Positions 1-64,000 of a stretch of DNA of 64,000 nucleotides are shown piece after piece. The translations under genes were made by a program, and so were the position numbers. Within the stretch, counting starts at the first letter, position 1. The number at the start of each line of letters is the position of its first letter. Origin of the DNA: Polytrichum commune. Taxonomy: Eukaryota; Streptophyta; Polytrichopsida; Polytrichales; Polytrichaceae. Under the pieces are notes generated by a model. The model was given only the letters and a program-made list of their open reading frames with translations, was not told the DNA's origin and searched no databases. The DNA lies in NCBI GenBank assembly GCA_950295325.1, contig OX485809.1, positions 21,080,001-21,144,000 of the forward strand. Reading direction: 5' to 3'.

Positions 1-175
1 GATGAGACTGCATCGGTATGCGATCCAAGAGTAGAGGCGCCCATAGCCGATCCCTTAAGATATTTTGCGCCAGATCTAGAGAAATATAAGGCGGTGCAAA
101 TTTCTTCATGTAGGAAGATAGAAATCACAAGGACAACAATTTTTTTTAGGTGATTTTCTTCCTTGGATTAAAATT
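1..175 (-). repeat. Dispersed repeat, copy 1 (partner at 17060-17225)
   Basis: Read on the minus strand, this end of the window matches 17060-17225 on the plus strand: a shared stretch coding for DFYLPT, then a shared CTTAAG, then the block TATGGGCGCCTCTACTCT. The two copies are about 17 kb apart in opposite orientation. The copy at 17 kb lies just before a GC-rich block, so both may be ends of a larger element. The copy here is cut by the window edge. Confidence 0.6.
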
Positions 176-828
176 ATTGTGAAGCTAGAAGTTGGCCCGA
201 ACATATTACCAATGTGTAGAGTCTGTCATTAACGCTCATTCCTTCTTACTTTAGTACTCCAAACTAGGACATGTGTCATGACATTATTGATTGCAGCATG
301 ATCAAAATTCCAATACCCTATAGATTGCCGATGTGATCTTGATCAGGAACACACGCCTCTACTATGTTTCTCTCTCTCTCTCTCTACCCACAAAGTTACC
401 TCGAGGAGCTTGATGTTACGAGGCACACTCTAGCTTATAGGCGGGAGTGCTATCGCGATCCTCCAACCTTGATAATTCCTTATCGATGATGCTTATGGAA
501 AATTTGAGGTAATCCACGACATGTGGTCCGATGTGCAAGTTCACGAATCTCATTGTCAGGTGTCCAAAGTAGGCAACTCGGATAAGGATAATATGTGAGG
601 ATATATGGGAGACCCGACACATGCTTTAACTTATTCCGTCTCCAATACATATATGGGTATTCTCTATTTGTAGTGGATCCAATGATTCCTTTGTTCCTCA
701 CTCATGTTACTTATAGCTCACGAGCCTCGTAGGGATAGATATATCCACATGGATTCTTTATGCACGTGCCTCACCCATAAAGCACCGTGGCACGTAATTC
801 GAGAGTGAGGTGAGAGGGCTTTTAAAAC
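176..828. other. No gene seen; (TC)n microsatellite
   Basis: AT-rich sequence with a short (TC)n run near 368-385. The two small open frames here have no recognisable motif and no coding-like character. Confidence 0.6.
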
Positions 829-1156
829 CAAGGGCGGTGACCATGTAAGTGTGAGGGCCCTTGACTCTCATCCAAAGGATGTACGAATTGTTTGATTGGC
901 ACGATTTGTTGGATTTGCGTCAAGCCTGTTTCTTGGAGGTGGGCCTAACGCAAGTTCCGACAGACCAGGAAACATTATCCATAGTTTGTCATGTAAGACA
1001 TTCATGTAGACTTTTCATTCATGGTGACTTCTTTGGGCCCTTAGGCCCTCACTTTCTAGTTTGAAGTGAACTTGGACAAGTCTCGACCATTTCGACCAAT
1101 GAGAGATCTTAGAATGCAATGGTCACGGGTGTTCAGTCTCATGTGTGAAGTGGCCC
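829..1156 (+). mobile_element. Harbinger-like MITE, degraded copy (family with GGGCCACTTCACAC ends)
   Basis: The right end reads GTGTGAAGTGGCCC, the inverted form of the family terminus, and the interior shares long blocks with 43534-44123 (CTTGACTCTCATCCAAAGG; CTTGGAGGTGGGCC). The left terminus has decayed and no target-site duplication can be read. The small open frame at 861-1064 lies inside the repeat and is not a gene. Confidence 0.6.
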
Positions 1157-4100
1157 GAAGAGCCTGACCACACATTGTACACCAAACACTAACACAAAGG
1201 GGTGTTGAGCCGGGTGACATTGTTGTATAGGGGAATAGTCTCGTTAAATTCCCACATGTTCACTCTATACAAGCTCTATAAACGGTGGGTCCTGTGATTA
1301 TAACTAATATCATACAGTACACAAGGCTTTATGAAGAAATAGTTGAAGCTAAGATTCTGAGCTATTGATAACAAAGGAGTCATAACTCACCCCTCAAGAG
1401 TTTAATATTTGAAAGGGCGAAAGGCTTTAGAAGGGAGAGAGCACATCTAAATTGGTGATATTCAACAATGCATGGATGCATGTTAAATTTCTTTTGTATT
1501 GATAACTTGTAAACATACTCTTAAAAAATGGATTGGGTGCACGGATATGATATGCAACAAGTTAGCTTGGAGAGTAGGTTGTCTCTTTACCCATGCAAAA
1601 TATCTTGGGTCAAAATCTATTCACAAAATATAACATTCATCTGTATAGCAATCACAATATCTATCTATCTATCTATATATATATGTATATAGTTCATTTT
1701 TTATATTTAATATAAATATTCAATATAGTGTGGCATCCCTATAAATTAGTGTGGGATAACCTAATTGCACACATCATTGCATTTATTGGAGGGGTTAAGG
1801 TGAGGACACTTTCCATGAATTAGTCATGGTTAACAGAAGTGCATGTTTGTTAAGTTCCTAATTGAATACAAATGTTATTCTAATCATGTTCGTCATTGAG
1901 TGTGGAGTAGTTAATGAATTTGAAAGACGTAGTCCAATATACTTTAAGCGTATGTCTTTATGGTGTTTGTTCCTTAATCCTCACTATATATACCACACGC
2001 TAATCAAACATGGAGCCCTGATTAAGCAGAATAACTGAGTAACACATGAATACCTTATAAGAATGCTCAAAAATGTCCCCAACACGTTCACACCTTGTGA
2101 TGCTAGTCCCCCTTTCCAACGCAATTGTCAATCACAAAAATAATATCTTAGGTTCCATCCTACATGTTTTTGGGATTTGTAGGCCTCTAAAAGATCCATA
2201 TGAGGTACCACCTTTAGGGATATGCCACGCCCTGAAAGCACAATCGCACGCACTTTCTTGCAACACTTTTAAACCCTTATTACACTTATTAAAGATCCAA
2301 ACATAGTTTCAATGTTTCTTTAAAAGAAGGGTTTTCAAGTAACCATTTGCTCATGAATTTCTTCATCTCAATTGCACACGTATGGATTTAGTTTTTTTAA
2401 ATGCTTGTAGTCTCACTCGTAGTAATAATTGTTTCACATTTTATATATTATCAATGCAATACCCCTCTACAATCTAGGATAATTCCTAGTTGCGAAGCTC
2501 GCTTAAAGGGGAGATTAGTTAGAGCAAGTGTGAAATGGTCGATCTTGAGGTAAAACAAGAGAAATCAAGTGGCATGTGCCTTTTACACAATAAAGATTCC
2601 AAGGCGAGCAAAAGAATGTTCAAAGCCATTGGCTTGAGAGGAAATAGTAACAAGATATTGAACTCTCTACAATCTAAAGATACCATCTCAAGATTTTAAT
2701 ATGAGTGCTTGTGATAGACATACGCAAGGGTTCCATAAAGACATTGTGCAAGGCATGCATATCCAAAACATGAAACCCACATTGTGTATCATTGTTATAC
2801 ATTTGAAGCCCCCAAATGTCTGAATATGGTAGATACAACTAGGTTTGGGTGTATAAACCCTAAATTTTGTAAACATGGCAACAACGTTGAGCTCTAAACT
2901 TGAAAGCTCGAGTGTAAGGTGGGATATAGTGAACAAGCATGACTAAGAGGTTCATGGGCTATGCATATATATATATATATATCTCCAAGCTCTTAAGCTA
3001 TATAGTATAAAGGGACCCTAACTTGCCTTGTGGAGATTACTTAGGATTGTCGAGAGTTCAAGCTGATGTTTTGTGGGACCGAAGCCAAGGGGCTTGCGAG
3101 CATCTTTTGCATGTCATAGAATCTACTTTGTTTGAGACATTGTCCCCTCAATATCTCACTTTGAGCATCTCCACTCTACACTTGCTTGAACTATTAAGAC
3201 CTTTATAGCTTGAGCTTTAGATGAACGCTTGTCCAATCCATGTATCAAACTCCCATAAAGTTCACATTTGAGCATTTTGGGCCCTTTTACAAGACCCCTC
3301 ACTCCCTCTAATGTAATGGGGGCATGTGGCAAATGATGTTGATGGATAGATTGTCACAAATGATTCTAATCATGTCAAAGGTATTCCACAATGGATCCTT
3401 CAAGGGCACCATGTACGCAGTGTTAGCATGGTAACAAGTTCAACTACCATGGTTCGATGGAGGATGAGGCCTGCACCACTTGCAAGGTGGAGATAAGTCC
3501 CAATCGCTCAAATTATTGTGTTGATGCTCTTGAAAGCTTTAATACTACGTGGGTTCTAGTAAATAAGTGTTAACTTATGAGGCTCCCCACCAAAGAGAAG
3601 GTTTCTTTCTTTAAGACATCCATCGCTTTAGTGAAAAGGGTGCCATAGGTCTTGTTAGTATGTAAATTTAGGACCACACTACACCATTTGAGTATAACCC
3701 AACAACACTTTGGTGTTGGCATCATGTTGGCAAGATGATCATCAAATCGTGCCATAAGGAAGAACACGTGTTGGACATTCTCCATTTCTTAAGCATGTTG
3801 AAACCGTTATATAATGAATGGAAATACCTCCATTTTAAGAAAAAATATTTAAAGTTATCACGGATGAAATCGCCCATCATCCATGAATGTTGGATAAAAA
3901 TCTGGAGGGGTGAACTCAATGGTAAAGAATCAACATGACTTGAGAGGGTACGTTTGCCCCCCCCCCCCCCAACCCTTCCCCCCATGTACATTTGCAATTG
4001 ATATGAAAATTATGAAACATATACATACATATTAAACCATATGCATATTCTATGTAGAAACTGTATTTATTATGTGTTGACATGTTTTCTATAATTCCGT

Positions 4101-4450
4101 ATAGGGAAAATGAGACGTATCAACTTAAAATTTCACACAACTTCATAAGGTCACTTTTTGTTCTATTCAGTCAAATTTATTATACCAAATCAAAGAATTG
4201 CAACTAATGAGATACTACTCCAAAAACATTACCTCAAAAGAGGTCATGGTATTTGTAAAGGGGGGGGGGGGAGGGGTAATAGTATTATTTCCCACTTGTG
4301 TCATTTTGAATCTCTATATTGAGTGCACCCCCTTTGGATAAAAGTCCCCAAATATGGAATGAATGTGTTCAAATCTGGATGGAAATTGGTATTTTCATCC
4401 ATACATGGATTCATGCTTTGCCGTTAGTTTAGCTAACTTGGAAATTTGAA
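1157..4450. other. Long non-coding stretch; homopolymer and AT microsatellites
   Basis: No convincing gene. It holds (AT)n runs near 1666-1690 and 2965-2983, a run of about 14 C near 3957 and a run of 12 G near 4261. Around 1895-2010 the minus strand carries the same wording as 46880-46990 and 41560-41640, part of a widespread repeat. Open frames here are short and without motifs. Confidence 0.55.
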
Positions 4451-4454
4451 AAAG

Positions 4455-4545
4455 AAAAATCTAAAGGTGTGAACCCGGGACTTTGTTGCACCAAACCTTG
4501 AGTTGTACCAGTAGGCCATCACCCTTGGAGTGATGCAACTAGATT
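4455..4545 (-). mobile_element. Possible tRNA-derived SINE head
   Basis: On the minus strand TGGCCTACTGGTA (4506-4518) resembles a Pol III A box, and GGGTTCACACC (4466-4476) resembles a B box about 30 bp later. The order and spacing fit an internal tRNA-type promoter, but the sequence does not fold as a functional tRNA, so a SINE head is the more likely reading. No poly-A tail or target duplication was found. Confidence 0.4.
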
Positions 4546-4776
4546 ACTTTGGAAAACTTTATTTTGTTAGGTTGGATATGTGTTTTAGGTGGTTAATCTT
4601 TGAAGTTGAACAACTTTGGTTTAGTCGTAGCTGGCAAAACTTGTAGTCAGGATCGGACCTTGAAAATATACGTGTTATGATGAGATTGGATTATTTGTTG
4701 TATACATAAATATCATTGAAAGTTAATTCAATGACACAATTGGGAGGATTTATTTAATGTTTTACATATAAAAAGA

Positions 4777-4885
4777 ACCTTCACTTTGACCTCTTATTCC
4801 TTTCCATTTTTATATCCCAATCTTCTAGAACTTAACATGACAATTTTTGTGATTTGCAATAGCTAACCAAATTATACAACTTTTG
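4777..4885 (+). repeat. ~110-bp dispersed repeat, copy
   Basis: Shares the succession CTTCACTTTGA, a TCTTATTCC-type block, ACTT..CATGACAATTTTTGTGATTTGCAATAGCTAACCA with copies at 18829, 35309, 40985, 41187, 42420, 43070 and (reverse) 42113. It is diverged. The preceding words 'CACAATTGGGAGGA' also recur before other copies, so the real unit is longer. Confidence 0.5.
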
Positions 4886-4895
4886 ATTAGCTCCA

Positions 4896-6574
4896 AGGGG
4901 CAACAATGTTTGTGGAGTTGGAAGAGCCCACATTTGGAGATATATATACTTTATAATTTACATATTTAACTTCTTTCATTCATCTTAGTCATTCACACAT
5001 AGTAGGGTGGGGGGGTGGGGGGGGGGGGGAGGGTTGAATCCCAGTCTTATGAAGATCTTGCCCTTGGCAATGAATGAACATATTGGTATGATCTCCTAAA
5101 ACTATGAGGAAAATGGCTTTGGATACTTTGGATCCACATGCCATCTTCAAATCGGATTATAATCTAGACAATTCTCCCCACCAAATGGAACATACCCTTA
5201 AGTGCATCTAATAACTACATATTGGGCTACTTTTCATGATATCCTATAGTGTTTGTACAAGTGTTTCTTGGTACCGCCCATGGAATCATATTTCTATGCA
5301 TATTGTAATTGTTAGCTCCCATGAATGAACCCCATGCTATCATTAATCTAACATAGTTCCAAAAGTGTACCTTATGCCCCCCCCCCCTTTGCAACAATCT
5401 CCTGAGTCCTAAATTACATTTAAAGGTAGTTGCAAGTTGCCACAAATCACACTAAAACTTCTACAGTGTCCATTATTTTTTTACAATCAATTTTTTCAAG
5501 AAATAACTAGATAACTAAAACACCAAGATACCAAAATAACTTGATCTTTGATATGCTTATTTGAAAACATAGGATTTCCAACTTGATGAGAAAAGCCAAA
5601 GATATTAATGTCACCAACCTTGTTACTTTTCTCAAATAATGAAACATGTAACAAATTTATATTTGAAGTTCGAACCACTTCAAGGAACATGTTTTAAAGT
5701 TGTACCTAGATAACTTCAATCGGTTTGCTCTAGATGGTGTAGGAATGTTTTAGTTTAAAGTGCAAGAAAATAAACTAAGGAAAAAGAAAAGTTCGCTCTT
5801 GGCAACCACTTTTTGTCTTCTTAGACATTAGGGGTTTTTGAAATCATCTATTGGGATTTCAATGTAGGAAGGCTTGAAAGTTGGTATCTACTAGCATGGA
5901 CTAGAATATAAGCATCTATTTGAGCTCAAATTCTAAATTGACCTTTATTATTTCTTCTAAAAATTTTCTTGAATTTGTGAAGATACATCATCATGCAAAT
6001 TTGTAGAAGAAAACATACATGTGTTGGCAAGAGAGCAAAGAAAATACAATTGGCAATCGTGTGCATTGGGTAGGGATGCGTATTGACTAATTTAGAAGCA
6101 CTTACTTGGGTAAGGCAAGTACCAAAAATAAAGAACACAACCTCATTAAATATGAGAAAACAAATGTGGTTTCAATGACAAGAATTTTCTTCTCTCCTTT
6201 GTTATCCGTTTTTGGAAATCGATTGGGAAAGTGAAAGTGTAGTGACCTACATTTTAGCTTTAAAATGAAAAGTTCTAGATGTATTCACTCCAATTTCTAA
6301 ATCGGAGACCCTGAAGTATATCTTTATGGTGTTTAGTGCCACATACATTGTTTGCAAAGGGCCTAAACTAGATGCTTAGAGGTCTCAAAGTGTCACATTT
6401 GAAAATTGCCAATATAGCACTATTTGTTAGTTTAAACCCTAAAAAATTTACACTATGACATTTAGCATAGCACATTGGGATACTTGAAATGATAGCTATT
6501 CTTTTTAGTATGCAAAGGGAAGGTACTATTTACCATACTAACGACAATTGTCATGTGTTTGCTTGTTGAAACAT
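4896..6574. other. No gene seen; G and C runs
   Basis: AT-rich sequence with an interrupted G run near 5008-5032 and a C run near 5379-5391. None of the small open frames shows a recognisable motif. Confidence 0.55.
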
Positions 6575-6740
6575 TATTGAACATTCTCACGCCAAGATAT
6601 TAGTAAGCGCACTTGAACGCCAAGTGTCATGAGGTGACACTAATGGTGAAGTTGTTGGTCATTAGTGTAACCTAGCATATGCCTAAAAATAGGGTAAGTG
6701 AGATTATTATGCATGTGGCACTAAATACCATAAATGGTGT
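6575..6740 (+). repeat. ~150-bp dispersed repeat, copy 1 (partner at 33775-33925)
   Basis: Shares CCAAGATATTAGTAAG, GCACTTGAA, GTGTCATGAGGTGACACTAAT, ACCTAGCATA and CCATAAA in the same order with 33775-33925. The inner GTGTCATGAGGTGACAC is itself nearly palindromic. The origin is unknown; a small MITE is possible. Confidence 0.6.
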
Positions 6741-7249
6741 AGTCTAGTGGAACTCAATTGGAATGAATTGATACAACAATCACAACACATGTAGGGGATT
6801 TATTTTCACTTGAGCCCCTTCATCCATGATGGATGAGCTTGTGTAGACACCATGAACCCCCAAGCGGTGTACATGCAACACACATGTCTAGTCTTCAAGG
6901 ACAACTTACAGATATTCCTCTGTTTGCATGATACATGCATAAACGGGGGAGGTCTCTGGTTGTGGACACATAGGATGGATGTATTGAGGGGTTCATGATT
7001 GTGGTGGTACTTGGGCTGATATGATGTGGGGTTGTATAGCATGGTGTTAAATGGTATGGTTAGGATTGTATGGGTGTCAGCGTATTTGGTGAAACTCAAT
7101 TTTTGCAAATTGTCATCTTTGTGGTGGATTACAATTATTGTCATTATGTTTTAGAGCCCACCCACCGCAAGGTAGGCAATGAACCCCACCCTGCACCAAG
7201 GGGATATTTGAGCAGGGTAGAGCCAACGGGTTCAAATTCACGTCGGATT
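6741..7249. other. No gene seen
   Basis: A 112-codon minus-strand frame (6806-7144) crosses this stretch. It has no recognisable domain, and the upper part probably belongs to the decayed 3' tail of the neighbouring LINE. Confidence 0.45.
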
Positions 7250-7987
7250 GCCTGACGTTGGCTTTTCATTTCTTTTCTTTGATTGTGTTTTTGTTCTCTT
7301 TTGGATGCTAGCCTAGTCTTGTATATGGCTTATGTGACTACATTGAAGTCCGTTTTTACGCTATTCCTACTCCTTCCTATTTCGATGACTTGGCTAGCTT
7401 GGACAATCCAAAGAGGATGTCATGTTTGTGCGATGAATTGTATATGTAATTTTTTGGGGGCGTGTGAGTGGGGATGAGAATTATGTGTGTGTCATTATGA
7501 ATTTGCTTGAAAGTATGTTCATGTAGTTGGGTGTGGCACATGGTGGTTGTTATTGGGGTTTGGGCTTTTTAGGTTTTTTTTGGTAGCAAAGTACTTCCGT
7601 CTCAACATCTTTGTGTTGATGGTCATAGGAAGTTGGCCATATAGAGTGACTTTTTTTAAGGCTAAATTTTTATATATCCTAAAGCCATTTTATTCTCGTG
7701 AGGGGTATAGTGACTATGTATGCTCCAGTTTGATCAAATATGTGGATTTTTGAGCTATGATTTGTATAGTAGGTTTGTTAGTGAGGATGTCATTGTCATG
7801 GTTGTGTTCTTTGTTGGAGAGTGTTAGATTGGGGGTGTTGATTGGGGTCTAATGACTTATGTGTCTTTAATTTGGGTGAACTTGTTGTGGTTAGTTTTGT
7901 TAAGTTTGTTAATTAGCATTATGTTGTGGTCAAGTGTGATATTGTCAGGGTTGAGTAGTTGAAAATTTTCTTCCCATTTGTGGTGGT

Positions 7988-8371
7988 ACACAAAAATATG
8001 ATATTCAGTGTCACCAATTCTAATTGTCTTGCTTAATAATGATTGTAAATCGTAGTATAGTGACACCAACACTAAATGTTAACCCAACATTATTTGTCAT
8101 TCCTTGTAGATTTTTGGGGGATTATAGATTTACGGTGTTGCAATTACTATTACTTACCAATTTTTTTTTCATTCAAATTTCAATCATCCATGACAATATT
8201 TCATCACAAGTTGCTGACAAGATAAGGTAAGGTTTTGGCCAACGGATGAATTCATCCATCATCCATGACAGTATTTGCAAACTTATTCATAAGAAGTGCC
8301 ATCCTAAAAGTTTCCATAGTCACAAAAAATACCATATTACAATGTATGGTAATATGATATTTAGTGTAGTG
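7988..8371 (+). mobile_element. CACTA-like MITE, copy 1, nested at the LINE 3' part
   Basis: The right end is TAGTGTAGTG and the left end carries AATATGATATTCAGTGTCACC, forming an imperfect inverted repeat of the type CACTACACTAAATATCATATT. The interior (AACCCAACATTATTTGTCATTCC, GTTGCAATTA, ATCCATGACAATATTTCATC) is shared with 16372-16747, 40432-40746 and 61592-61996. LINE-derived sequence lies on both sides, so this MITE inserted into the LINE. No target duplication was confirmed. Confidence 0.65.
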
Positions 8372-9449
8372 TGTGTGAGATGCCATTGGGATAGGGTAGT
8401 AGGTTTTTAAGGCTTTAGTTCCCCATTTATCTTTCCTTGTAGTGATTTTGGTATTAACAATGGTGTGAATTAATTTACCACTTGTTTATGTAGTTTGGGG
8501 AGTAGGATTTACTGTGGGGTGGGTTCTAAGGGGTGTTGTTATCTTGATTTGGGTTGTATGTAGGGGAAGTTAGTTGTTGGGAAAGAGGTTGGAGGCTTGT
8601 TGTAGGGCTTCTTTTATGAGTTTTGATGATGCTTTATATTTCTATCAAAATTCCTGAGGTGTGAGGATTGATTTCATGTTTGGGTGTTGGATTTGTTGTA
8701 TAGTGGTGATGTTGTACATGTATAGGTTATTGAGGTAATTTTTAGGGTTTACTTGTTGTTCTTAAGTAAGTACTATGAATGTGGGCGTGTTGTGCCATAT
8801 TGTCTCCATTGGGGTTCTTGTGAGGGGGGATTCTTTACTAGTGATGTTAATGTGGATTTCGTATTCTCTATCAAGCATGAACATGGTATAGTGATAGGTG
8901 ACATGGAGCATGCTTGATATTTGAGTGTTGGGAAGATGAGTGGATCCTTTGTATCTTGCAAGTATGTGTTTTTTATAGGCCTTGGTATATTTTACCAAGT
9001 TATCCTTTGGTCATTTAGTGCTCAAATACGTTGCTAGCCTATGCAATTTACGCAGTCTTGTAGTAGTGAGGTGGTGTAGATTTTGAAATCTTCTAGTGGA
9101 AGGTGGTTGCATACATCTTTGGTTAGTTTGTTGAGAATTTTATCTAGATTTTTAATGTCTAGTTTGAAGATGGAAACCAAGTTATAGGCATATGCGATTC
9201 TTGGCTTTAAGACAATATTACGCATATGTAATTTTGTTTGATGGTAGCCAAGGATGCTTTGCATTGTTTTTGGGCTTTTTATGTGGTAATGTCTTTTTGT
9301 AATATCTATATGAGCGATGGGACTCAATGTAGACCTAGGTATGTGTATGGTTTGTTTTGTGATAATAAGGGGAAGTCTTTTCCTTTGTATCCTAATGTGG
9401 TGAGCTTGGATGGAGGCTTTGAGTGTGGCATGTCTTAGTTTGGATTTGT

Positions 9450-11578
9450 CTAGGCACTAAGTTAATGTTTTTTTCTTTTTGTTAGGCTTCAAACTCACCC
9501 AAAGAAACAATCTAGGGAATTAGGTCTCAAGGAAGACCGAGCTAGTGTCTATACGGATCAATGTCACATTGGATTAAGGATTCTCATTACAATCTAGGTT
9601 TTTTTTATGCCTTTGTTTCTTCTTTATTAAACCTAATCTCCACTCTCATGGTTCACTATGCTTTCTTAGTCATGTGTGATTCAATCCTATATGTGTGTGG
9701 ACTTCTATCACTCTAAATTCATCTTCTCGATTAGTCATGAAGCTCAAAAGCTTGGTAGTCAATGGCTCATTGTTAAGATAATGTATGGGGTAATGTCTTT
9801 TGAGTAACTGCATCGTCTTTAATTGCCATGAATTATGTTTGTGATAGTATCAATTTTTATTCATTTTAATTAACTTACAATCATCATGTCAAACTTCACA
9901 ATTGTAATCACCACCTTCATCTTTGGTGGACCTGGCAACTTATCTCTAGATTTAACCATGTATATTAACTTAACATCAACACATCATCAAGATTGCCTAT
10001 ATCCTTTGTTTATATGCTCTTAGTCTATCTTGCGCACAAAAACGATATTTACTAGTTATCCAATTACTTCGGCAAGTTAAAGTCTTTCTTTTTTTAGGTG
10101 ATGTCTTTGGCATTTCATAGCCTGCCCAAAGTAATTTCATACTTCGTCACCACTGCATGTGGTCTTTGATTTTATCCAACAAGGTGCAATACACCTTAAC
10201 TTGTCTATGTTCTATTAGTATATGGGAATGTCCTTTCTCTAGGTTGAATCTCAACTTTTGACATGGCTGTGGCATGTCAATTCTGATGATCGTTCTACCT
10301 GTCACAAACCTCTCTTAGTTACTTTCTTTCTCTAGGGCTACTTACCTAACTCTCAACATAGGGTTTGGCTATGGCCTATCAAACTTATTTAGTCATGACT
10401 GTGCCCAATGCATGCCTCTTCCTATCTCGCTCACACTTGGCGATTCACTCTTCTCACATGCTATGGCCTTTCTCAAGCATCTCAGCTCCTTCTCACTCTT
10501 ATTCAATATCGTTTCTTCCTTGGCTAATTGCCTTCTTGATCAATAATGGAGAATTGACCTCTTAATCAATTTTCCGAGACTATTGCTCTAACTTACATGT
10601 TCTTGGCTAAGTACATGCACTTACCTCTCCTAGGCTAAGTGCGTGTTTCAAAATTATTGCCTAATAAACTTGATCTCATCTTTTTTTCTTTTTTTCATAT
10701 TCCTTTTATTTGTCAAAACGTTTCTTAGGTAACTTGACTTTGCCAATCAGTGGCCTCATTCAAACTTGCTCTCGGTCTCACACTTTATTGGTCTCTTGCC
10801 AAAGATTTTTTTGCCTTCAGTAAACGCACAAACTTCAATTAACTACTTGCACAACTGGCATACAGTTGCATATTTCTAAAAGGTTATTGCCCTCTATATT
10901 CCCCAATCACTCTTCACTTCCCAAGTCAAGATAAGTGAAACATCTCTCATGTCTACTACCATCACTCTCTCATGAGTGACACCATTTCTCACTGCATCCA
11001 ATTGACTCTTTCTCTCAACCTATTGCGATAACTTAATTGTAATCAACTTCGGTTCTTAGACTCTTAAACCAATCCATCTCAATCACCTTCTTGGCAGTTT
11101 ACTTGCCTACTTCAATGCTAATAGATATTGCCATCAAACACTCAAGACAACACTTTCATTTCAAAGAATATTACAACAACAATCAATTTCCCATTTTAAA
11201 GATACCAAGACAATTGCACCAATGTCTTACTCATTTGATCTCATTTTCAGAGTTTGGAAAGTTTGAGAACCCAAATCACTTAGTTATACTAGTCTATGAT
11301 CACTTCTCTCAAGCATGGCACTTGAAGAAGAATCGGTCCCCATACTCAATCATTGAGTTTTCAGCACCTACAGTCTATCGCTACTCTACGTTGAGACTAT
11401 GTAAGATTTTGCGTTAAGATAGTAGCCTCTCCTTTCTAGCCGACCTTATCCTTATTCCCCTGAGAGGGAACAGAAGGTGGTTACCAGCAATAGCCGTCCT
11501 AAGTGGCTATGTCCGATATCACTAAGGATGGAGCATAACTGCCATTTGCCGGATAAAAAAGTAATTAAGTTGAAAAAC
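9450..11578. mobile_element. 2.1 kb insertion of unknown type splitting the LINE reverse transcriptase
   Basis: LINE protein similarity stops at about 9445 and resumes at about 11580 on the other side, so the piece between was inserted into the RT gene. It is pyrimidine-rich on the plus strand, unlike the flanking T/G-rich LINE. CTAGGC occurs at both junctions and may be a short target duplication. I see no terminal repeats, RT or transposase in it. A 108-codon frame at 11091-11417 has no motif I recognise. Confidence 0.5.
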
Positions 11579-12640
11579 TGCCATCTTTGGCTAGGCTATG
11601 GCTAGAAAACTTAGTCTACAAGCATCCAATGATTGCACATTTGGCTAAGTTAAGGTCAAGATGGGCCCAATTTGAGAATTTATGGAGTTTGTTGATTTAT
11701 GGTTGGATGTGTGCAATGTTTTCTTTATTGATGGCTAGGTCATCTGCATATGTAATCGTGTTGCAAGTGGTTGACGATGTGTGGAAGTAGTAGCCAATGT
11801 TGTCTTTTCTAGCCATTTTACTAATGGGTCTAGGAAGGTTATAAATAGGTACGGGTTGAGTGTCTACTTGAATTGTGTCTCTGCTAATTTTGACTGGGGT
11901 TTGTGTTTTTTGCCATAGTTGACTAGGAGTGTGCTTAGTGTGCTAGCATAAAGTTTGTGTAATATGATGGCTAGAGCTATTGGCATGTAATTGGTGAGTA
12001 AGATTGGGTCATCCTTTTTTTGTAGTTGTATTGTCTTGCTATGTTGCTAGTAGCTTGGGATGCTTCAGTGTTGATAGAATTGTTGAAAAAAATGGAAGAG
12101 CATGCCACGGAAAGTAATTTGAAGGACTTTTAATATTTCATTTTGTATGTTGTCTTGGCCTAGGCTTTGAGTCTCACTATTTTTTCTATTAAGGTTGTCG
12201 ACGTACGTTTATTGTGAGAAACCATTTGAGATTTTGTGGGTGTTGATGCCTTTTTTCTTCTTTCTAGAATGTAGTTGGAAAGGGTCATGTTATGGGTGTT
12301 TACGGATGGCACACTGGAGGGTGGTGGGTGGTCACATATTAGAGCTTGGTATTTGAGTGATTTTTTTGTCGTGAGTATTGGATTTCATGGGCTATGTTCA
12401 TTGCGTTGGTTAGTATACAATTATTCTCATCTTTGAGGCATTTGAGAAAACGCTTAGAAACCTTTGAGGCTTCAACCAACGCACCTTTTGTGTAAATCCG
12501 CCACATAGATCCTCGCATCATAAGTTGGAACTTCCCTAAGTTTCCCATAGCTTCTTCCAAGTTCCAAGCGATAGAGCAGCAAGCTCCCTGAGGCAATTGA
12601 GACTTGGCAAGCAATAATGGATTTGGACTTTGGACGAGAT

Positions 12641-15600
12641 GAAAGGTGACATGTATTCTAAAATTTCATCTATCAAGTGTCAAACATTTCGAAAGTGATA
12701 TGCCAAGTGACGGAGTGAAGGTCTTAATCATTTTCCTTCTGACAGGTTAGGTAGGGCTAGTGATGGTGACATGCTATTAAATGGGTTGCGATGGGTGCAA
12801 AACTCAACCTTGGATGAGATCATCACCATTAACAAGAAAATCTCATGAAGAACACAATGATTCCTATTGACAGCTTCCTAGCACCTTCCTTTTGGATGAA
12901 TTAACCTTCAAGAGCCATTCGTAAGCCCAAAACGGGCCTCTCATAAAGCTAAAGGTTAGCATGCCACCAATCAAATTTGATCATATAACATAATCATGTC
13001 ATTACTGGAACTCTCTAATTAAAGTCACTTGAACAAACACAATAGATGAGCAATTGAGAAGTAGAAATAATGTAGACACCCATATTTTTGAGCGTGTATG
13101 TAAGTAGGCGTTGATCTAAGAACGGACACCAAAAAGACACGTGTAAAAAGGAGTCAGATTACATGTTAAAAACATGCTCACCACTGTTAGGTTCATTGGT
13201 GAACATGATTTCGGGGGAGGGGGGAAGGGGACCGTGTGACCACTTAATGAACACGAGAAGCTTTTACTTTGACTATGAACATGCTGTTCGCATGAAATCC
13301 CAAATTCATGAGGTTTAGGATTTGCTAACACACCTCGTACTAATCGCGTGTTCCATATCCTAAAAAGAAAGTGGGCATAGTTGGAAAAGAGAGTAACCGT
13401 TCAAGACCCATCTACCTTTTCCAAAGACCCGTTTGAAGCAAGTGTGGAGTCCACACAAACTTCGAAACGAATCATGCCCACCAAAACTTCGACTCCTATT
13501 GAGAGCATAGATTTGACCCAATAGAAACAACGTGGTCCACATGATAGTCTCCAAAACACAAGGTGCACCATCGAGGATGGACTCATGGGGCACTTCACCC
13601 ACTTGATTTCGGAAGCTTATTTGCCCTCATACTACTTTTTGATGCCACTTGAGATATTATTAGCTAGGCATACATGGAGAAGTAGGCCCACATGTATACA
13701 GGATATAGTACCAAAATCGGGAGCTAAAATTGCCTTCGGTGGCCATCTCAAAGCGGCCGTGGCCGTGCAACCAAAGTATCGGTATACAGTTTATGAATAC
13801 TATAACATATATGGGATAGGAGTTAGTGTGGACCACACTAAAGCGTCCACTATTTCAACCGTCCAATCCTAGCCATGTAAAGTTGTGGTTCCCGGCCATC
13901 GAACTTGGGCCACGCGAGTTGAAAGTGGGGGATCGCCATATGCTACTTCGGTAGGTAGAGTGAAGCCAACTACAAAGGAAAACCACCCACTAATTATGCT
14001 TCATACAAATTAAACCATATGCCAACTAGTGCTCCGCCCGGATTCATAGAACACATTTAAAACGCTTTGTTTATTTGGCGTTGCCAAGAGAATACTAGGA
14101 GTTTGACATTTGGAAAACGCAACATGAGCCACAAGTTTGTTCCGGTTCCCGGGGACGGGAACTAGCACACGTAGTATCCATGGGAGGGGTCGATTTGCAT
14201 GGGAGATGAAAGAGCTCACATGAACATGAATGCACCTTGCCAATGCAAAAGATCCTGACCAAGGTCTCTCTCTCTCTCTCTCTCCTGATGTTCTAGCATG
14301 TTCCATATTGCTATTCTTTATTATATGCAATGGCAATATAAATGGAGCAAACATGGTGTGTGTGAAGTTTGATCGTGTTGAATAAAACACGTTCTTATTT
14401 ATTGAGCGGAATTATAGAATGCTCAAAACAACAACATGTTCAAGGAGACGATATTAAAACCATCCTTTTATAATGCATTTATGCTATAATCTTGACGTGT
14501 CATCTCCACACATGCCACCTTGTATAAATCTTGTCAAGCATTTAGGATTTAACCTAAAAGGTCAAACAATGATTTAAAAAAAAATTGAGATGGCGTAGGA
14601 CGAAGTCTTATTAATGCTTAGATGTTGTTTACTTTAAAGGGAAGGGGGGGGGGGACTAAAGTTACAAATCACTCCAAGATTACATCTGTGTAGTTAATGG
14701 TTAACTTGAACATCTTGACATGTCATAATAACATGTATAGTACATGAATGTACCTACTCAAACTAAACCATAGGAAGGTATCATTATGTGAAATTATTTC
14801 CCAATGCTCGATAATTTCACTTGTATGTATTGTAGTTTTAATTTTTTTTAATTAAAAAAAAAAACAGTGCAATGATGTGGCATAGGGTTGGCTGAAGACA
14901 CTACACCACTTTCACACTTATTGTTGTGGGGTGAAAGGTAGCAGGGGTAGAAAGCATTATGGCACACAATGTTTTATGTGAAAGTTGAAAAGTAGGGCGG
15001 CTTATGATTTGTATGCTAATATTAATGTTCAGATATGAAAAGTGGTTGGGAAACAAAGACTTTGTTCCTCTTCAATTGGAAATAATCCCAAAGTAAATAG
15101 GTACATTCTTTAGAATGTTGGCAAAAAGTCCCATAAATGAAATTGGACTCTTTCTCCAAATTTGTACACCGTCGCTTATAAAATACCCAAAATGTTGAAG
15201 TATCCAACCACTTTATTTGTGCTTAAGTCACGGAAGTTCAATATGTAGGTGAACAAAGGTATGGTCACTCTCGGGCATATATTGAGAATAGTATGTAAAT
15301 GCGACACGGATTTACAAGGCTAAACCTCATGCATCGTCATCATTTCCACACTTGTGTATTAGTAACATAGTACTTGGAGGGTTAGGCCGGCTGGGGATTC
15401 GTGGCACTCAAGTAAAATCATCCATCCAAGATATCGTGGATGAAGTGGCTCCAATAAAAAAAAGCCCCCCTATGGGGTTGAGGGCCGATTCATTCGAATG
15501 TGACGTCACTAGACTAATTCGGGGCCTTTGACTCTATTTCCGGAATCAAATTGCCCAAAAATATCCATTTAGATGATTCTTGTGTCAGATTTCTCAAAGA

Positions 15601-16371
15601 ATCAATTTACAAAGCCTTTGGGCCCCACACTAGGTGTGAACTGAATGTGGACCAAGAGGAATGACTATGCACCAAATAATGAATGTGTTGGTTTTTTAAA
15701 TATATGCGCAAAAAGGGCAGTTTTGAAAAAAATAAAATCATGTTTGACCATTCTTTTGACTTCTCTTCTCTTCATCCTCTCTTCTTCAAAACGAGATTTC
15801 ATTCAAAATTTACTATACCAATATTTCTCTGCCATGGGCCCTTACCTTTTTCTACCATAGCACCTCTTTTGCCTCTCCCACCGCAAAACCCATTGGACCA
15901 TGTCAGTGGATAATGTAGGTCTTAAAACATGTCTTCTGGGAACCTCGAACTCCATGGTCACTACGGCATTCTTTTTCCTAAGTGTCAACTAAAGTGACCT
16001 TGGAACAAGTTCAACAACCAATCACAAATTTTACAGGACCTTGGAACGACTTCATGATCCATGGTGCAAAAAGCCCCTTAGAAGTCCAACCCAAGGACTT
16101 GGGAAGTATGTCATGGGCAATCGAGTTAGATATGTTTATTCAACTATATAGAGCATTGTGCCCATCTTTGCCAAATGGGTATCGGAAATTTGAACATGAA
16201 GTGGCTCTTAGAGTGCAGTTCCATTGAGACATGGAAGCGTAAAGTTGTCGAAATTGTCTCCAAGAGTATTAAAATTGGATAAACTTTCCACGCCTCCCAC
16301 CTTGTAGTAGTATAGGTGTTACAAAACGGGAAAAAAAAACCCTGAGATTCAACTATCAAGCCCCTGTAATA
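12641..16371. other. No gene seen; microsatellite and G runs
   Basis: Non-coding by eye. Contains (TC)n near 14264-14285, a G run at 14645-14655 and an A-rich stretch near 14850. Words around 13080-13160 match the dispersed repeat family seen near 40300 and 42290. The 126-codon minus frame at 14010-14390 includes a microsatellite-encoded repeat and looks spurious. Confidence 0.5.
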
Positions 16372-16747
16372 CACTACACTAAATATGATATAAAGTGTCA
16401 TATGGTATTTAATGTCACTATGTTAACTTTTCGGATGACGTTTTGTATGAGTAAGTGAACAAATACTGTCATGGGTGATGGATGAGTTCATCCGTTGGCC
16501 AAAACCCTATCTTCTCTTGTCAGCAACTTGTGATGAAATATTGTCATGGATGATTGAAATGTGGATGGAAAATCACTTGGTAAGTGACGATAATTGCAAC
16601 ACTGTAAATCTATAATCTTCCCAAAAAATTACAAGGAATGATAAAATAATGTTGGGTTCACATGTTAGTGTGGGTGACACTAACCTGTGGATTACAATTA
16701 GTGTTGAGCAAGACAATTAGAATTGGTGACAATAAATATCATATTTC
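16372..16747 (-). mobile_element. CACTA-like MITE, copy 2
   Basis: Begins CACTACACTAAATATGATAT and ends with an inverted, decayed AATAAATATCATATT. The interior is the reverse complement of copy 1 at 7988-8371 and is closest in wording to copy 3 at 40432-40746. CACTA-type termini suggest a non-autonomous relative of an EnSpm/CACTA element. The target duplication is not clear. Confidence 0.65.
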
Positions 16748-17059
16748 ATGTACGTGCTCGGAAGGTGACATCATCACCCTTTCCTTCCCACTTCACAATG
16801 ACAATGCACTTGTATCTGTGCTATGCCTTGAAACTACATTGCTATTTACTTATTCAACAAAATGCATCAAGTCATTTGGGATGCGCTTGTTGGTTATGGT
16901 TAGATCGAGTGACACAAGACTTTGAAGAAGTTGCTTTAAGCTCATGATGTTGCTTATCGGGCATACCTTGAAGGAGTTCGATTTGTTTGTTGTTTGCGAA
17001 GGATTTGTTTGATTCTTTGGTCGATTAAGCTTTTCTTTTGGGTGGTAAATTCACATTAT

Positions 17060-17225
17060 TTTCAATGCTTGGAATCATATTACCGAAAAAATTGCAATCC
17101 TCCTGATTTCTATCTTCCTACACATGAAAAAATAAATTTAATACCGCCTTATGCTTCTCCAAACCTAGAGCAAAATCCTCTTAAGTGAGCGGTTATGGGC
17201 GCCTCTACTCTAGTCCAATCTTATG
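17060..17225 (+). repeat. Dispersed repeat, copy 2 (partner at 1-175, inverted)
   Basis: Contains the DFYLPT-coding stretch, CTTAAG and TATGGGCGCCTCTACTCT in the same order as the reverse strand of 1-175. A 64-codon frame (16994-17188) runs into it but stops just before the most conserved block, so coding potential is doubtful. Confidence 0.6.
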
Positions 17226-17238
17226 CCTTTCTTTCGGC

Positions 17239-17950
17239 TTGTGACGGGTGCAAGAAAAGGGAGCCTCAGTTGGCAACGGTGGGCTACCTTAGTAGACTCG
17301 TCCTGAGTCACCCTTGGCTCACCCAAGGAAGGCCAGGGGTGTACTAAATGAGAAACTGACGTGGCATGGGCCAAGGGACGGAACCAATCAGAGCAGCCGG
17401 CCAGTCAGTGCCAGCTGGTGCCACAAGAGGAGTCAGCCATGTCCACATCGTGAGGATGGCTTGGCAGGCCCAAATCTAGGAACCTACTCAGATTTGGGGG
17501 GTTGGCTGACACAGTCTATCAGCGGCCCTATGAAGATTTCGGCCTTCACCCTGTCTTTAACTTACCCCTATGGCGGCGCCCTGGCTACGTACCACCTCAC
17601 TTCATACCTGCCACGTCCCCTACCGACCGCCCTAGGCTCCTCCAATCAGATGACGCCGCTCCGTCCGTACTGACACCGTGGCACGGTCGTACAGTGGATT
17701 GGATAACGGTGGTTGTGATATCCGGATGGTGGACACGTGTAATGTCCGGATATCAGGGACCTATATACTGGTCCCGAAGGACCTACCCGCGGGTATCATA
17801 ATCGAAATACAAGTCGAACGTTCATACTAGGTGGATATCTGAAGGTGTAGGACCTGTTTATACCCGAGTTCATGTCCATAAGAACCATCTTGGTACTAGT
17901 GTGAGTGTACCTAGGTATGAAGGTCCGTGCATGATATGTGAATCCGAATG
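17239..17950 (+). mobile_element. GC-rich block, candidate LTR with TATA and primer-binding-like site
   Basis: Composition changes abruptly to GC-rich from about 17210 to 17800. The block starts TGTGACGG, carries CCAATCAG motifs near 17382 and 17640 and a TATATA at 17762-17767 followed by a GC-rich leader, and is followed by TGGTATCAAAAAC at 17950, similar to the initiator-Met tRNA primer site seen at 21671. Together this resembles an LTR. No partner LTR and no internal coding region were found, and the expected CA terminus is missing, so a promoter-like island is an alternative. Confidence 0.35.
17718..17755. promoter_or_regulatory. Perfect 10-bp inverted repeat around a CACGTG core
   Basis: GATATCCGGA and TCCGGATATC flank an 18-bp loop that contains ACACGTGT, a G-box-type core. 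It lies just upstream of the TATATA at 17762. A role in regulating the GC-rich block is an inference from position. Confidence 0.4.
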
Positions 17951-19080
17951 GTATCAAAAACAAAAAAACATTATCAAATATCCACACCTTATAAGTAATA
18001 AGAAAATGGGAAATCTTCATCACATATATATGAATGATATGGATAGAATCGAAAAGAAAAGAACTGTTCATGTCCACTACTGGTATGAAGTGAAAACCTT
18101 TTTACAGCTCGGGTACATGTAATGAGGATTTTATGTTTTTTTGAAGAAATTTATTGAGAAGTAGGGTGCAAGTGAGAAAGGGTGATTTTTTGTTTCTACG
18201 TACCAGTTGGGTCTATTTAGCATTCCTTTTATTTGTATGCGTAGGTGAAAATTTCCAATTATCGATATAGTGTTAAGATGGTGTTGATCCAGATGATGAC
18301 TCGAGTAAATGAGGATTCTCCGATCTTGCGATACTGATTAAGATTCAAAGTACGACCAATATTAAAATGTTGGTACTAGTCACGTAAGTCCTTTGATATC
18401 GTTATTCATTTTGTGAGTTGATACCATGCATTTACCTATGTGCCAATCCAACATTTATGTGGGTTGGTTACTGGGTTGGACATGGTGGGCATCGCTCTTT
18501 TTGACTAGAAACTTGCATGGGAATGGTGTATGGCAAAATTTTGAAATTGAAAATGGACATGAAAAGGACACAAAAGAGACGCTTACATTGTGTACTATAT
18601 ATTGTACACAAGGAGCCTTGCTACAGGCTGTACTAGGGTTCCTCGTGTACGATATTGAGAGTAGTGCTCACTATGTCTTGTGGGCCGTTTGTTGTGGTCT
18701 ATATTTGTCGTGCTCATGTGCAATGAAAACACGACATGTCATTGACATGGGGAGCGCTGTAGTGAGATTGGACTAAGTGCTTAAAATATAGACACCAAGG
18801 TGAATTATGTCCTTAACACAATGGGAAGGGTCTTTGTGACCACTTATAACTTTTGCATCTCAACTTGGATTCTACAACTTGAAATGCCAATCTTTATTAT
18901 TTACAAATACTTAGATGGATGAGACCATTCCCAAGTTGATCAAAAAACAAGAGTTGTAAGATAATTGCATGCTATTTGGATACTTTTCACTCTGCATTCA
19001 CTACTTGCATGATATGAAACACACAATTAATGTGAGATGATGAGCAAATCCAAATTTAACATGTAGCCATTAGCCTCATA
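17951..19080. other. No gene seen; one dispersed-repeat copy
   Basis: AT-rich. The stretch 18829-18945 is a copy of the ~110-bp dispersed repeat (TATAACTTTTGCATCTCAACTT followed by an ACTTGAAATGCCAATCT block). A 116-codon frame at 18426-18776 has no recognisable motif. Confidence 0.5.
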
Positions 19081-19800
19081 ATGTTTAGAGTTGAAAGTGT
19101 GATAGTCGCCCAAATCACTCAATTTTTCAAATTAAGATATGTGCAGTACATGGGTTACCGTAGGAAAAATATCTTATGGCCCCTCACACATCAAAATCCC
19201 AACTGCACACTGTGCCATAACAATGATAGAGACACATGGCATCACCTCCTATCAACATGCACAAACCCATACAGGAAGGGCCTAAGAATCGCACAACACA
19301 ACAAAGTGGTACATCTCATTGCCCAAACACTACAAGCCAACAAAGATACCTGGTTCTTGACACTGACCAATGCAGGCAATCTTAACAACAAACCCCCCGA
19401 CCAAACAATCCCGAACTGGCTCCTCAAATGCACATGTTCACAAACAACATGCCAATGCCAAGCCAAATTAAGACTGGACATCTTATGCTTAATAAGAGCC
19501 CCGAACCAAACACATACACCATTATCACCCTCTTTTGCACTCATAGTCCAACTCATAGAATTCACATATTGCCATGACAAACTCCCTGATCAAGCCCTTA
19601 CACACAAGCATACCAAATACGACCCACTAATTAACACCATACAATACCAACTCCCTCATTATCATCACAGCCAAAGTAAGAGGTGCTATACACAAACATT
19701 CCATCAATAAACTTGCCAATCTAAAAATCCCGAAATCAAACATTAAAACCCTCATGAAAAATATACACCAAAACGCCATCAATTACCTCATATAACTTGT
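19081..19800 (+). mobile_element. LINE 3' end: zinc-binding and restriction-like endonuclease domain
   Basis: A 209-codon open frame (19081-19710) encodes the C-terminal end of a non-LTR retrotransposon protein. A CCHC zinc-binding site is visible (C42, C45, H55, C60), followed by QHN (72-74), the position of the RHN motif in RLE-type LINEs, then IPNWLL (110-115), RLDIL (131-135, where RPD is usual) and IEFTYCHD (159-166) with a following HTKYDPLI. In the family this is the PD-(D/E)xK nuclease that nicks the target; here the usual Pro of RPD and the Lys of ExK are replaced (RLD, EFT), so activity is doubtful. No reverse transcriptase lies upstream, so this is a 5'-truncated copy, the usual fate of LINE insertions. 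The frame is A/C-rich, unlike its surroundings. It may belong to the same family as the minus-strand LINE at 7.25-12.64 kb. Confidence 0.8.
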
Positions 19801-21100
19801 CCTAAACAAAAGAACTCGACAGTAAACAAAGATCCCCCCGCCCCCCTTCTTCAATGAACTGGGATAACTATTACACAAAGAGAGCCCACCTCCGAAAGGG
19901 GCATAACACCTTAAGTTGCATCACGGACAACCGTGATGAACATTAGGCCAACGTGCTCACATTCATGCTGGTACCTAGATACGGGCATTATTTTTTCTCA
20001 TTTTTTCTTCAAAGCTCATATGACCATCTTTTTCATTATCAAACTGAAAATTATGGTGCTCGGTAAGTGGTCATACATGCCCCTCCATCAAATTGACATC
20101 TGGGCCTTAAACGATAAGCATATTTTGAACATGTATTCCAATTTCTTTTGAACAAGTGTCTTTTTGGTGTTTGTTCTTAGATCATTACCTAGCCACATAC
20201 CACTCAAACAGAGGTATCTGGATTATTGTTATATTGGATTTTAGACACGTCTACCTTATGTGGAGTTGGAAGTGCCCACAAATGGGCTGCACTTACACAC
20301 CATTCATTATAAGTGTCCCCAACATAACATTAGTAAGTAATATGCGTTCAAATTGTGGGCCCGGAGAATATAACCATGGGATGCACAAACTTTGCGTCAG
20401 AAGACTCAATTTAGGCAGAGCTCCAAGCATCCTATGATTATATTCCCAAGGCCCACAGTTGCATAGCAATGTCATGAACATCATTGTCATTATGATTAGC
20501 ATTATTTATGTTATGATTTAACTTTATAATAGGTGAAATTTCAAGTAGTTTACAGTTGGAGATATTTGGCTTGCATGAGTCCAATTGAATTAATCCAATC
20601 GGTTAAAATGTTTTCAGCTCCTAGCATGTACAAAGTCTTAGTGTGAGTATCTAGCATGCAAGGGTTTAGGGTTTAGGGGCGCCTAGCCTGTTGAGGATCC
20701 TGTAAAAATCTACCCCCTTAATTATTGTCTTAGTGGGTTATTAAATATGGTAATTAGACACATATTAATTATTTAATAATATATTACAATAAACATAATT
20801 AGATAATCATATAGAATAGTTAACAACCAAAAATGATATGATTTTATACATGGTAAATGGTTAATCAAATTAATTAGTAATCGTATAATTGTATAAAAAT
20901 AGACAAAGAGTGGTTAATTCATATTTAAATAACTATATTATCATACAAAAAATAGGGAATACAATTAGCATAGTGAGTAAAAATCAACTAACTCAATACT
21001 GTCCCATTTGTTAGTTCAGAGAATCTCCAAATTAAATCAAGTCACGTCTCATAATTATGTGTTGACTTGGATCTCATTCACTTGAGAAATCTCTTTTGAG
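19801..21100. other. No gene seen; AT-rich with a short telomere-like motif
   Basis: The first 120 bp may be LINE 3' tail. The stretch 20730-21000 is extremely AT-rich. TTTAGGGTTTAGGG occurs near 20661-20676, too short to be more than a chance telomere-type motif. Confidence 0.5.
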
Positions 21101-21104
21101 TTTA

Positions 21105-21669
21105 TTTATTGGTTACCTTTGCTATCTTTAATTGCAACTAGACTCTACTATATGTAGGATTAGAGGACTCTGCCTTGGGAGATTTAAGAGTTCACAAAAT
21201 AAAAGGGAGTTACCCACTAAGTTAGGAATATGGTGTTATAAGATATTCTCACTTTGTAAGTATCGACCGGTAGTTAAGAGCACTTAACTCACCCTAAAAG
21301 TGTGGATGGAGAGTTGGTTAACTACATGCTTGAGGACTAGTTGAGGGGAGCTTCAACCTATGATCGGGAAGAACCGGTGGTTAGTTATAGATGAACCGGT
21401 TGAAATTCAAGACTGTAGGAAATTTACCAATCATTTTAGAATAATTTATAGAATATACCCTGATTTAATAAAGGAAAACCGAAGGATGTCAACATGTAAC
21501 TGGTTGGACTTGCAAACACTAGGATCTCAACCGATTATGACCAAAAATGACCTGGATCATTGGCTCCAACTCTTAGTTCCTACAAGTATATGAGGCTCAA
21601 GGTTGACTGGATCATGCTTCAGCATCATCATCATCATCATCATTATTTCTTTTTTTGAGAGTCGTTACA
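21105..21669 (+). repeat. 5' LTR, interrupted by a Mutator-type MITE
   Basis: Matches the 3' LTR on both sides of a 204-bp insert (21359-21562): the sequence GAGCTTCAACY before the insert and CTTAGTTCCTACAAGTATATGA after it are contiguous in the 3' LTR. It contains a (CAT)n run at 21622-21644 that the 3' LTR lacks. The exact left end is uncertain; the right end is set by the adjacent primer-binding site. Confidence 0.7.
21359..21562 (+). mobile_element. Mutator-type MITE (ACCGGTT family), copy 1
   Basis: Inserted in the 5' LTR with an imperfect 9-bp target duplication (GCTTCAACC at 21350-21358, GCTCCAACT at 21563-21571). Ends form a short inverted repeat (ATGATC.. / ..GATCAT). The interior matches 27361, 31709, 32081, 35815 and 51479. 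An open frame that begins inside it merely reads through the repeat. Confidence 0.75.
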
Positions 21670-21670
21670 T

Positions 21671-21682
21671 TGGTATCAAAGT
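21671..21682 (+). promoter_or_regulatory. Primer-binding site (initiator-Met tRNA type)
   Basis: TGGTATCAAAGT lies one base after the 5' LTR end (..GTTACA). It resembles the TGGTATCAGAGC site complementary to the 3' end of plant initiator-Met tRNA, used by many plant LTR retrotransposons. Confidence 0.7.
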
Positions 21683-22079
21683 TGCAAGATCTTGTACCTT
21701 GGTGTTTTGGGTGTTGTTATAACACTTGTGTCCTCAAGTTGGGGAGACAATAAGATTTTTTTCAAAGGAATGGAATGAGTTGGTTGCTTTATGAAATACA
21801 AGTAGAGTTTAATTTGATTTTGTATCAAGAGAGATGAGAGAAGCACTTAAAGCATGTTTGGTAGAAATTTTGTTGCAAATTTTTGGTGATTGGACTAGCA
21901 AGGCATTTGTAGATTTTGATTTTTTGCAAGTGTATTTTGAGGTTTTTTAGGAGATTCAAGTGCTTCCTTTTGAGTTCTTCTAATTTTCCTTGAATATATT
22001 AGAAGTTGTCAAGCTTCAGAATTAAGTCCCAAGGCTATTTGATTTTAGAGTATTGTTTCCATATGTGATGTGGGACACC

Positions 22080-23890
22080 ATGGCAACTAAAATGGATATC
22101 TCTACCCCTATTGATGAGGCCTCTCCTTCTACGGTTAACCCCGTTTCTGCCTTCTCAACATGGTGTAAGCAAACTACAATGTCCTCACTATGATGTCACA
22201 TTCATAAGTTACAACGAATTTTACGCTTAATGGTCTTTACATCATATCAAACAAGATTCATGTAAATGTTATCATTTTAATAACATGAAGCTTAGAGAAA
22301 AATAATTGTCTTACCAATCTTTTTTTATTATATAATGGACAATTGTGTCAATTATGTTTTTAGGGTCACAACCCCTATAAAACATGTATATGGACTTGTT
22401 GATTTCAACTTGTGTATCAAAAATGTTTACAATATTCTCTTCAAATACATGAATATAGTATGGATTATGTAATTGACGTTTTTAGATAATTTTGAGGATA
22501 TATTTGAAAACTTAGTATTTTTCAAATGCCCACTAACATCATACAATGATGAAGTTCCAAATAGCTTCATAAATATGTCTTTACATTTTTCTCCATTAAA
22601 GTTATATTATATGATGCAAAGCATGGTTCTAAGTACTCAAGTTTAATAATAATAATAATAATAATAATTCAATTTTAAAATAAACATTCAACATCTATTC
22701 TATACAACGATGATGTCAACACTATGGCGTGTGTGGAGGATAGGGCGTTCACTTTGGGTACACACATCATGGATAGGGTCTTGGGCATGTGTAAGGTTCA
22801 TTCATCTAGGACATGCTTGAACCATGGAAATATTTAAAGGGACACCAAAATGTCCTAAAAAATGGACACTCTAGCTTGCTTGCACGCAACAATCGAGGAA
22901 ATTGTAGTCAAATTTCTCACACGGAAGATACGGGAATATTGTGAAGGTAAGCGAATTGGTGATCACGATAAGTTTGCGATTTTGGAGCTAAATTATGAGA
23001 AGCTCAAGACCTTCACGGAAAACTTGAAGATGGCCAAATTTCCCAATGATTAAAGCTTTGATTCTTGGAATCAATGCAAGAAGTTGAAGAGGTTACATTT
23101 TTTGACACCTCATTAAAACCTAAAAATTGAAAGGGTGCTCTAAAATGACAATTTTGTCTTGGGTGGCCCAAGTGCAAAAGTTCCTAATTGCAAAATAACT
23201 AGGTCAACACAACCTTCACTCATTCGGAGATTAATGTGGTCCAACATTGAGACATATTGGCAGAAGAGATACAATCTGATGGGAAGGTCCATTTTATTGG
23301 CAACATTTCAAGGAAGTTCCTATCCGTTCTTACGGTAGTGTTCCTCTGGAGATGGTTGCACGTACCCAGCTCCACCTTTTTTTTTTTGAGAAAGGGTATG
23401 TGGAAGAGTATGCCAGGGAGTTTCAACATTTCTGCTCCCACACTACTAAGTCTCTTATCTCCACTGATGATAAGGCGGAAAGGTTTCTCGTGGGGCTCAA
23501 AGAATACGTTGGAAACAAAGTCCCGGTGGATCCAAAATTCCTGGTGGTCCTTGGGAGGACATCAAGTGTCTCATTCACTATGCGGTCACCATTGACGCCA
23601 CTTAAGCTCAAGCCGCTAAAAGAGAGAGGACACCAAGCCTCGATCTGACACAACATAACCAAAGGGACATGTTAGTTATGGACTTGTACATGGAAAGGAG
23701 ACTTGTTGGTCATACTCCCGCCGTTCCTACTTTTACAAGGAGGAAACTCCAAAGGAGAAGTCCACAAAGAACACATATAGGAAGGATGGACATTGCTTTA
23801 TTTGCCAACAAGAAGGTCAAATGCCCGTAATTGTCCTCAAAATAAGGATGTGGCACCCGAGACTTCATATAAAACAAATTTTTTTCCAAG
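22080..23890 (+). pseudogene. Broken gag of the LTR retrotransposon
   Basis: A probable start lies at 22080 (MATKMDISTPIDEASPS..). The sequence then drops into AT-rich DNA (about 22170-22860) with no coding sense. A separate frame at 22862-23053 (LNYEKLKTFTENL) may belong to it. The retrotransposon gag domain is clearest at 23352-23560: VEEYAREFQHF followed by DKAERFLVGLKEYV, the usual central pattern of Ty3/gypsy gag. A CX2CX4HX4C zinc knuckle follows at 23794-23834 (CFICQQEG..NARNCP), split by a one-base frameshift. Several frame changes show it is dead. Nothing after the knuckle resembles protease or RT. Confidence 0.7.
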
Positions 23891-24205
23891 TCTAGCACTT
23901 CAATAGTGGGCTAGTCTCTAGACAAGGTCAAGTTTCAAAACATTTATTTAAATTACCATTAAATGTGATGGAAGTTATCCAGGGTAAACTCAATTTGCAA
24001 TTGATGTAATTGTGTGATATTTTCAATTAAAATATCATTTTGTCAACTCCATTAGTCCCACTAGAGGATGTTTATGATGGAACGTTTAATGTATTTGGGA
24101 CTTGTTCATTAATAGTTCCCTCATATGAGGGTTTATAGTCTATTTGTATGGTAAAAAGGAGGTGCCTTATGATACTAGTGCATGCTTTTGATGTCTAAGT
24201 GGGGA

Positions 24206-24542
24206 GGTGTGTAATGTGTATATGTTTGTTAATTACATTTGCTATCTCTAATTCCAACTAGACTCTACCATTTGTAAGACTAGAGGATTCCACCTGGGAG
24301 ATATGATAGTTCTAAAAGGTAAAGGAGTGTTACCCACTAGTTGGGAATATGATTATACACAATGTTCTCACCTCGTAAGGGCAACTAACTCACCCCAAAG
24401 GCATGGAGAGAGAGCCGGTGAACTATATGCTCAAGGACTAGTCGAGTGGAGCTTTAACTCTTAGTTCTTACAAGTATATGAATCTCAAGGTTGGGTGGAT
24501 CACGCCTCTTAATTTTCATTTTTATTTTGGAGAGATGTCACA
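24206..24542 (+). repeat. 3' LTR
   Basis: Begins TGTGTAATG directly after the purine tract and ends GTCACA, matching the TTACA end of the 5' LTR. Lacks the MITE found in the 5' copy, which gives the empty-site sequence for that insertion. Confidence 0.7.
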
Positions 24543-25089
24543 CAATCACACTAAAACAATATGGGTTATAAACTTTTAATGTTAGAGGTGTTCTACATGC
24601 ATGATCAAGGGCCATGAGAAAAATTGATTAAGGATTTCTTGTGATCACGATCAATCGTCCGAAGACCACGATCAAGAGAAATCCACATCAAAAAATTTCA
24701 TAAGTTTTGATCACGGGACCGTGCACGGGACGTAGTGTTACGAGGACTTAGACCGAGACGGAGTCTTTTAAATGGATTAAAATATGATTAAACATATAGG
24801 CTAAATGGAATTTATTTAAATTTTATTTTTGAAATTTTATTTTTGGACATAGCCACCTTTGTTGTTGTTGTTGTTGTTTATTTCTTTATTTTTTGTTTTG
24901 TTGAGACAACATATTTAAGTTCTCTTGCTGTAAAATCCAAGTGACTAGATAGATTATTCATTTGTGAACATGTAGGATTGCATGTCACTTTCTCATCAAT
25001 ATTCCAACATGAATGTTTTAAATTTTTTGTGACCTTGTGAAAAAAGAAGTGAGAAGACCATTAATTTCTCAACCATTGAAAGGAATCAT
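24543..25089. other. No gene seen
   Basis: AT-rich, with a (GTT)n run near 24859-24878. Nothing recognisable. Confidence 0.6.
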
Positions 25090-25488
25090 AATGCAATGAT
25101 CATGATATGTGGTCAATACTGAACACACCCTCATGGTCTCTCAACCAAATGTTATTTCAATGAACTTCTATTCATGCGGGTCCTCACACATGATAAAATA
25201 GAATAAATCAACGGTTGTGAGCATTCAGAGTGCCATGGTCTCCTAGTTTTGTGTTAGCCTACCTCTAGGAGGTGGTTTTTGAAAATAATTCAAGAAACCC
25301 ATGAAACATGATCCATTTAATGCCATGTAGGAATCCACGTAGACTTTACATCCATCTTGCATTCACATACTCCGTCGGTCCCTCAAGTGTAGTATGAAGC
25401 GAACTTAGACCGGCTCCGCCTTTTCCACCAATGCGAGTGCTTGAAGTGTAATGGTCACAGGCTCTCAGTCTCATGTGTGAAGTGGCCC
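25090..25488 (+). mobile_element. Harbinger-like MITE (GGGCCACTTCACAC family), copy 2
   Basis: Ends GTGTGAAGTGGCCC. The interior is a close match, in inverse orientation, to 44127-44470, including ATTCATGCGGGTCCTCACACATGA (positions 25171-25194), CCGTCGGTCCCTCAAGTGTA (25373-25392) and GTCACAGGCTCTCAGTCT (25454-25471). The left end is not defined. Confidence 0.6.
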
Positions 25489-25511
25489 TTAACTGCATCA
25501 CAACTTGCTAA

Positions 25512-26340
25512 GGGCCAAGTTCCATGTGCCAGTCCCGGTCCGTTTTTTAAATGGGTGAGAAACGGGTGACATCATCCAAAAAATGGGTGATATCACCCAT
25601 TTTATGGAGGGGTACTTCTATGTGGGGTGCCGGTTTATTTCGATTTCCTACTTTCTAACTAAATTTGGTCAGTGATAAGACATGCCACTTTATGAAGGTC
25701 ACCGGCAATGGAGGTCATCATCATTTAACTTTTCATATTTGATTTGCACATCAATTTCCATACATTTATTGAATGAATTCCAAATTATGTGTTGTTGATA
25801 TGCGTAGGTTGGTACTACTGTCATCTATGGAAATATGTAAATAATTATATATATTATTATTTTAGTTGAAATTGTCATTGTACATTGCTTATACGTGATT
25901 TTAACTGTGACACCTAAATGATACCAAAATAATCTTTTAAATATTTCATGAGTGTTTCCTTTGGTTTGTTTGCCTTATCTATATATATATAGTTAAGATC
26001 TAGATTCTAAAAACATCATAAAATACACGTTCCCTAGGAGTACTTCTCAAAAGAAAGGACTTGAAGAACAAAGTGGCCTTTAGTATCCAAGGGTGTACCC
26101 TAAGTGACCGGCTGATCCGGTCACCGGAGCTTTCTAACCGGCACATGTCCTTCTTGTGACCGTTAGGACTGCCGGTCCTTTGGCACCCGTTCTTGCACAA
26201 CACAAAATGTGGGACACCCATTCATGGGGGGTACCGGTCCTTGGGTGAGAGGGGTGGGCACATAGCACCACCCTCTTTTCACCGGCCCACCCATTTTTTT
26301 TTTAAGAAAGGGACCGGGACCGGCACATGGAACTTGGCCC
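25512..26340 (+). mobile_element. PIF/Harbinger-type element with long TIRs and TAA target duplication
   Basis: The left terminus GGGCCAAGTTCCATGTGCC and the right terminus are inverted copies of each other for about 35 bp, continuing through the GTCCCGGTCC block. TAA flanks both sides (25509-25511 and 26341-26343), the 3-bp target typical of Harbinger. The 829 bp between show no transposase, so it is non-autonomous. It contains the short frame 26000-26221, which has no motif. It lies only 23 bp after another Harbinger-like MITE. Confidence 0.8.
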
Positions 26341-26343
26341 TAA

Positions 26344-27360
26344 GTCAGGCATAAGTCCCCACTTAACTGCTAGGCAATGAAGGACGCCGTCACAAGGCAA
26401 AGCAAGGAGGTCGTTATCCTGGCATAAGATCGGTATTTGTTTTGGAAGAGAGCTCACACCTCAATTTTTGCCGGCCACAATCTCTCACAGTTGCTCGTGG
26501 TTCAATCCCCCACATTTGCTTGTGATTCAATCGCCCCTATAGTAATGGAAAACCATGTACTCAAGCTACATGTTTGGGTGTTTGGCGCGGTCGATTGGGG
26601 TATTTGTGGTCTTTGATCACTCAACTTTGTGGGTTGTTTTCCTTCTGTTGCTATATATTTCGGTAGAGCCATTTGGGTGCACAAGACATGGTGGTGCAGC
26701 AGTAGTTTGGCTTGAAGTCTGCCTGATGTGAATGAACTAAATGCCGAGGTCGTCGTCCTCGATGAGTAGTATTCCACAAACATATGGCAACAAGGCTTTT
26801 ATGAATTGTACTGGTTTCGCTGCTTGTTGGGTGCAGGGGGTGAATCAACCACATTTGTTGTAGCAGAGCCTTGCTCCGGAAGTCTGTTTCAGGTTCGCAA
26901 ATGAGCTCGCGGGGGTATGATCAAGGTGAAGGGCATCGTCTCCCTCTGCTCCTTCTCACTCTTTTCCTCCATGTATTCGTGCACAGAAACTCATTGCGTG
27001 AATTACTCATTTGCCCACGTAGCTAGTTGCGGGGGTAGGTATTGCCGCCAACTAGCGATCAGAGTTTGCCAGGATCAAACTAGTCGAGTTACAAGAGGAA
27101 TCGGGGACGCTGCAAGAGTTTTCAAACCGCCCTGCAAAGGGAAGCATAACACCACTGAACATGACATGCATGTGGCAATTGCAATTCCGAGAGCGTTGAC
27201 AGGTGCCCAAGGACAGCATTCAATGCCAAATCTTTAGCTCCGAGAAATGACGGGAACAAATCGGGCCCAAACCCTAATTTATTCTCGGCCCAACTGAATG
27301 TTTGGGATCTACTACTCTATTTTCAAGATTAATAAGATCACTACGTGACAGTTGATGGCA
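26344..27360. other. Moderately GC-richer stretch, no supported gene
   Basis: Base composition is more balanced than its neighbours between about 26380 and 27250. A plus-strand frame (26917-27237, 106 codons, several Cys) and minus-strand frames overlap here. None has a domain I recognise, and no promoter or splice context supports them. It could be a decayed gene. Confidence 0.4.
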
Positions 27361-27580
27361 GTGTCCGGGGAGATTTTTGGGCATAATCGGTCGATATCCT
27401 AGTGCCCACACCGGTGACATGTGGACATCTTTCGGTATTTCTTTATGAAATTGGGGTATATTCTATAAATTTCTCTAAAATGATCGGTAGTTTTCCTGAA
27501 GTCTTCTTGAACATCTACCGGTTATTTCTCAAACTCAACCGCTTCATCTGTAACTAGCAGCCGGTTCTCCCCATTCATGG
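27361..27580 (-). mobile_element. Mutator-type MITE (ACCGGTT family), copy 2
   Basis: Flanked by a perfect 10-bp duplication GTTGATGGCA (27351-27360, 27581-27590). Ends GTGTCCGGGGAGA and (inverted) CCATGAATGGGGAGA form the terminal repeat. The interior carries several CCGGTT words and matches the other copies in reverse. Confidence 0.8.
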
Positions 27581-27590
27581 GTTGATGGCA

Positions 27591-30500
27591 TATTCTTTGC
27601 CACTATAGAAGTAGGATGAAACTTGAATCTACCAAGATATTGCAGTGCAATTTGCCAAGATGGCAATTTCAATTTTGAATGAAACGTCTATCATCTTGCG
27701 ACATGGTCAAGGTATCACTGGTGCCTCTTATGGGACTTGCCATAAAGTAATGGATCCCAAAAATGCAATGGCATCTACCACATTAAAAAAACCGTGACGT
27801 TCTTAAGACACTATACAACTTCCAGCCCTGGGGGGTCCACGCTTCATTAGGATTTTAAATGATGTGCATGGATGACTATGAAATAAAATTCTCTACAAAC
27901 AAGAAGAAAATTATATAGAAAACAAGGGTATATGTATTATGATATGTTAAATGATGAACTCATTTATGTATCCTAGAGTTTGTCAATTTGATATGATTAA
28001 AGCCTTCACTGCATACAAATATTATAAATCATGAAGAAAATGGGTTTTTAATAGGCATACAGTGCAATGTCCACTTCCACTTTCCATTCAAATAACAATT
28101 GATGACTTTTTCATATAGGATGCAAAGTTCTCATAGTAATCCGACCCTACAACATGCGCCTATTGTCAACTTTTTCTTTAAAATTAGGGATTGCTTTTGT
28201 ACATCTACATCTACCTTAAATTCTCAATGGCCCTTTTATCTGTACACCTTGGAGAAAAACAATGCCTCCCCGTTATGCATACTATGTACACTAATGTCTC
28301 AAATAATACCCCTTTTTACATTCACATTAGTTTGTACATGGTATGAAGAGTGGACTTCTTGGGTCACATGCATGCCGACCAACGGTTGGCTTGTTCTCTC
28401 CCTTTTAGCCTTCGGTCATGATATTTGCATGTACTATAAAAGTGAACCTCTACCCTTGACTTACCTAGCATGTTACATCTCTAAGGGTGCAGCTGCACTA
28501 CCTAGTTAAGACACTAGTTAAGGTAACTTTGTGCATAAATTAACTAGTTCTAGGCCGCACTCAAGGGTCACCTTATTTTAGTCACGTCTCTTAATGTCAT
28601 CTAACTTTCTAGAAAGGAGTTTTCACAAATGAACGTTAACTCCCCGAGGAGGCCAATGTCAACTAACCTTTTCTCTCCTCTTGCCCAAGCTTGGCTCAAG
28701 CCTCATAGCCTATCCCCATAGCTTCTCTCCTCCCTTTGCTTCCAACACTCTCTTCTCTCTTCTAGTGTAGAATTCTTCCTCTCAATTTCTTGTTTTGATT
28801 TCTTGTTTGATTTGCATCCAATCAACTCGTGTGAGGTTCCTAGATCATCTTCCAAAAAAAAATTGAATTTTAAGGTTGGAGCCGTGCAAGAGTATACAAC
28901 CAAGAAGTTACATTTTTGGTTGAGCTTTCGTGAGAATTGGATTCAATGAACCAATGTCCATTAATATTTTTGAACATAATTGGTGGAATTCTAGTGCTTC
29001 CAAGTCCAATTGGTTACATGTTGACATCTTCCATGGGATTTTTTGAAAGTGAATTTGATTGCATAGTTCTGAGTCACTTAATGTCCAACCTCTCCCTCAT
29101 TGCCGAACGCATTACCATCTGTTAATCAACTATATGTTCATCAACTAAAAAGCTTGTGTTGATGTTCAAATCTCTCTTGTGGCTTATGGACTCAAGGTAT
29201 TTTACTTGGGCACATTTTTGGTATTTTGTGTGTAGGTTAGCCTCAATGCAATTGCATTCTTGCTTTTGGAGCTAGTGCAATATAATCAAGGTTGAGTTGA
29301 GTGCTAAGGGTTGACATTTGTTTCAAGAAAATAAAAGAAAAATGAGATTGCTAGGCATCATGTCCTATTTAAAGGTCACAAGCTCTAAAAAATTTCATGC
29401 AACACCATTAACAAATCTAAATTATTCCTCCTTGGATAGGAGTGAGAGCAAGATGTCCGGATTGAACAAGCGGTGGTCACAATAGCAGGGACAAAGCTAA
29501 TTCCTTGCAATCGAAGGTAAATTAATCCTTTGGCATTGTGTTTGCATGCTAACATACAACAAAAGTTTCACACTTTGAAGGACCGAGACATGTAGGGCCG
29601 ATAATGGATGAGGACGTGTGGAAGGCTAGAAAGCCATCCGGCAAGGAACACTAATTTTTCAATAGCTACCCTAACTTGGATCTTACCTTGTTGACTTTAT
29701 CAAGTTTGTTGACCGGGTGGTGCGGCCTCCAAACAAGTTAGGGGTGGCATTCGTCAACTAATTTTTTTTCTAACTCTCGAGTCTAGTTAACACAACTAAC
29801 TAGGCATTGCGGCTGCACCCTCAGGGTCCATCTGCACTTCCCGGGCAACGCTTCGGTTAGAGTACATAACCACTCAATTAGTTATGTTGTGCATGCGTTG
29901 CTTGGTTAAGAAAATTAGCTAACATATGAAGTAGCTAACCTATATGAGAGCTAATGAATCCCATGGTTGCACCACCTAGTTGAATTTAAGGTTTAATAAA
30001 TTTTTATCAAACTAGAAGTTAGCACACTTTGAACACATGCAATAGTATAAACTGCTAATGACTTCATATTCTGCTGTATTATTAACTAAGAATTTAATCT
30101 CAATGAAAGGCATTTTAAGAGTGTTGGAGGGTCCTCAACTTACTTCTAAGGCATGGCACACTTAAATATCTTTCTATTGCTGCTTGTCAAACCTCGACAC
30201 ATTGAAAACTGTAACTACGGTTATGCCCCCTCCCCACCTGACTCTAGCTCAGCCTAAATCTTGGTTCTAAAAACACGGCCTTCACACCATCGACATTATC
30301 TAGTGCCGAGACTAGTTGGCAAACGATGTGGCATGGCTTAAAAGTGGAGGTTTAAAGCCTCAAGCACTGACCCTCCCATCGGTACCTAGACATGAGGCAA
30401 GAATATAGGATCTTTAGAAGTACCGCCTCCCACCCTTGTGATTGGTTGCTTTTAGTCTTGGCTATGAGGGCATGAGAAGCTCCATTAACAAAAACTGATG

Positions 30501-31698
30501 GTAATTAAGATAGATGAGTAGTAAGGCATTTGGGGATGGGAAAAAAAACTACCCAACATTCATTGCTCGATAATAAAACAATGAACATGTGTGAAAGCTA
30601 CTTAATTAAAAGCTACTTGAAATCTCCGGAGCAAGTTCTTGTAGGTGCATTGGGATAGCCAGATGCCTCCGCTATAACTGAGAAAGCTTTACCCGATTTT
30701 TAAGAAAAACTTTGATTATTTGATAAAGTCAGGTGGGGAGGGGCATTACTCAATCACTTTTTAAAGCATTTTCCATGTAGTAGCAACCACCTAAAATCTT
30801 TCCATTTCTTCAACAAGACTTGTATTACATGGAAAAGCATGTTCAAGTAACTCGTGATGAAACATTCAATCGAGTTCCAGGGTACGTATTGCACAAGGAT
30901 ATGATGGTGTTGGAAATATATTCCCACCAGCTCTTGTCTTGCTCGGGAGAAGAATCAGAAGGATTCGACCTTTCAAATGAAGAAGTTCAAGCTTTGAAAA
31001 TCAATCTCTCTCTCTCTCTCCTGAAGAACGCTCGACATTAAGCAACTTTGACATGTAGGGACACGGGTAGATCACTTAGTGCATTCTAAAAACGACGTGC
31101 GACATAATATAGAGAGGATTAAAATCATTTGAAATAAAAATTAGAAAGGAATTCTAAACAATGAAAGGGCCATTAAATGTAGACAATCCCATTATAAGTA
31201 AGTTAGATGAACATAAAACGTGGGCCATTATTTTTTTGTAAAATTAATATAGGGGCTGAAGATAAGGATCCTAGAAGGTATGTTTAGTATGTTTGCTATG
31301 GTCTCCTATGTGTTTTCTTCATAACTCTGTTTGCAATGGTATTATTGTTTGCACCCTTCTTTGGTTCCATGCTTTCCCTCAACACTCGTTAATTGCATTA
31401 GGAAGTAGATTAGCTTTTATTATTTAAAAGGAATATAGAGTACAAAAAATTGTAGTGACTTGGACAATATAAGTAATGGAAGGGTGCAAACAAATGGGCC
31501 ATTTTTGAAATTTAAGAAATTATAGGGAGGCTTTAATTCAGCCCTTGAAGGTAAATAGCCCCAAAACAAAAAAAACCCTAGCCGCACGTGGTGCACAAAA
31601 ATGCCTTACAGTGATCTACCTGTGTGTAGGGAGAACAATGACTGCAACCTTTATGCCTCCTCATTCAGTAGCTTGTAAACCATGAGAAACATCAAGAC
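27591..31698. other. 4.1 kb without a supported gene
   Basis: AT-rich with pyrimidine-rich patches. A 136-codon frame at 28099-28509 is hydrophobic but has no recognisable motif or signal. (TC)n occurs near 31003-31021, inside a 73-codon frame (30820-31041) that is therefore doubtful. No terminal repeats were recognised. Confidence 0.5.
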
Positions 31699-31708
31699 GT
31701 GCAAAAGG

Positions 31709-31934
31709 GCAATGAAAGGTGACAACCGACCGCTAGTTACAAATGAACCCTTTGAGTTTGAGAAACGACCAATTGAAGTTCAAGACTTTAAAGAAAATTA
31801 CCCATCATTAGAGAGGAATTCGTAGAATATATCCTAATTTAGAAATGTAAAACCGAAATATGCTAACATGTAACCAGTTGGACTTGGAAACACTAGGATA
31901 TCGACCGATTATGTCCAAAAATCTCCTTGGATTG
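31709..31934 (+). mobile_element. Mutator-type MITE (ACCGGTT family), copy 3
   Basis: Flanked by a perfect 9-bp (up to 11-bp) duplication TGCAAAAGG (31700-31708, 31935-31943). Interior blocks CTAGTTACAAATGA, GAAGTTCAAGACT and TAACCAGTTGGACTTGG match the other copies. Several CCGGTT words have decayed to CCAGTT or similar. Confidence 0.75.
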
Positions 31935-32080
31935 TGCAAAAGGGATGCAAAGAGATAAATATCCCACTAGAACATAAACTTGCATGGTGGGGGTTGAGTG
32001 AAGTTTGATGCAATAATTGATGCAATAACCAACGAAGTTTGGACATGTAGTAAAGCACATGTAAGGTTTATGTGTCCTCG

Positions 32081-32304
32081 GTGTCCGGGGAAGATGTTGG
32101 GGCATAATCGGTCAAGATCCTAGTGTTTCCAAGTCCATCCGGTTACATGTTAACATCTTTCGGTTTTTCATTACTAAATTAGGGTATATTCTATGAATTC
32201 CTCTAAAATGATTGGTAATTTTCTTTAAAGTCTTGAACTTCAATTGGTTATATCTCAAACTCAATCGGTTCCTCTCTAACTAGCAGCTGGTTCTCCCCGT
32301 TCGT
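32081..32304 (-). mobile_element. Mutator-type MITE (ACCGGTT family), copy 4
   Basis: Inverse orientation to copy 3, only about 145 bp away. Starts GGTGTCCGGGGAAGA and ends GGTTCTCCCCGTTCGT. No matching flanks could be read, so the target duplication has decayed or a rearrangement removed it. Confidence 0.65.
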
Positions 32305-33774
32305 ATGACTACAAGCTTAAATATGGATGTGTTAATTATGTCGCATTATTTCCATGTTTAGTATTTGAGTAAAGTGGGTGCAAGCATAAAAATGTTTGTG
32401 TTAGACCAAATTATATATGTACATATGGAAGAAACCATGGAACTTTAAACTACTTTGTCGACACACAGGGTCAACTTGAATCCAAAGAAGAAGAAGAAGA
32501 AGAAGAAGAAGAAGACGATAAAGAAGAAGAACAATTGTCAATAGGTTGTTTATGATTTTCATTAGGTTCTAAATAAATCCAAGCTTATGCATGAATTTGG
32601 TCATGGTGAAAGTGCACATACACGAGTTTTATTGATGGGTCGTATGTTAGAAATGTCATCAACCAGTCTAAGATGTGGACTACTCAACATGATGAAGATG
32701 AAACATATTGTTTCAATATATTCGGGAGCATCCCAATGAATGTGGACATATTAAACCTGAAGGCAACACCTTTATTTGGGAGGTTTTTGCAAGCATATGA
32801 TAATATCATTATAGTGTTGAAAGAAGCCGTGGAAATTTAGACTACTCCATCCACACAAAGGGTGACCTTCAACAGAAAAAGAAAGATGACATAAGTGAAC
32901 AAAAAACCTCAGCAGAATTGACTATGATTAAATAAATACTAGTGTATTATTATTGCATGATTGAGTGACTGGTGTTTTATAGTGTATTTTAGTATATGTT
33001 CATAGACTACATATACATATACATATACATATACATCTCATTTTATTTTATTTTATGGTTTTATGTTAACAAAGGAGAAAAATAAATAGTTTAATCTATA
33101 TTTGAGTTATTTAAAACTAATTAAAGTTTTACTTATGATAATATGTTGTGATGGTCGATATTCTATGCTCTAATAGAATAAATGTTCACAAATACAATTT
33201 TTAGCAAGATTTCTTCAATAGACTCTATTTGTTTGAAGATATTTACACTTTAAAAACATGCTATAAAATTTCAAATATTTTAATATGGTAATAATGTGTG
33301 CAAATGCTATTTGGTTATTTTCTTAACTGGACAATTATATTTGCATGATGTGTGGTTAGGTCATTGTGGATCCAAGAACATACAACAAAATAAAACACAT
33401 GTTTAGAAAAAAGTTGGATTACAACTTCAACTTGTATTAACTACTCTACTATATATATTCAATAGTCGACACAAATGCAAGGACCTATGTATTCATTCAA
33501 GGAAGCAACTCATATGCACTTCCAATAATTTCCATAACTAAACCAAGGAAAGTCTTATTTATCTTGATGATTCATCTCCTTTGCGTTTTAACATGCAAGG
33601 GGAAGATAACATTGAGCATACTACTGGCAAGTGTCATGTATTTACATTTAATAAGCAAGAGGAAGAAATTCTTAAGCATACTAATGGCAAGTGTCATTTG
33701 TGTGCACTTTAGTCAACTTGTAGACCATCATGTAACACATACAAACACCTTATAATACGATTGAAACATAGTCA
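32305..33774. other. No gene seen; (GAA)n and (ATACAT)n microsatellites
   Basis: (GAA)n at about 32484-32513 and a 6-bp-unit repeat (ATACAT) near 33009-33035. 33385-33440 shares words with the dispersed repeat near 41575. A 63-codon frame at 33564-33755 contains an internal duplication (CATACTACTGGCAAGTGTCAT and CATACTAATGGCAAGTGTCAT) but no known motif. Confidence 0.5.
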
Positions 33775-33925
33775 GGCCAAGATATTAGTAAGTGCACTTG
33801 AATGCCATGTGTCATGAGGTGACACTAATAATGTCGTTGTTGATCATGAGTATTACCTAGCATACGCCTCAAAAATAAGATAAGTGACACTATTATGTGT
33901 GTGACATTAAGAACCATAAACAATG
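33775..33925 (+). repeat. ~150-bp dispersed repeat, copy 2
   Basis: Partner of 6575-6740, with the same block order and the same GTGTCATGAGGTGACACTAAT core. Confidence 0.6.
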
Positions 33926-35308
33926 TAAACTAATTTGAGATCATTGTCCGTGATTTAGGGGTTAATTTGGCTAGTAATAACAATCACCAAGCTCTTCAAT
34001 AGTAATCATTGTTTTCACTCTCCCCCTCCCCGGTTCAACCTCCCCCTCGGCAAGTGTTGTGAATATTCACCTGAGAACACACCTAACAAGCATCCCAAAC
34101 ATTTATATCTTTTGCATTGGAGACATAGGTGCATTCAATTCATTGCAATTGTTTAATGCTACTATGTAAAGAATCACCCCGACCGACAAATATTGCCCTC
34201 CTGAGATTGTTGCCAAGCATTACTTGGTTGCATGCATGCGTGTGTGTGTGGGAGGGGGGATTCAAATCTCAATCTTTTGAAGGCATGGAGGGCGCTATGT
34301 TTCATCTTTACTAGTTTACCATAATTTCCATGTGGGATTCAAGAGTGTCAGAGTCAATGTAAGATTGACACGTGACAAAACTTGAAGGAAATATAAATAT
34401 TTGTGATCGGAATAGAGAGCCCTCTATGGTATGATGCTTTCAAATCCTTATCCATATTCAAAACTATCTTCCAACGTTTCTCAATAAGTGTGCATGTCCG
34501 TCATTAAGGGGGAGAGGAGACATAAGTAGTAGTCATCCACATATACATACAATCTCCATTTTACATATCTATATTTAGTAAGTGTAGGATATAGTTTATT
34601 ATCTATTTTGGTAGGGATGTCTTGGATTGTGATCTATTTCAGGTTGAGGAATCTATGTAATTGCAATATATATTTGGTCAAAATATGTGTTTGTAAGGTA
34701 GATGGGTCTTAAATGGTTAAATTTTCTTCCCCAACTAGCCCGTTTCTTGTACTTTATGGAACACGCAATTAGTACAAGATGGTTAGCAAATCCAAATCCG
34801 GGCTGGAGAGATTTTCCTCAAAGTTTTGGAAAACATATGAATATTATATACCATTACCAAAGTGAAGATTCTCATACTCATCAAATGGTCATATACATAT
34901 TTCCCAATTAAGTTGACTGTTGACCTTGAAATGGTTATCATATTTTGGACAGACACTTCAAAGTCTTGTAAACACGTGTCCTTTGGGTATCCATTCTTGG
35001 AGTCACACCAAATCACATACTACCTAAACAAGCATTCAATCAAGAGAGGTTATCTCAATGGTCAAATCTCTCAGCAAGCATTCCATGATGATGGAATCGA
35101 GCTTCCAAAATTGTACGATGTTATCAAATGAAAAGGTAAAGTATTCGGCCCTCAGTGGGGCACATTTCTACATCAACAGACGATTGATGGCTGTTCGATC
35201 GGATCTGAAATAGTTTCATCTGGTTAGCAATTGCCTCACAATTTCAATGTCGAGCATTCTAGGCTCAGTAATCGACACAATTGAGAGGGTCTGTGTGGAA
35301 AGAGAAAG
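33926..35308. other. No gene seen
   Basis: AT-rich. Frames at 34702-34911 and 34862-35131 overlap and lack motifs. The words AAAGTGAAGATTCTCATACTCATC near 34859-34882 echo a reversed piece of the ~110-bp dispersed repeat. Confidence 0.5.
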
Positions 35309-35415
35309 AGTACCTTCACTTTTGCCTCGATCTTATAACTTTTGCATCTGATCTCCGATTCAAACACTTGAAAATGGCAATCTGCGTGACTCGCAATTGC
35401 TAACCAGATGATACA
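35309..35415 (+). repeat. ~110-bp dispersed repeat, copy
   Basis: Good copy: CTTATAACTTTTGCATCTGATCTCCGATTCAAACACTTGAAAATGGCAATCTGCGTGACTCGCAATTGCTAACCAGATGATAC is the local form (35327-35409); the same succession occurs at 40985, 41187 and 42420. Confidence 0.6.
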
Positions 35416-35814
35416 ATTCTCGAGGCAATCCAATGGCCAAAATTTCCTTGTGACTTGGAAGTGTCCAAAATTTAGGCCATATACCTTATCGGAAGTTTGA
35501 AGCGGAGAGAATAATCTGATCGCTTTGGTCGGCGTGCATGTGTAAACATTTACTTACGTGCATTCGATTGCACTGGTGAAATCTTGTGGGATTTCTTCCC
35601 CATTCTATCCAAAACTACAGGTTTATACTGTTGTCTCTGCTTAATTAAGTCAGCGAATCGGAAACATCCCCAGACTTCTGCAGCCTGTGGATTCATCTCT
35701 TGCGAGATTTTGATTGCATGCATTTTTCGGGTAAGTAGCTATCGCCAGCGAATTTGAAAGTCGTTTGATCATGCATGTGTCTGCAGCTACAGAATTTGCA
35801 TGTAATCTGCAACC

Positions 35815-36039
35815 AATGAACGGAGAGAACCGGCTGCTAGTTACAGATGAACCGGTTGAGTTTGAGAAATCACCGGTTGAAGTTCAAGACTGCAGGAAAA
35901 TTACCCATCATTTTAGAGGAATCTATGGAGTATACCCCAATTCAATGAAGAAAAACCGAAAGATGTCAACATGTGACTGGTTGGACTTGGAAACGCTAGG
36001 ATCTAGATCGATTGCGCCCAAAAATATCCTCCCACACTC
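35815..36039 (+). mobile_element. Mutator-type MITE (ACCGGTT family), copy 5
   Basis: Flanked by a 9-bp duplication with one mismatch (TCTGCAACC at 35806-35814, TTTGCAACC at 36040-36048). The best-preserved interior, with ACCGGTTGAG, ACCGGTTGAAG and GACTGGTTGG. A 116-codon frame (35765-36115) reads through it, and copy 1 has a related open frame, but copies 3 and 6 have stops there, so I do not call a gene. Confidence 0.75.
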
Positions 36040-36094
36040 TTTGCAACCTCAAAGATACTTTTGTGGCCCTATTGAAATAAGTCCAGAGACATGT

Positions 36095-36530
36095 CCGACC
36101 ATTGGATCGGCTTGAAGAAACTAGGCAAATCGGCTCATGCAGTTTACAATTGTGAATCACGCCGATTCTCATGTCAAGTTTCAGACCCATAATTGAGACG
36201 TAGAAGTTGTATGATAAGGGAGAATCAAAGACTTTCTTCCAATCAAACAATCATGTACGTATTTGACAGTTGGATCAGCTCAAGAGTTATTTCATTTGTG
36301 AATCACATACATTCGAATTTCAAGTTTCAAAATCGGAGGTAAGAAACAAAAACGTCATACAATGAGGGAAATATAAAGACTCTTCTCTCTCTTTTTACAA
36401 GGTCAGATAAAATCTGACCGTTGGATCCGCTTGAGAATCATGCAAATTCTCATCTCAAGTTACAAATGGGAGCTGATTTAAACTTTATAAGATGAGAGAA
36501 AATCAAAGACTCTCTTTGTCTTTGAACAAT
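36095..36530 (+). repeat. Three degenerate tandem units of about 120-160 bp
   Basis: Each unit runs from a GACYRTTGGATCNGCTTGAG-type start (36095, 36267, 36417) through a TCAAGTTT/TCAAGTTAC block to GAGRGAAATNNAAGACTCT. The units share vocabulary with the ~110-bp dispersed repeat, so this is a local expansion of that family. Confidence 0.5.
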
Positions 36531-36924
36531 CACAGATCTTGCCCTCCCAATTGTGGTAACACTATTGAACATGGAGAGGATATTATAGCAACTAATGCTC
36601 CACTCCTATGCCCAAAGGATTTTGCAAATGAAACCCAAAACCAAGGATTCACATCATAAGAATCAGTGAAGTACTCTCCAGCCATATGGTTCAAGTGCAA
36701 ACTTGTGAAAAGATTGTCCTCTTGAAATATTCTCCTATTGACCAGTTGTAAACCAATTCTAATACAGACCTCAAGGGTTCTAAGAGAATCCTTTGAAGTT
36801 ATCAGCACTCTCGGCCCGAGTACACATGCTTCTTTGTAACATAAAACCCAAAACCGAGTTCTTAAAATTGACAGGAGATAATTTGAAATTTTGAATGCTA
36901 TGGCCACTGCATTGGACTTTATGA
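36531..36924 (-). pseudogene. Possible coding remnant cut by a transposon
   Basis: A minus-strand frame (total 36530-37126) is open through this stretch and ends LPQLGGQDL. The part outside the neighbouring transposon contains YFTDSYDVNPWFWVSF, GHRSGALVAII and SPCSIVLPQLG, which has a protein-like composition. The upstream half of the frame belongs to the transposon inserted at 36933, so any original gene was interrupted there. I do not recognise the family. It could equally be a chance frame. Confidence 0.3.
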
Positions 36925-36932
36925 TCTCACGT
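36925..36932. repeat. 8-bp target-site duplication, left copy (TCTCACGT)
   Basis: TCTCACGT immediately before the terminal repeat at 36933 and again at 38328-38335 immediately after the other end. Confidence 0.85.
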
Positions 36933-38327
36933 CTCGGGGGGTGCACTGTACTAAACATGTACGAGTATACGTGAGTGCACAGGAGGGGTATTGATTTGGA
37001 CCTTGCCGTATTATGTATACATATGGTATACATGTTATAATTTATAGTTATGTACATATATGGAAGGCCTTTAAAAAGTATACAATAATTGTACTTGTAT
37101 GGTAGTGTTACTATACTACATATCATAAGTTTTCATATTGGATGAAATTAGGATTAACTAGGATTAACGATTTTTGTTAGCAACCTTATAGGGTAGTATG
37201 AACCATGTACAAGGTATCAAGGTAATATCGGGGAAAGAGGCAGTATTAGGGTTATGAAATGATTCGTTCAGCTCAAAGTAACAAGGACCCTTTTCCCCTC
37301 CCATCCCTAGGTTTTTGTTTTCTCTTTTTGTCGAGCGCTGAAGGTTTTTGTTTTCTCCTCTTGCATAGCCTGCTTCTTTTGCCGACAACTGCTTTACTTT
37401 TCCTTCTTTCACCTGTTGCTTCCAGCGCTTCTCAGCGTCCCTGCGGTTACTGTTGCCGTGGGAATCACCGAAAGTCCTGACATTGTCATGGCCTCGTTCT
37501 GAAATTCCCTCTTTATCAAATGCAAAGTCAACTATGGCTTATGTAATGGTAGGGGAGTCTAGAATTTTTAAAAGTACACTTGTTAGTCAATTGAATGGCA
37601 ATCCTTCTTTGTGTAAAGATCGGTTGACTTGAATTAGAGCTGGCATATTATATATGAAGCCTAAACTCCTGAGTGCTAGAAACCATGACAATTTGTTAAA
37701 GCTTGGTTGTGACTGTGTTGTGTGTTTTTTGAACACACCTGAAGCTAAAACTGTGAAAAAACGAGGTAGGCCAAAAAATCTACTCGAGTTAAAGTTTGGT
37801 TTGTTGGGAGAGTTTATAGGATGCGGAGGAAGTTTGGTAATCGTGGGGTGGAGTATAGGGATCCAATTGACTTGATGGACCGTCCATCAAACGTGGAGAT
37901 TGGTTTATGTTGGTATCAAAAAGGGGCTAACAACAAGTGGACATATGATCTTACTGATCATTTGATGGTAGACTTAGAGACAATAATTGCATTGGCTATA
38001 ATGACATATATTGGTGAATCAAATATTTATGAGTTACATCCAGGAGATGAAAAAGTTTTCAACGACTTTGCTGATGAAAGCTAGGATATTTTGTTATACA
38101 TATTATAGGGGTTGATTATTGTTCAAAAATATATTTGTATACTTATGTTAATGACTATATATGAATGGATGTTTTTTTGTGTATATATATTGTTACTTGT
38201 ATATTTATTGTTGCAATTGTATGTGTATTACTTCATTTCACAAAAAATAACTTGTATATAGGGGGTTTTTAAAGTATGCAGTGAACGCACATGATTCTAG
38301 GTTTTAATGAAAGGTGCACCCCCCGAG
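36933..38327 (+). mobile_element. CTCGGGG-family DNA transposon, copy 1 (1,395 bp)
   Basis: Perfect 14-bp terminal inverted repeats, CTCGGGGGGTGCAC (36933-36946 and inverted 38314-38327), flanked by a perfect 8-bp duplication TCTCACGT. The 8-bp duplication is what hAT, P and Merlin elements make, but the C/G-run terminus does not match a consensus I know for them. The interior holds a broken ORF (37501-38084) related to the one in the neighbouring copy. No transposase of normal length is present, so it is either a deletion derivative or a carrier of captured sequence. Both ends being readable with an exact duplication suggests a fairly young insertion. Confidence 0.85.
37501..38084 (+). pseudogene. 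Broken ORF carried by the CTCGGGG transposon, AT-hook-like motif
   Basis: Two frames make one degraded protein of about 190 residues. The first frame runs from about 37501 (SLSNAKSTMAYVMVGE, RIFKSTLVSQLNGNP) through a TGA at 37630-37632 that replaces a probable CGA, to a KKRGRPKN motif (about 37757-37780) of AT-hook type. Near 37790 the protein continues in another frame: WFVGRVYRMRRKFG, PIDLMDR, then VDLETIIALAIM and ESNIYEL, to the stop at 38082-38084. The second part aligns with the 114-residue ORF at 38689-39033. The stop and the frame change make this copy dead, unless an unrecognised intron removes them. I do not recognise the family. It may be the C-terminal part of a larger transposon protein or a captured host fragment. 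Confidence 0.6.
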
Positions 38328-38335
38328 TCTCACGT

Positions 38336-38448
38336 GTCCAATTGCAGGTCATATTCTTCAAGTTGCATCTTGAGCTACAATATATATACAATCAGGTTGC
38401 AAATCAAAGGTCACATATTTCAAGTTGCATCTCGAGATAAATGTCACT
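38336..38448 (+). repeat. Two diverged tandem units between the transposon copies
   Basis: TTCAAGTTGCATCTTGAG and TTCAAGTTGCATCTCGAG, each preceded by GGTCA, are repeated about 60 bp apart. The stretch lies between the two CTCGGGG elements and is the only host DNA separating them. Confidence 0.6.
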
Positions 38449-38456
38449 GTACATGT

Positions 38457-39766
38457 CTCGGGGGGGGGGCACTGGCGAAAAACGTAGGAACTACGTGCGA
38501 TAAAATATAGGGTCTTGTATAAAAATTTGGCGTAAAATTTGTAAATTATTAGATGTAGTATAGGGTGCTTTGGGATTGTGAAACATGATTATATGTAATA
38601 TAGCATTTGACAAAACATGATTAAATTACCTAAGTGGTACATATAAAATAGCATGGAGAAAAAACAATAGTTTCAAAAATTAAATACTTTGCAACCAAAA
38701 TATGGCATGTTCTATATAGGAAGGGTTCAAAAAATAAGGGTGAAGGTTGGTACTAAGTGGGGCAATTGTTGGCAACCCATTGACTTGATGAAACGTGCAG
38801 TCCAGAACGGAAATAGAGAAACGCTCTTCCCAACTGCTATGGCTTACCTCCATTGGTTCAAAAAACAACCGGGTCTCAACAAATATAAGTATGTTGAGAG
38901 TGACTGTGTGTGGGTTGATGTGGATGCTATTAACTCAATTGTGTCTCTACTATATGAATCAACTAGCAAAATCTACACCTTAGATGAGGTAGATGCAAAC
39001 TCATTGAGCGAGTTCATTTCAAATAAAAAATAAAACCTACTAAATTTGTACTATCTCACACATGTGGAGATATAATTTGGAAAAGGGCTGAATGATCATT
39101 AGTATACCTTAAAATCTGTAGTAGTCATTTCAATTCGAGTACCCTCATATCTCCCACATGTGTAAATGGTAGCCTAGCTAGTTTAGGTGGATTTTGCTTG
39201 CATGGCATGGGATTTTCCTCCAATGTGTAGGATTGGAAGATCAAGGCATCAATTGTAGGGATTCTGCAAACCTTGTAAATGTGACTTTGAGACACATGTG
39301 GCTAGCCTGTTCCCTAAGACCTCAAGGTTTCTAACTGTGTTATCCAACACAACTTTTATTCGTTGGCTCGTGTTGCTTAATGACATGTAATTGCAATATT
39401 TTGTTGTTATTGTTTAGTGTTTTGCTTTGCCCGGACTTCAGTGTGACCCTGAACCCTAAACCCTAGTAAATGTTTGTTTCTCTTACTCTGTACATGTGCT
39501 TCTAACGAGAATTCTACTGTATCATACACTTTAAGGAATGGGGGCAATCAGGGGAAAAAAAATACATATAAGTAATATAGGGTACCATAAAATCAACCAT
39601 CCAAGAATTTATAATTACCAATAGGGTGCAAATAATCACAACAATTTACCATTATTTCAAAAATTAGCATCCCTTATAATCCTTTCTCATAGGTAAATAG
39701 CCCCCATTTTAATAGGTCATTATCGCAGGTGTATGCAAAATATACAAGGGAGTGCCCCCCCCCGAG
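38457..39766 (+). mobile_element. CTCGGGG-family DNA transposon, copy 2 (1,310 bp)
   Basis: Starts CTC followed by 10 G and CAC (38457-38472); ends GTG, 9 C and GAG (39752-39766). Both sides carry the 8-bp duplication GTACATGT (38449-38456, 39767-39774). The repeated word TATAGGGT appears near both ends (38506, 38557, about 39578). The interior encodes one intact small ORF (38689-39033) related to that in copy 1. The last 700 bp show no coding sequence but contain a small inverted pair (ACATGTGGAGATAT near 39060 and ATATCTCCCACATGT near 39148), perhaps a nested tiny element. Confidence 0.85.
38689..39033 (+). CDS. 114-residue ORF of unknown family inside the CTCGGGG transposon
   Basis: Intact frame from ATG at 38689 to TAA at 39031-39033. 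Visible blocks: YIGRVQKIRVKVGTKWG (about residues 9-25), QPIDLMKR (29-36), WFKKQP (54-59), DCVWVDVDAINSIVSLLY (70-87), SKIYTLDEVD (91-100) and a short lysine-rich end. The same blocks in the same order occur in the broken ORF of the neighbouring element (GRVYRMRRKFG; PIDLMDR; VDLETII; ESNIYEL). There is no signal peptide, membrane segment or metal-binding cluster. It corresponds only to the C-terminal half of the copy-1 protein, so it may itself be a fragment that stayed open. It is too short for a transposase. Function unknown; the reading frame is real but expression is unproven. Confidence 0.5.
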   Translation: MQPKYGMFYIGRVQKIRVKVGTKWGNCWQPIDLMKRAVQNGNRETLFPTAMAYLHWFKKQPGLNKYKYVESDCVWVDVDAINSIVSLLYESTSKIYTLDEVDANSLSEFISNKK

Positions 39767-39774
39767 GTACATGT

Positions 39775-40431
39775 ATACTGGTTCTCATGCATACCTGGAC
39801 TGCTATAAACAACTAGCCTGAACAATTAAAAGGGGGGCTTTCGACCACGATCCTATGGGATTCTATGTTCAAAAAAGTAAATACTTTGCATTTTTTTTTA
39901 TGGTTGATCTATGGGAAGAACATAAAACGGAGTCAACAGTCAAGTAGAAGACCAATGTTAGGTCGACATACCCAAAACCAACACATATCCGAAAACCACA
40001 CTATGTTACATTGTCAATTCCAAGCTTTCAAACTGGAGTTCACATTTATTTTTAGGTTAAGTGTTGGTTTGGGTTACCTTAGGACTCGTGCCCTACTACA
40101 CACTTTCTACCTACTCATTTTTCTTTTGTAAGACACCCTACCAAAAGAAAAAAAAAGAAAAAAAAAGAAAAACTTGACGAGTTGCCTCTGCCAAAACCTT
40201 AATACAACATGGCTTGGCAAACATTCAGCCTTTGCAAACCCTACTTGTTTGGCCTTCACATGCACCTAACTAGGGTATGTGGATCTTATTTGAACACTTG
40301 TCTTTATGCAGACACCCATATTTGACTAGCATATAACAAGGGTTGTAGTTAAGAATAGACACCAAGAAAACACGTGTTATGATGGAATTGGGCTATGTGC
40401 TCAAAGTAAGGAAAGCAATCCTAGGTTTAGT
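39775..40431. other. No gene seen
   Basis: Contains an A-rich stretch near 40145-40172. An 88-codon frame (39865-40131) has no motif. Confidence 0.55.
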
Positions 40432-40746
40432 ACACTAAATATGAAAGTTAGTGTCATATGGTCATGAATGATGGATGAATTCATCCATTGGCCAGAATCC
40501 TACCTTCTCTTGTCAGCAACTTGTGATGAAATATTGTCATGAATGGTTGAATTTTGGATGAAAATTCACTTAGTAAGTGAAAGTAATTGCAACACTATAA
40601 ACCTATAACCCTCAAAAAAAGTTTACAAGGAATGACAAATATTGTTGGGTTAACATTTAGTGTTGTTGACACTATACCACGGTTTACAATTAGTATTGAG
40701 CAAGACAATCATAATTGGTGACACTAAATATGATATTTAGTTTAGT
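40432..40746 (-). mobile_element. CACTA-like MITE, copy 3
   Basis: Begins ACACTAAATATGAAAGTTAGTGTCATA and ends with the inverted GGTGACACTAAATATGATATTTAGT; the interior is very close to copy 2 at 16372-16747 (CTTCTCTTGTCAGCAACTTG; GTGATGAAATATTGTCATG). Confidence 0.65.
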
Positions 40747-40984
40747 TAACACAATTGGAAGAACCTACATGTTCGTGTATTCGAACTCGAAATCTTTAAT
40801 AACATCAAGGCATTCGACCAATTTGAAAGTGCACTTGAAGGACAAACTAATTTTATGTAGGGTTGCTTTTGACACAATTAGATAAAATTGAAAGCACATG
40901 TAGTTCAAATACTTTATTTTGTGCATGGACAAACCCAATCTAGGTCTCTTGGACACTTAAGGGTTAAAGAGATGGGGAAAAAAA

Positions 40985-43175
40985 CTCTTCACTTTGAGTT
41001 CTTATAACTTTTGCATCTCAACACTGATTTTGACACTTGAAAAATAAAATATTCATAATTCACAATTGCTAATTAGGTGAGACAATTCATGGTCCCTCAC
41101 TGCAACACTCTATGCAACATGGAACTCCCTTGCTAGAATCTTAACCTTGAAGAAACATAATGCAAACTCTTTTCTATATTGCCATGGTATAAGTTTTGCA
41201 GCTCCACTGTGAATCATCTGAAACTTGAAAAGACAATCTACATGGTTTGCAATTGCTAATTGGATGAAACAAGAGCGGATCCAGTAGTCAGATATGAATG
41301 AGTTGGAAATGCGAATAGTAGGGCCACATCCTTTAGTTGTTCTTTGCAGAACAATGTAAATTTTTTGTTTAGTGCATGCGTGAGAATATTATATTGAGCT
41401 AATTTATGTGACACCAAACAACTTGTATGATTGATGCCGTATTGATTTAACGTGCATCCAAATGTCGCACCTTGCTAAGTGCATTAAGGTATGCGGGTGT
41501 TATGTGGATACTTTTCTTAATTAGACACCTATATTTGTTCGGTGTGTGGTTAGATGGGGATCAAAGCACAAACACAATAAAGACATACACTTAAAAGAAA
41601 TTGAACTATGTCTTCAAATGTTATCAACTACTCCACACTCAACACTAAGCCCAATTGGGAGGACCTGTATATTCAGCTAAAGAAAGTCAACAACCGTGCG
41701 CTTTCGATAATCATAACTTCAGCAAAGGGGGTTCGATTTTCAACCTAATGTTTGCTAATGTTTCATCGTATATTTGCTAATGCTAAACAAGTTTCTCAAG
41801 TTGCATTGTGTAAATCCACTTGGTAAAAGTTGGAGGATATAAAAAAACAAACAGAATAACATCCACACACCTTATACACCAATCAAGTAGTCATGTGATT
41901 TCTTATTCAACATCTGATCTTGATGCTGAACTTGAGCATAATATTGAGTTGACTCCATGACCAGAGTGATTTTGGAGACTAGTGTATCAAATTGGATGAA
42001 TGGATAGATAGAGAGATAGATATGCCGGTTTCATGTGGATATGTGCATAAGGTCGGCCGCCTTATGCACTACAGGCATTTTTAGGCATTGGGTCAACTCG
42101 GATATTATCTTATCTGGTTAGCAATAACAAATCATGCATATCGTCATTTCAAGTTTCAGGATCGGAGTAGAGTTGAGAAGGCTAGAAGAGTCCAAAGTGA
42201 AGATTCTCAATCAATGTAAATGATCAAAAGACACCCTCAAATTACATTCACTATTTTGTGCACATAGTCCAGACTCATGAAAAAACCAATAAGACATGTA
42301 CAGTTACAATGAGATTGGATCGTGTGCTCGAGTTACGAGTTCTATCCATCACTCACAGTTCATTTGTGCACACAAGTGGGAGGGCCTGTGTGATCATTTC
42401 AAGATTAGTGTGAGAGAGAATCTTCACTTTGAAGTCTTCTAACTTTTGCATCTCACCTCCAATGCTGAAACTTGAAATGAAATACATGCATGATTCTCAA
42501 CTGCTGAGCAGCTGAGACTAATCAAATCCATCGTCCGAAATCGTCTGTGGCGGTTGAAGTGCTTACTTGAATGAGGAGCACAGCGCTCTCGCTGTCTCAA
42601 ATCGTCTGATCCTCCTGCACCAGTAGTAATTTGATTTCTACTGAGAACTGAACTTTCTTAAGTGTGTCACAGATAGACGTGTTGAGCATTCACAAAATTA
42701 TGTTATGTAGGCCATGAACTTTGACTTGAGATATCTTGGCTCGTACATCCAGGAGACATATATATTAGCCCGAGGTGGCATAGGTCTCTTCCTTTTAGAA
42801 CAGTTGTTTCTCAATCACTTCTAATACTTCTGATGAATTGGTGATTTGTGCTTTCACCTAAAGGAGAAGAATGCTTGGAAAGAGGGCACAGGGAGGAATC
42901 CATTGATATGACTTGTGTTTAAGTTAGAAACGGTTTGCACTTTCGATGTCAGTTTTGGAAGAATTGCCTGTGAGACTGGACTCGGTGTATGCTCAAAATA
43001 TATGAACTGTTCGAGGTTTGAAAGTGAACACAACTGGAAGAGCCTATGGGATCATTTAGGGTCACATTCGGTTTTCACATTTTCGGTTTCAGAATCGGGC
43101 ACATAGAAACTCTGATTCTGAAACCGAAAATGACAATCTTCATGACTTGCAACTCTGGACCCAATGAGACGTTTG
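40985..43175. repeat. Cluster of ~110-bp dispersed repeat copies
   Basis: Copies lie at 40985-41090 (+), 41187-41272 (+), 42113-42213 (-), 42420-42525 (+) and 43070-43175 (+, partial). Shared order: CTTCACTTTGAAGTC, AACTTTTGCATCTCA, a CCGATTCTGAAACTTGAAA-type block, then CATGACTTGCAATTGCTAA. Copies are often preceded by an 'AATTGGGAGGACCTGT'-like word, and elsewhere by a '..AACACATGTTA..ATTGGATTATGTGCTC' word (40360, 42290), so the full unit probably exceeds 300 bp. No gene is seen in the cluster. Confidence 0.5.
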
Positions 43176-43533
43176 TCAATATGTTTCAATGGTCAAAACT
43201 GTCAGTGAAGCTGGAAGTGCCCATGAAATGGCCACATACCTTTTCATTGTCTGGTGCAAAGGTTGATCGAGAATACTTGACCTAGGGATCAAAGCTTCTA
43301 TAAACTGTAACGACATATATGCACAATTCGACACATTGGAAAATTTAAGTTATAAGTTATAATTTAAGTGTGAATATTTGGAATTACAAAGAAATTAACA
43401 CTTGAAGTGGGTGAGCACATCCCTGAACACTTATGGAATTTGTTTTTATGGAAAATTAGCATTTCCAAATGTTACAGTTAGATAGAACTCCTGACGTTTA
43501 CACCTTGGATCCAAATATCACAACCACATTTAA

Positions 43534-44123
43534 GGGTTACTTCACACGTGAGCCAAGAGCCGTGACCTTGTAATGGTGAGGACCCTTGACTCTCATCCAA
43601 AGGCCATACCATGGGTGTTTGGAAGCCATTTTATGTAGTCGCGGGTCCTCAAGCACAGTGTGAAGTGAGAATGGACCATGTTGCAGGACCATTGCATATT
43701 TTGTTGGCGGAAAAAGAGGGGAGAATTTGGTTTAATATAATATGTCTCAAACTCTATCAATGTAAGAGAATTACTTGATGGTGTTTGTCTATCCTGGAGT
43801 CTGTTCTGGAATTTGCTTTGCAATCTATTCTGAAATCTATCATGCTAGAAAAAATGTTTAAAAAAATCATGGTCTCCCAGAATTTGCGTCAGGCCCGCCT
43901 CTTGGAGGTGGGCTTGACAGAAAATTTGGGAGACCATGAAACCTTATGCATAGTCCGCCATGTAGGACTCCATGTAGACTTTTCATCCATGAAGTCTTCT
44001 TTGAGCCTTTAGGCCTTCACCTTTGTGTGTGAAGTGAACTTGGATGGTCTCCGCCCTTTTGACCAATGAGAGCTCTTAGATTGCAATGGTCATGGGCCTT
44101 TAGTCTTGTGTGTGAAGTGGCCC
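43534..44123 (+). mobile_element. PIF/Harbinger-type MITE, copy 3 (best-defined), TAA duplication
   Basis: The left end GGGTTACTTCACACGTGAG and inverted right end GGGCCACTTCACACACAAG form the terminal repeat, which continues to a CCGTGACC / CCATGACC block. TAA flanks both ends (43531-43533, 44124-44126). Related to 829-1156, 25090-25488, 44127-44604 and 57804-58281. It contains no coding sequence. Small frames inside it are not genes. Confidence 0.75.
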
Positions 44124-44126
44124 TAA

Positions 44127-44604
44127 GTTACCCGTGACCATTACAATTCAAGCACTCTCATTGGTGGAAAAGACAAAGCCGGTCCAAGTTCGCTTCACAT
44201 TACACTTGAGGGACCAACGGAGTATATGAATACAAGATGGATGTAAAGTCTACATGGATTCCTACATGGCATCAAATGGATCATGTTTCATGGTGAATTG
44301 GACTATTTTCAAAAACCACCTCTTGGAGGTAGGCCTAACACAAAACCTTTGGAAAACCATGGCACTCTGAATGCTCACAACCGTTGATTTATTCTATTTT
44401 ATCATGTGTGAGGACCCGCATGAATAGAAATTCATTGAGATAGCATTGATTGAGGGCATGGTCACATATGACTTCACACTACACTTGAGGGTCCGTCACC
44501 ACATTACATGATTTTGGAGGTTTCTTGGGATGGCCTTTGGACACTTTCTTTTGGGCTCTCACAATTTCTTGGTCATGGGTCTTCGCTCGTGTGTGAAGTG
44601 ACCC
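44127..44604 (-). mobile_element. Harbinger-like MITE, copy 4, inverted and adjacent to copy 3
   Basis: The reverse complement closely matches 25090-25488. The right end reads GTGTGTGAAGTGACCC. It starts directly after the TAA of copy 3, so the pair forms a large imperfect inverted structure (43534-44604). Its own left terminus is missing. Confidence 0.6.
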
Positions 44605-44646
44605 TTTTACAAGTTCAATTCCCATATTCATGATAGAAAGCATCCC

Positions 44647-45162
44647 ATGAACCCAGGCATGCCTCCAACAAAGAACCATAGAACAACCTTGCCATATGGA
44701 TGTAAGGGACAAGTTGCATGGACCCTTCCAGCCCATTTACTCATCAAGAAAGAAGAAGAAACAATAAAAAGAAAAAGTAATGTCACCCTAAAAATGGGGG
44801 ACATCACTCATTTCTACACAATGCAATTTCTACCAATGGGTTTTGGTTGGCAATTGTCCAAAAATTGCAATCAAAACCTTCGGTTGACAATCCTAATAAT
44901 TTATTTATGCATTTTCTCGCCATGAGTCACAGTGGCCAAGTTGCAACAGGCGGTTGTAATGGACAAGTTTTTCTTTTCTAGTGTCATAGGGAAGGTAGTT
45001 ATTACACGGGGCACCCATCCAAACTTACCCATTCTTGGGTCCCTACGATTATGGAATGGATACTGGGGTTGTCAACATGTTCATTTTTTGGATGGGTACA
45101 AGGTGGATGGGCCAGATTTAGATGCTGACCTATTTAAGCCAGGCCCCTACCATCCTACCTAA
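44647..45162 (+). pseudogene. Open frame with a single in-frame TGA, family unknown
   Basis: Two frames in the same phase (44647-44925 and 44932-45162) are separated by one TGA (44923-44925) that could be a mutated CGA. Together they would give about 170 residues, with KKEEETIKRKSN, YTMQFLPMGFGWQL and, after the stop, VVITRGTHPNLP and DGPDLDADLFKPGPY. There is no domain I recognise and no signal peptide. It could be an old transposon or gene fragment, or chance. Confidence 0.3.
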
Positions 45163-47160
45163 GGTGAAATTGCATGAATACCAATTATAGCATGTAGGTT
45201 TTTTTTTGGACAATTTGAACCAAAATTAGCATCAAAGACCATGATTTGGTCTAGAGGGACACATTGGAGATGAATAAACCACAAAGTGTGAAAGGTAAAA
45301 TAATAAATAATGGAATGTTGATATGAGGTAAGTTCTTAACATGTTCTGATTAAAAATGATAGTATTCCCACATTATGGGATATGATGTTCATAACACTTA
45401 AGGTGGTTTTAAGACTTATAAAAGGAGCTGACATATAAGCATATTTGGGCAACCCACTTGTCCAAGAATAATAAGGGATGTGCATTTGTGGGGACAAAAA
45501 TATCAAATGACAACAACACAACAATCACAACTCCGAATGTTTGTATTCCATGTTTGCCAACCATCAGATTTGTGTAGTTTTGTAATCTAGTGTACATCAT
45601 ATTGGTAGTTGGAATTGTCTAGAATTCATGCATAAATCAAAATATACTCTAATCCTAATTAAGGCCAATTGTATTGACATAATATAAGTGTAGAGTGCTT
45701 CATGCTTTAATATTCAATATTCTTTTATTCTTCAACTTTGTAACATGAGAATCTTAAAGGGCTCTTGAGCCATTGGTATCACATGTGAATATCATAAGCA
45801 TGATACACTTAATTGATAAGGTGGGTGCACCTATTTTAGCTTGTGACCTACTATGGACACCTAGTACACCCTAAACTCCATAATATCAACCCCCATAATG
45901 TCCCACACTCTCTAATATCCCAAAACCCTATGGAATGGATGTTTGTGGTTCAAATCTCACTCCTTATTGTCACATTTCTCTCCCTTATATCACAACATTC
46001 GTCATTAATGCAAACCACCAAAGAAGTCAACCCACACCCTCGCATTGCACCATGTGTCAACATGTGGAGTGCCATCTTCTTCTTCTTCTTTTGCTGCCAC
46101 TTGTTGAATGTTGGTGCATGCATCCGCCACATCGCCTAGGAAGGCCAAGTGGAGTGGACCACACCAACGTAAGTGCCGGGAGAACGAATTCAAATTGTCC
46201 TCACATCTCATGTGTGTTATTCCATAATGTCACATGCTACGCTAATTCTCTACTATTATCACGCATCCACGTTAACACTACAAAACTCCGTAATATCACG
46301 TGCAGTTTGGTTGCCACAAGTGTGATACGACGGAGTTTAGAGTGTATAACCGGCGTGTTGAGGATAGGTGCAACTAAGGAAGTGCGTTACCTCAATTGTT
46401 TCCCTCCCAACTATGGTGACCAAGCCAACACAACCGCAATAAACTTATCGTCTCGTGAACATCACCCGTCATCGCGTTTGTGACAACACAATAGGAAAAT
46501 ACGAGGCAAGTGGTGATAGACCGTGGGCCAATATGCGTGCTATCCACGAGGGGATAAGGTTGCAGCCTTTCACATAGTGCTCAAGAGGAGCTTGAAAGTT
46601 GAATCCGCAAGTTCCTTTCGTATTTTGGAGATGTTATGCGAGTCTTGAGACGTCATTCTTACCAAAGCATGCGGGGTGTTGTTCATATAGTTTCCCTTGT
46701 TCTCCATCTTCTATTGATAAGAATCATGTCTTAAAAATTGTGTTGCATTAGTAAATTTGTGATGACCATTAACAAAAAAACAACCATATTGAAAAGTGGA
46801 CCTCCCTTTATATATGTATGTTTGTTGATTCTTTAATTGAGTACCTATGTGCTTCCAGTTGTGTTCATTGTTGAATGTGGAGTAGTTAACAAGTTTGAAG
46901 ACTTAGTCCAATCTCTTTCAAACATGTGTTTTTAAGGTGTATGTTTTTTGATACTCGCCTAAGCACGAACCAATCAAATGTGGGTGTCATGTTGGATCTT
47001 GTAGGGGCTCCAGCCAATCAAAAAGTGACACATGGCAATTTGCTAGAATTTTGTATTAATTTGTGTTGAACATTCTGATCACCTCCAGTAATCTTGGATG
47101 AGCAAGCCTTGCAAACCACGAACTAGGCTTATGATGGAAAGGTAGCATCACACGTGTATC
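45163..47160. other. No supported gene
   Basis: A 182-codon frame at 45935-46483 is fairly long but carries a poly-Leu tract from a (CTT)n microsatellite and has no domain. 46880-46990 carries dispersed-repeat words shared with 1895-2010 in the same orientation. Confidence 0.45.
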
Positions 47161-47163
47161 TAA

Positions 47164-47516
47164 GGGCCGGTTCACACTATGCCCAAGTCGAGAGGAGAAG
47201 CGTCACTTTTCTGGACCAAACTATGTCGAGAGGAGAAGCTATATTCATATTTTGAATATTTTAATGAAAAAAAAGTTCGGCCTCTCAACGGAAGTTTGGG
47301 TCGAGCATTTTGCTCGACCTAAACTTTGCTCGAGAGGCCGAACTCTTGGCGCCATAACTTCGTAAAAGTGCTGCCATCTAGGCTCTTTTGGAGGCGACGT
47401 CCTTTGGACTTCGGCCTCTAGTGTGAAGGCCGAGAGGACGGACTTTGGACATTTCTGCATTTTCATTGGTCCAAACACTTCTCCTCTCAAAGTCTGGCCA
47501 TAGTGTGAACCGGCCC
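47164..47516. mobile_element. PIF/Harbinger-type MITE with long hairpin core
   Basis: The termini GGGCCGGTTCACACTATG are perfect inverted repeats and continue imperfectly for about 39 bp to GAGAGGAGAAG. TAA flanks both ends (47161-47163, 47517-47519). Length 353 bp. The core (47275-47344) is a strong hairpin: GTTCGGCCTCT pairs with AGAGGCCGAAC and GGTCGAGCA with TGCTCGACC around a loop of a few bases. No coding capacity; the 118-codon minus frame at 47245-47601 is a read-through of the repeat. Confidence 0.85.
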
Positions 47517-47519
47517 TAA

Positions 47520-48816
47520 GAATGTTATGATGAATATAACACACATTTAGTGGGAAGTCCAAGTCTGATTCAAGGTTCTTTGGATTCAATTCATTTGGCA
47601 TTGGTCGCGTTGGCCTTTTGTCTCAAAAAAAAAATTTAAAAAAAAAAAAAAAAGTCTGATTCAAGGATGGAATGTGATAAGATAAGTTAGAAGTGAGTAT
47701 CATGGACATTCTCCCCAAAGCAGTCAAACTTTTCTAAGATGCAACATATCTACCATATTTGGTTTTGATTGCAAATATGCGATTCCCGTATACTGGTAGC
47801 CTCTATGGCTTTTAAGTTATCTTACATATGGATGCCTGTTTATTTTGAAAAATTCGGGCATGTTTTGTCAAAATATGGCAATTTTACCATATTCCACAAG
47901 ATTATGTAGACGTTTGTTGGTTAATGATTATAGGATTGTGAGTAGAGAAGAGCTCCCGAAGAGCATGGATTAACATGAAATTGCAAGACTTCATGGAACT
48001 TGGTCTATGTCCTCAACAAGTTTTAAGGGTTTTGATTGCACATAGAAAATGGAATTATTTGGTATTGAGTTCAACTAAGACGAGTAAGGACATCAAGCAA
48101 TGTACTTTCAAAGGGATTTTTTGATTGTAAGTCATCTTACAAAACATGTGCACATTTCAATCAACTAGCCTTTCCAAGAGGGGTAGGAATATTGACTAAC
48201 AAAACATTTTATGAACATATATTTGAAGCTTGATTGTGTTGGACCAACAATGAACCTATAATATTCACATAGGCAAGTACTCTAGCAAGGGTGTATGTAA
48301 TAGGCCTCTCCACCTAAGGGTGTTGTTTAGAAGTTGAATAAGTAGTTAAGATTGTTGCAAGAGGCTTTGTTTTTCATTGGTTCATTCAATGAAGTTTTAT
48401 GTACAAAAAACTCAAGAGTGCTTTACAATACTTTATAATAATTTAATATTATCAATGACTTGTGTTTTATTGTTGGCACTTTGTCTAGTATTTTAGTTGA
48501 AATTCAAATTGGATGGTGAGTGTTTCACTTTAATTTTTGTTCATCTGATTAATTCTCAATGTCAAGTAAAGTCGTATAATCAATGACGTCAAACACAATC
48601 TACTACATTAAGGATGTAGAATTTATGTCAAATGTATTTGAGATGTTTTATTGATGCACGTTCTGATTCACTCATGGCATCCTATATTTACTTGTTCTTG
48701 ATTACACACAATGGCATTATAAAGACATACTATATAGTTGATATAGCTTGGGTCATTTGTCATTTTGCTCAGATTTTGTTATGGTAATGCAAGGATCTAC
48801 TTGAAAGCTTTAGATT
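47520..48816. other. No gene seen; poly-A tract
   Basis: A/T-rich with an A run at about 47624-47653. Nothing recognisable. Confidence 0.6.
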
Positions 48817-50135
48817 GTGTACATCCAAGTTGATATAGAGGGTGTGAATTCAATTTCTATATCAAAAATGTTAAATGTGGACCATATGAGCCTCCTCTTT
48901 TACATTATCAAATGGTGTTTCTCATTGATAAGAGATGATACACCTCACACGGCAATTCATTTGACCGAAGCCAAACTTCATATAGCACCTTGGAGAAGAA
49001 CAAAAAGACAACGACTTAGTGCACATGATGTCAAAGAACCAAAGACCAGACCACTTAACATGAACCAATGGCTCCAAACAAACTTAGCAGTAAAGAAGGC
49101 GTTAGTCATACTTAATTCACAAGCAAAAGGTGAGATTAAGACCCTTGGCTCACTAGACACTAACCATGTGATTTAGTGTGGCATTAAAATTGGTGTGACA
49201 TAGTAAGTACAGTGGTTGTCATGACTTGTTATGTAGCATCAAGTGTCATTTGACACCCTCTCCAATCGTCACCTAATTAATGGTCACAATTAACCCACAC
49301 TAGGAGAGGAAAAAAATAATATTGAGCAATCATTTTTGGAGGTTCTCATGGAAAATTTCTCCACCCTCGCCTCTCCCAAATTGTAGGGTACTTTGTGGCA
49401 AGATCTAAGCAATTCATTTGAAGTGGAATAGGTACAATGGACAGTATCATGGCCTTGAAAGACCACTTCATGTTCAAATATGTCCATGACAGCAAACTTC
49501 ATAATTGGTCAAAAAATAAGGTGTTCATGTTCAAGATGTATGTAGACCTTCCGGGTAGTGTACTCAATCTAATGAAGCAAATTTATACTAGGGATGATGT
49601 AGAATTCATGAGTCATGTTTGATCATGTGAAGCATATGAAAGATTGGACTACAATGGCCTATCGTGTATATGATAGTAACCACTGCAAGGTTCTTACAAT
49701 AGCATGTTGTGATATGTAATCGGAGGATGCTATGGCTTGAACAATTTATGGGGAAAATCTCAATGTAGTGATGCAAGATAGTGGTTTACCTACTATGAAC
49801 TTCAAGGAATTCATGGCAAATAGTGCACATGCAGATTGGATAGCAATGCGGAAGGTTTGTGCTGGTGGCAATCCAATTGTTCCTATGGAGGGATGTGAAC
49901 ACACTTGTCTATTCCACTAGCATGCAAACCTAGGTAAATCACCCAAAACCATATTTACCCTTCCTTGCAGCATGAACACATGTGCTTTTGAAAATAATAT
50001 AGAGATGCAAAGACTTTTTAGGAGGTTGAGATCAAATACCATGCTTTTTTGTGCTTGGTGGTTGTCCTCTGGCGCAACAAAAAAAAAAGATGGCATGTAC
50101 AGTTTTTCGGAATGGTTGGGACTCTAACACTATTG
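48817..50135 (+). pseudogene. Decayed transposase-like gene of a plant transposon
   Basis: Successive plus-strand fragments in changing frames read like one protein. 48817-49176 has LTEAKLHIAPWRRTKRQR. 49437-49622 has KVFMFKMYVDLPGSVLNL and DDVEFMSHV. After a frameshift the protein runs from about 49618 to 50135: MAYRVYDSNHCKVLTIACCDM, SEDAMA, MNFKEFMANSAHADWIAMRK, GCEHTCLFH and WWLSSGA. Stops fall at 49719 (TAA), 49738 (TGA) and in LFH* (TAG), where CAA, CGA or CAG/TGG codons would fit C-to-T changes. The layout (a core with a CCDMQSED-like block, MADSA..NW-like block, C..CLFHW block, WWLSSGA) resembles large transposon-derived proteins of plants with a DDE-like core, but I cannot name the superfamily with certainty. 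Confidence 0.5.
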
Positions 50136-50301
50136 ACATAGGTAGTGGGGTAGCCATATGCTTATTGTAAGTGCATATGTGTGCCCTTCACTATTTCCAT
50201 TGCATAATATATAAAATTGTTTGGTGGTATACGCAACGGTTCTCATGAAGTGTATGTTGTATTGGTAGGACCTCACGTTGGATCAAAGTGTTGAACTACC
50301 A

Positions 50302-50523
50302 TCAAGCAATCTTTCCAAAACAATGCACAACAAATGGCTTTAACAATATGAGAACCAAATGACGTGTTTGGATGATTAAACCATTGATGATATGATTTGT
50401 GCATTCATGCAGATCGCAAATTATTGAACATGACACAATAGTGTGACTGCCCGCTTGGACGGCCATGGCCATGGCTACCATGAGAGCAAACACGAGAACA
50501 GTCTTGGCAAATCCCAGCTCCAT
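50302..50523 (-). CDS. Small secreted Cys-containing ORF, truncated paralogue of 52443-52817
   Basis: A 73-residue frame starting at the ATG at 50523-50521 (the upstream TTG is not the start). The first 24 residues form a signal peptide (AKTVLVFALMVAMAMAVQA) nearly identical in pattern to the first 23 of the protein at 52443 (AKTALMFTLMAAMAMAAQA), and the DNA is also alike there (CATGGCCATGGCCG in both). After SC (residue 32) the similarity fades quickly, with a weak IINGLII versus IIVNGVVV match, and the rest is hydrophobic without the C-terminal cysteines of the other copy. It probably lost its tail by frameshift or rearrangement. It lies on the opposite strand about 2 kb away. Whether it is expressed is unknown. 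Confidence 0.45.
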   Translation of the reverse strand: MELGFAKTVLVFALMVAMAMAVQAGSHTIVSCSIICDLHECTNHIINGLIIQTRHLVLILLKPFVVHCFGKIA

Positions 50524-50800
50524 CAAAAACTTCGATTGCGCCGAACCGGGTAGTTTCTGATTTTCTTAGCAATTGGGAATGGCACAAGTAGTGAATACAA
50601 ATTATAGAGTCTTACAAGTCAATCAATAATCGACGTACATTGCCACCTCATCACCTGCATGAAACATTACATGTGAACAGCCTTCACAATCCCTGGAGAG
50701 CGCTCTTAATGAAAAAAGTTTGTCAACTTTCTCATGGACCTCGATTTGAGTCAAAACTTTCCATCACGTATGCATGGCTTTGTAAAGTGAATATCTTCAG

Positions 50801-51140
50801 CTCGGGGGGGGGGGGGTAGTCATTGGTTGGAGTAGCAATATACGTGCGAACAAATGATAGGGTATTTTAAAAACATGGGGGCAAAAACTTATAAATGGAC
50901 TTAAGAGTAATATAGGGTATCAAAAATGACATTGGACATCTTTAAAGTACTATAGGGTATGGAATTATAAGTAATTTGGAATTATAAGTAATGCAAGCCA
51001 TTTTTCTATTAACCCAAAGTAGAAAATTACACAATGATAGCATGTGAAAACAAGAAGAGAATTGAAAGCAATACCCCCCTATAAAATAGTGGTTATTCGC
51101 ACCTATATCCTTAATTTTTAAACACACTGACCCCCCCGAG
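50801..51140. mobile_element. CTCGGGG-family MITE (340 bp), copy 3
   Basis: Starts CTC plus 13 G (50801-50816), ends CCCCCCCGAG (51131-51140), and has a perfect 8-bp duplication ATCTTCAG (50793-50800, 51141-51148). The interior has several ATAGGGTA words as in copy 2 (38457) but no ORF of note. It is a short derivative moved by the same activity as the larger copies. Confidence 0.85.
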
Positions 51141-51248
51141 ATCTTCAGATGTGAAACCCTTACGTGCTCATCAAAGAGCTTGTAGTAAACGAGCATGCTT
51201 TACTTCCCGAGCACTCCGGATGAATAATCATGTTGCACAATCCAATTA

Positions 51249-51275
51249 CTACCAACGTTTTTGATGGAGCTGGAC
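51249..51275 (+). pseudogene. Short fragment matching the start of the secreted-protein ORF
   Basis: GTTTTTGATGGAGCTGG here matches the minus-strand leader and start region of the 50302-50523 ORF (around 50530-50512). Only about 25 bp can be matched, so it may be a small duplication remnant. Confidence 0.3.
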
Positions 51276-51478
51276 TTTGGCCACAACAAGGCCACATGCC
51301 GAGTGAGAACCTGCTGAACTGCAGGGTAGAGTTGCTGCTCTTGCCATGCAAAAGATCAGGTGGGGTTGGGATATGGCAATTAAGTAAAGGAGCCTTGCGG
51401 CATATCCTTTAATATCATCTATGTCCGTAATGCATGATCGTAAAGCTGGAGGCCGCGTAAAGAGGAGGTGCAGGCATG

Positions 51479-51707
51479 CAATGATTGTGGAGAACCGACA
51501 ATTAGTTACAAATAAACCGGTTGAGTTTGAGAAATAACCGGTTGAAGAAGTTCAAGATTGCAAGAAGATTACCGATCATTCTAAGGGAATTTATAGAATA
51601 TACCCCAATTTCATAAAAGGAAAACCGGAGGATGTCAACATGTAACCGGTTGGACTTGCAAACACTAGGATCTCAACCGGTTATGCCCAAAAGTCTCCCC
51701 AATCACT
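51479..51707 (+). mobile_element. Mutator-type MITE (ACCGGTT family), copy 6
   Basis: Flanked by a perfect 9-bp duplication GCAGGCATG (51470-51478, 51708-51716). The terminal inverted repeat is CAATGATTGTGGAGA / (inverted) AGTGATTGGGGAGA. Contains four ACCGGTT words. It has two stops in the frame that is open in copies 1 and 5. Confidence 0.85.
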
Positions 51708-51855
51708 GCAGGCATGTTGAGAGGGTTTGATTTGTTGAGGTGGATGAAAGTTACGTGGATGGATCCACCTAGAATGAGCGTATTTAAGATGCCGTGGTCT
51801 TGGAGGTCATCATCCAATGCAATTAGTTGTCCACAGCTCTCAACCTTGCCACTGA

Positions 51856-52405
51856 GGGCCACTTTATATTAGGGTCCATTTCTAGGGCCCATTTCCAAAC
51901 CCTAGGCATCAACCAATGAGAGTGCTTAGACCCAAATGGGCCCTAATATGGGCCCAAGGGCTTTATATTGAGAGTCGGCCCACTTCTCCTAAAGCTTGCG
52001 TGGCGGGTGACATGGCGGCGTTTTGGAGGGAAAAAAGTGGGCCGAAGGCAAAAAAATGGGTCGAGGGTTTATGGAGACACACTTCGCATCTACGGCCCAC
52101 TTCACCCAACTTCCGTCATATAGTCATTTATGACTTTATGACTTTATGACTTTAGTTCAAGCAAAGGCATAATTCATTTAAGAAAAAGTGGGCCGTGGAT
52201 TGGGCCTTACAATATAAAGTCCCTAGGCCCATTTGGAAGGCCCACTTTAAAGTAGAATTTCCAATTTGGGCCCAACAAGTGGGCCTATGGACTTTATATT
52301 GCAAGGCCCACTCAACGGCCCACTTTGTAAAGTAGGGCTAAAGTTAAGGCCCACTTCAAGTCCAAGTGGGCTCAACTCCAAATGGGCCCTAATATAAAGT
52401 GGCCC
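51856..52405. mobile_element. PIF/Harbinger-type MITE directly upstream of the secreted-protein gene
   Basis: The termini GGGCCACTTTATATTAGGG (51856-51874 and inverted 52387-52405) are perfect inverted repeats for 19 bp, with a near-perfect continuation (YCCATTT). TGA flanks both ends (51853-51855, 52406-52408). Inside, 52186-52232 and 52282-52330 form another imperfect inverted pair of about 46 bp built from AAAGTGGGCC and TATAAAGTCC words, so the element may be a composite of two related insertions. No coding capacity. The right terminus contains TATAAAG at 52393-52399. Confidence 0.8.
52393..52399 (+). promoter_or_regulatory. Candidate TATA box inside the MITE terminal repeat
   Basis: TATAAAG lies 50 bp before the ATG at 52443, which would put the transcription start near 52425 and leave a short leader. 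It belongs to the MITE's right terminal repeat. Promoter use is inferred from position only. Confidence 0.45.
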
Positions 52406-52442
52406 TGAAGCCACCTCCTACTTCCAACACTCACTTCATCCA

Positions 52443-52817
52443 ATGGCTTCTGGTGCGAAGACTGCTCTCATGTTCACGCTCATGGCAGCCATGGCCATGG
52501 CCGCCCAAGCAAGCAGTCGCAATGTGTCTTGCACAAACCAATTTTGCAGGCCTATCATAGTGAACGGCGTTGTGGTAGGGGTGAATCTCACCATGGACGT
52601 CCCAGTTGACAATGTTCTCAAAACACTCACGTTTGTAATGCCAAACATACTCGGGAAGGGGGTCGTAAGCACTTGCAGTTGTCCACCGGAGGTGACCGCA
52701 GTGGCATTCCTTGAACTGGGTGTGGACCTCGTGGTGGAAGTGACCGCGTGCACTTTGCCATCGTTGTTGCGTTGGATCCTTGGAAGATTCGCCCTTGGCA
52801 ATGAATTGTGTTTATAA
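52443..52817 (+). CDS. Small secreted cysteine protein, unknown family
   Basis: An intact 124-residue frame, the most gene-like ORF in the window. Residues 1-23 are a clear signal peptide (K6, hydrophobic core LMFTLMAAMAMAAQA, cleavage likely after A23), so the product should enter the secretory pathway. The mature part of about 100 residues has six cysteines (30, 35, 78, 80, 103, 123), enough for three disulfides, and two N-glycosylation sequons (NVS at 27, NLT at 48). Codon use is GC-richer than the surroundings. The ATG follows a MITE by 37 bp, with TATAAAG 50 bp upstream, and AATAAA lies at 52966-52971 about 150 bp after the stop. A relative sits at 50302-50523 on the other strand. I do not recognise the family; the length and cysteines would suit an apoplastic or defence-type peptide, which is a guess. 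Confidence 0.6.
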   Translation: MASGAKTALMFTLMAAMAMAAQASSRNVSCTNQFCRPIIVNGVVVGVNLTMDVPVDNVLKTLTFVMPNILGKGVVSTCSCPPEVTAVAFLELGVDLVVEVTACTLPSLLRWILGRFALGNELCL

Positions 52818-52965
52818 ACTTCTTCCACAACCAAATCCTCATGTAACATTTACGTACAACTCTCCATGTAGACTACTCCAATGTTCCCTTACAGTTGTTG
52901 TCTTCCTTTCACGCATGATCACAAGCTCAAAGCTCGAATATAGTTCGTCAACAAGTATGATATAA

Positions 52966-52971
52966 AATAAA
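52966..52971 (+). terminator. Candidate polyadenylation signal
   Basis: AATAAA about 150 bp after the stop codon of the secreted-protein gene. Common in AT-rich DNA, so weak evidence alone. Confidence 0.3.
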
Positions 52972-54100
52972 ACAAAATGTGGCTCGATGCACTATGGTGT
53001 TGATGTGTTGTGCAACAATTTTGATAGCTCAAATCAATGCGGTCATGGTGGTGGTGGTTTCGGCATGCCAGCGTAGGTTGCACAACACAACGTAGGTTTG
53101 GGATGGTTTTCCTAGCAACCGCCTTTTGATTCCTTTATGATGTGGATTTTGTGTTCTCAGGTTGCACTGGCTCCAACGTTGGGCTTGAAGGGGTGTTAAA
53201 GGTTTCTCATTCACAGTTTCACTCGAATAGTTGAGGATTGCACCTTCTACGACACGTGTTGAAAGTACACATGTCCACATCGTGTGGCCAACCTTTTACA
53301 ACATACAACAACGCATATGTATATTTTATGTTTCGCAACCCATTTCCATAAGCTTTTGTGTCACAAATCCACATGACTGAAATCCTAGAACTTGATCCAT
53401 TTTAGGAGGGAGGTTTTGATGGATCTTAGCACTAAGATGTTGCACATGTATTAGTGCACGCGTCATATACAACATGTAGAGGTTTAGACTGTAGACTTGT
53501 GTGTCAACCCCCCTTGCCAAGATAGTGTATGTTTAGAACGTTCTAATGTCATTCCAAATTTCATGTTGAACATGGGAAAGTTGAAATTTCGAACACCTAA
53601 AATGCATTGAAATTTTTACTTATCATGAAATGCCTACTCATTGTTGTGTGTAATTAGGGATGTGCACTTGTGATGACAAAAGCATCTAACAAAAAGCAAC
53701 AACATAACAACTGCAACTTCAAATGATTGTATTCCATGTTCGCCAACCATTATATTATATGTGTAGTTTTGGAGTCTAATGTAAGTCATATTGTAGCTTG
53801 GAAATGTTCAAAATCCATGCATAAATCCAAATGTACTTAAATCCTAGTGTTGTATTCAGCTATGTGATGTTTTTGGGATTGTTGTTGCTTGAAGGAGTAA
53901 TATGTTGATATGTTCTTTTAGCCCACCCTGGGATCTGAAGACATACTTAAACATGAGAGGCTTGACTTTGGTGGAGTGCAAAGTCAAGGGTTGGTTTCCA
54001 TGTAGACCGCTTGCCCACTACGTTCTAGAAAATAATGGGTCAGAGGTGTTCGTGTGTAGTTAAGTACAAGCCACCATCCAACCACGTTATGATCAGCCAC
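52972..54100. other. No gene seen
   Basis: Includes a GGT-rich patch at 53040-53062. Words at 53655-53840 (GGGATGTGCA, CATGTTCGCCAACCAT) match 45475-45640, indicating another old dispersed repeat. Confidence 0.5.
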
Positions 54101-54114
54101 TAGAATGTGGAGGA

Positions 54115-55320
54115 TTGTGGACACATACCGCTGGCCTTCCAAGGTGGTTCATTGGGGAAAGGATAAAACCAAGCTTCTTTGAAGTGGAAAGCCCCGACAC
54201 ACACTGGAGATCCCAGTTTGTGGCAAATGCTATGAATTCTGAAGTGGGTGCAAAATATCTTAACACAAGGGATTGTGCATTGGTCCGAACTATTTGGATT
54301 GACAATGAGGACATTGGACTTGCCGCCCAGGTCCAAGTACAATTCTCATCATTTGGACAAAGTGAAATACTCATCCATGAGGACTCACATTGAGGAGTCT
54401 TTGAAATATGATGACAATGTGGTGGCCCATATTAGCAATGTCCTAGAGTCAAAATTCGATGCACTCCATGCATGATCTATTTCTCGGTTTCCATAAGCAT
54501 CAAAGAAAAAATGTCGGGTTTTGTTGGCTGATACAAGACATGCATGCAAGGCTAAAGTCTAAAGTGACATATACGGTACTCTCGCTCCAACTCAAACATG
54601 CATGAAGAAGGAATACTATTCCAACAACAACGTGCCATGTGAATTTTGGTTTTGCGACGTTGACATCAATCGTTGCATGAAAGGAAGCAAAAATAAAATG
54701 GGTATTAATTTGGCCTACTTTTCCAAGCACATGGCTAATGAAGATTGGGATAAACCTTTGTCGGGAGGAAGTTTTTGCATTGGAGGGCGTTGGATTCCAG
54801 CTTTGGCAAAGGGAGGCACTATGATTGTGATGGGGATTGCAAACTATGCCCAACCTCCCCATACATGAGTCACATTTTCATGTGCCTCCGAACCCATGCG
54901 TGCACCCCAACAACATATTCTCTGAAACCTTACAACGCAACCTTGCAACCTTACAACCTTTTTGTCATAGGAGCACAATAAATGGGAGAGCGCCTCACAC
55001 TTAAATGGGCATTATGTGGTCGGAGTCACATCCATCCCATACCTAGGATATGGGTGCAATATCACTTTTGTCTCCAATGAGGACAATACATACATTGCCT
55101 CAATTGTTGATATCCCCCTCCAATTGCCTGCATTTCACAAAATATCATTTGTATCATTGGGGAAGAGGATTCAATGGGTTTCATGCAAACACTTGTATTA
55201 CTTGTTTAGGTATATATGCAAGGTAACTACACCACCGACAAGTTCTTACATGGCCCAACTTTTAGCTACAACGAGGTCATGTGCCTTTTCGAGCTCACCG
55301 GTGTGGTGAAACAATCTTAG
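54115..55320 (+). pseudogene. Broken unidentified gene with a decayed paralogue at 60.8-61.1 kb
   Basis: Open pieces in changing frames look like one coding unit. 54115-54393: FIGERIKPSFFEVESP, VGAKYLNTRDCALVRTIWID, AQVQVQFSSFGQSEI. The frame shifts near 54360 to IEESLKYDDNVVAHISNVLESK. After stops comes 54602-54868: NNVPCEFWFCDVDINRCMKG, LSGGSFCIGGRWIPALAKGG. Further stops precede 55016-55235: VGVTSIPYLGYGCNITFVSN, FHKISFVSLGKR, LYYLFRYICK. A one-base deletion near 55227 shifts to TTDKFLHGPTFSYNEVM and ELTGVVKQS ending at 55320. The last two blocks are shared with 60831-61094. Conserved wording after so many breaks suggests a once-real gene rather than chance. Two genes in a row is also possible. 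Family unknown. Confidence 0.5.
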
Positions 55321-56788
55321 TGTTGATTTTTGGATAGATAGATAGATAGATAAGTGTATAGTGATTGTGCCATAATATACTTTTAGTAATTTGAGTTCGA
55401 CAAAAATATCCCTATACCATAATTATGTTTTGGCTTGACATTTCTTCCTAAATTGGAGACACACATGAATAAGGAGCCCATAACCATGGCAATACATAAT
55501 GCACAAATTCCATGAAAATAGGCCCCATCCCTCTATAATAAAATGATCAAGTGTATTATTTTTTATTTACTATGGAATTGTCTAAACTTGGTAAGAATAT
55601 TATTTTTTTCATGCTCATTGCTCACATGTTATTGCTCACATGCTAGCTTTAATTAACACATGACTATGATAAACATTTAGCAAGCATAGTTCTACGCCCG
55701 GGGGAGGGGGACAATCTTCTAAAGGATTATAACTTGCATGTACAATTAATTTGTAATCAATGATAGTAATTAATTAAAAAATTATTTGGGAAAACTTTAT
55801 CAAGAATTACTAGCAAGTACAACTTTTAAAAAATCAAGGACAATTAGCAAGCATGTATTATAAATGTTATTAGAAAGTACAAGTTTTTGTTTTATTTTTA
55901 TATCTTATGCACAAATCCCATGCACTTGTTCAATTATGGGGGGCAAGGGGGGGGGGAGAATCCATGATGTCATCAATTTGGATTAGTGACATCATCATTC
56001 TAATAGCAATATGTGTTCATGTGGTACAATCGGACCACCCACAAATTTAAAACTCAAATCAAAAGGGATTGATGAGGACAAAATTAGCTCTCTATAGTGT
56101 TGATTGTTGGTAGTAAAAAAAATTAAATAAATACCACCCTAGAAAGGGTTAAAAAAGTAATATTGGTAAAAAAAGAGTAATCGAGGTAAAGTACATGTTT
56201 GTTATACCTCAAGAATTTGATAAGATGTCATGTGCCTCAAGTATTGTCATTATGTAATCATGCCAACACATAATGAAGATTTTGCTAGTAAGGTTGTTAA
56301 AACATAAGTAATGTACTATTGCATGTGTTTAAATTGTGAAGATTATGCCTCATTTGCACTAATGCCCTCCCAAACAAACTATTCGTGTGTTTCAAAGGCA
56401 TATATCATGTGTTTTAAACAAGGCCTAGTTATTATTTATGTCACACACTTAATCCACACATCAAGTGTATTGAACCAACAAAGCTCATTGCAACAAACAT
56501 GTGAGCATTGAAACGTTATCCATGTCATGTTGAGCCTTCCTTGATTTGAGAAAAAAGAAAGGGAAAAGGGGGGGGGGGGATCACCCTAAGTGCTTCACAC
56601 TTAGCACTTGCTTAGTAAGCCAATACAATATAAACCAAGCCACTTGCTCCACTCGCTCATGGTAAGAGTGAGATAGATTTGCTCTATGGGGGTTTAAGGT
56701 TTCTATGGGGATACCTAAAGTAGGCGAGCTTCAACAAACTTTGAATTTTTTTAACTTGTTTTTGAAATTTTACCCTATAGCAAGACAC
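55321..56788. other. No gene seen; (GATA)n and G runs
   Basis: (GATA)n at about 55335-55352, G runs near 55943-55959 and 56567-56579, otherwise A/T-rich. No motif in the small frames. Confidence 0.55.
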
Positions 56789-56965
56789 CTCGGGCGGGGA
56801 AGGGGGGGGCACTAGAAAAAAACATACAAACTACATGCGATAAACTATAGGGTCTCACAATTACATATATTATAGGGTGCCCTAAGTGTGTGAAATGTGA
56901 TTATGTGTAATTTAGCAATTGATAAAATATCATAATATTACCTAAGTGGTACATATATAATATTA
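56789..56965 (+). mobile_element. CTCGGGG-family transposon, left end only (copy 4)
   Basis: Starts CTCGGGCGGGGAAGGGGGGGG then CACTAGAAAAA. The next 170 bp follow copy 2 (38457 onward) closely: ACATGCGATAAACTATAGGGTCT, TATAGGGTGCCCT, GATTATGTGTAAT, ATTACCTAAGTGGTACATAT. Similarity stops at about 56965 and no right terminus with CCCGAG was found downstream, so the rest is lost or this is an aberrant insertion. Confidence 0.65.
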
Positions 56966-57803
56966 CGAACATAAAGGGCTAGATATGAAAAATCATTTGT
57001 GAGATGTCTCCTAGGATTCCAAGAGGGTTGGGACTTGAGAAAGTAAGGAGCTTCGAAAGGGGTGGGTTAGGGTTAGAGCATCACACCAAACTTATTACTT
57101 GCCTCTCCTCTCCTCTCTTTTCCTATGTTACATTTTGTTATGCTAAATAATGTTGACTAGATTTGGTGTTGTATTTGTGAATTGCAAGCAAGTCATTGTT
57201 GGGAGCCATAAGAAAGTCTTAAACATCCTCAATTTCCTTTATAATAGTATTACAGTCTTGGACTCTGAACCTTTAATAAGCTAAGGTTGTGGTGAGAACA
57301 TAAATTTATGTTTTCATGTTGTTTGTGTTTGATTTATGGATTGCAATCTCGATTTTCAACCATCAAGAATTTCCAAGTATGATATGTCTCTAGAAGAGGC
57401 ATACCCGTATGTAGCTTGAAACTGTTGTATTTGGTGCTCGCATCCAAGATATGAATGTCTATAGCACATAATGACCCACTGTTAAAAATTTTGACAACAA
57501 ACAAGTTTCGATTCTTGACTCCAAATCAAATGTGTCATTAGTTCCAAGGAGGAGGGTAAAAAATCGTTAACAAAGTAGTTTGAAACCAACCTAATTTCCA
57601 AAGATGAACATTGTTGTTCTCCTATTGTTGCCATTGTGATTTCTCTTCACCAACACTAGGTCTTGGTTAGGCACATCATCACCTTCAGTTATCCCAAAAC
57701 CTATTTTGATCATTTAGCATTTGTGTTCACATTTGTTGAACGCGTGGAGCCACTCCTAAAAACCATGAAGCAAGGGACATGGGGAAGGAAACTAACACAC
57801 TTA
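56966..57803. other. No gene seen
   Basis: AT-rich. No convincing coding frame or repeat terminus. Confidence 0.55.
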
Positions 57804-58281
57804 GGCCCCCTTTACACACAAACCAAGACCCGTGACTATGAAAACCTAAGGGACCTTGATATTCATCCAAGGCCGTGCCATAGGAAAATAGAATAGTTCA
57901 ATAGATGTTTTGAATTTTCCAATAGATGGACCCTTAAGCTTAGTGGAAGCGAAATTGGATCATATTGAGAGACCGCAACATAATTTATGGACAATTCAAA
58001 ACAATAGGGTGTTTAGACCCCATCATGGTATCCTAATTGCTTGCCACGATTCCTAGTTTTCCGTTAGACTCACCTCTTTTTGAGGGGTCTATCACAGTAT
58101 CAAGTAGACCATGAAACATTATCCACTTGGTGCCATGTAGGAAGCCATGTGGATTCTTCATCCATTCGAGTTTGTTTGGTACCTTGGACCCTCATGGTCT
58201 TGTAAAGCGAACTTGGACCATCTCCAACTTCTCGACCAATCACATGATCTGTATATCACGGGTCAAATTTTAGAGTGGCCC
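57804..58281 (+). mobile_element. Harbinger-like MITE (GGGCCACTTCACAC family), copy 5, diverged
   Basis: The left end GGCCCCCTTTACACACAAACC and right end GAGTGGCCCA resemble the family termini. Interior blocks such as ACCATGAAACATTATCCACTTGGTGCCATGTAGGAA (58105-58140) follow copies 1-3. TTA precedes the left end, but the duplication is not exact. Confidence 0.55.
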
Positions 58282-60830
58282 ATAAACAAGTTCAAGTGCA
58301 AACGTAATTCATAATTGGATAAGGCCACCAAAACAATAAGTTCATTCTTAGTTGGAGACTACGAGTTTCAAATAGACAAAAGGTACTTGATATAGCCAAC
58401 ATTTATACGTAATTGATAGAAGAGCCCTTTCATATTTTGAGATAATTATTGCATACGAGCATATCTTTCATTCATCCAACAGAAAAATCTTTAATTAGTA
58501 GGCAATACAAATGTTATTTTTTAAGTTGATTTTATACTATAATTAGATTTACAAACCGTTAGTTAGGTTGGTCCAAGTTGTTTGAGACAAATTCGCCACA
58601 AACTCAAAGGGGTCAAGTTTACGTTTGTATGCAATAAATCCCTCTTATCACTTTCAAGGTTGTTTGTTGATCAACCTAAAATTTCACTTTGAAGATGATT
58701 TCGTATGTTTCTAAGTTCAACTCATTAGAAACATCAAATAAAATTGAAGTGCGTTTTCTATTCCAAATTTATAGGTTAAAATTTTAAAACAATTTGAGCC
58801 TTTTAAGTGCATTTGCAAGTTCTAGAGGTCCAAGCTTCTAATTACACTACATGATATGTTTTCTTGTCAATTTTACACTTGGAGATGCTATAGCTATATT
58901 TGACCTTACCATGGAATAACACACACACACACTTACTTTCAATTCTGCATTTTTTTTAATTGTAAGTATTCTGATGAAAAAAATTATTCCATGTTGTATG
59001 ATTGTTTAAATTTACTTTTTATGAATAAAAAATATGCAATTTTCATATTGATTTAATGATATCTTAAGCTTGCTTTGAAAAGACGTAGAGGACAACAAAA
59101 TATCAAATATGAGTGGTGAGTTTAATGGCACAAATAAAAGGTTGACTAAATGGAAATAGGCTCACGCAATAAAGGATTTATATGATTACATAATCTATTT
59201 GATGTGTCAATCTTACATTGGCAACAACATGTTAGAGGTCTCTAGACCACACTAGCTAAGGGAGTTTAAAGTCATTGGCCATTAGAATGTTTTTGGCCAA
59301 TTTTTTTAAAGAAAATTTGTCCTTCTCTGGCTTTGTGATTCTTCATGGGGCAAATAAGCTATGTCAAAATTTCACTTGTTACTCTGGTGTGGATGGGGCT
59401 ATTGTAGCTAATTACATAATAGGTGACCCCATCTTCCTTCGCAATTCTATCTTTGAGACTATAGGTGTTGAGGCCCCCTTCAACCCTCAGCCTTGGACAT
59501 GCTACTAACCGATTACATAAACATCACCCCTTTTGGAAATAGACTTCACATAATTCCAATATCCTTGAAGGTAGAAATAGGCATGATTAATTACAAGGGG
59601 TAAGATTTCCTCTTAGTTAGTTGGTCATCAAGTATTTTTTAATACCCCTAAGTATTAGGTGCTCAAGTACTTTATAAGCCTATGTTCCACTAAAACCTTG
59701 ATGTCAAGGTTAAGTGTCTCTAGAGTAATAAAGAATTTTGCATGTCTAACACCGTTCTTTACATGTATTATTTATTGCAAGTATACTTATCCCCTTCATG
59801 ATACAAAATTCGAAGTCAAACACTCTTCCCATTGAATGCCTAATCTCCTTGTTCAATAATTTTAGGATTCTTCTCATAAGTGTTTTGAACATCATTCAAA
59901 ATGCATGTCTTTATTTAATCAAATCCAATCTACTTAGTTGATAGGGTGTTCCTCTCTGAAGTGGGATTCTAAGTTGTGTTCAAATATGAAGGGATAAGGG
60001 ATTTGACCCACTTGACGGTTCGGATTGATCTTCTTTCATCTTGAAGTTTATTTTCCCTCATATCAATTAGATCTCTTGCAACATTCTTGAGGTACGCTTG
60101 ATGGTATTACAATCTAATCCTTCTTGAGTGCTAACTTTGGTAAGTCATTTGAAACTTTAACCACTTTGATTTTGAGTGCTCATTTTGCTTTACGTACCTT
60201 GCTTACATAATCTTCTCCAATTTGGGATAAGTACTCAACTCACATGTGCGTAGTCCATGTGTCAAATCTAAGTTTTAGATTTGTAAAGTTTCCAAGTAAT
60301 CATTGTGTCCTAAGTGTCTTAGTTTATCCAAGTCTTCAACTCTTCGGGTTTTAAGTATTCGAGTGACTCCAAGTACCCGTCTCCAGAGTGTCTTAATTAA
60401 CCTAATTTATGGGTCTTCTGGATGTCACATACAAGTAACTCCAACTTCCAAGTTTCCAAGTGTATTAGATAACTAAGTATCTCAAGTAACATTTTTACAT
60501 GTTTTCCAATTTCTAAGTGATTTTCAAGCATCAAGTGAAAGTCTTCAAGCCTTCAAAATTCTAAGTAATCTCTATGACAAAGACTCAACTGGAGCTTCTA
60601 GATTTCTAAGTAAAATCTTGAGTTTGCATGTGTCGAGTTCCAAGTGTCGATATAGGTAGTTAATTCTAATTTCCAAGTCCCAAGTGGTTTCCCACGTATA
60701 TCAAGACCCTGGTGACACTTCATGTAAATTGTTCGGGGCCAAATGAAGTGTGTTAGGGCCCATAACTTGGCCTTCTTATATAGTGTTTGACATCTAGGTA
60801 GTTTCCATATTCTCAAAAATATTTATTGCA
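58282..60830. other. 2.5 kb without a supported gene
   Basis: (CA)n at about 58919-58932. 59955-60600 is rich in repeated words of the type CAAGTNNNCTAAGTNTC, giving a loose repetitive texture without a clear unit. The 77-codon frame at 59275-59508 has no motif I recognise. Confidence 0.5.
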
Positions 60831-61094
60831 GCATGGATCCATCGTAACCATAGTCTCTAAGGAGAAGACATACCTCATGTCCATTGCAAATAATCGCAAT
60901 GCACCTACCTTGACTTTGAGAAGATGTCGTCTATGGTAGTGGGAAAGAGGGGTATCATGCAATCGTTTGTATTATGTATTCATGTATTTGTGCAAGGTTG
61001 ACTATGGCACCAACAAATTTATTCACGCAACCACATTCATCTACAATGAAGTGATGCCTCTTCTCGAGCTTGCAGGTGTGGTGAAACGAGCTTA
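60831..61094 (+). pseudogene. Fragment of a paralogue of the 54-55 kb gene
   Basis: Reads GSIVTIVSKEKTYLMSIA, then (shifted) FEKMSSMVVGKRG, then (shifted) VSCNRLYYVFMYLCKVDYGTNKFIHATTFIYNEVMPLLELAGVVKRA with its stop at 61092-61094; the last blocks align with LYYLFRYICK..TTDKFLHGPTFSYNEVM..ELTGVVKQS at 55.2-55.3 kb. Two frameshifts make it dead. This copy lacks the deletion that breaks the other one near 55227, so each reveals part of the parent. Confidence 0.55.
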
Positions 61095-61591
61095 GTGCCA
61101 GGATAGTGACAGGCATATACACCTAGAAATTATATATAAGAACGCATATGTTTGCCCACAGGAAAAGTACGACACACTAAGGTTCCAACTCAATTTTTGC
61201 TTGTCACACTAAGTTGTTTTACATTTCAAGGTAATGTTTGAATGGTTAACAAAGTGACTATTATTGTGGACTAATGGACATGCTAGAATCCATGGTAATA
61301 GTATCCACTTCAATTTTTATGGTATCTCCAAAACATTGTGTCTTAAATTTTTAAACCAATTATGTTTCATATCGTATTCAAATTAGCATTTTGTCGGATA
61401 GAAAAATTCATCACTGCTCAACGCTCACATGCTAGTTTCCCTCGCACTCCGCCACTCTAGGGAATTAGCCGGTTGACACCACCCTGACGTATCTTTAGTT
61501 CCATAAGCATTTTGGCTTCCCAAACTCTAGAATCAGTTTCATGTCATTGGTTGAGTCCCTCTTGAATCCTACATAGAAATCTACACTTTGG
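61095..61591. other. No gene seen
   Basis: Nothing recognisable. Confidence 0.55.
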
Positions 61592-61996
61592 TAATATAGT
61601 AAATATTGTATTTAGCATCACCCATCTATTTGCCTTGCTCAATACTAATGGTAAACCGCCCGTGTAGTGTCACCAACACTAAATGGTAACCTAACATGAT
61701 TTGTCATTCCTTGTATAAAAACATTGGGCATTGTAGATTTACAATGTTGCAAGTGTTGTCACTTACTGAATGAATTTTTATCCAAATTTGAATAATCTAT
61801 GGCAACATTTCATTACAAAATATATTAGGGAGCCTAGTATATCAAACTTTGTTTCTATGAATTGACATTTGGATGGAACTGAATGCAGGTTGAGATGACA
61901 ATATACGTGAACTTATTCATAGAAAGTGTCATTAGAAAAAAAAACACCACAATGCATAACATACCATACAACAATAAATACAATATTTAATGTAGT
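61592..61996 (+). mobile_element. CACTA-like MITE, copy 4, most diverged
   Basis: Carries TGTAGTGTCACCAACACTAAATGGTAACC (61656-61684) and TTTGTCATTCCTTGTA in the same order as copy 1 at 7988-8371. The termini have decayed to TAGTAAATATTGTATTTAG and (inverted) TACTACATTAAATATTGTATTTA. Confidence 0.6.
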
Positions 61997-62169
61997 AAAG
62001 ATGAAATAGAACTCCCGTACGCAAACCCAACCCGTAACATAACTATTTTTTTGTACCCATAAAGCTCATCCACCATATCATCCAAATTTCGAACTAGAAT
62101 CAGTTTTTTATCCGTGCACCCGCTTTAATCGAGGAGGGGGGGAAGGCTAATATTGTTTATTTATGTTAT

Positions 62170-62520
62170 GTAGAAGAAGAAACGTTGACCATGTGATCGG
62201 CGTGATTGGAATGCCCGTTCGACCCACCCTTGGCGTTAAACCCTCAGGGCATAATACCAATGGTGCAAGACTACTAACCCCTCTCGGGGTGGGCACTATA
62301 GTGACACACTATACTAGTTCCTAGCTAGCCACTAGTGCCTTGAGGATACCTGACATGGAATCCCCCCAAAGGACTTTGAGGTACCCGTACAACAAGGTCC
62401 AAGGACCCCCCACCATAGTTGGGTGGACTAAGGTGGTGAGCACCACGCCGGCATGGGGAATAGAACCCACAACCTCCTCATTGGGAGCCATGAGCCCTAA
62501 CCACCAAGCCAAGCCCATGG
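62170..62520 (-). mobile_element. tRNA-derived SINE
   Basis: On the minus strand an A box TGGCTTGGTGGTTAG (62511-62497) is followed after 29 bp by a B box GGTTCTATTCC (62467-62457), the arrangement of a Pol III internal promoter. A GC-richer, non-tRNA body follows, and the copy runs into TTTCTTCTTCT near 62170-62180. The tRNA-like head lacks normal stems, so it is not a working tRNA. The 104-codon plus frame over it is a shadow. Confidence 0.6.
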
Positions 62521-63135
62521 TGCCTTTGTGTTATGTACCTTGTGTTGTTGTCGGTATGCATGGCAACACCATTTTTATTTTATCCACGGCAAGGACTTCA
62601 CTTTCACATGCAAAGTTGAAAGTACAATCATATTTCAAGGAAACCACATATTGAATAGCCTCATATGACATTTTGAACAAGGTAACCACAAAGATCCTTA
62701 ATTTGGAAACATGAACATGTAAATTGTGCCATACAACCGGCCTTGTTCCAATAACACCCAATTTGACATCTATGTAATATGCAATTCACTTGTGTTGGAC
62801 TAGAAAGTCAAGTGTAGTTAAAAGACAATTTTAAGCATTGCAATAAAATACATTAAAAAAACCAATCACAAGTACAAGAGAGATGACATCACCGGTAATA
62901 GGTTGGAGTGAATGCGAGAATCTTCACCCTTGATCAAAGTGGCAATCTCAAATGTAAATCTCAATGTCAAAGAGATTATCCCTTTTGGAAAATAGAGAAG
63001 GTCAAGGTTTAGATGCATCATGATAATAATGGTTACATTTTTTATTTATTTCTAATATTGTGAATATTCAAATTACGTAGGCATGGGACATGGACGTTAC
63101 ACACATGGAAGGAGCATGTAACTTCTGGAAGTTTC
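62521..63135. other. No gene seen
   Basis: AT-rich. Small frames only. Confidence 0.55.
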
Positions 63136-63137
63136 CG

Positions 63138-63175
63138 TGCGTGGCTTGGTGGCTAGAGCTTTGGGCCACATGGTA
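63138..63175 (+). mobile_element. SINE head fragment
   Basis: TGGCTTGGTGGCTAGAGC at 63142-63159 repeats the A-box region of the SINE at 62497-62511 with one change, on the opposite strand. No B box follows, so only the first part is present. Confidence 0.4.
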
Positions 63176-64000
63176 TCTAAGTTTACTCGTCCATTGTAAC
63201 GGATGAAAACACACCAATCTATTACATAACTTGAAAACAATTTGATTTGAAAAAGTACCTTGATAACCAATCCATTATTTAGTCGATTTGACTACAAAAT
63301 TTCACACACAACATTATTCAAATTCATAATAATGTTATGCAGTAGAATCTTCAATTACATCGATTATGATAAAAATGTATTGTGTGACTTACCATCACAT
63401 ATGAGGCTGGTGAGTGGTAACAATAGCTTGTGGGGAGTTCAAGGCATGTTACCAAGGCCACGAGTCACAACGACTCGTCATTTTAAACCCCATTAGTAGA
63501 ATAGGTCCAAGATATCTCATAGCGGGGCATACATTAAGCGCTTTGCACTTACATTGTGTAGCAAAACTAAGTTAATCTATTTTGATTCTCGATTCAATCA
63601 ACATTGTAGAGAAATTGGCATTCGAAATCTATCCATGAAATCGAAGAGTTTATGTTTGTTTTTGAAATGATTGTTGTTTTCTAAGATGTCAACATTAGAA
63701 TCTTCCAAAATGATGGTTGGGCAATGTTCAAGTGAAGTTTGAATTAAGGTTTTGAGTGTATTTAAAGATATAGGTAATGAACATGAATGTGCCTATAAAC
63801 ACATATAATATACATTTATTTTCTTGCATTGGTATTAAATATGGTTTCTATGTATTCTAAGTCATTATAAGTCCTTGTGAGGAAATGATTAAAGTGCATG
63901 TGTATGTCATACATCATCATTAATCTATGACTATCATAGATTGGGACTAAACTAGGATTTCACATCATAGTGACATCATATCAATCTAAGTGAATTTGGA
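63176..64000. other. No gene seen
   Basis: AT-rich to the window end; the 78-codon frame at 63260-63496 has no motif. Confidence 0.55.

Follow-up and report, generated by a model that had tools for sequence, protein, structure and literature searches.

The window, a stretch of 64,000 nucleotides from Polytrichum commune, was found to contain three elements (F1, F2 and F3), each of which starts with CTC-G(n), finishes with C(n)-GAG and lies between perfect 8-bp direct repeats (Table 1). These duplications had been claimed as perfect in the initial annotation and were confirmed by direct reading at all three elements. Direct reading also gave the termini of F1 as CTC-G6-TGCAC on both sides, forming a 14-bp perfect inverted repeat, and those of F2 as CTC-G10-CACT and CTC-G9-CACT, with an inverted repeat of 12–13 bp. 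The termini of F3 are CTC-G13-TAGTCATT and CTC-G7-TCAGTG, their mutual agreement being limited to CTC-G(n); the earlier description of the termini as CTC, a G run and GCAC does not extend to F3, which is without the GCAC step. The heptamer CTCGGGG occurs eight times in the window against an expected 1.53, a count reached by none of 100 shuffles, and six of the eight occurrences are ends of F1, F2 and F3.

Other repeats were also observed in the window, namely a dispersed repeat with four copies 76–86% alike (7994–8372, 16371–16746, 40461–40738 and 61600–61818), an approximately 215-bp repeat present at least five times, in both orientations (27358–27584, 31709–31927, 32081–32302, 35810–36038 and 51478–51709) and a 362-bp imperfect palindrome (43933–44294) showing a 69% match to its own reverse complement. 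A 216-aa open frame at 19060–19707 has a Cys/His pattern and appears LINE-like by eye, with no Pfam match.

Table 1. Features of F1, F2 and F3 and a related end, in positions of the window.
Feature	Position	Strand	Basis
F1, non-autonomous element, 1395 bp	36933..38327	+	read directly
F1 target duplication, left, TCTCACGT	36925..36932	.	read directly
F1 target duplication, right, TCTCACGT	38328..38335	.	read directly
Subterminal motif TACGTGAG, 8/8, F1 left	36968..36975	+	end alignment
Weak subterminal motif CATGTGCG, 6/8, F1 right	38286..38293	-	end alignment
Transposase C-terminus remnant in F1, two frames (L033 residues 603-705, 694-796)	37501..38081	+	protein match
F2, non-autonomous element, 1310 bp	38457..39766	+	read directly
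F2 target duplication, left, GTACATGT	38449..38456	.	read directly
F2 target duplication, right, GTACATGT	39767..39774	.	read directly
Subterminal motif TACGTGCG, 8/8, F2 left	38492..38499	+	end alignment
Weak subterminal motif CACCTGCG, 6/8, F2 right	39724..39731	-	end alignment
Open frame in F2, C-terminal ~115 residues of transposase	38671..39033	+	protein match
F3, MITE, 340 bp	50801..51140	+	read directly
F3 target duplication, left, ATCTTCAG	50793..50800	.	read directly
F3 target duplication, right, ATCTTCAG	51141..51148	.	read directly
Subterminal motif TACGTGCG, 8/8, F3 left	50841..50848	+	end alignment
Subterminal motif TAGGTGCG, 8/8, F3 right	51098..51105	-	end alignment
Decayed F2-type left end, without partner	56789..56962	+	sequence comparison

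Near-identical relatives of F1, F2 and F3 are numerous and are found genome-wide. Searches of the 407.8-Mb genome, in which the window lies on contig C7, with the three elements gave 41, 43 and 40 scored matches from 1304, 1716 and 1579 first-look candidates, respectively, these being rough figures and not copy counts. With 28 bases of the F1 left end and up to two mismatches allowed, 399 sites were detected (203 forward and 196 reverse), with none for a reversed-pattern control. A sample of 63 copies (60 fetched and the three of the window; 17 F1, 18 F2 and 28 F3) was used to examine the target duplications. An exact 8-bp duplication was present in 51 of the 63 (F1 16, F2 14, F3 21). This count has two biases: the calling script kept whichever pair agreed best from a few candidate end positions, and the copies were top-scoring search matches. 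Six further copies matched at seven of eight positions (F1 0, F2 3, F3 3), and for the last six no duplication was called (F1 1, F2 1, F3 4). All six of the uncalled copies (L015, L038, L040, L052, L062 and L069) have an altered end, and in at least four of them (L040, L052, L062 and L069) an 8-bp duplication can be seen by eye beside it, outside the count of 51. The duplication extended to 9 bp in none of the 51 exact copies, the targets of which lean to the weakly palindromic [GC]TTTAAA[GC]. On average, copies diverged from the majority sequence of their family by 2.05% for F1 (17 copies), 1.01% for F2 (18 copies) and 1.03% for F3 (28 copies), in a sample that consists of the top-scoring matches to the window copies and is biased to similar ones. 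A genome search for the terminus with its flanking duplications had been proposed in the initial annotation, where copies ending at other points were named as evidence against a real DNA transposon family; the exact duplications in 51/63 copies place the ends where they had been drawn and support such a family, its ends being CTC-G(n) and its target duplications 8 bp long.

Empty sites lacking a single 8-bp target had likewise been named as evidence against the family. In locus L035, a 349-bp F3-type element is nested in an F1 copy with GATCCAAT on either side, and its flanks, when joined, equal F1 at 40 of 40 positions, which gives an empty site with a single 8-bp target. It should also be noted that three F1 copies (L035, L036 and L037) carry a G-run element after this same target, the inner right end of the nested element being unrecognised by the script in L036 and L037. 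This common insertion could represent either repeated insertion or one insertion copied with its F1 host.

Longer relatives were reached through a chain of searches in which the protein of the F2 tail led to longer frames in L021 and L022, with a piece of broken transposase in L022 then giving 150 matches. Open frames of 1493–1549 aa were found in ten rows of this 150-match list, with one row having an internal stop. Eight long loci were fetched from the list and four more distant members (L031–L034) were added. The full-length relatives in the genome measure 5.8–8.3 kb. Both ends and an exact 8-bp duplication are present in L028 (6880 bp, single open frame of 1543 aa), L029 (5802 bp, single open frame of 1549 aa) and L025 (6351 bp, frame of 1493 aa); the long-ORF members that the initial annotation had suggested looking for, as possible autonomous elements, do exist in L028 and L029. 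L030 has both ends, one of them altered, with a duplication matching at 7/8. The frames of L026 and L027 are intact, with no end found for the former and one for the latter, and the transposase frames of L023 and L024 are broken. Among the distant members, L031 and L032 are 26–30% identical to the other members and have CCCGGGGTGGCA ends, exact 8-bp duplications and frames of 1189 and 1114 aa, respectively, plus a second frame upstream. The frames of L033 and L034 are interrupted, with one recognised end for L033 and none for L034.

Two further elements were observed on these loci. At 6691–6976 of L031 there is a 286-bp MITE related to F2, with CTC-G6 ends and the exact duplication CCAACAAG. 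At 1670–4425 of L021 (C5:37330169–37332924) lies an element of 2756 bp with CTC-G(n) ends and a 7/8 duplication. It contains a frame of 233 aa with similarity to a 2OG-Fe(II) oxygenase (PF13640, E 0.033, below the cut-off) that appears TET/JBP-like by eye. Of the 29 genomic matches to this frame, none is closer than 100 kb to a transposase match in a by-eye comparison of the two lists.

The 3′ DNA of the window elements is shared with the coding relatives. Positions 568–1395 of F1 (its 3′ 828 bp) have 96.5% identity with the 3′ end of L033, positions 246–1305 of F2 have 96.3% identity with the 3′ end of L023, and positions 173–340 of F3 (its last 168 bp) have 84.7% identity with one end of L027. 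Since this DNA is common with coding relatives and the frames of F1 and F2 correspond to the C-terminus of the transposase, the three elements are regarded as internal-deletion derivatives. For L023 and L033, which among the coding relatives are closest to F2 and F1, respectively, no left end was found in the fetched DNA and the frames are broken, so that an intact helper was found for neither F1 nor F2. Capture of a host gene was considered as the origin of the frames in F1 and F2 and was rejected, these frames aligning to the transposase over its final ~115 to ~195 residues. The F2 tail modelled with AlphaFold, the F1 tail being the sole partner sequence, had a mean pLDDT of 41, and the model was set aside. 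F1, F2 and F3 are probably, though by no means certainly, non-autonomous members of one cut-and-paste lineage in a land plant, with a transposase having a P-type DDE core. Four SAM_LFY matches above the cut-off indicate a land-plant host, as do TTTAGGG repeats at two of four contig ends inspected (of the other two, one was N and one lacked them); the seven large contigs and several LFY copies might suit a moss.

Five of the full-length proteins have 47–58% identity to the sixth, that of L028. In the N-terminal third of the latter, Cys/His clusters are seen by eye near residues 262–303, 374–403 and 524–545. Its candidate catalytic motifs are AEDETK (D758), HASDGDSRRR (D877), HDQDFIHN (D924), DYVDIF (D1026) and GSDACEIFFSK (E1119). 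The position of D1026 is not D in L031 and L032; D1116, three residues before E1119, is invariant where present and its position matches D528 of P as given in the accessible text of one paper (PMC7776569). A Pfam scan of the long frames (the six full-length and the distant proteins) gave chance-level matches and no transposase family. No hAT, Merlin/IS1595-type, MULE or P domain appeared in the Pfam scans of the transposase frames, and none of the six full-length proteins had a Pfam match to the THAP domain. The best transposase-related Pfam match, HTH_Tnp_Tc5 on the L022 piece (E 0.11), was below the cut-off and was taken as chance. A profile of the six proteins had no match among PDB sequences at E up to 10, and the protein of L031 alone matched an oligoribonuclease (E 0.45), also taken as chance. 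A search with PF21787 gave no matches in the genome, but also none in 14 controls. Viral contigs gave 79 pattern stretches, none of which was confirmed, and plasmid records gave no match to half of the L028 protein, both being unlikely places for a plant protein. The candidate transposase is presumed to have an RNase-H fold.

To compare this protein with known transposases, sequences of the P and Hermes proteins were used that had been checked against PDB records. Residues D230, D303, D339, D444 and E531 of P were assigned to D758, D877, D924, D1026 and E1119 of L028, in a motif test with free choice among 50 conserved acidic columns, the five candidate columns having been proposed by eye beforehand. 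At those columns the ungapped P windows rank 1, 2, 5, 1 and 1 of ~1,525 positions. The five-motif score was 19.12 against 13.08 ± 1.39 for shuffled windows, with none of 2000 shuffles as high, and 2 of 2000 draws of other acidic windows of P were as good. For the P triad alone (D230, D303 and E531), 4 of 2000 shuffles and 3 of 2000 other windows were as good. A loose-gap alignment to P had a z of 2.96 (0.33 for Hermes), which none of 60 shuffles exceeded, with only D230 and D444 in register, and a forced full hhalign alignment placed D230, D303, D444 and E531, but not D339, opposite the candidate columns. Neither a strict-gap alignment to P (z 0.34) nor hhalign with single sequences (E 0.075 and 0.31 for P, 0.28 and 0.30 for Hermes) was significant. 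The spacing from the second D to E is 242 in L028, the values for P and THAP9 being 228 and 239 according to the part of the source drawn on (PMC8230255), whereas that from the first to the second D is 119 in L028 against 73 in P and 70 in THAP9. The comparison with hAT, P and Merlin advised in the initial annotation came out as P-like in the order of acidic motifs, with neither hAT nor Merlin in Pfam; the likeness to P extends to motif order but not to significant whole-length similarity. From the sequence we read the protein as having a P-like core, which suggests a kinship of the transposase to P.

A tentative alternative, of lower probability, is that the protein belongs to a new DDE superfamily distinct from P, in which case the shared motif order would reflect no more than an RNase-H architecture of general type that includes an insertion domain. 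The lack of any Pfam family and of any PDB profile match at E up to 10 would agree with this, as would the non-significant whole-length comparison with P, the differing N-terminal domains and a protein twice the length of the P transposase (751 aa). However, none of 2000 shuffles equalled the fit of the five ordered motifs to P, the fit includes D339 and D444 from outside the catalytic triad, and the target duplication is of 8 bp as in P. It is conceivable, if doubtful, that a new land-plant cut-and-paste superfamily is represented here, with C(T/C)CGGGG ends, a fixed subterminal TASGTGMG site at those of CTC type, 8-bp duplications, a transposase of ~1500 aa outside the Pfam transposase families, and elements whose intactness and likeness would allow recent movement. 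A divergent hAT element is highly improbable: the length of the duplication (usually 8 bp in hAT, in the consulted portion of PMC12730594), the commonness of hAT in plants and the second rank of the Hermes E572 window at E1119 would suit it, but Pfam shows no hAT domain, the Hermes triad (D180, D248 and E572) fits at chance level (142/2000 shuffles and 161/2000 other windows as good) and the D180 and D248 windows fail to rank at D758 or D877.

Inside the ends, a motif with the consensus TASGTGMG was detected at 7 or 8 of 8 positions in 12 of 14 ends (F1, F2, F3, L025, L028, L029 and L030), at position 34–42 and in 10 of the 14 at 34–36; this count is not blind, as the motif was derived from the very ends counted. 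The remaining two ends match at 6/8 at positions 35 and 36. Shuffled ends gave a count of 0.22 on average and at most 3 (2000 rounds). In two ends with G runs of 13 and 15 the motif lies at 41 and 42. It is missing in the ends of L031 and L032, and matches are weak in all but one of the ends of the L021 element and the L031 MITE.

The G run itself was G6 in 31 of 31 clean F1 ends, 8–22 in F2 and 7–18 in F3, as read from assembled homopolymers that may include assembly errors and with ends lacking a clean match left out (F1 3/34, F2 3/36, F3 15/56); a looser script adds two runs of 7 (F2) and one of 5 (F3). The drift in run length between copies reported in the initial annotation is seen in the long F2 and F3 runs but not in F1. 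Because G6 runs are constant while longer runs vary, the drift is likely to reflect homopolymer slippage of long runs after insertion. As the motif stays at 34–36 in 10/14 ends with runs from 6 to 10, it is the outer distance that looks constrained and not the run, and the distance from terminus to binding site may be fixed. TASGTGMG is a putative transposase site and probably a better candidate than the G run for the recognition site. There is very little likelihood that the enzyme actively recognises the G run as an element of variable length that is altered during transposition: G runs do occur at every CTC-type end examined and often differ in length between the two ends of an F2 or F3 copy, but the uniform G6 of F1 and the placing of the motif (34–36 with runs of 6 to 10, 41–42 with runs of 13 and 15) speak against it.

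The explanation preferred here, and considered reasonably probable as a whole, is that of a P-type DDE transposase of ~1490–1550 aa and candidate autonomous members of 5.8–8.3 kb. Those members with CTC ends would encode the transposase in a single open frame, with its N-terminal Cys/His clusters, P-type DDE core and a distinctive C-terminal domain. The protein is predicted to bind TASGTGMG, ~35 bp inside each end; once bound, it would pair both ends and cut at the outer CTC. The cut ends would be joined to target DNA with an 8-bp stagger, and gap repair would produce the 8-bp duplication. Internally deleted copies that keep both ends could be mobilised in trans and then multiply, and one such protein may move all three families F1, F2 and F3. 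The G run would be unmeasured by the enzyme, with runs of ~8 or more slipping after insertion.

In the part of a 2022 land-plant review drawn on here, six TIR superfamilies are listed (Tc1-Mariner, hAT, Sola, MuDR, PIF-Harbinger and CACTA) and P is absent (PMC9033089). P is named among the superfamilies in the introduction of another paper, the available portion of which reports none in the plant studied (PMC11939994), and plant MITEs are sorted into five superfamilies, P absent, in an excerpt from a third (PMC12550479). In searches of the open-licence literature, no listed title dealt with CTC-G(n) transposons or with a land-plant P-like transposon. If true, the abundance in a plant of a superfamily that is P-like or new would change the list of land-plant superfamilies. 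Because their duplications are of 8 bp, such MITEs might readily be classified as hAT, which would hide the lineage. The intact frames, together with the low divergence of the sampled copies, make activity directly testable.

The target duplications of Merlin and Mutator-like elements have length ranges that include or adjoin 8 bp. The present elements differ from both in that no such transposase domain was found in Pfam and in their inverted ends, which are short and mostly G run. With hAT elements (Ac/Ds, Hermes) they share the 8-bp duplication and the many MITEs in plants, but they have no hAT domain in Pfam and the Hermes catalytic windows fail to align. They are unlike P in their protein of ~1500 aa, as opposed to 751 aa in P and without a THAP domain, in their CTC-G(n) ends and in having no significant whole-length similarity to P. 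The absent THAP domain is not decisive against P membership, as this domain is said to be restricted to animal P members in the section of the literature cited (PMC7776569). Features shared with the P superfamily (Drosophila P element, THAP9, zebrafish P-like), as described in the accessible parts of two papers, are the 8-bp duplication, the internally deleted non-autonomous copies and the internal sites near the inverted ends (PMC7776569; PMC8230255), along with the order of the five acidic motifs and the spacing from the second D to E (PMC8230255). The general kind of this lineage is known; its transposase is unclassified and P-like, and its host is a plant.
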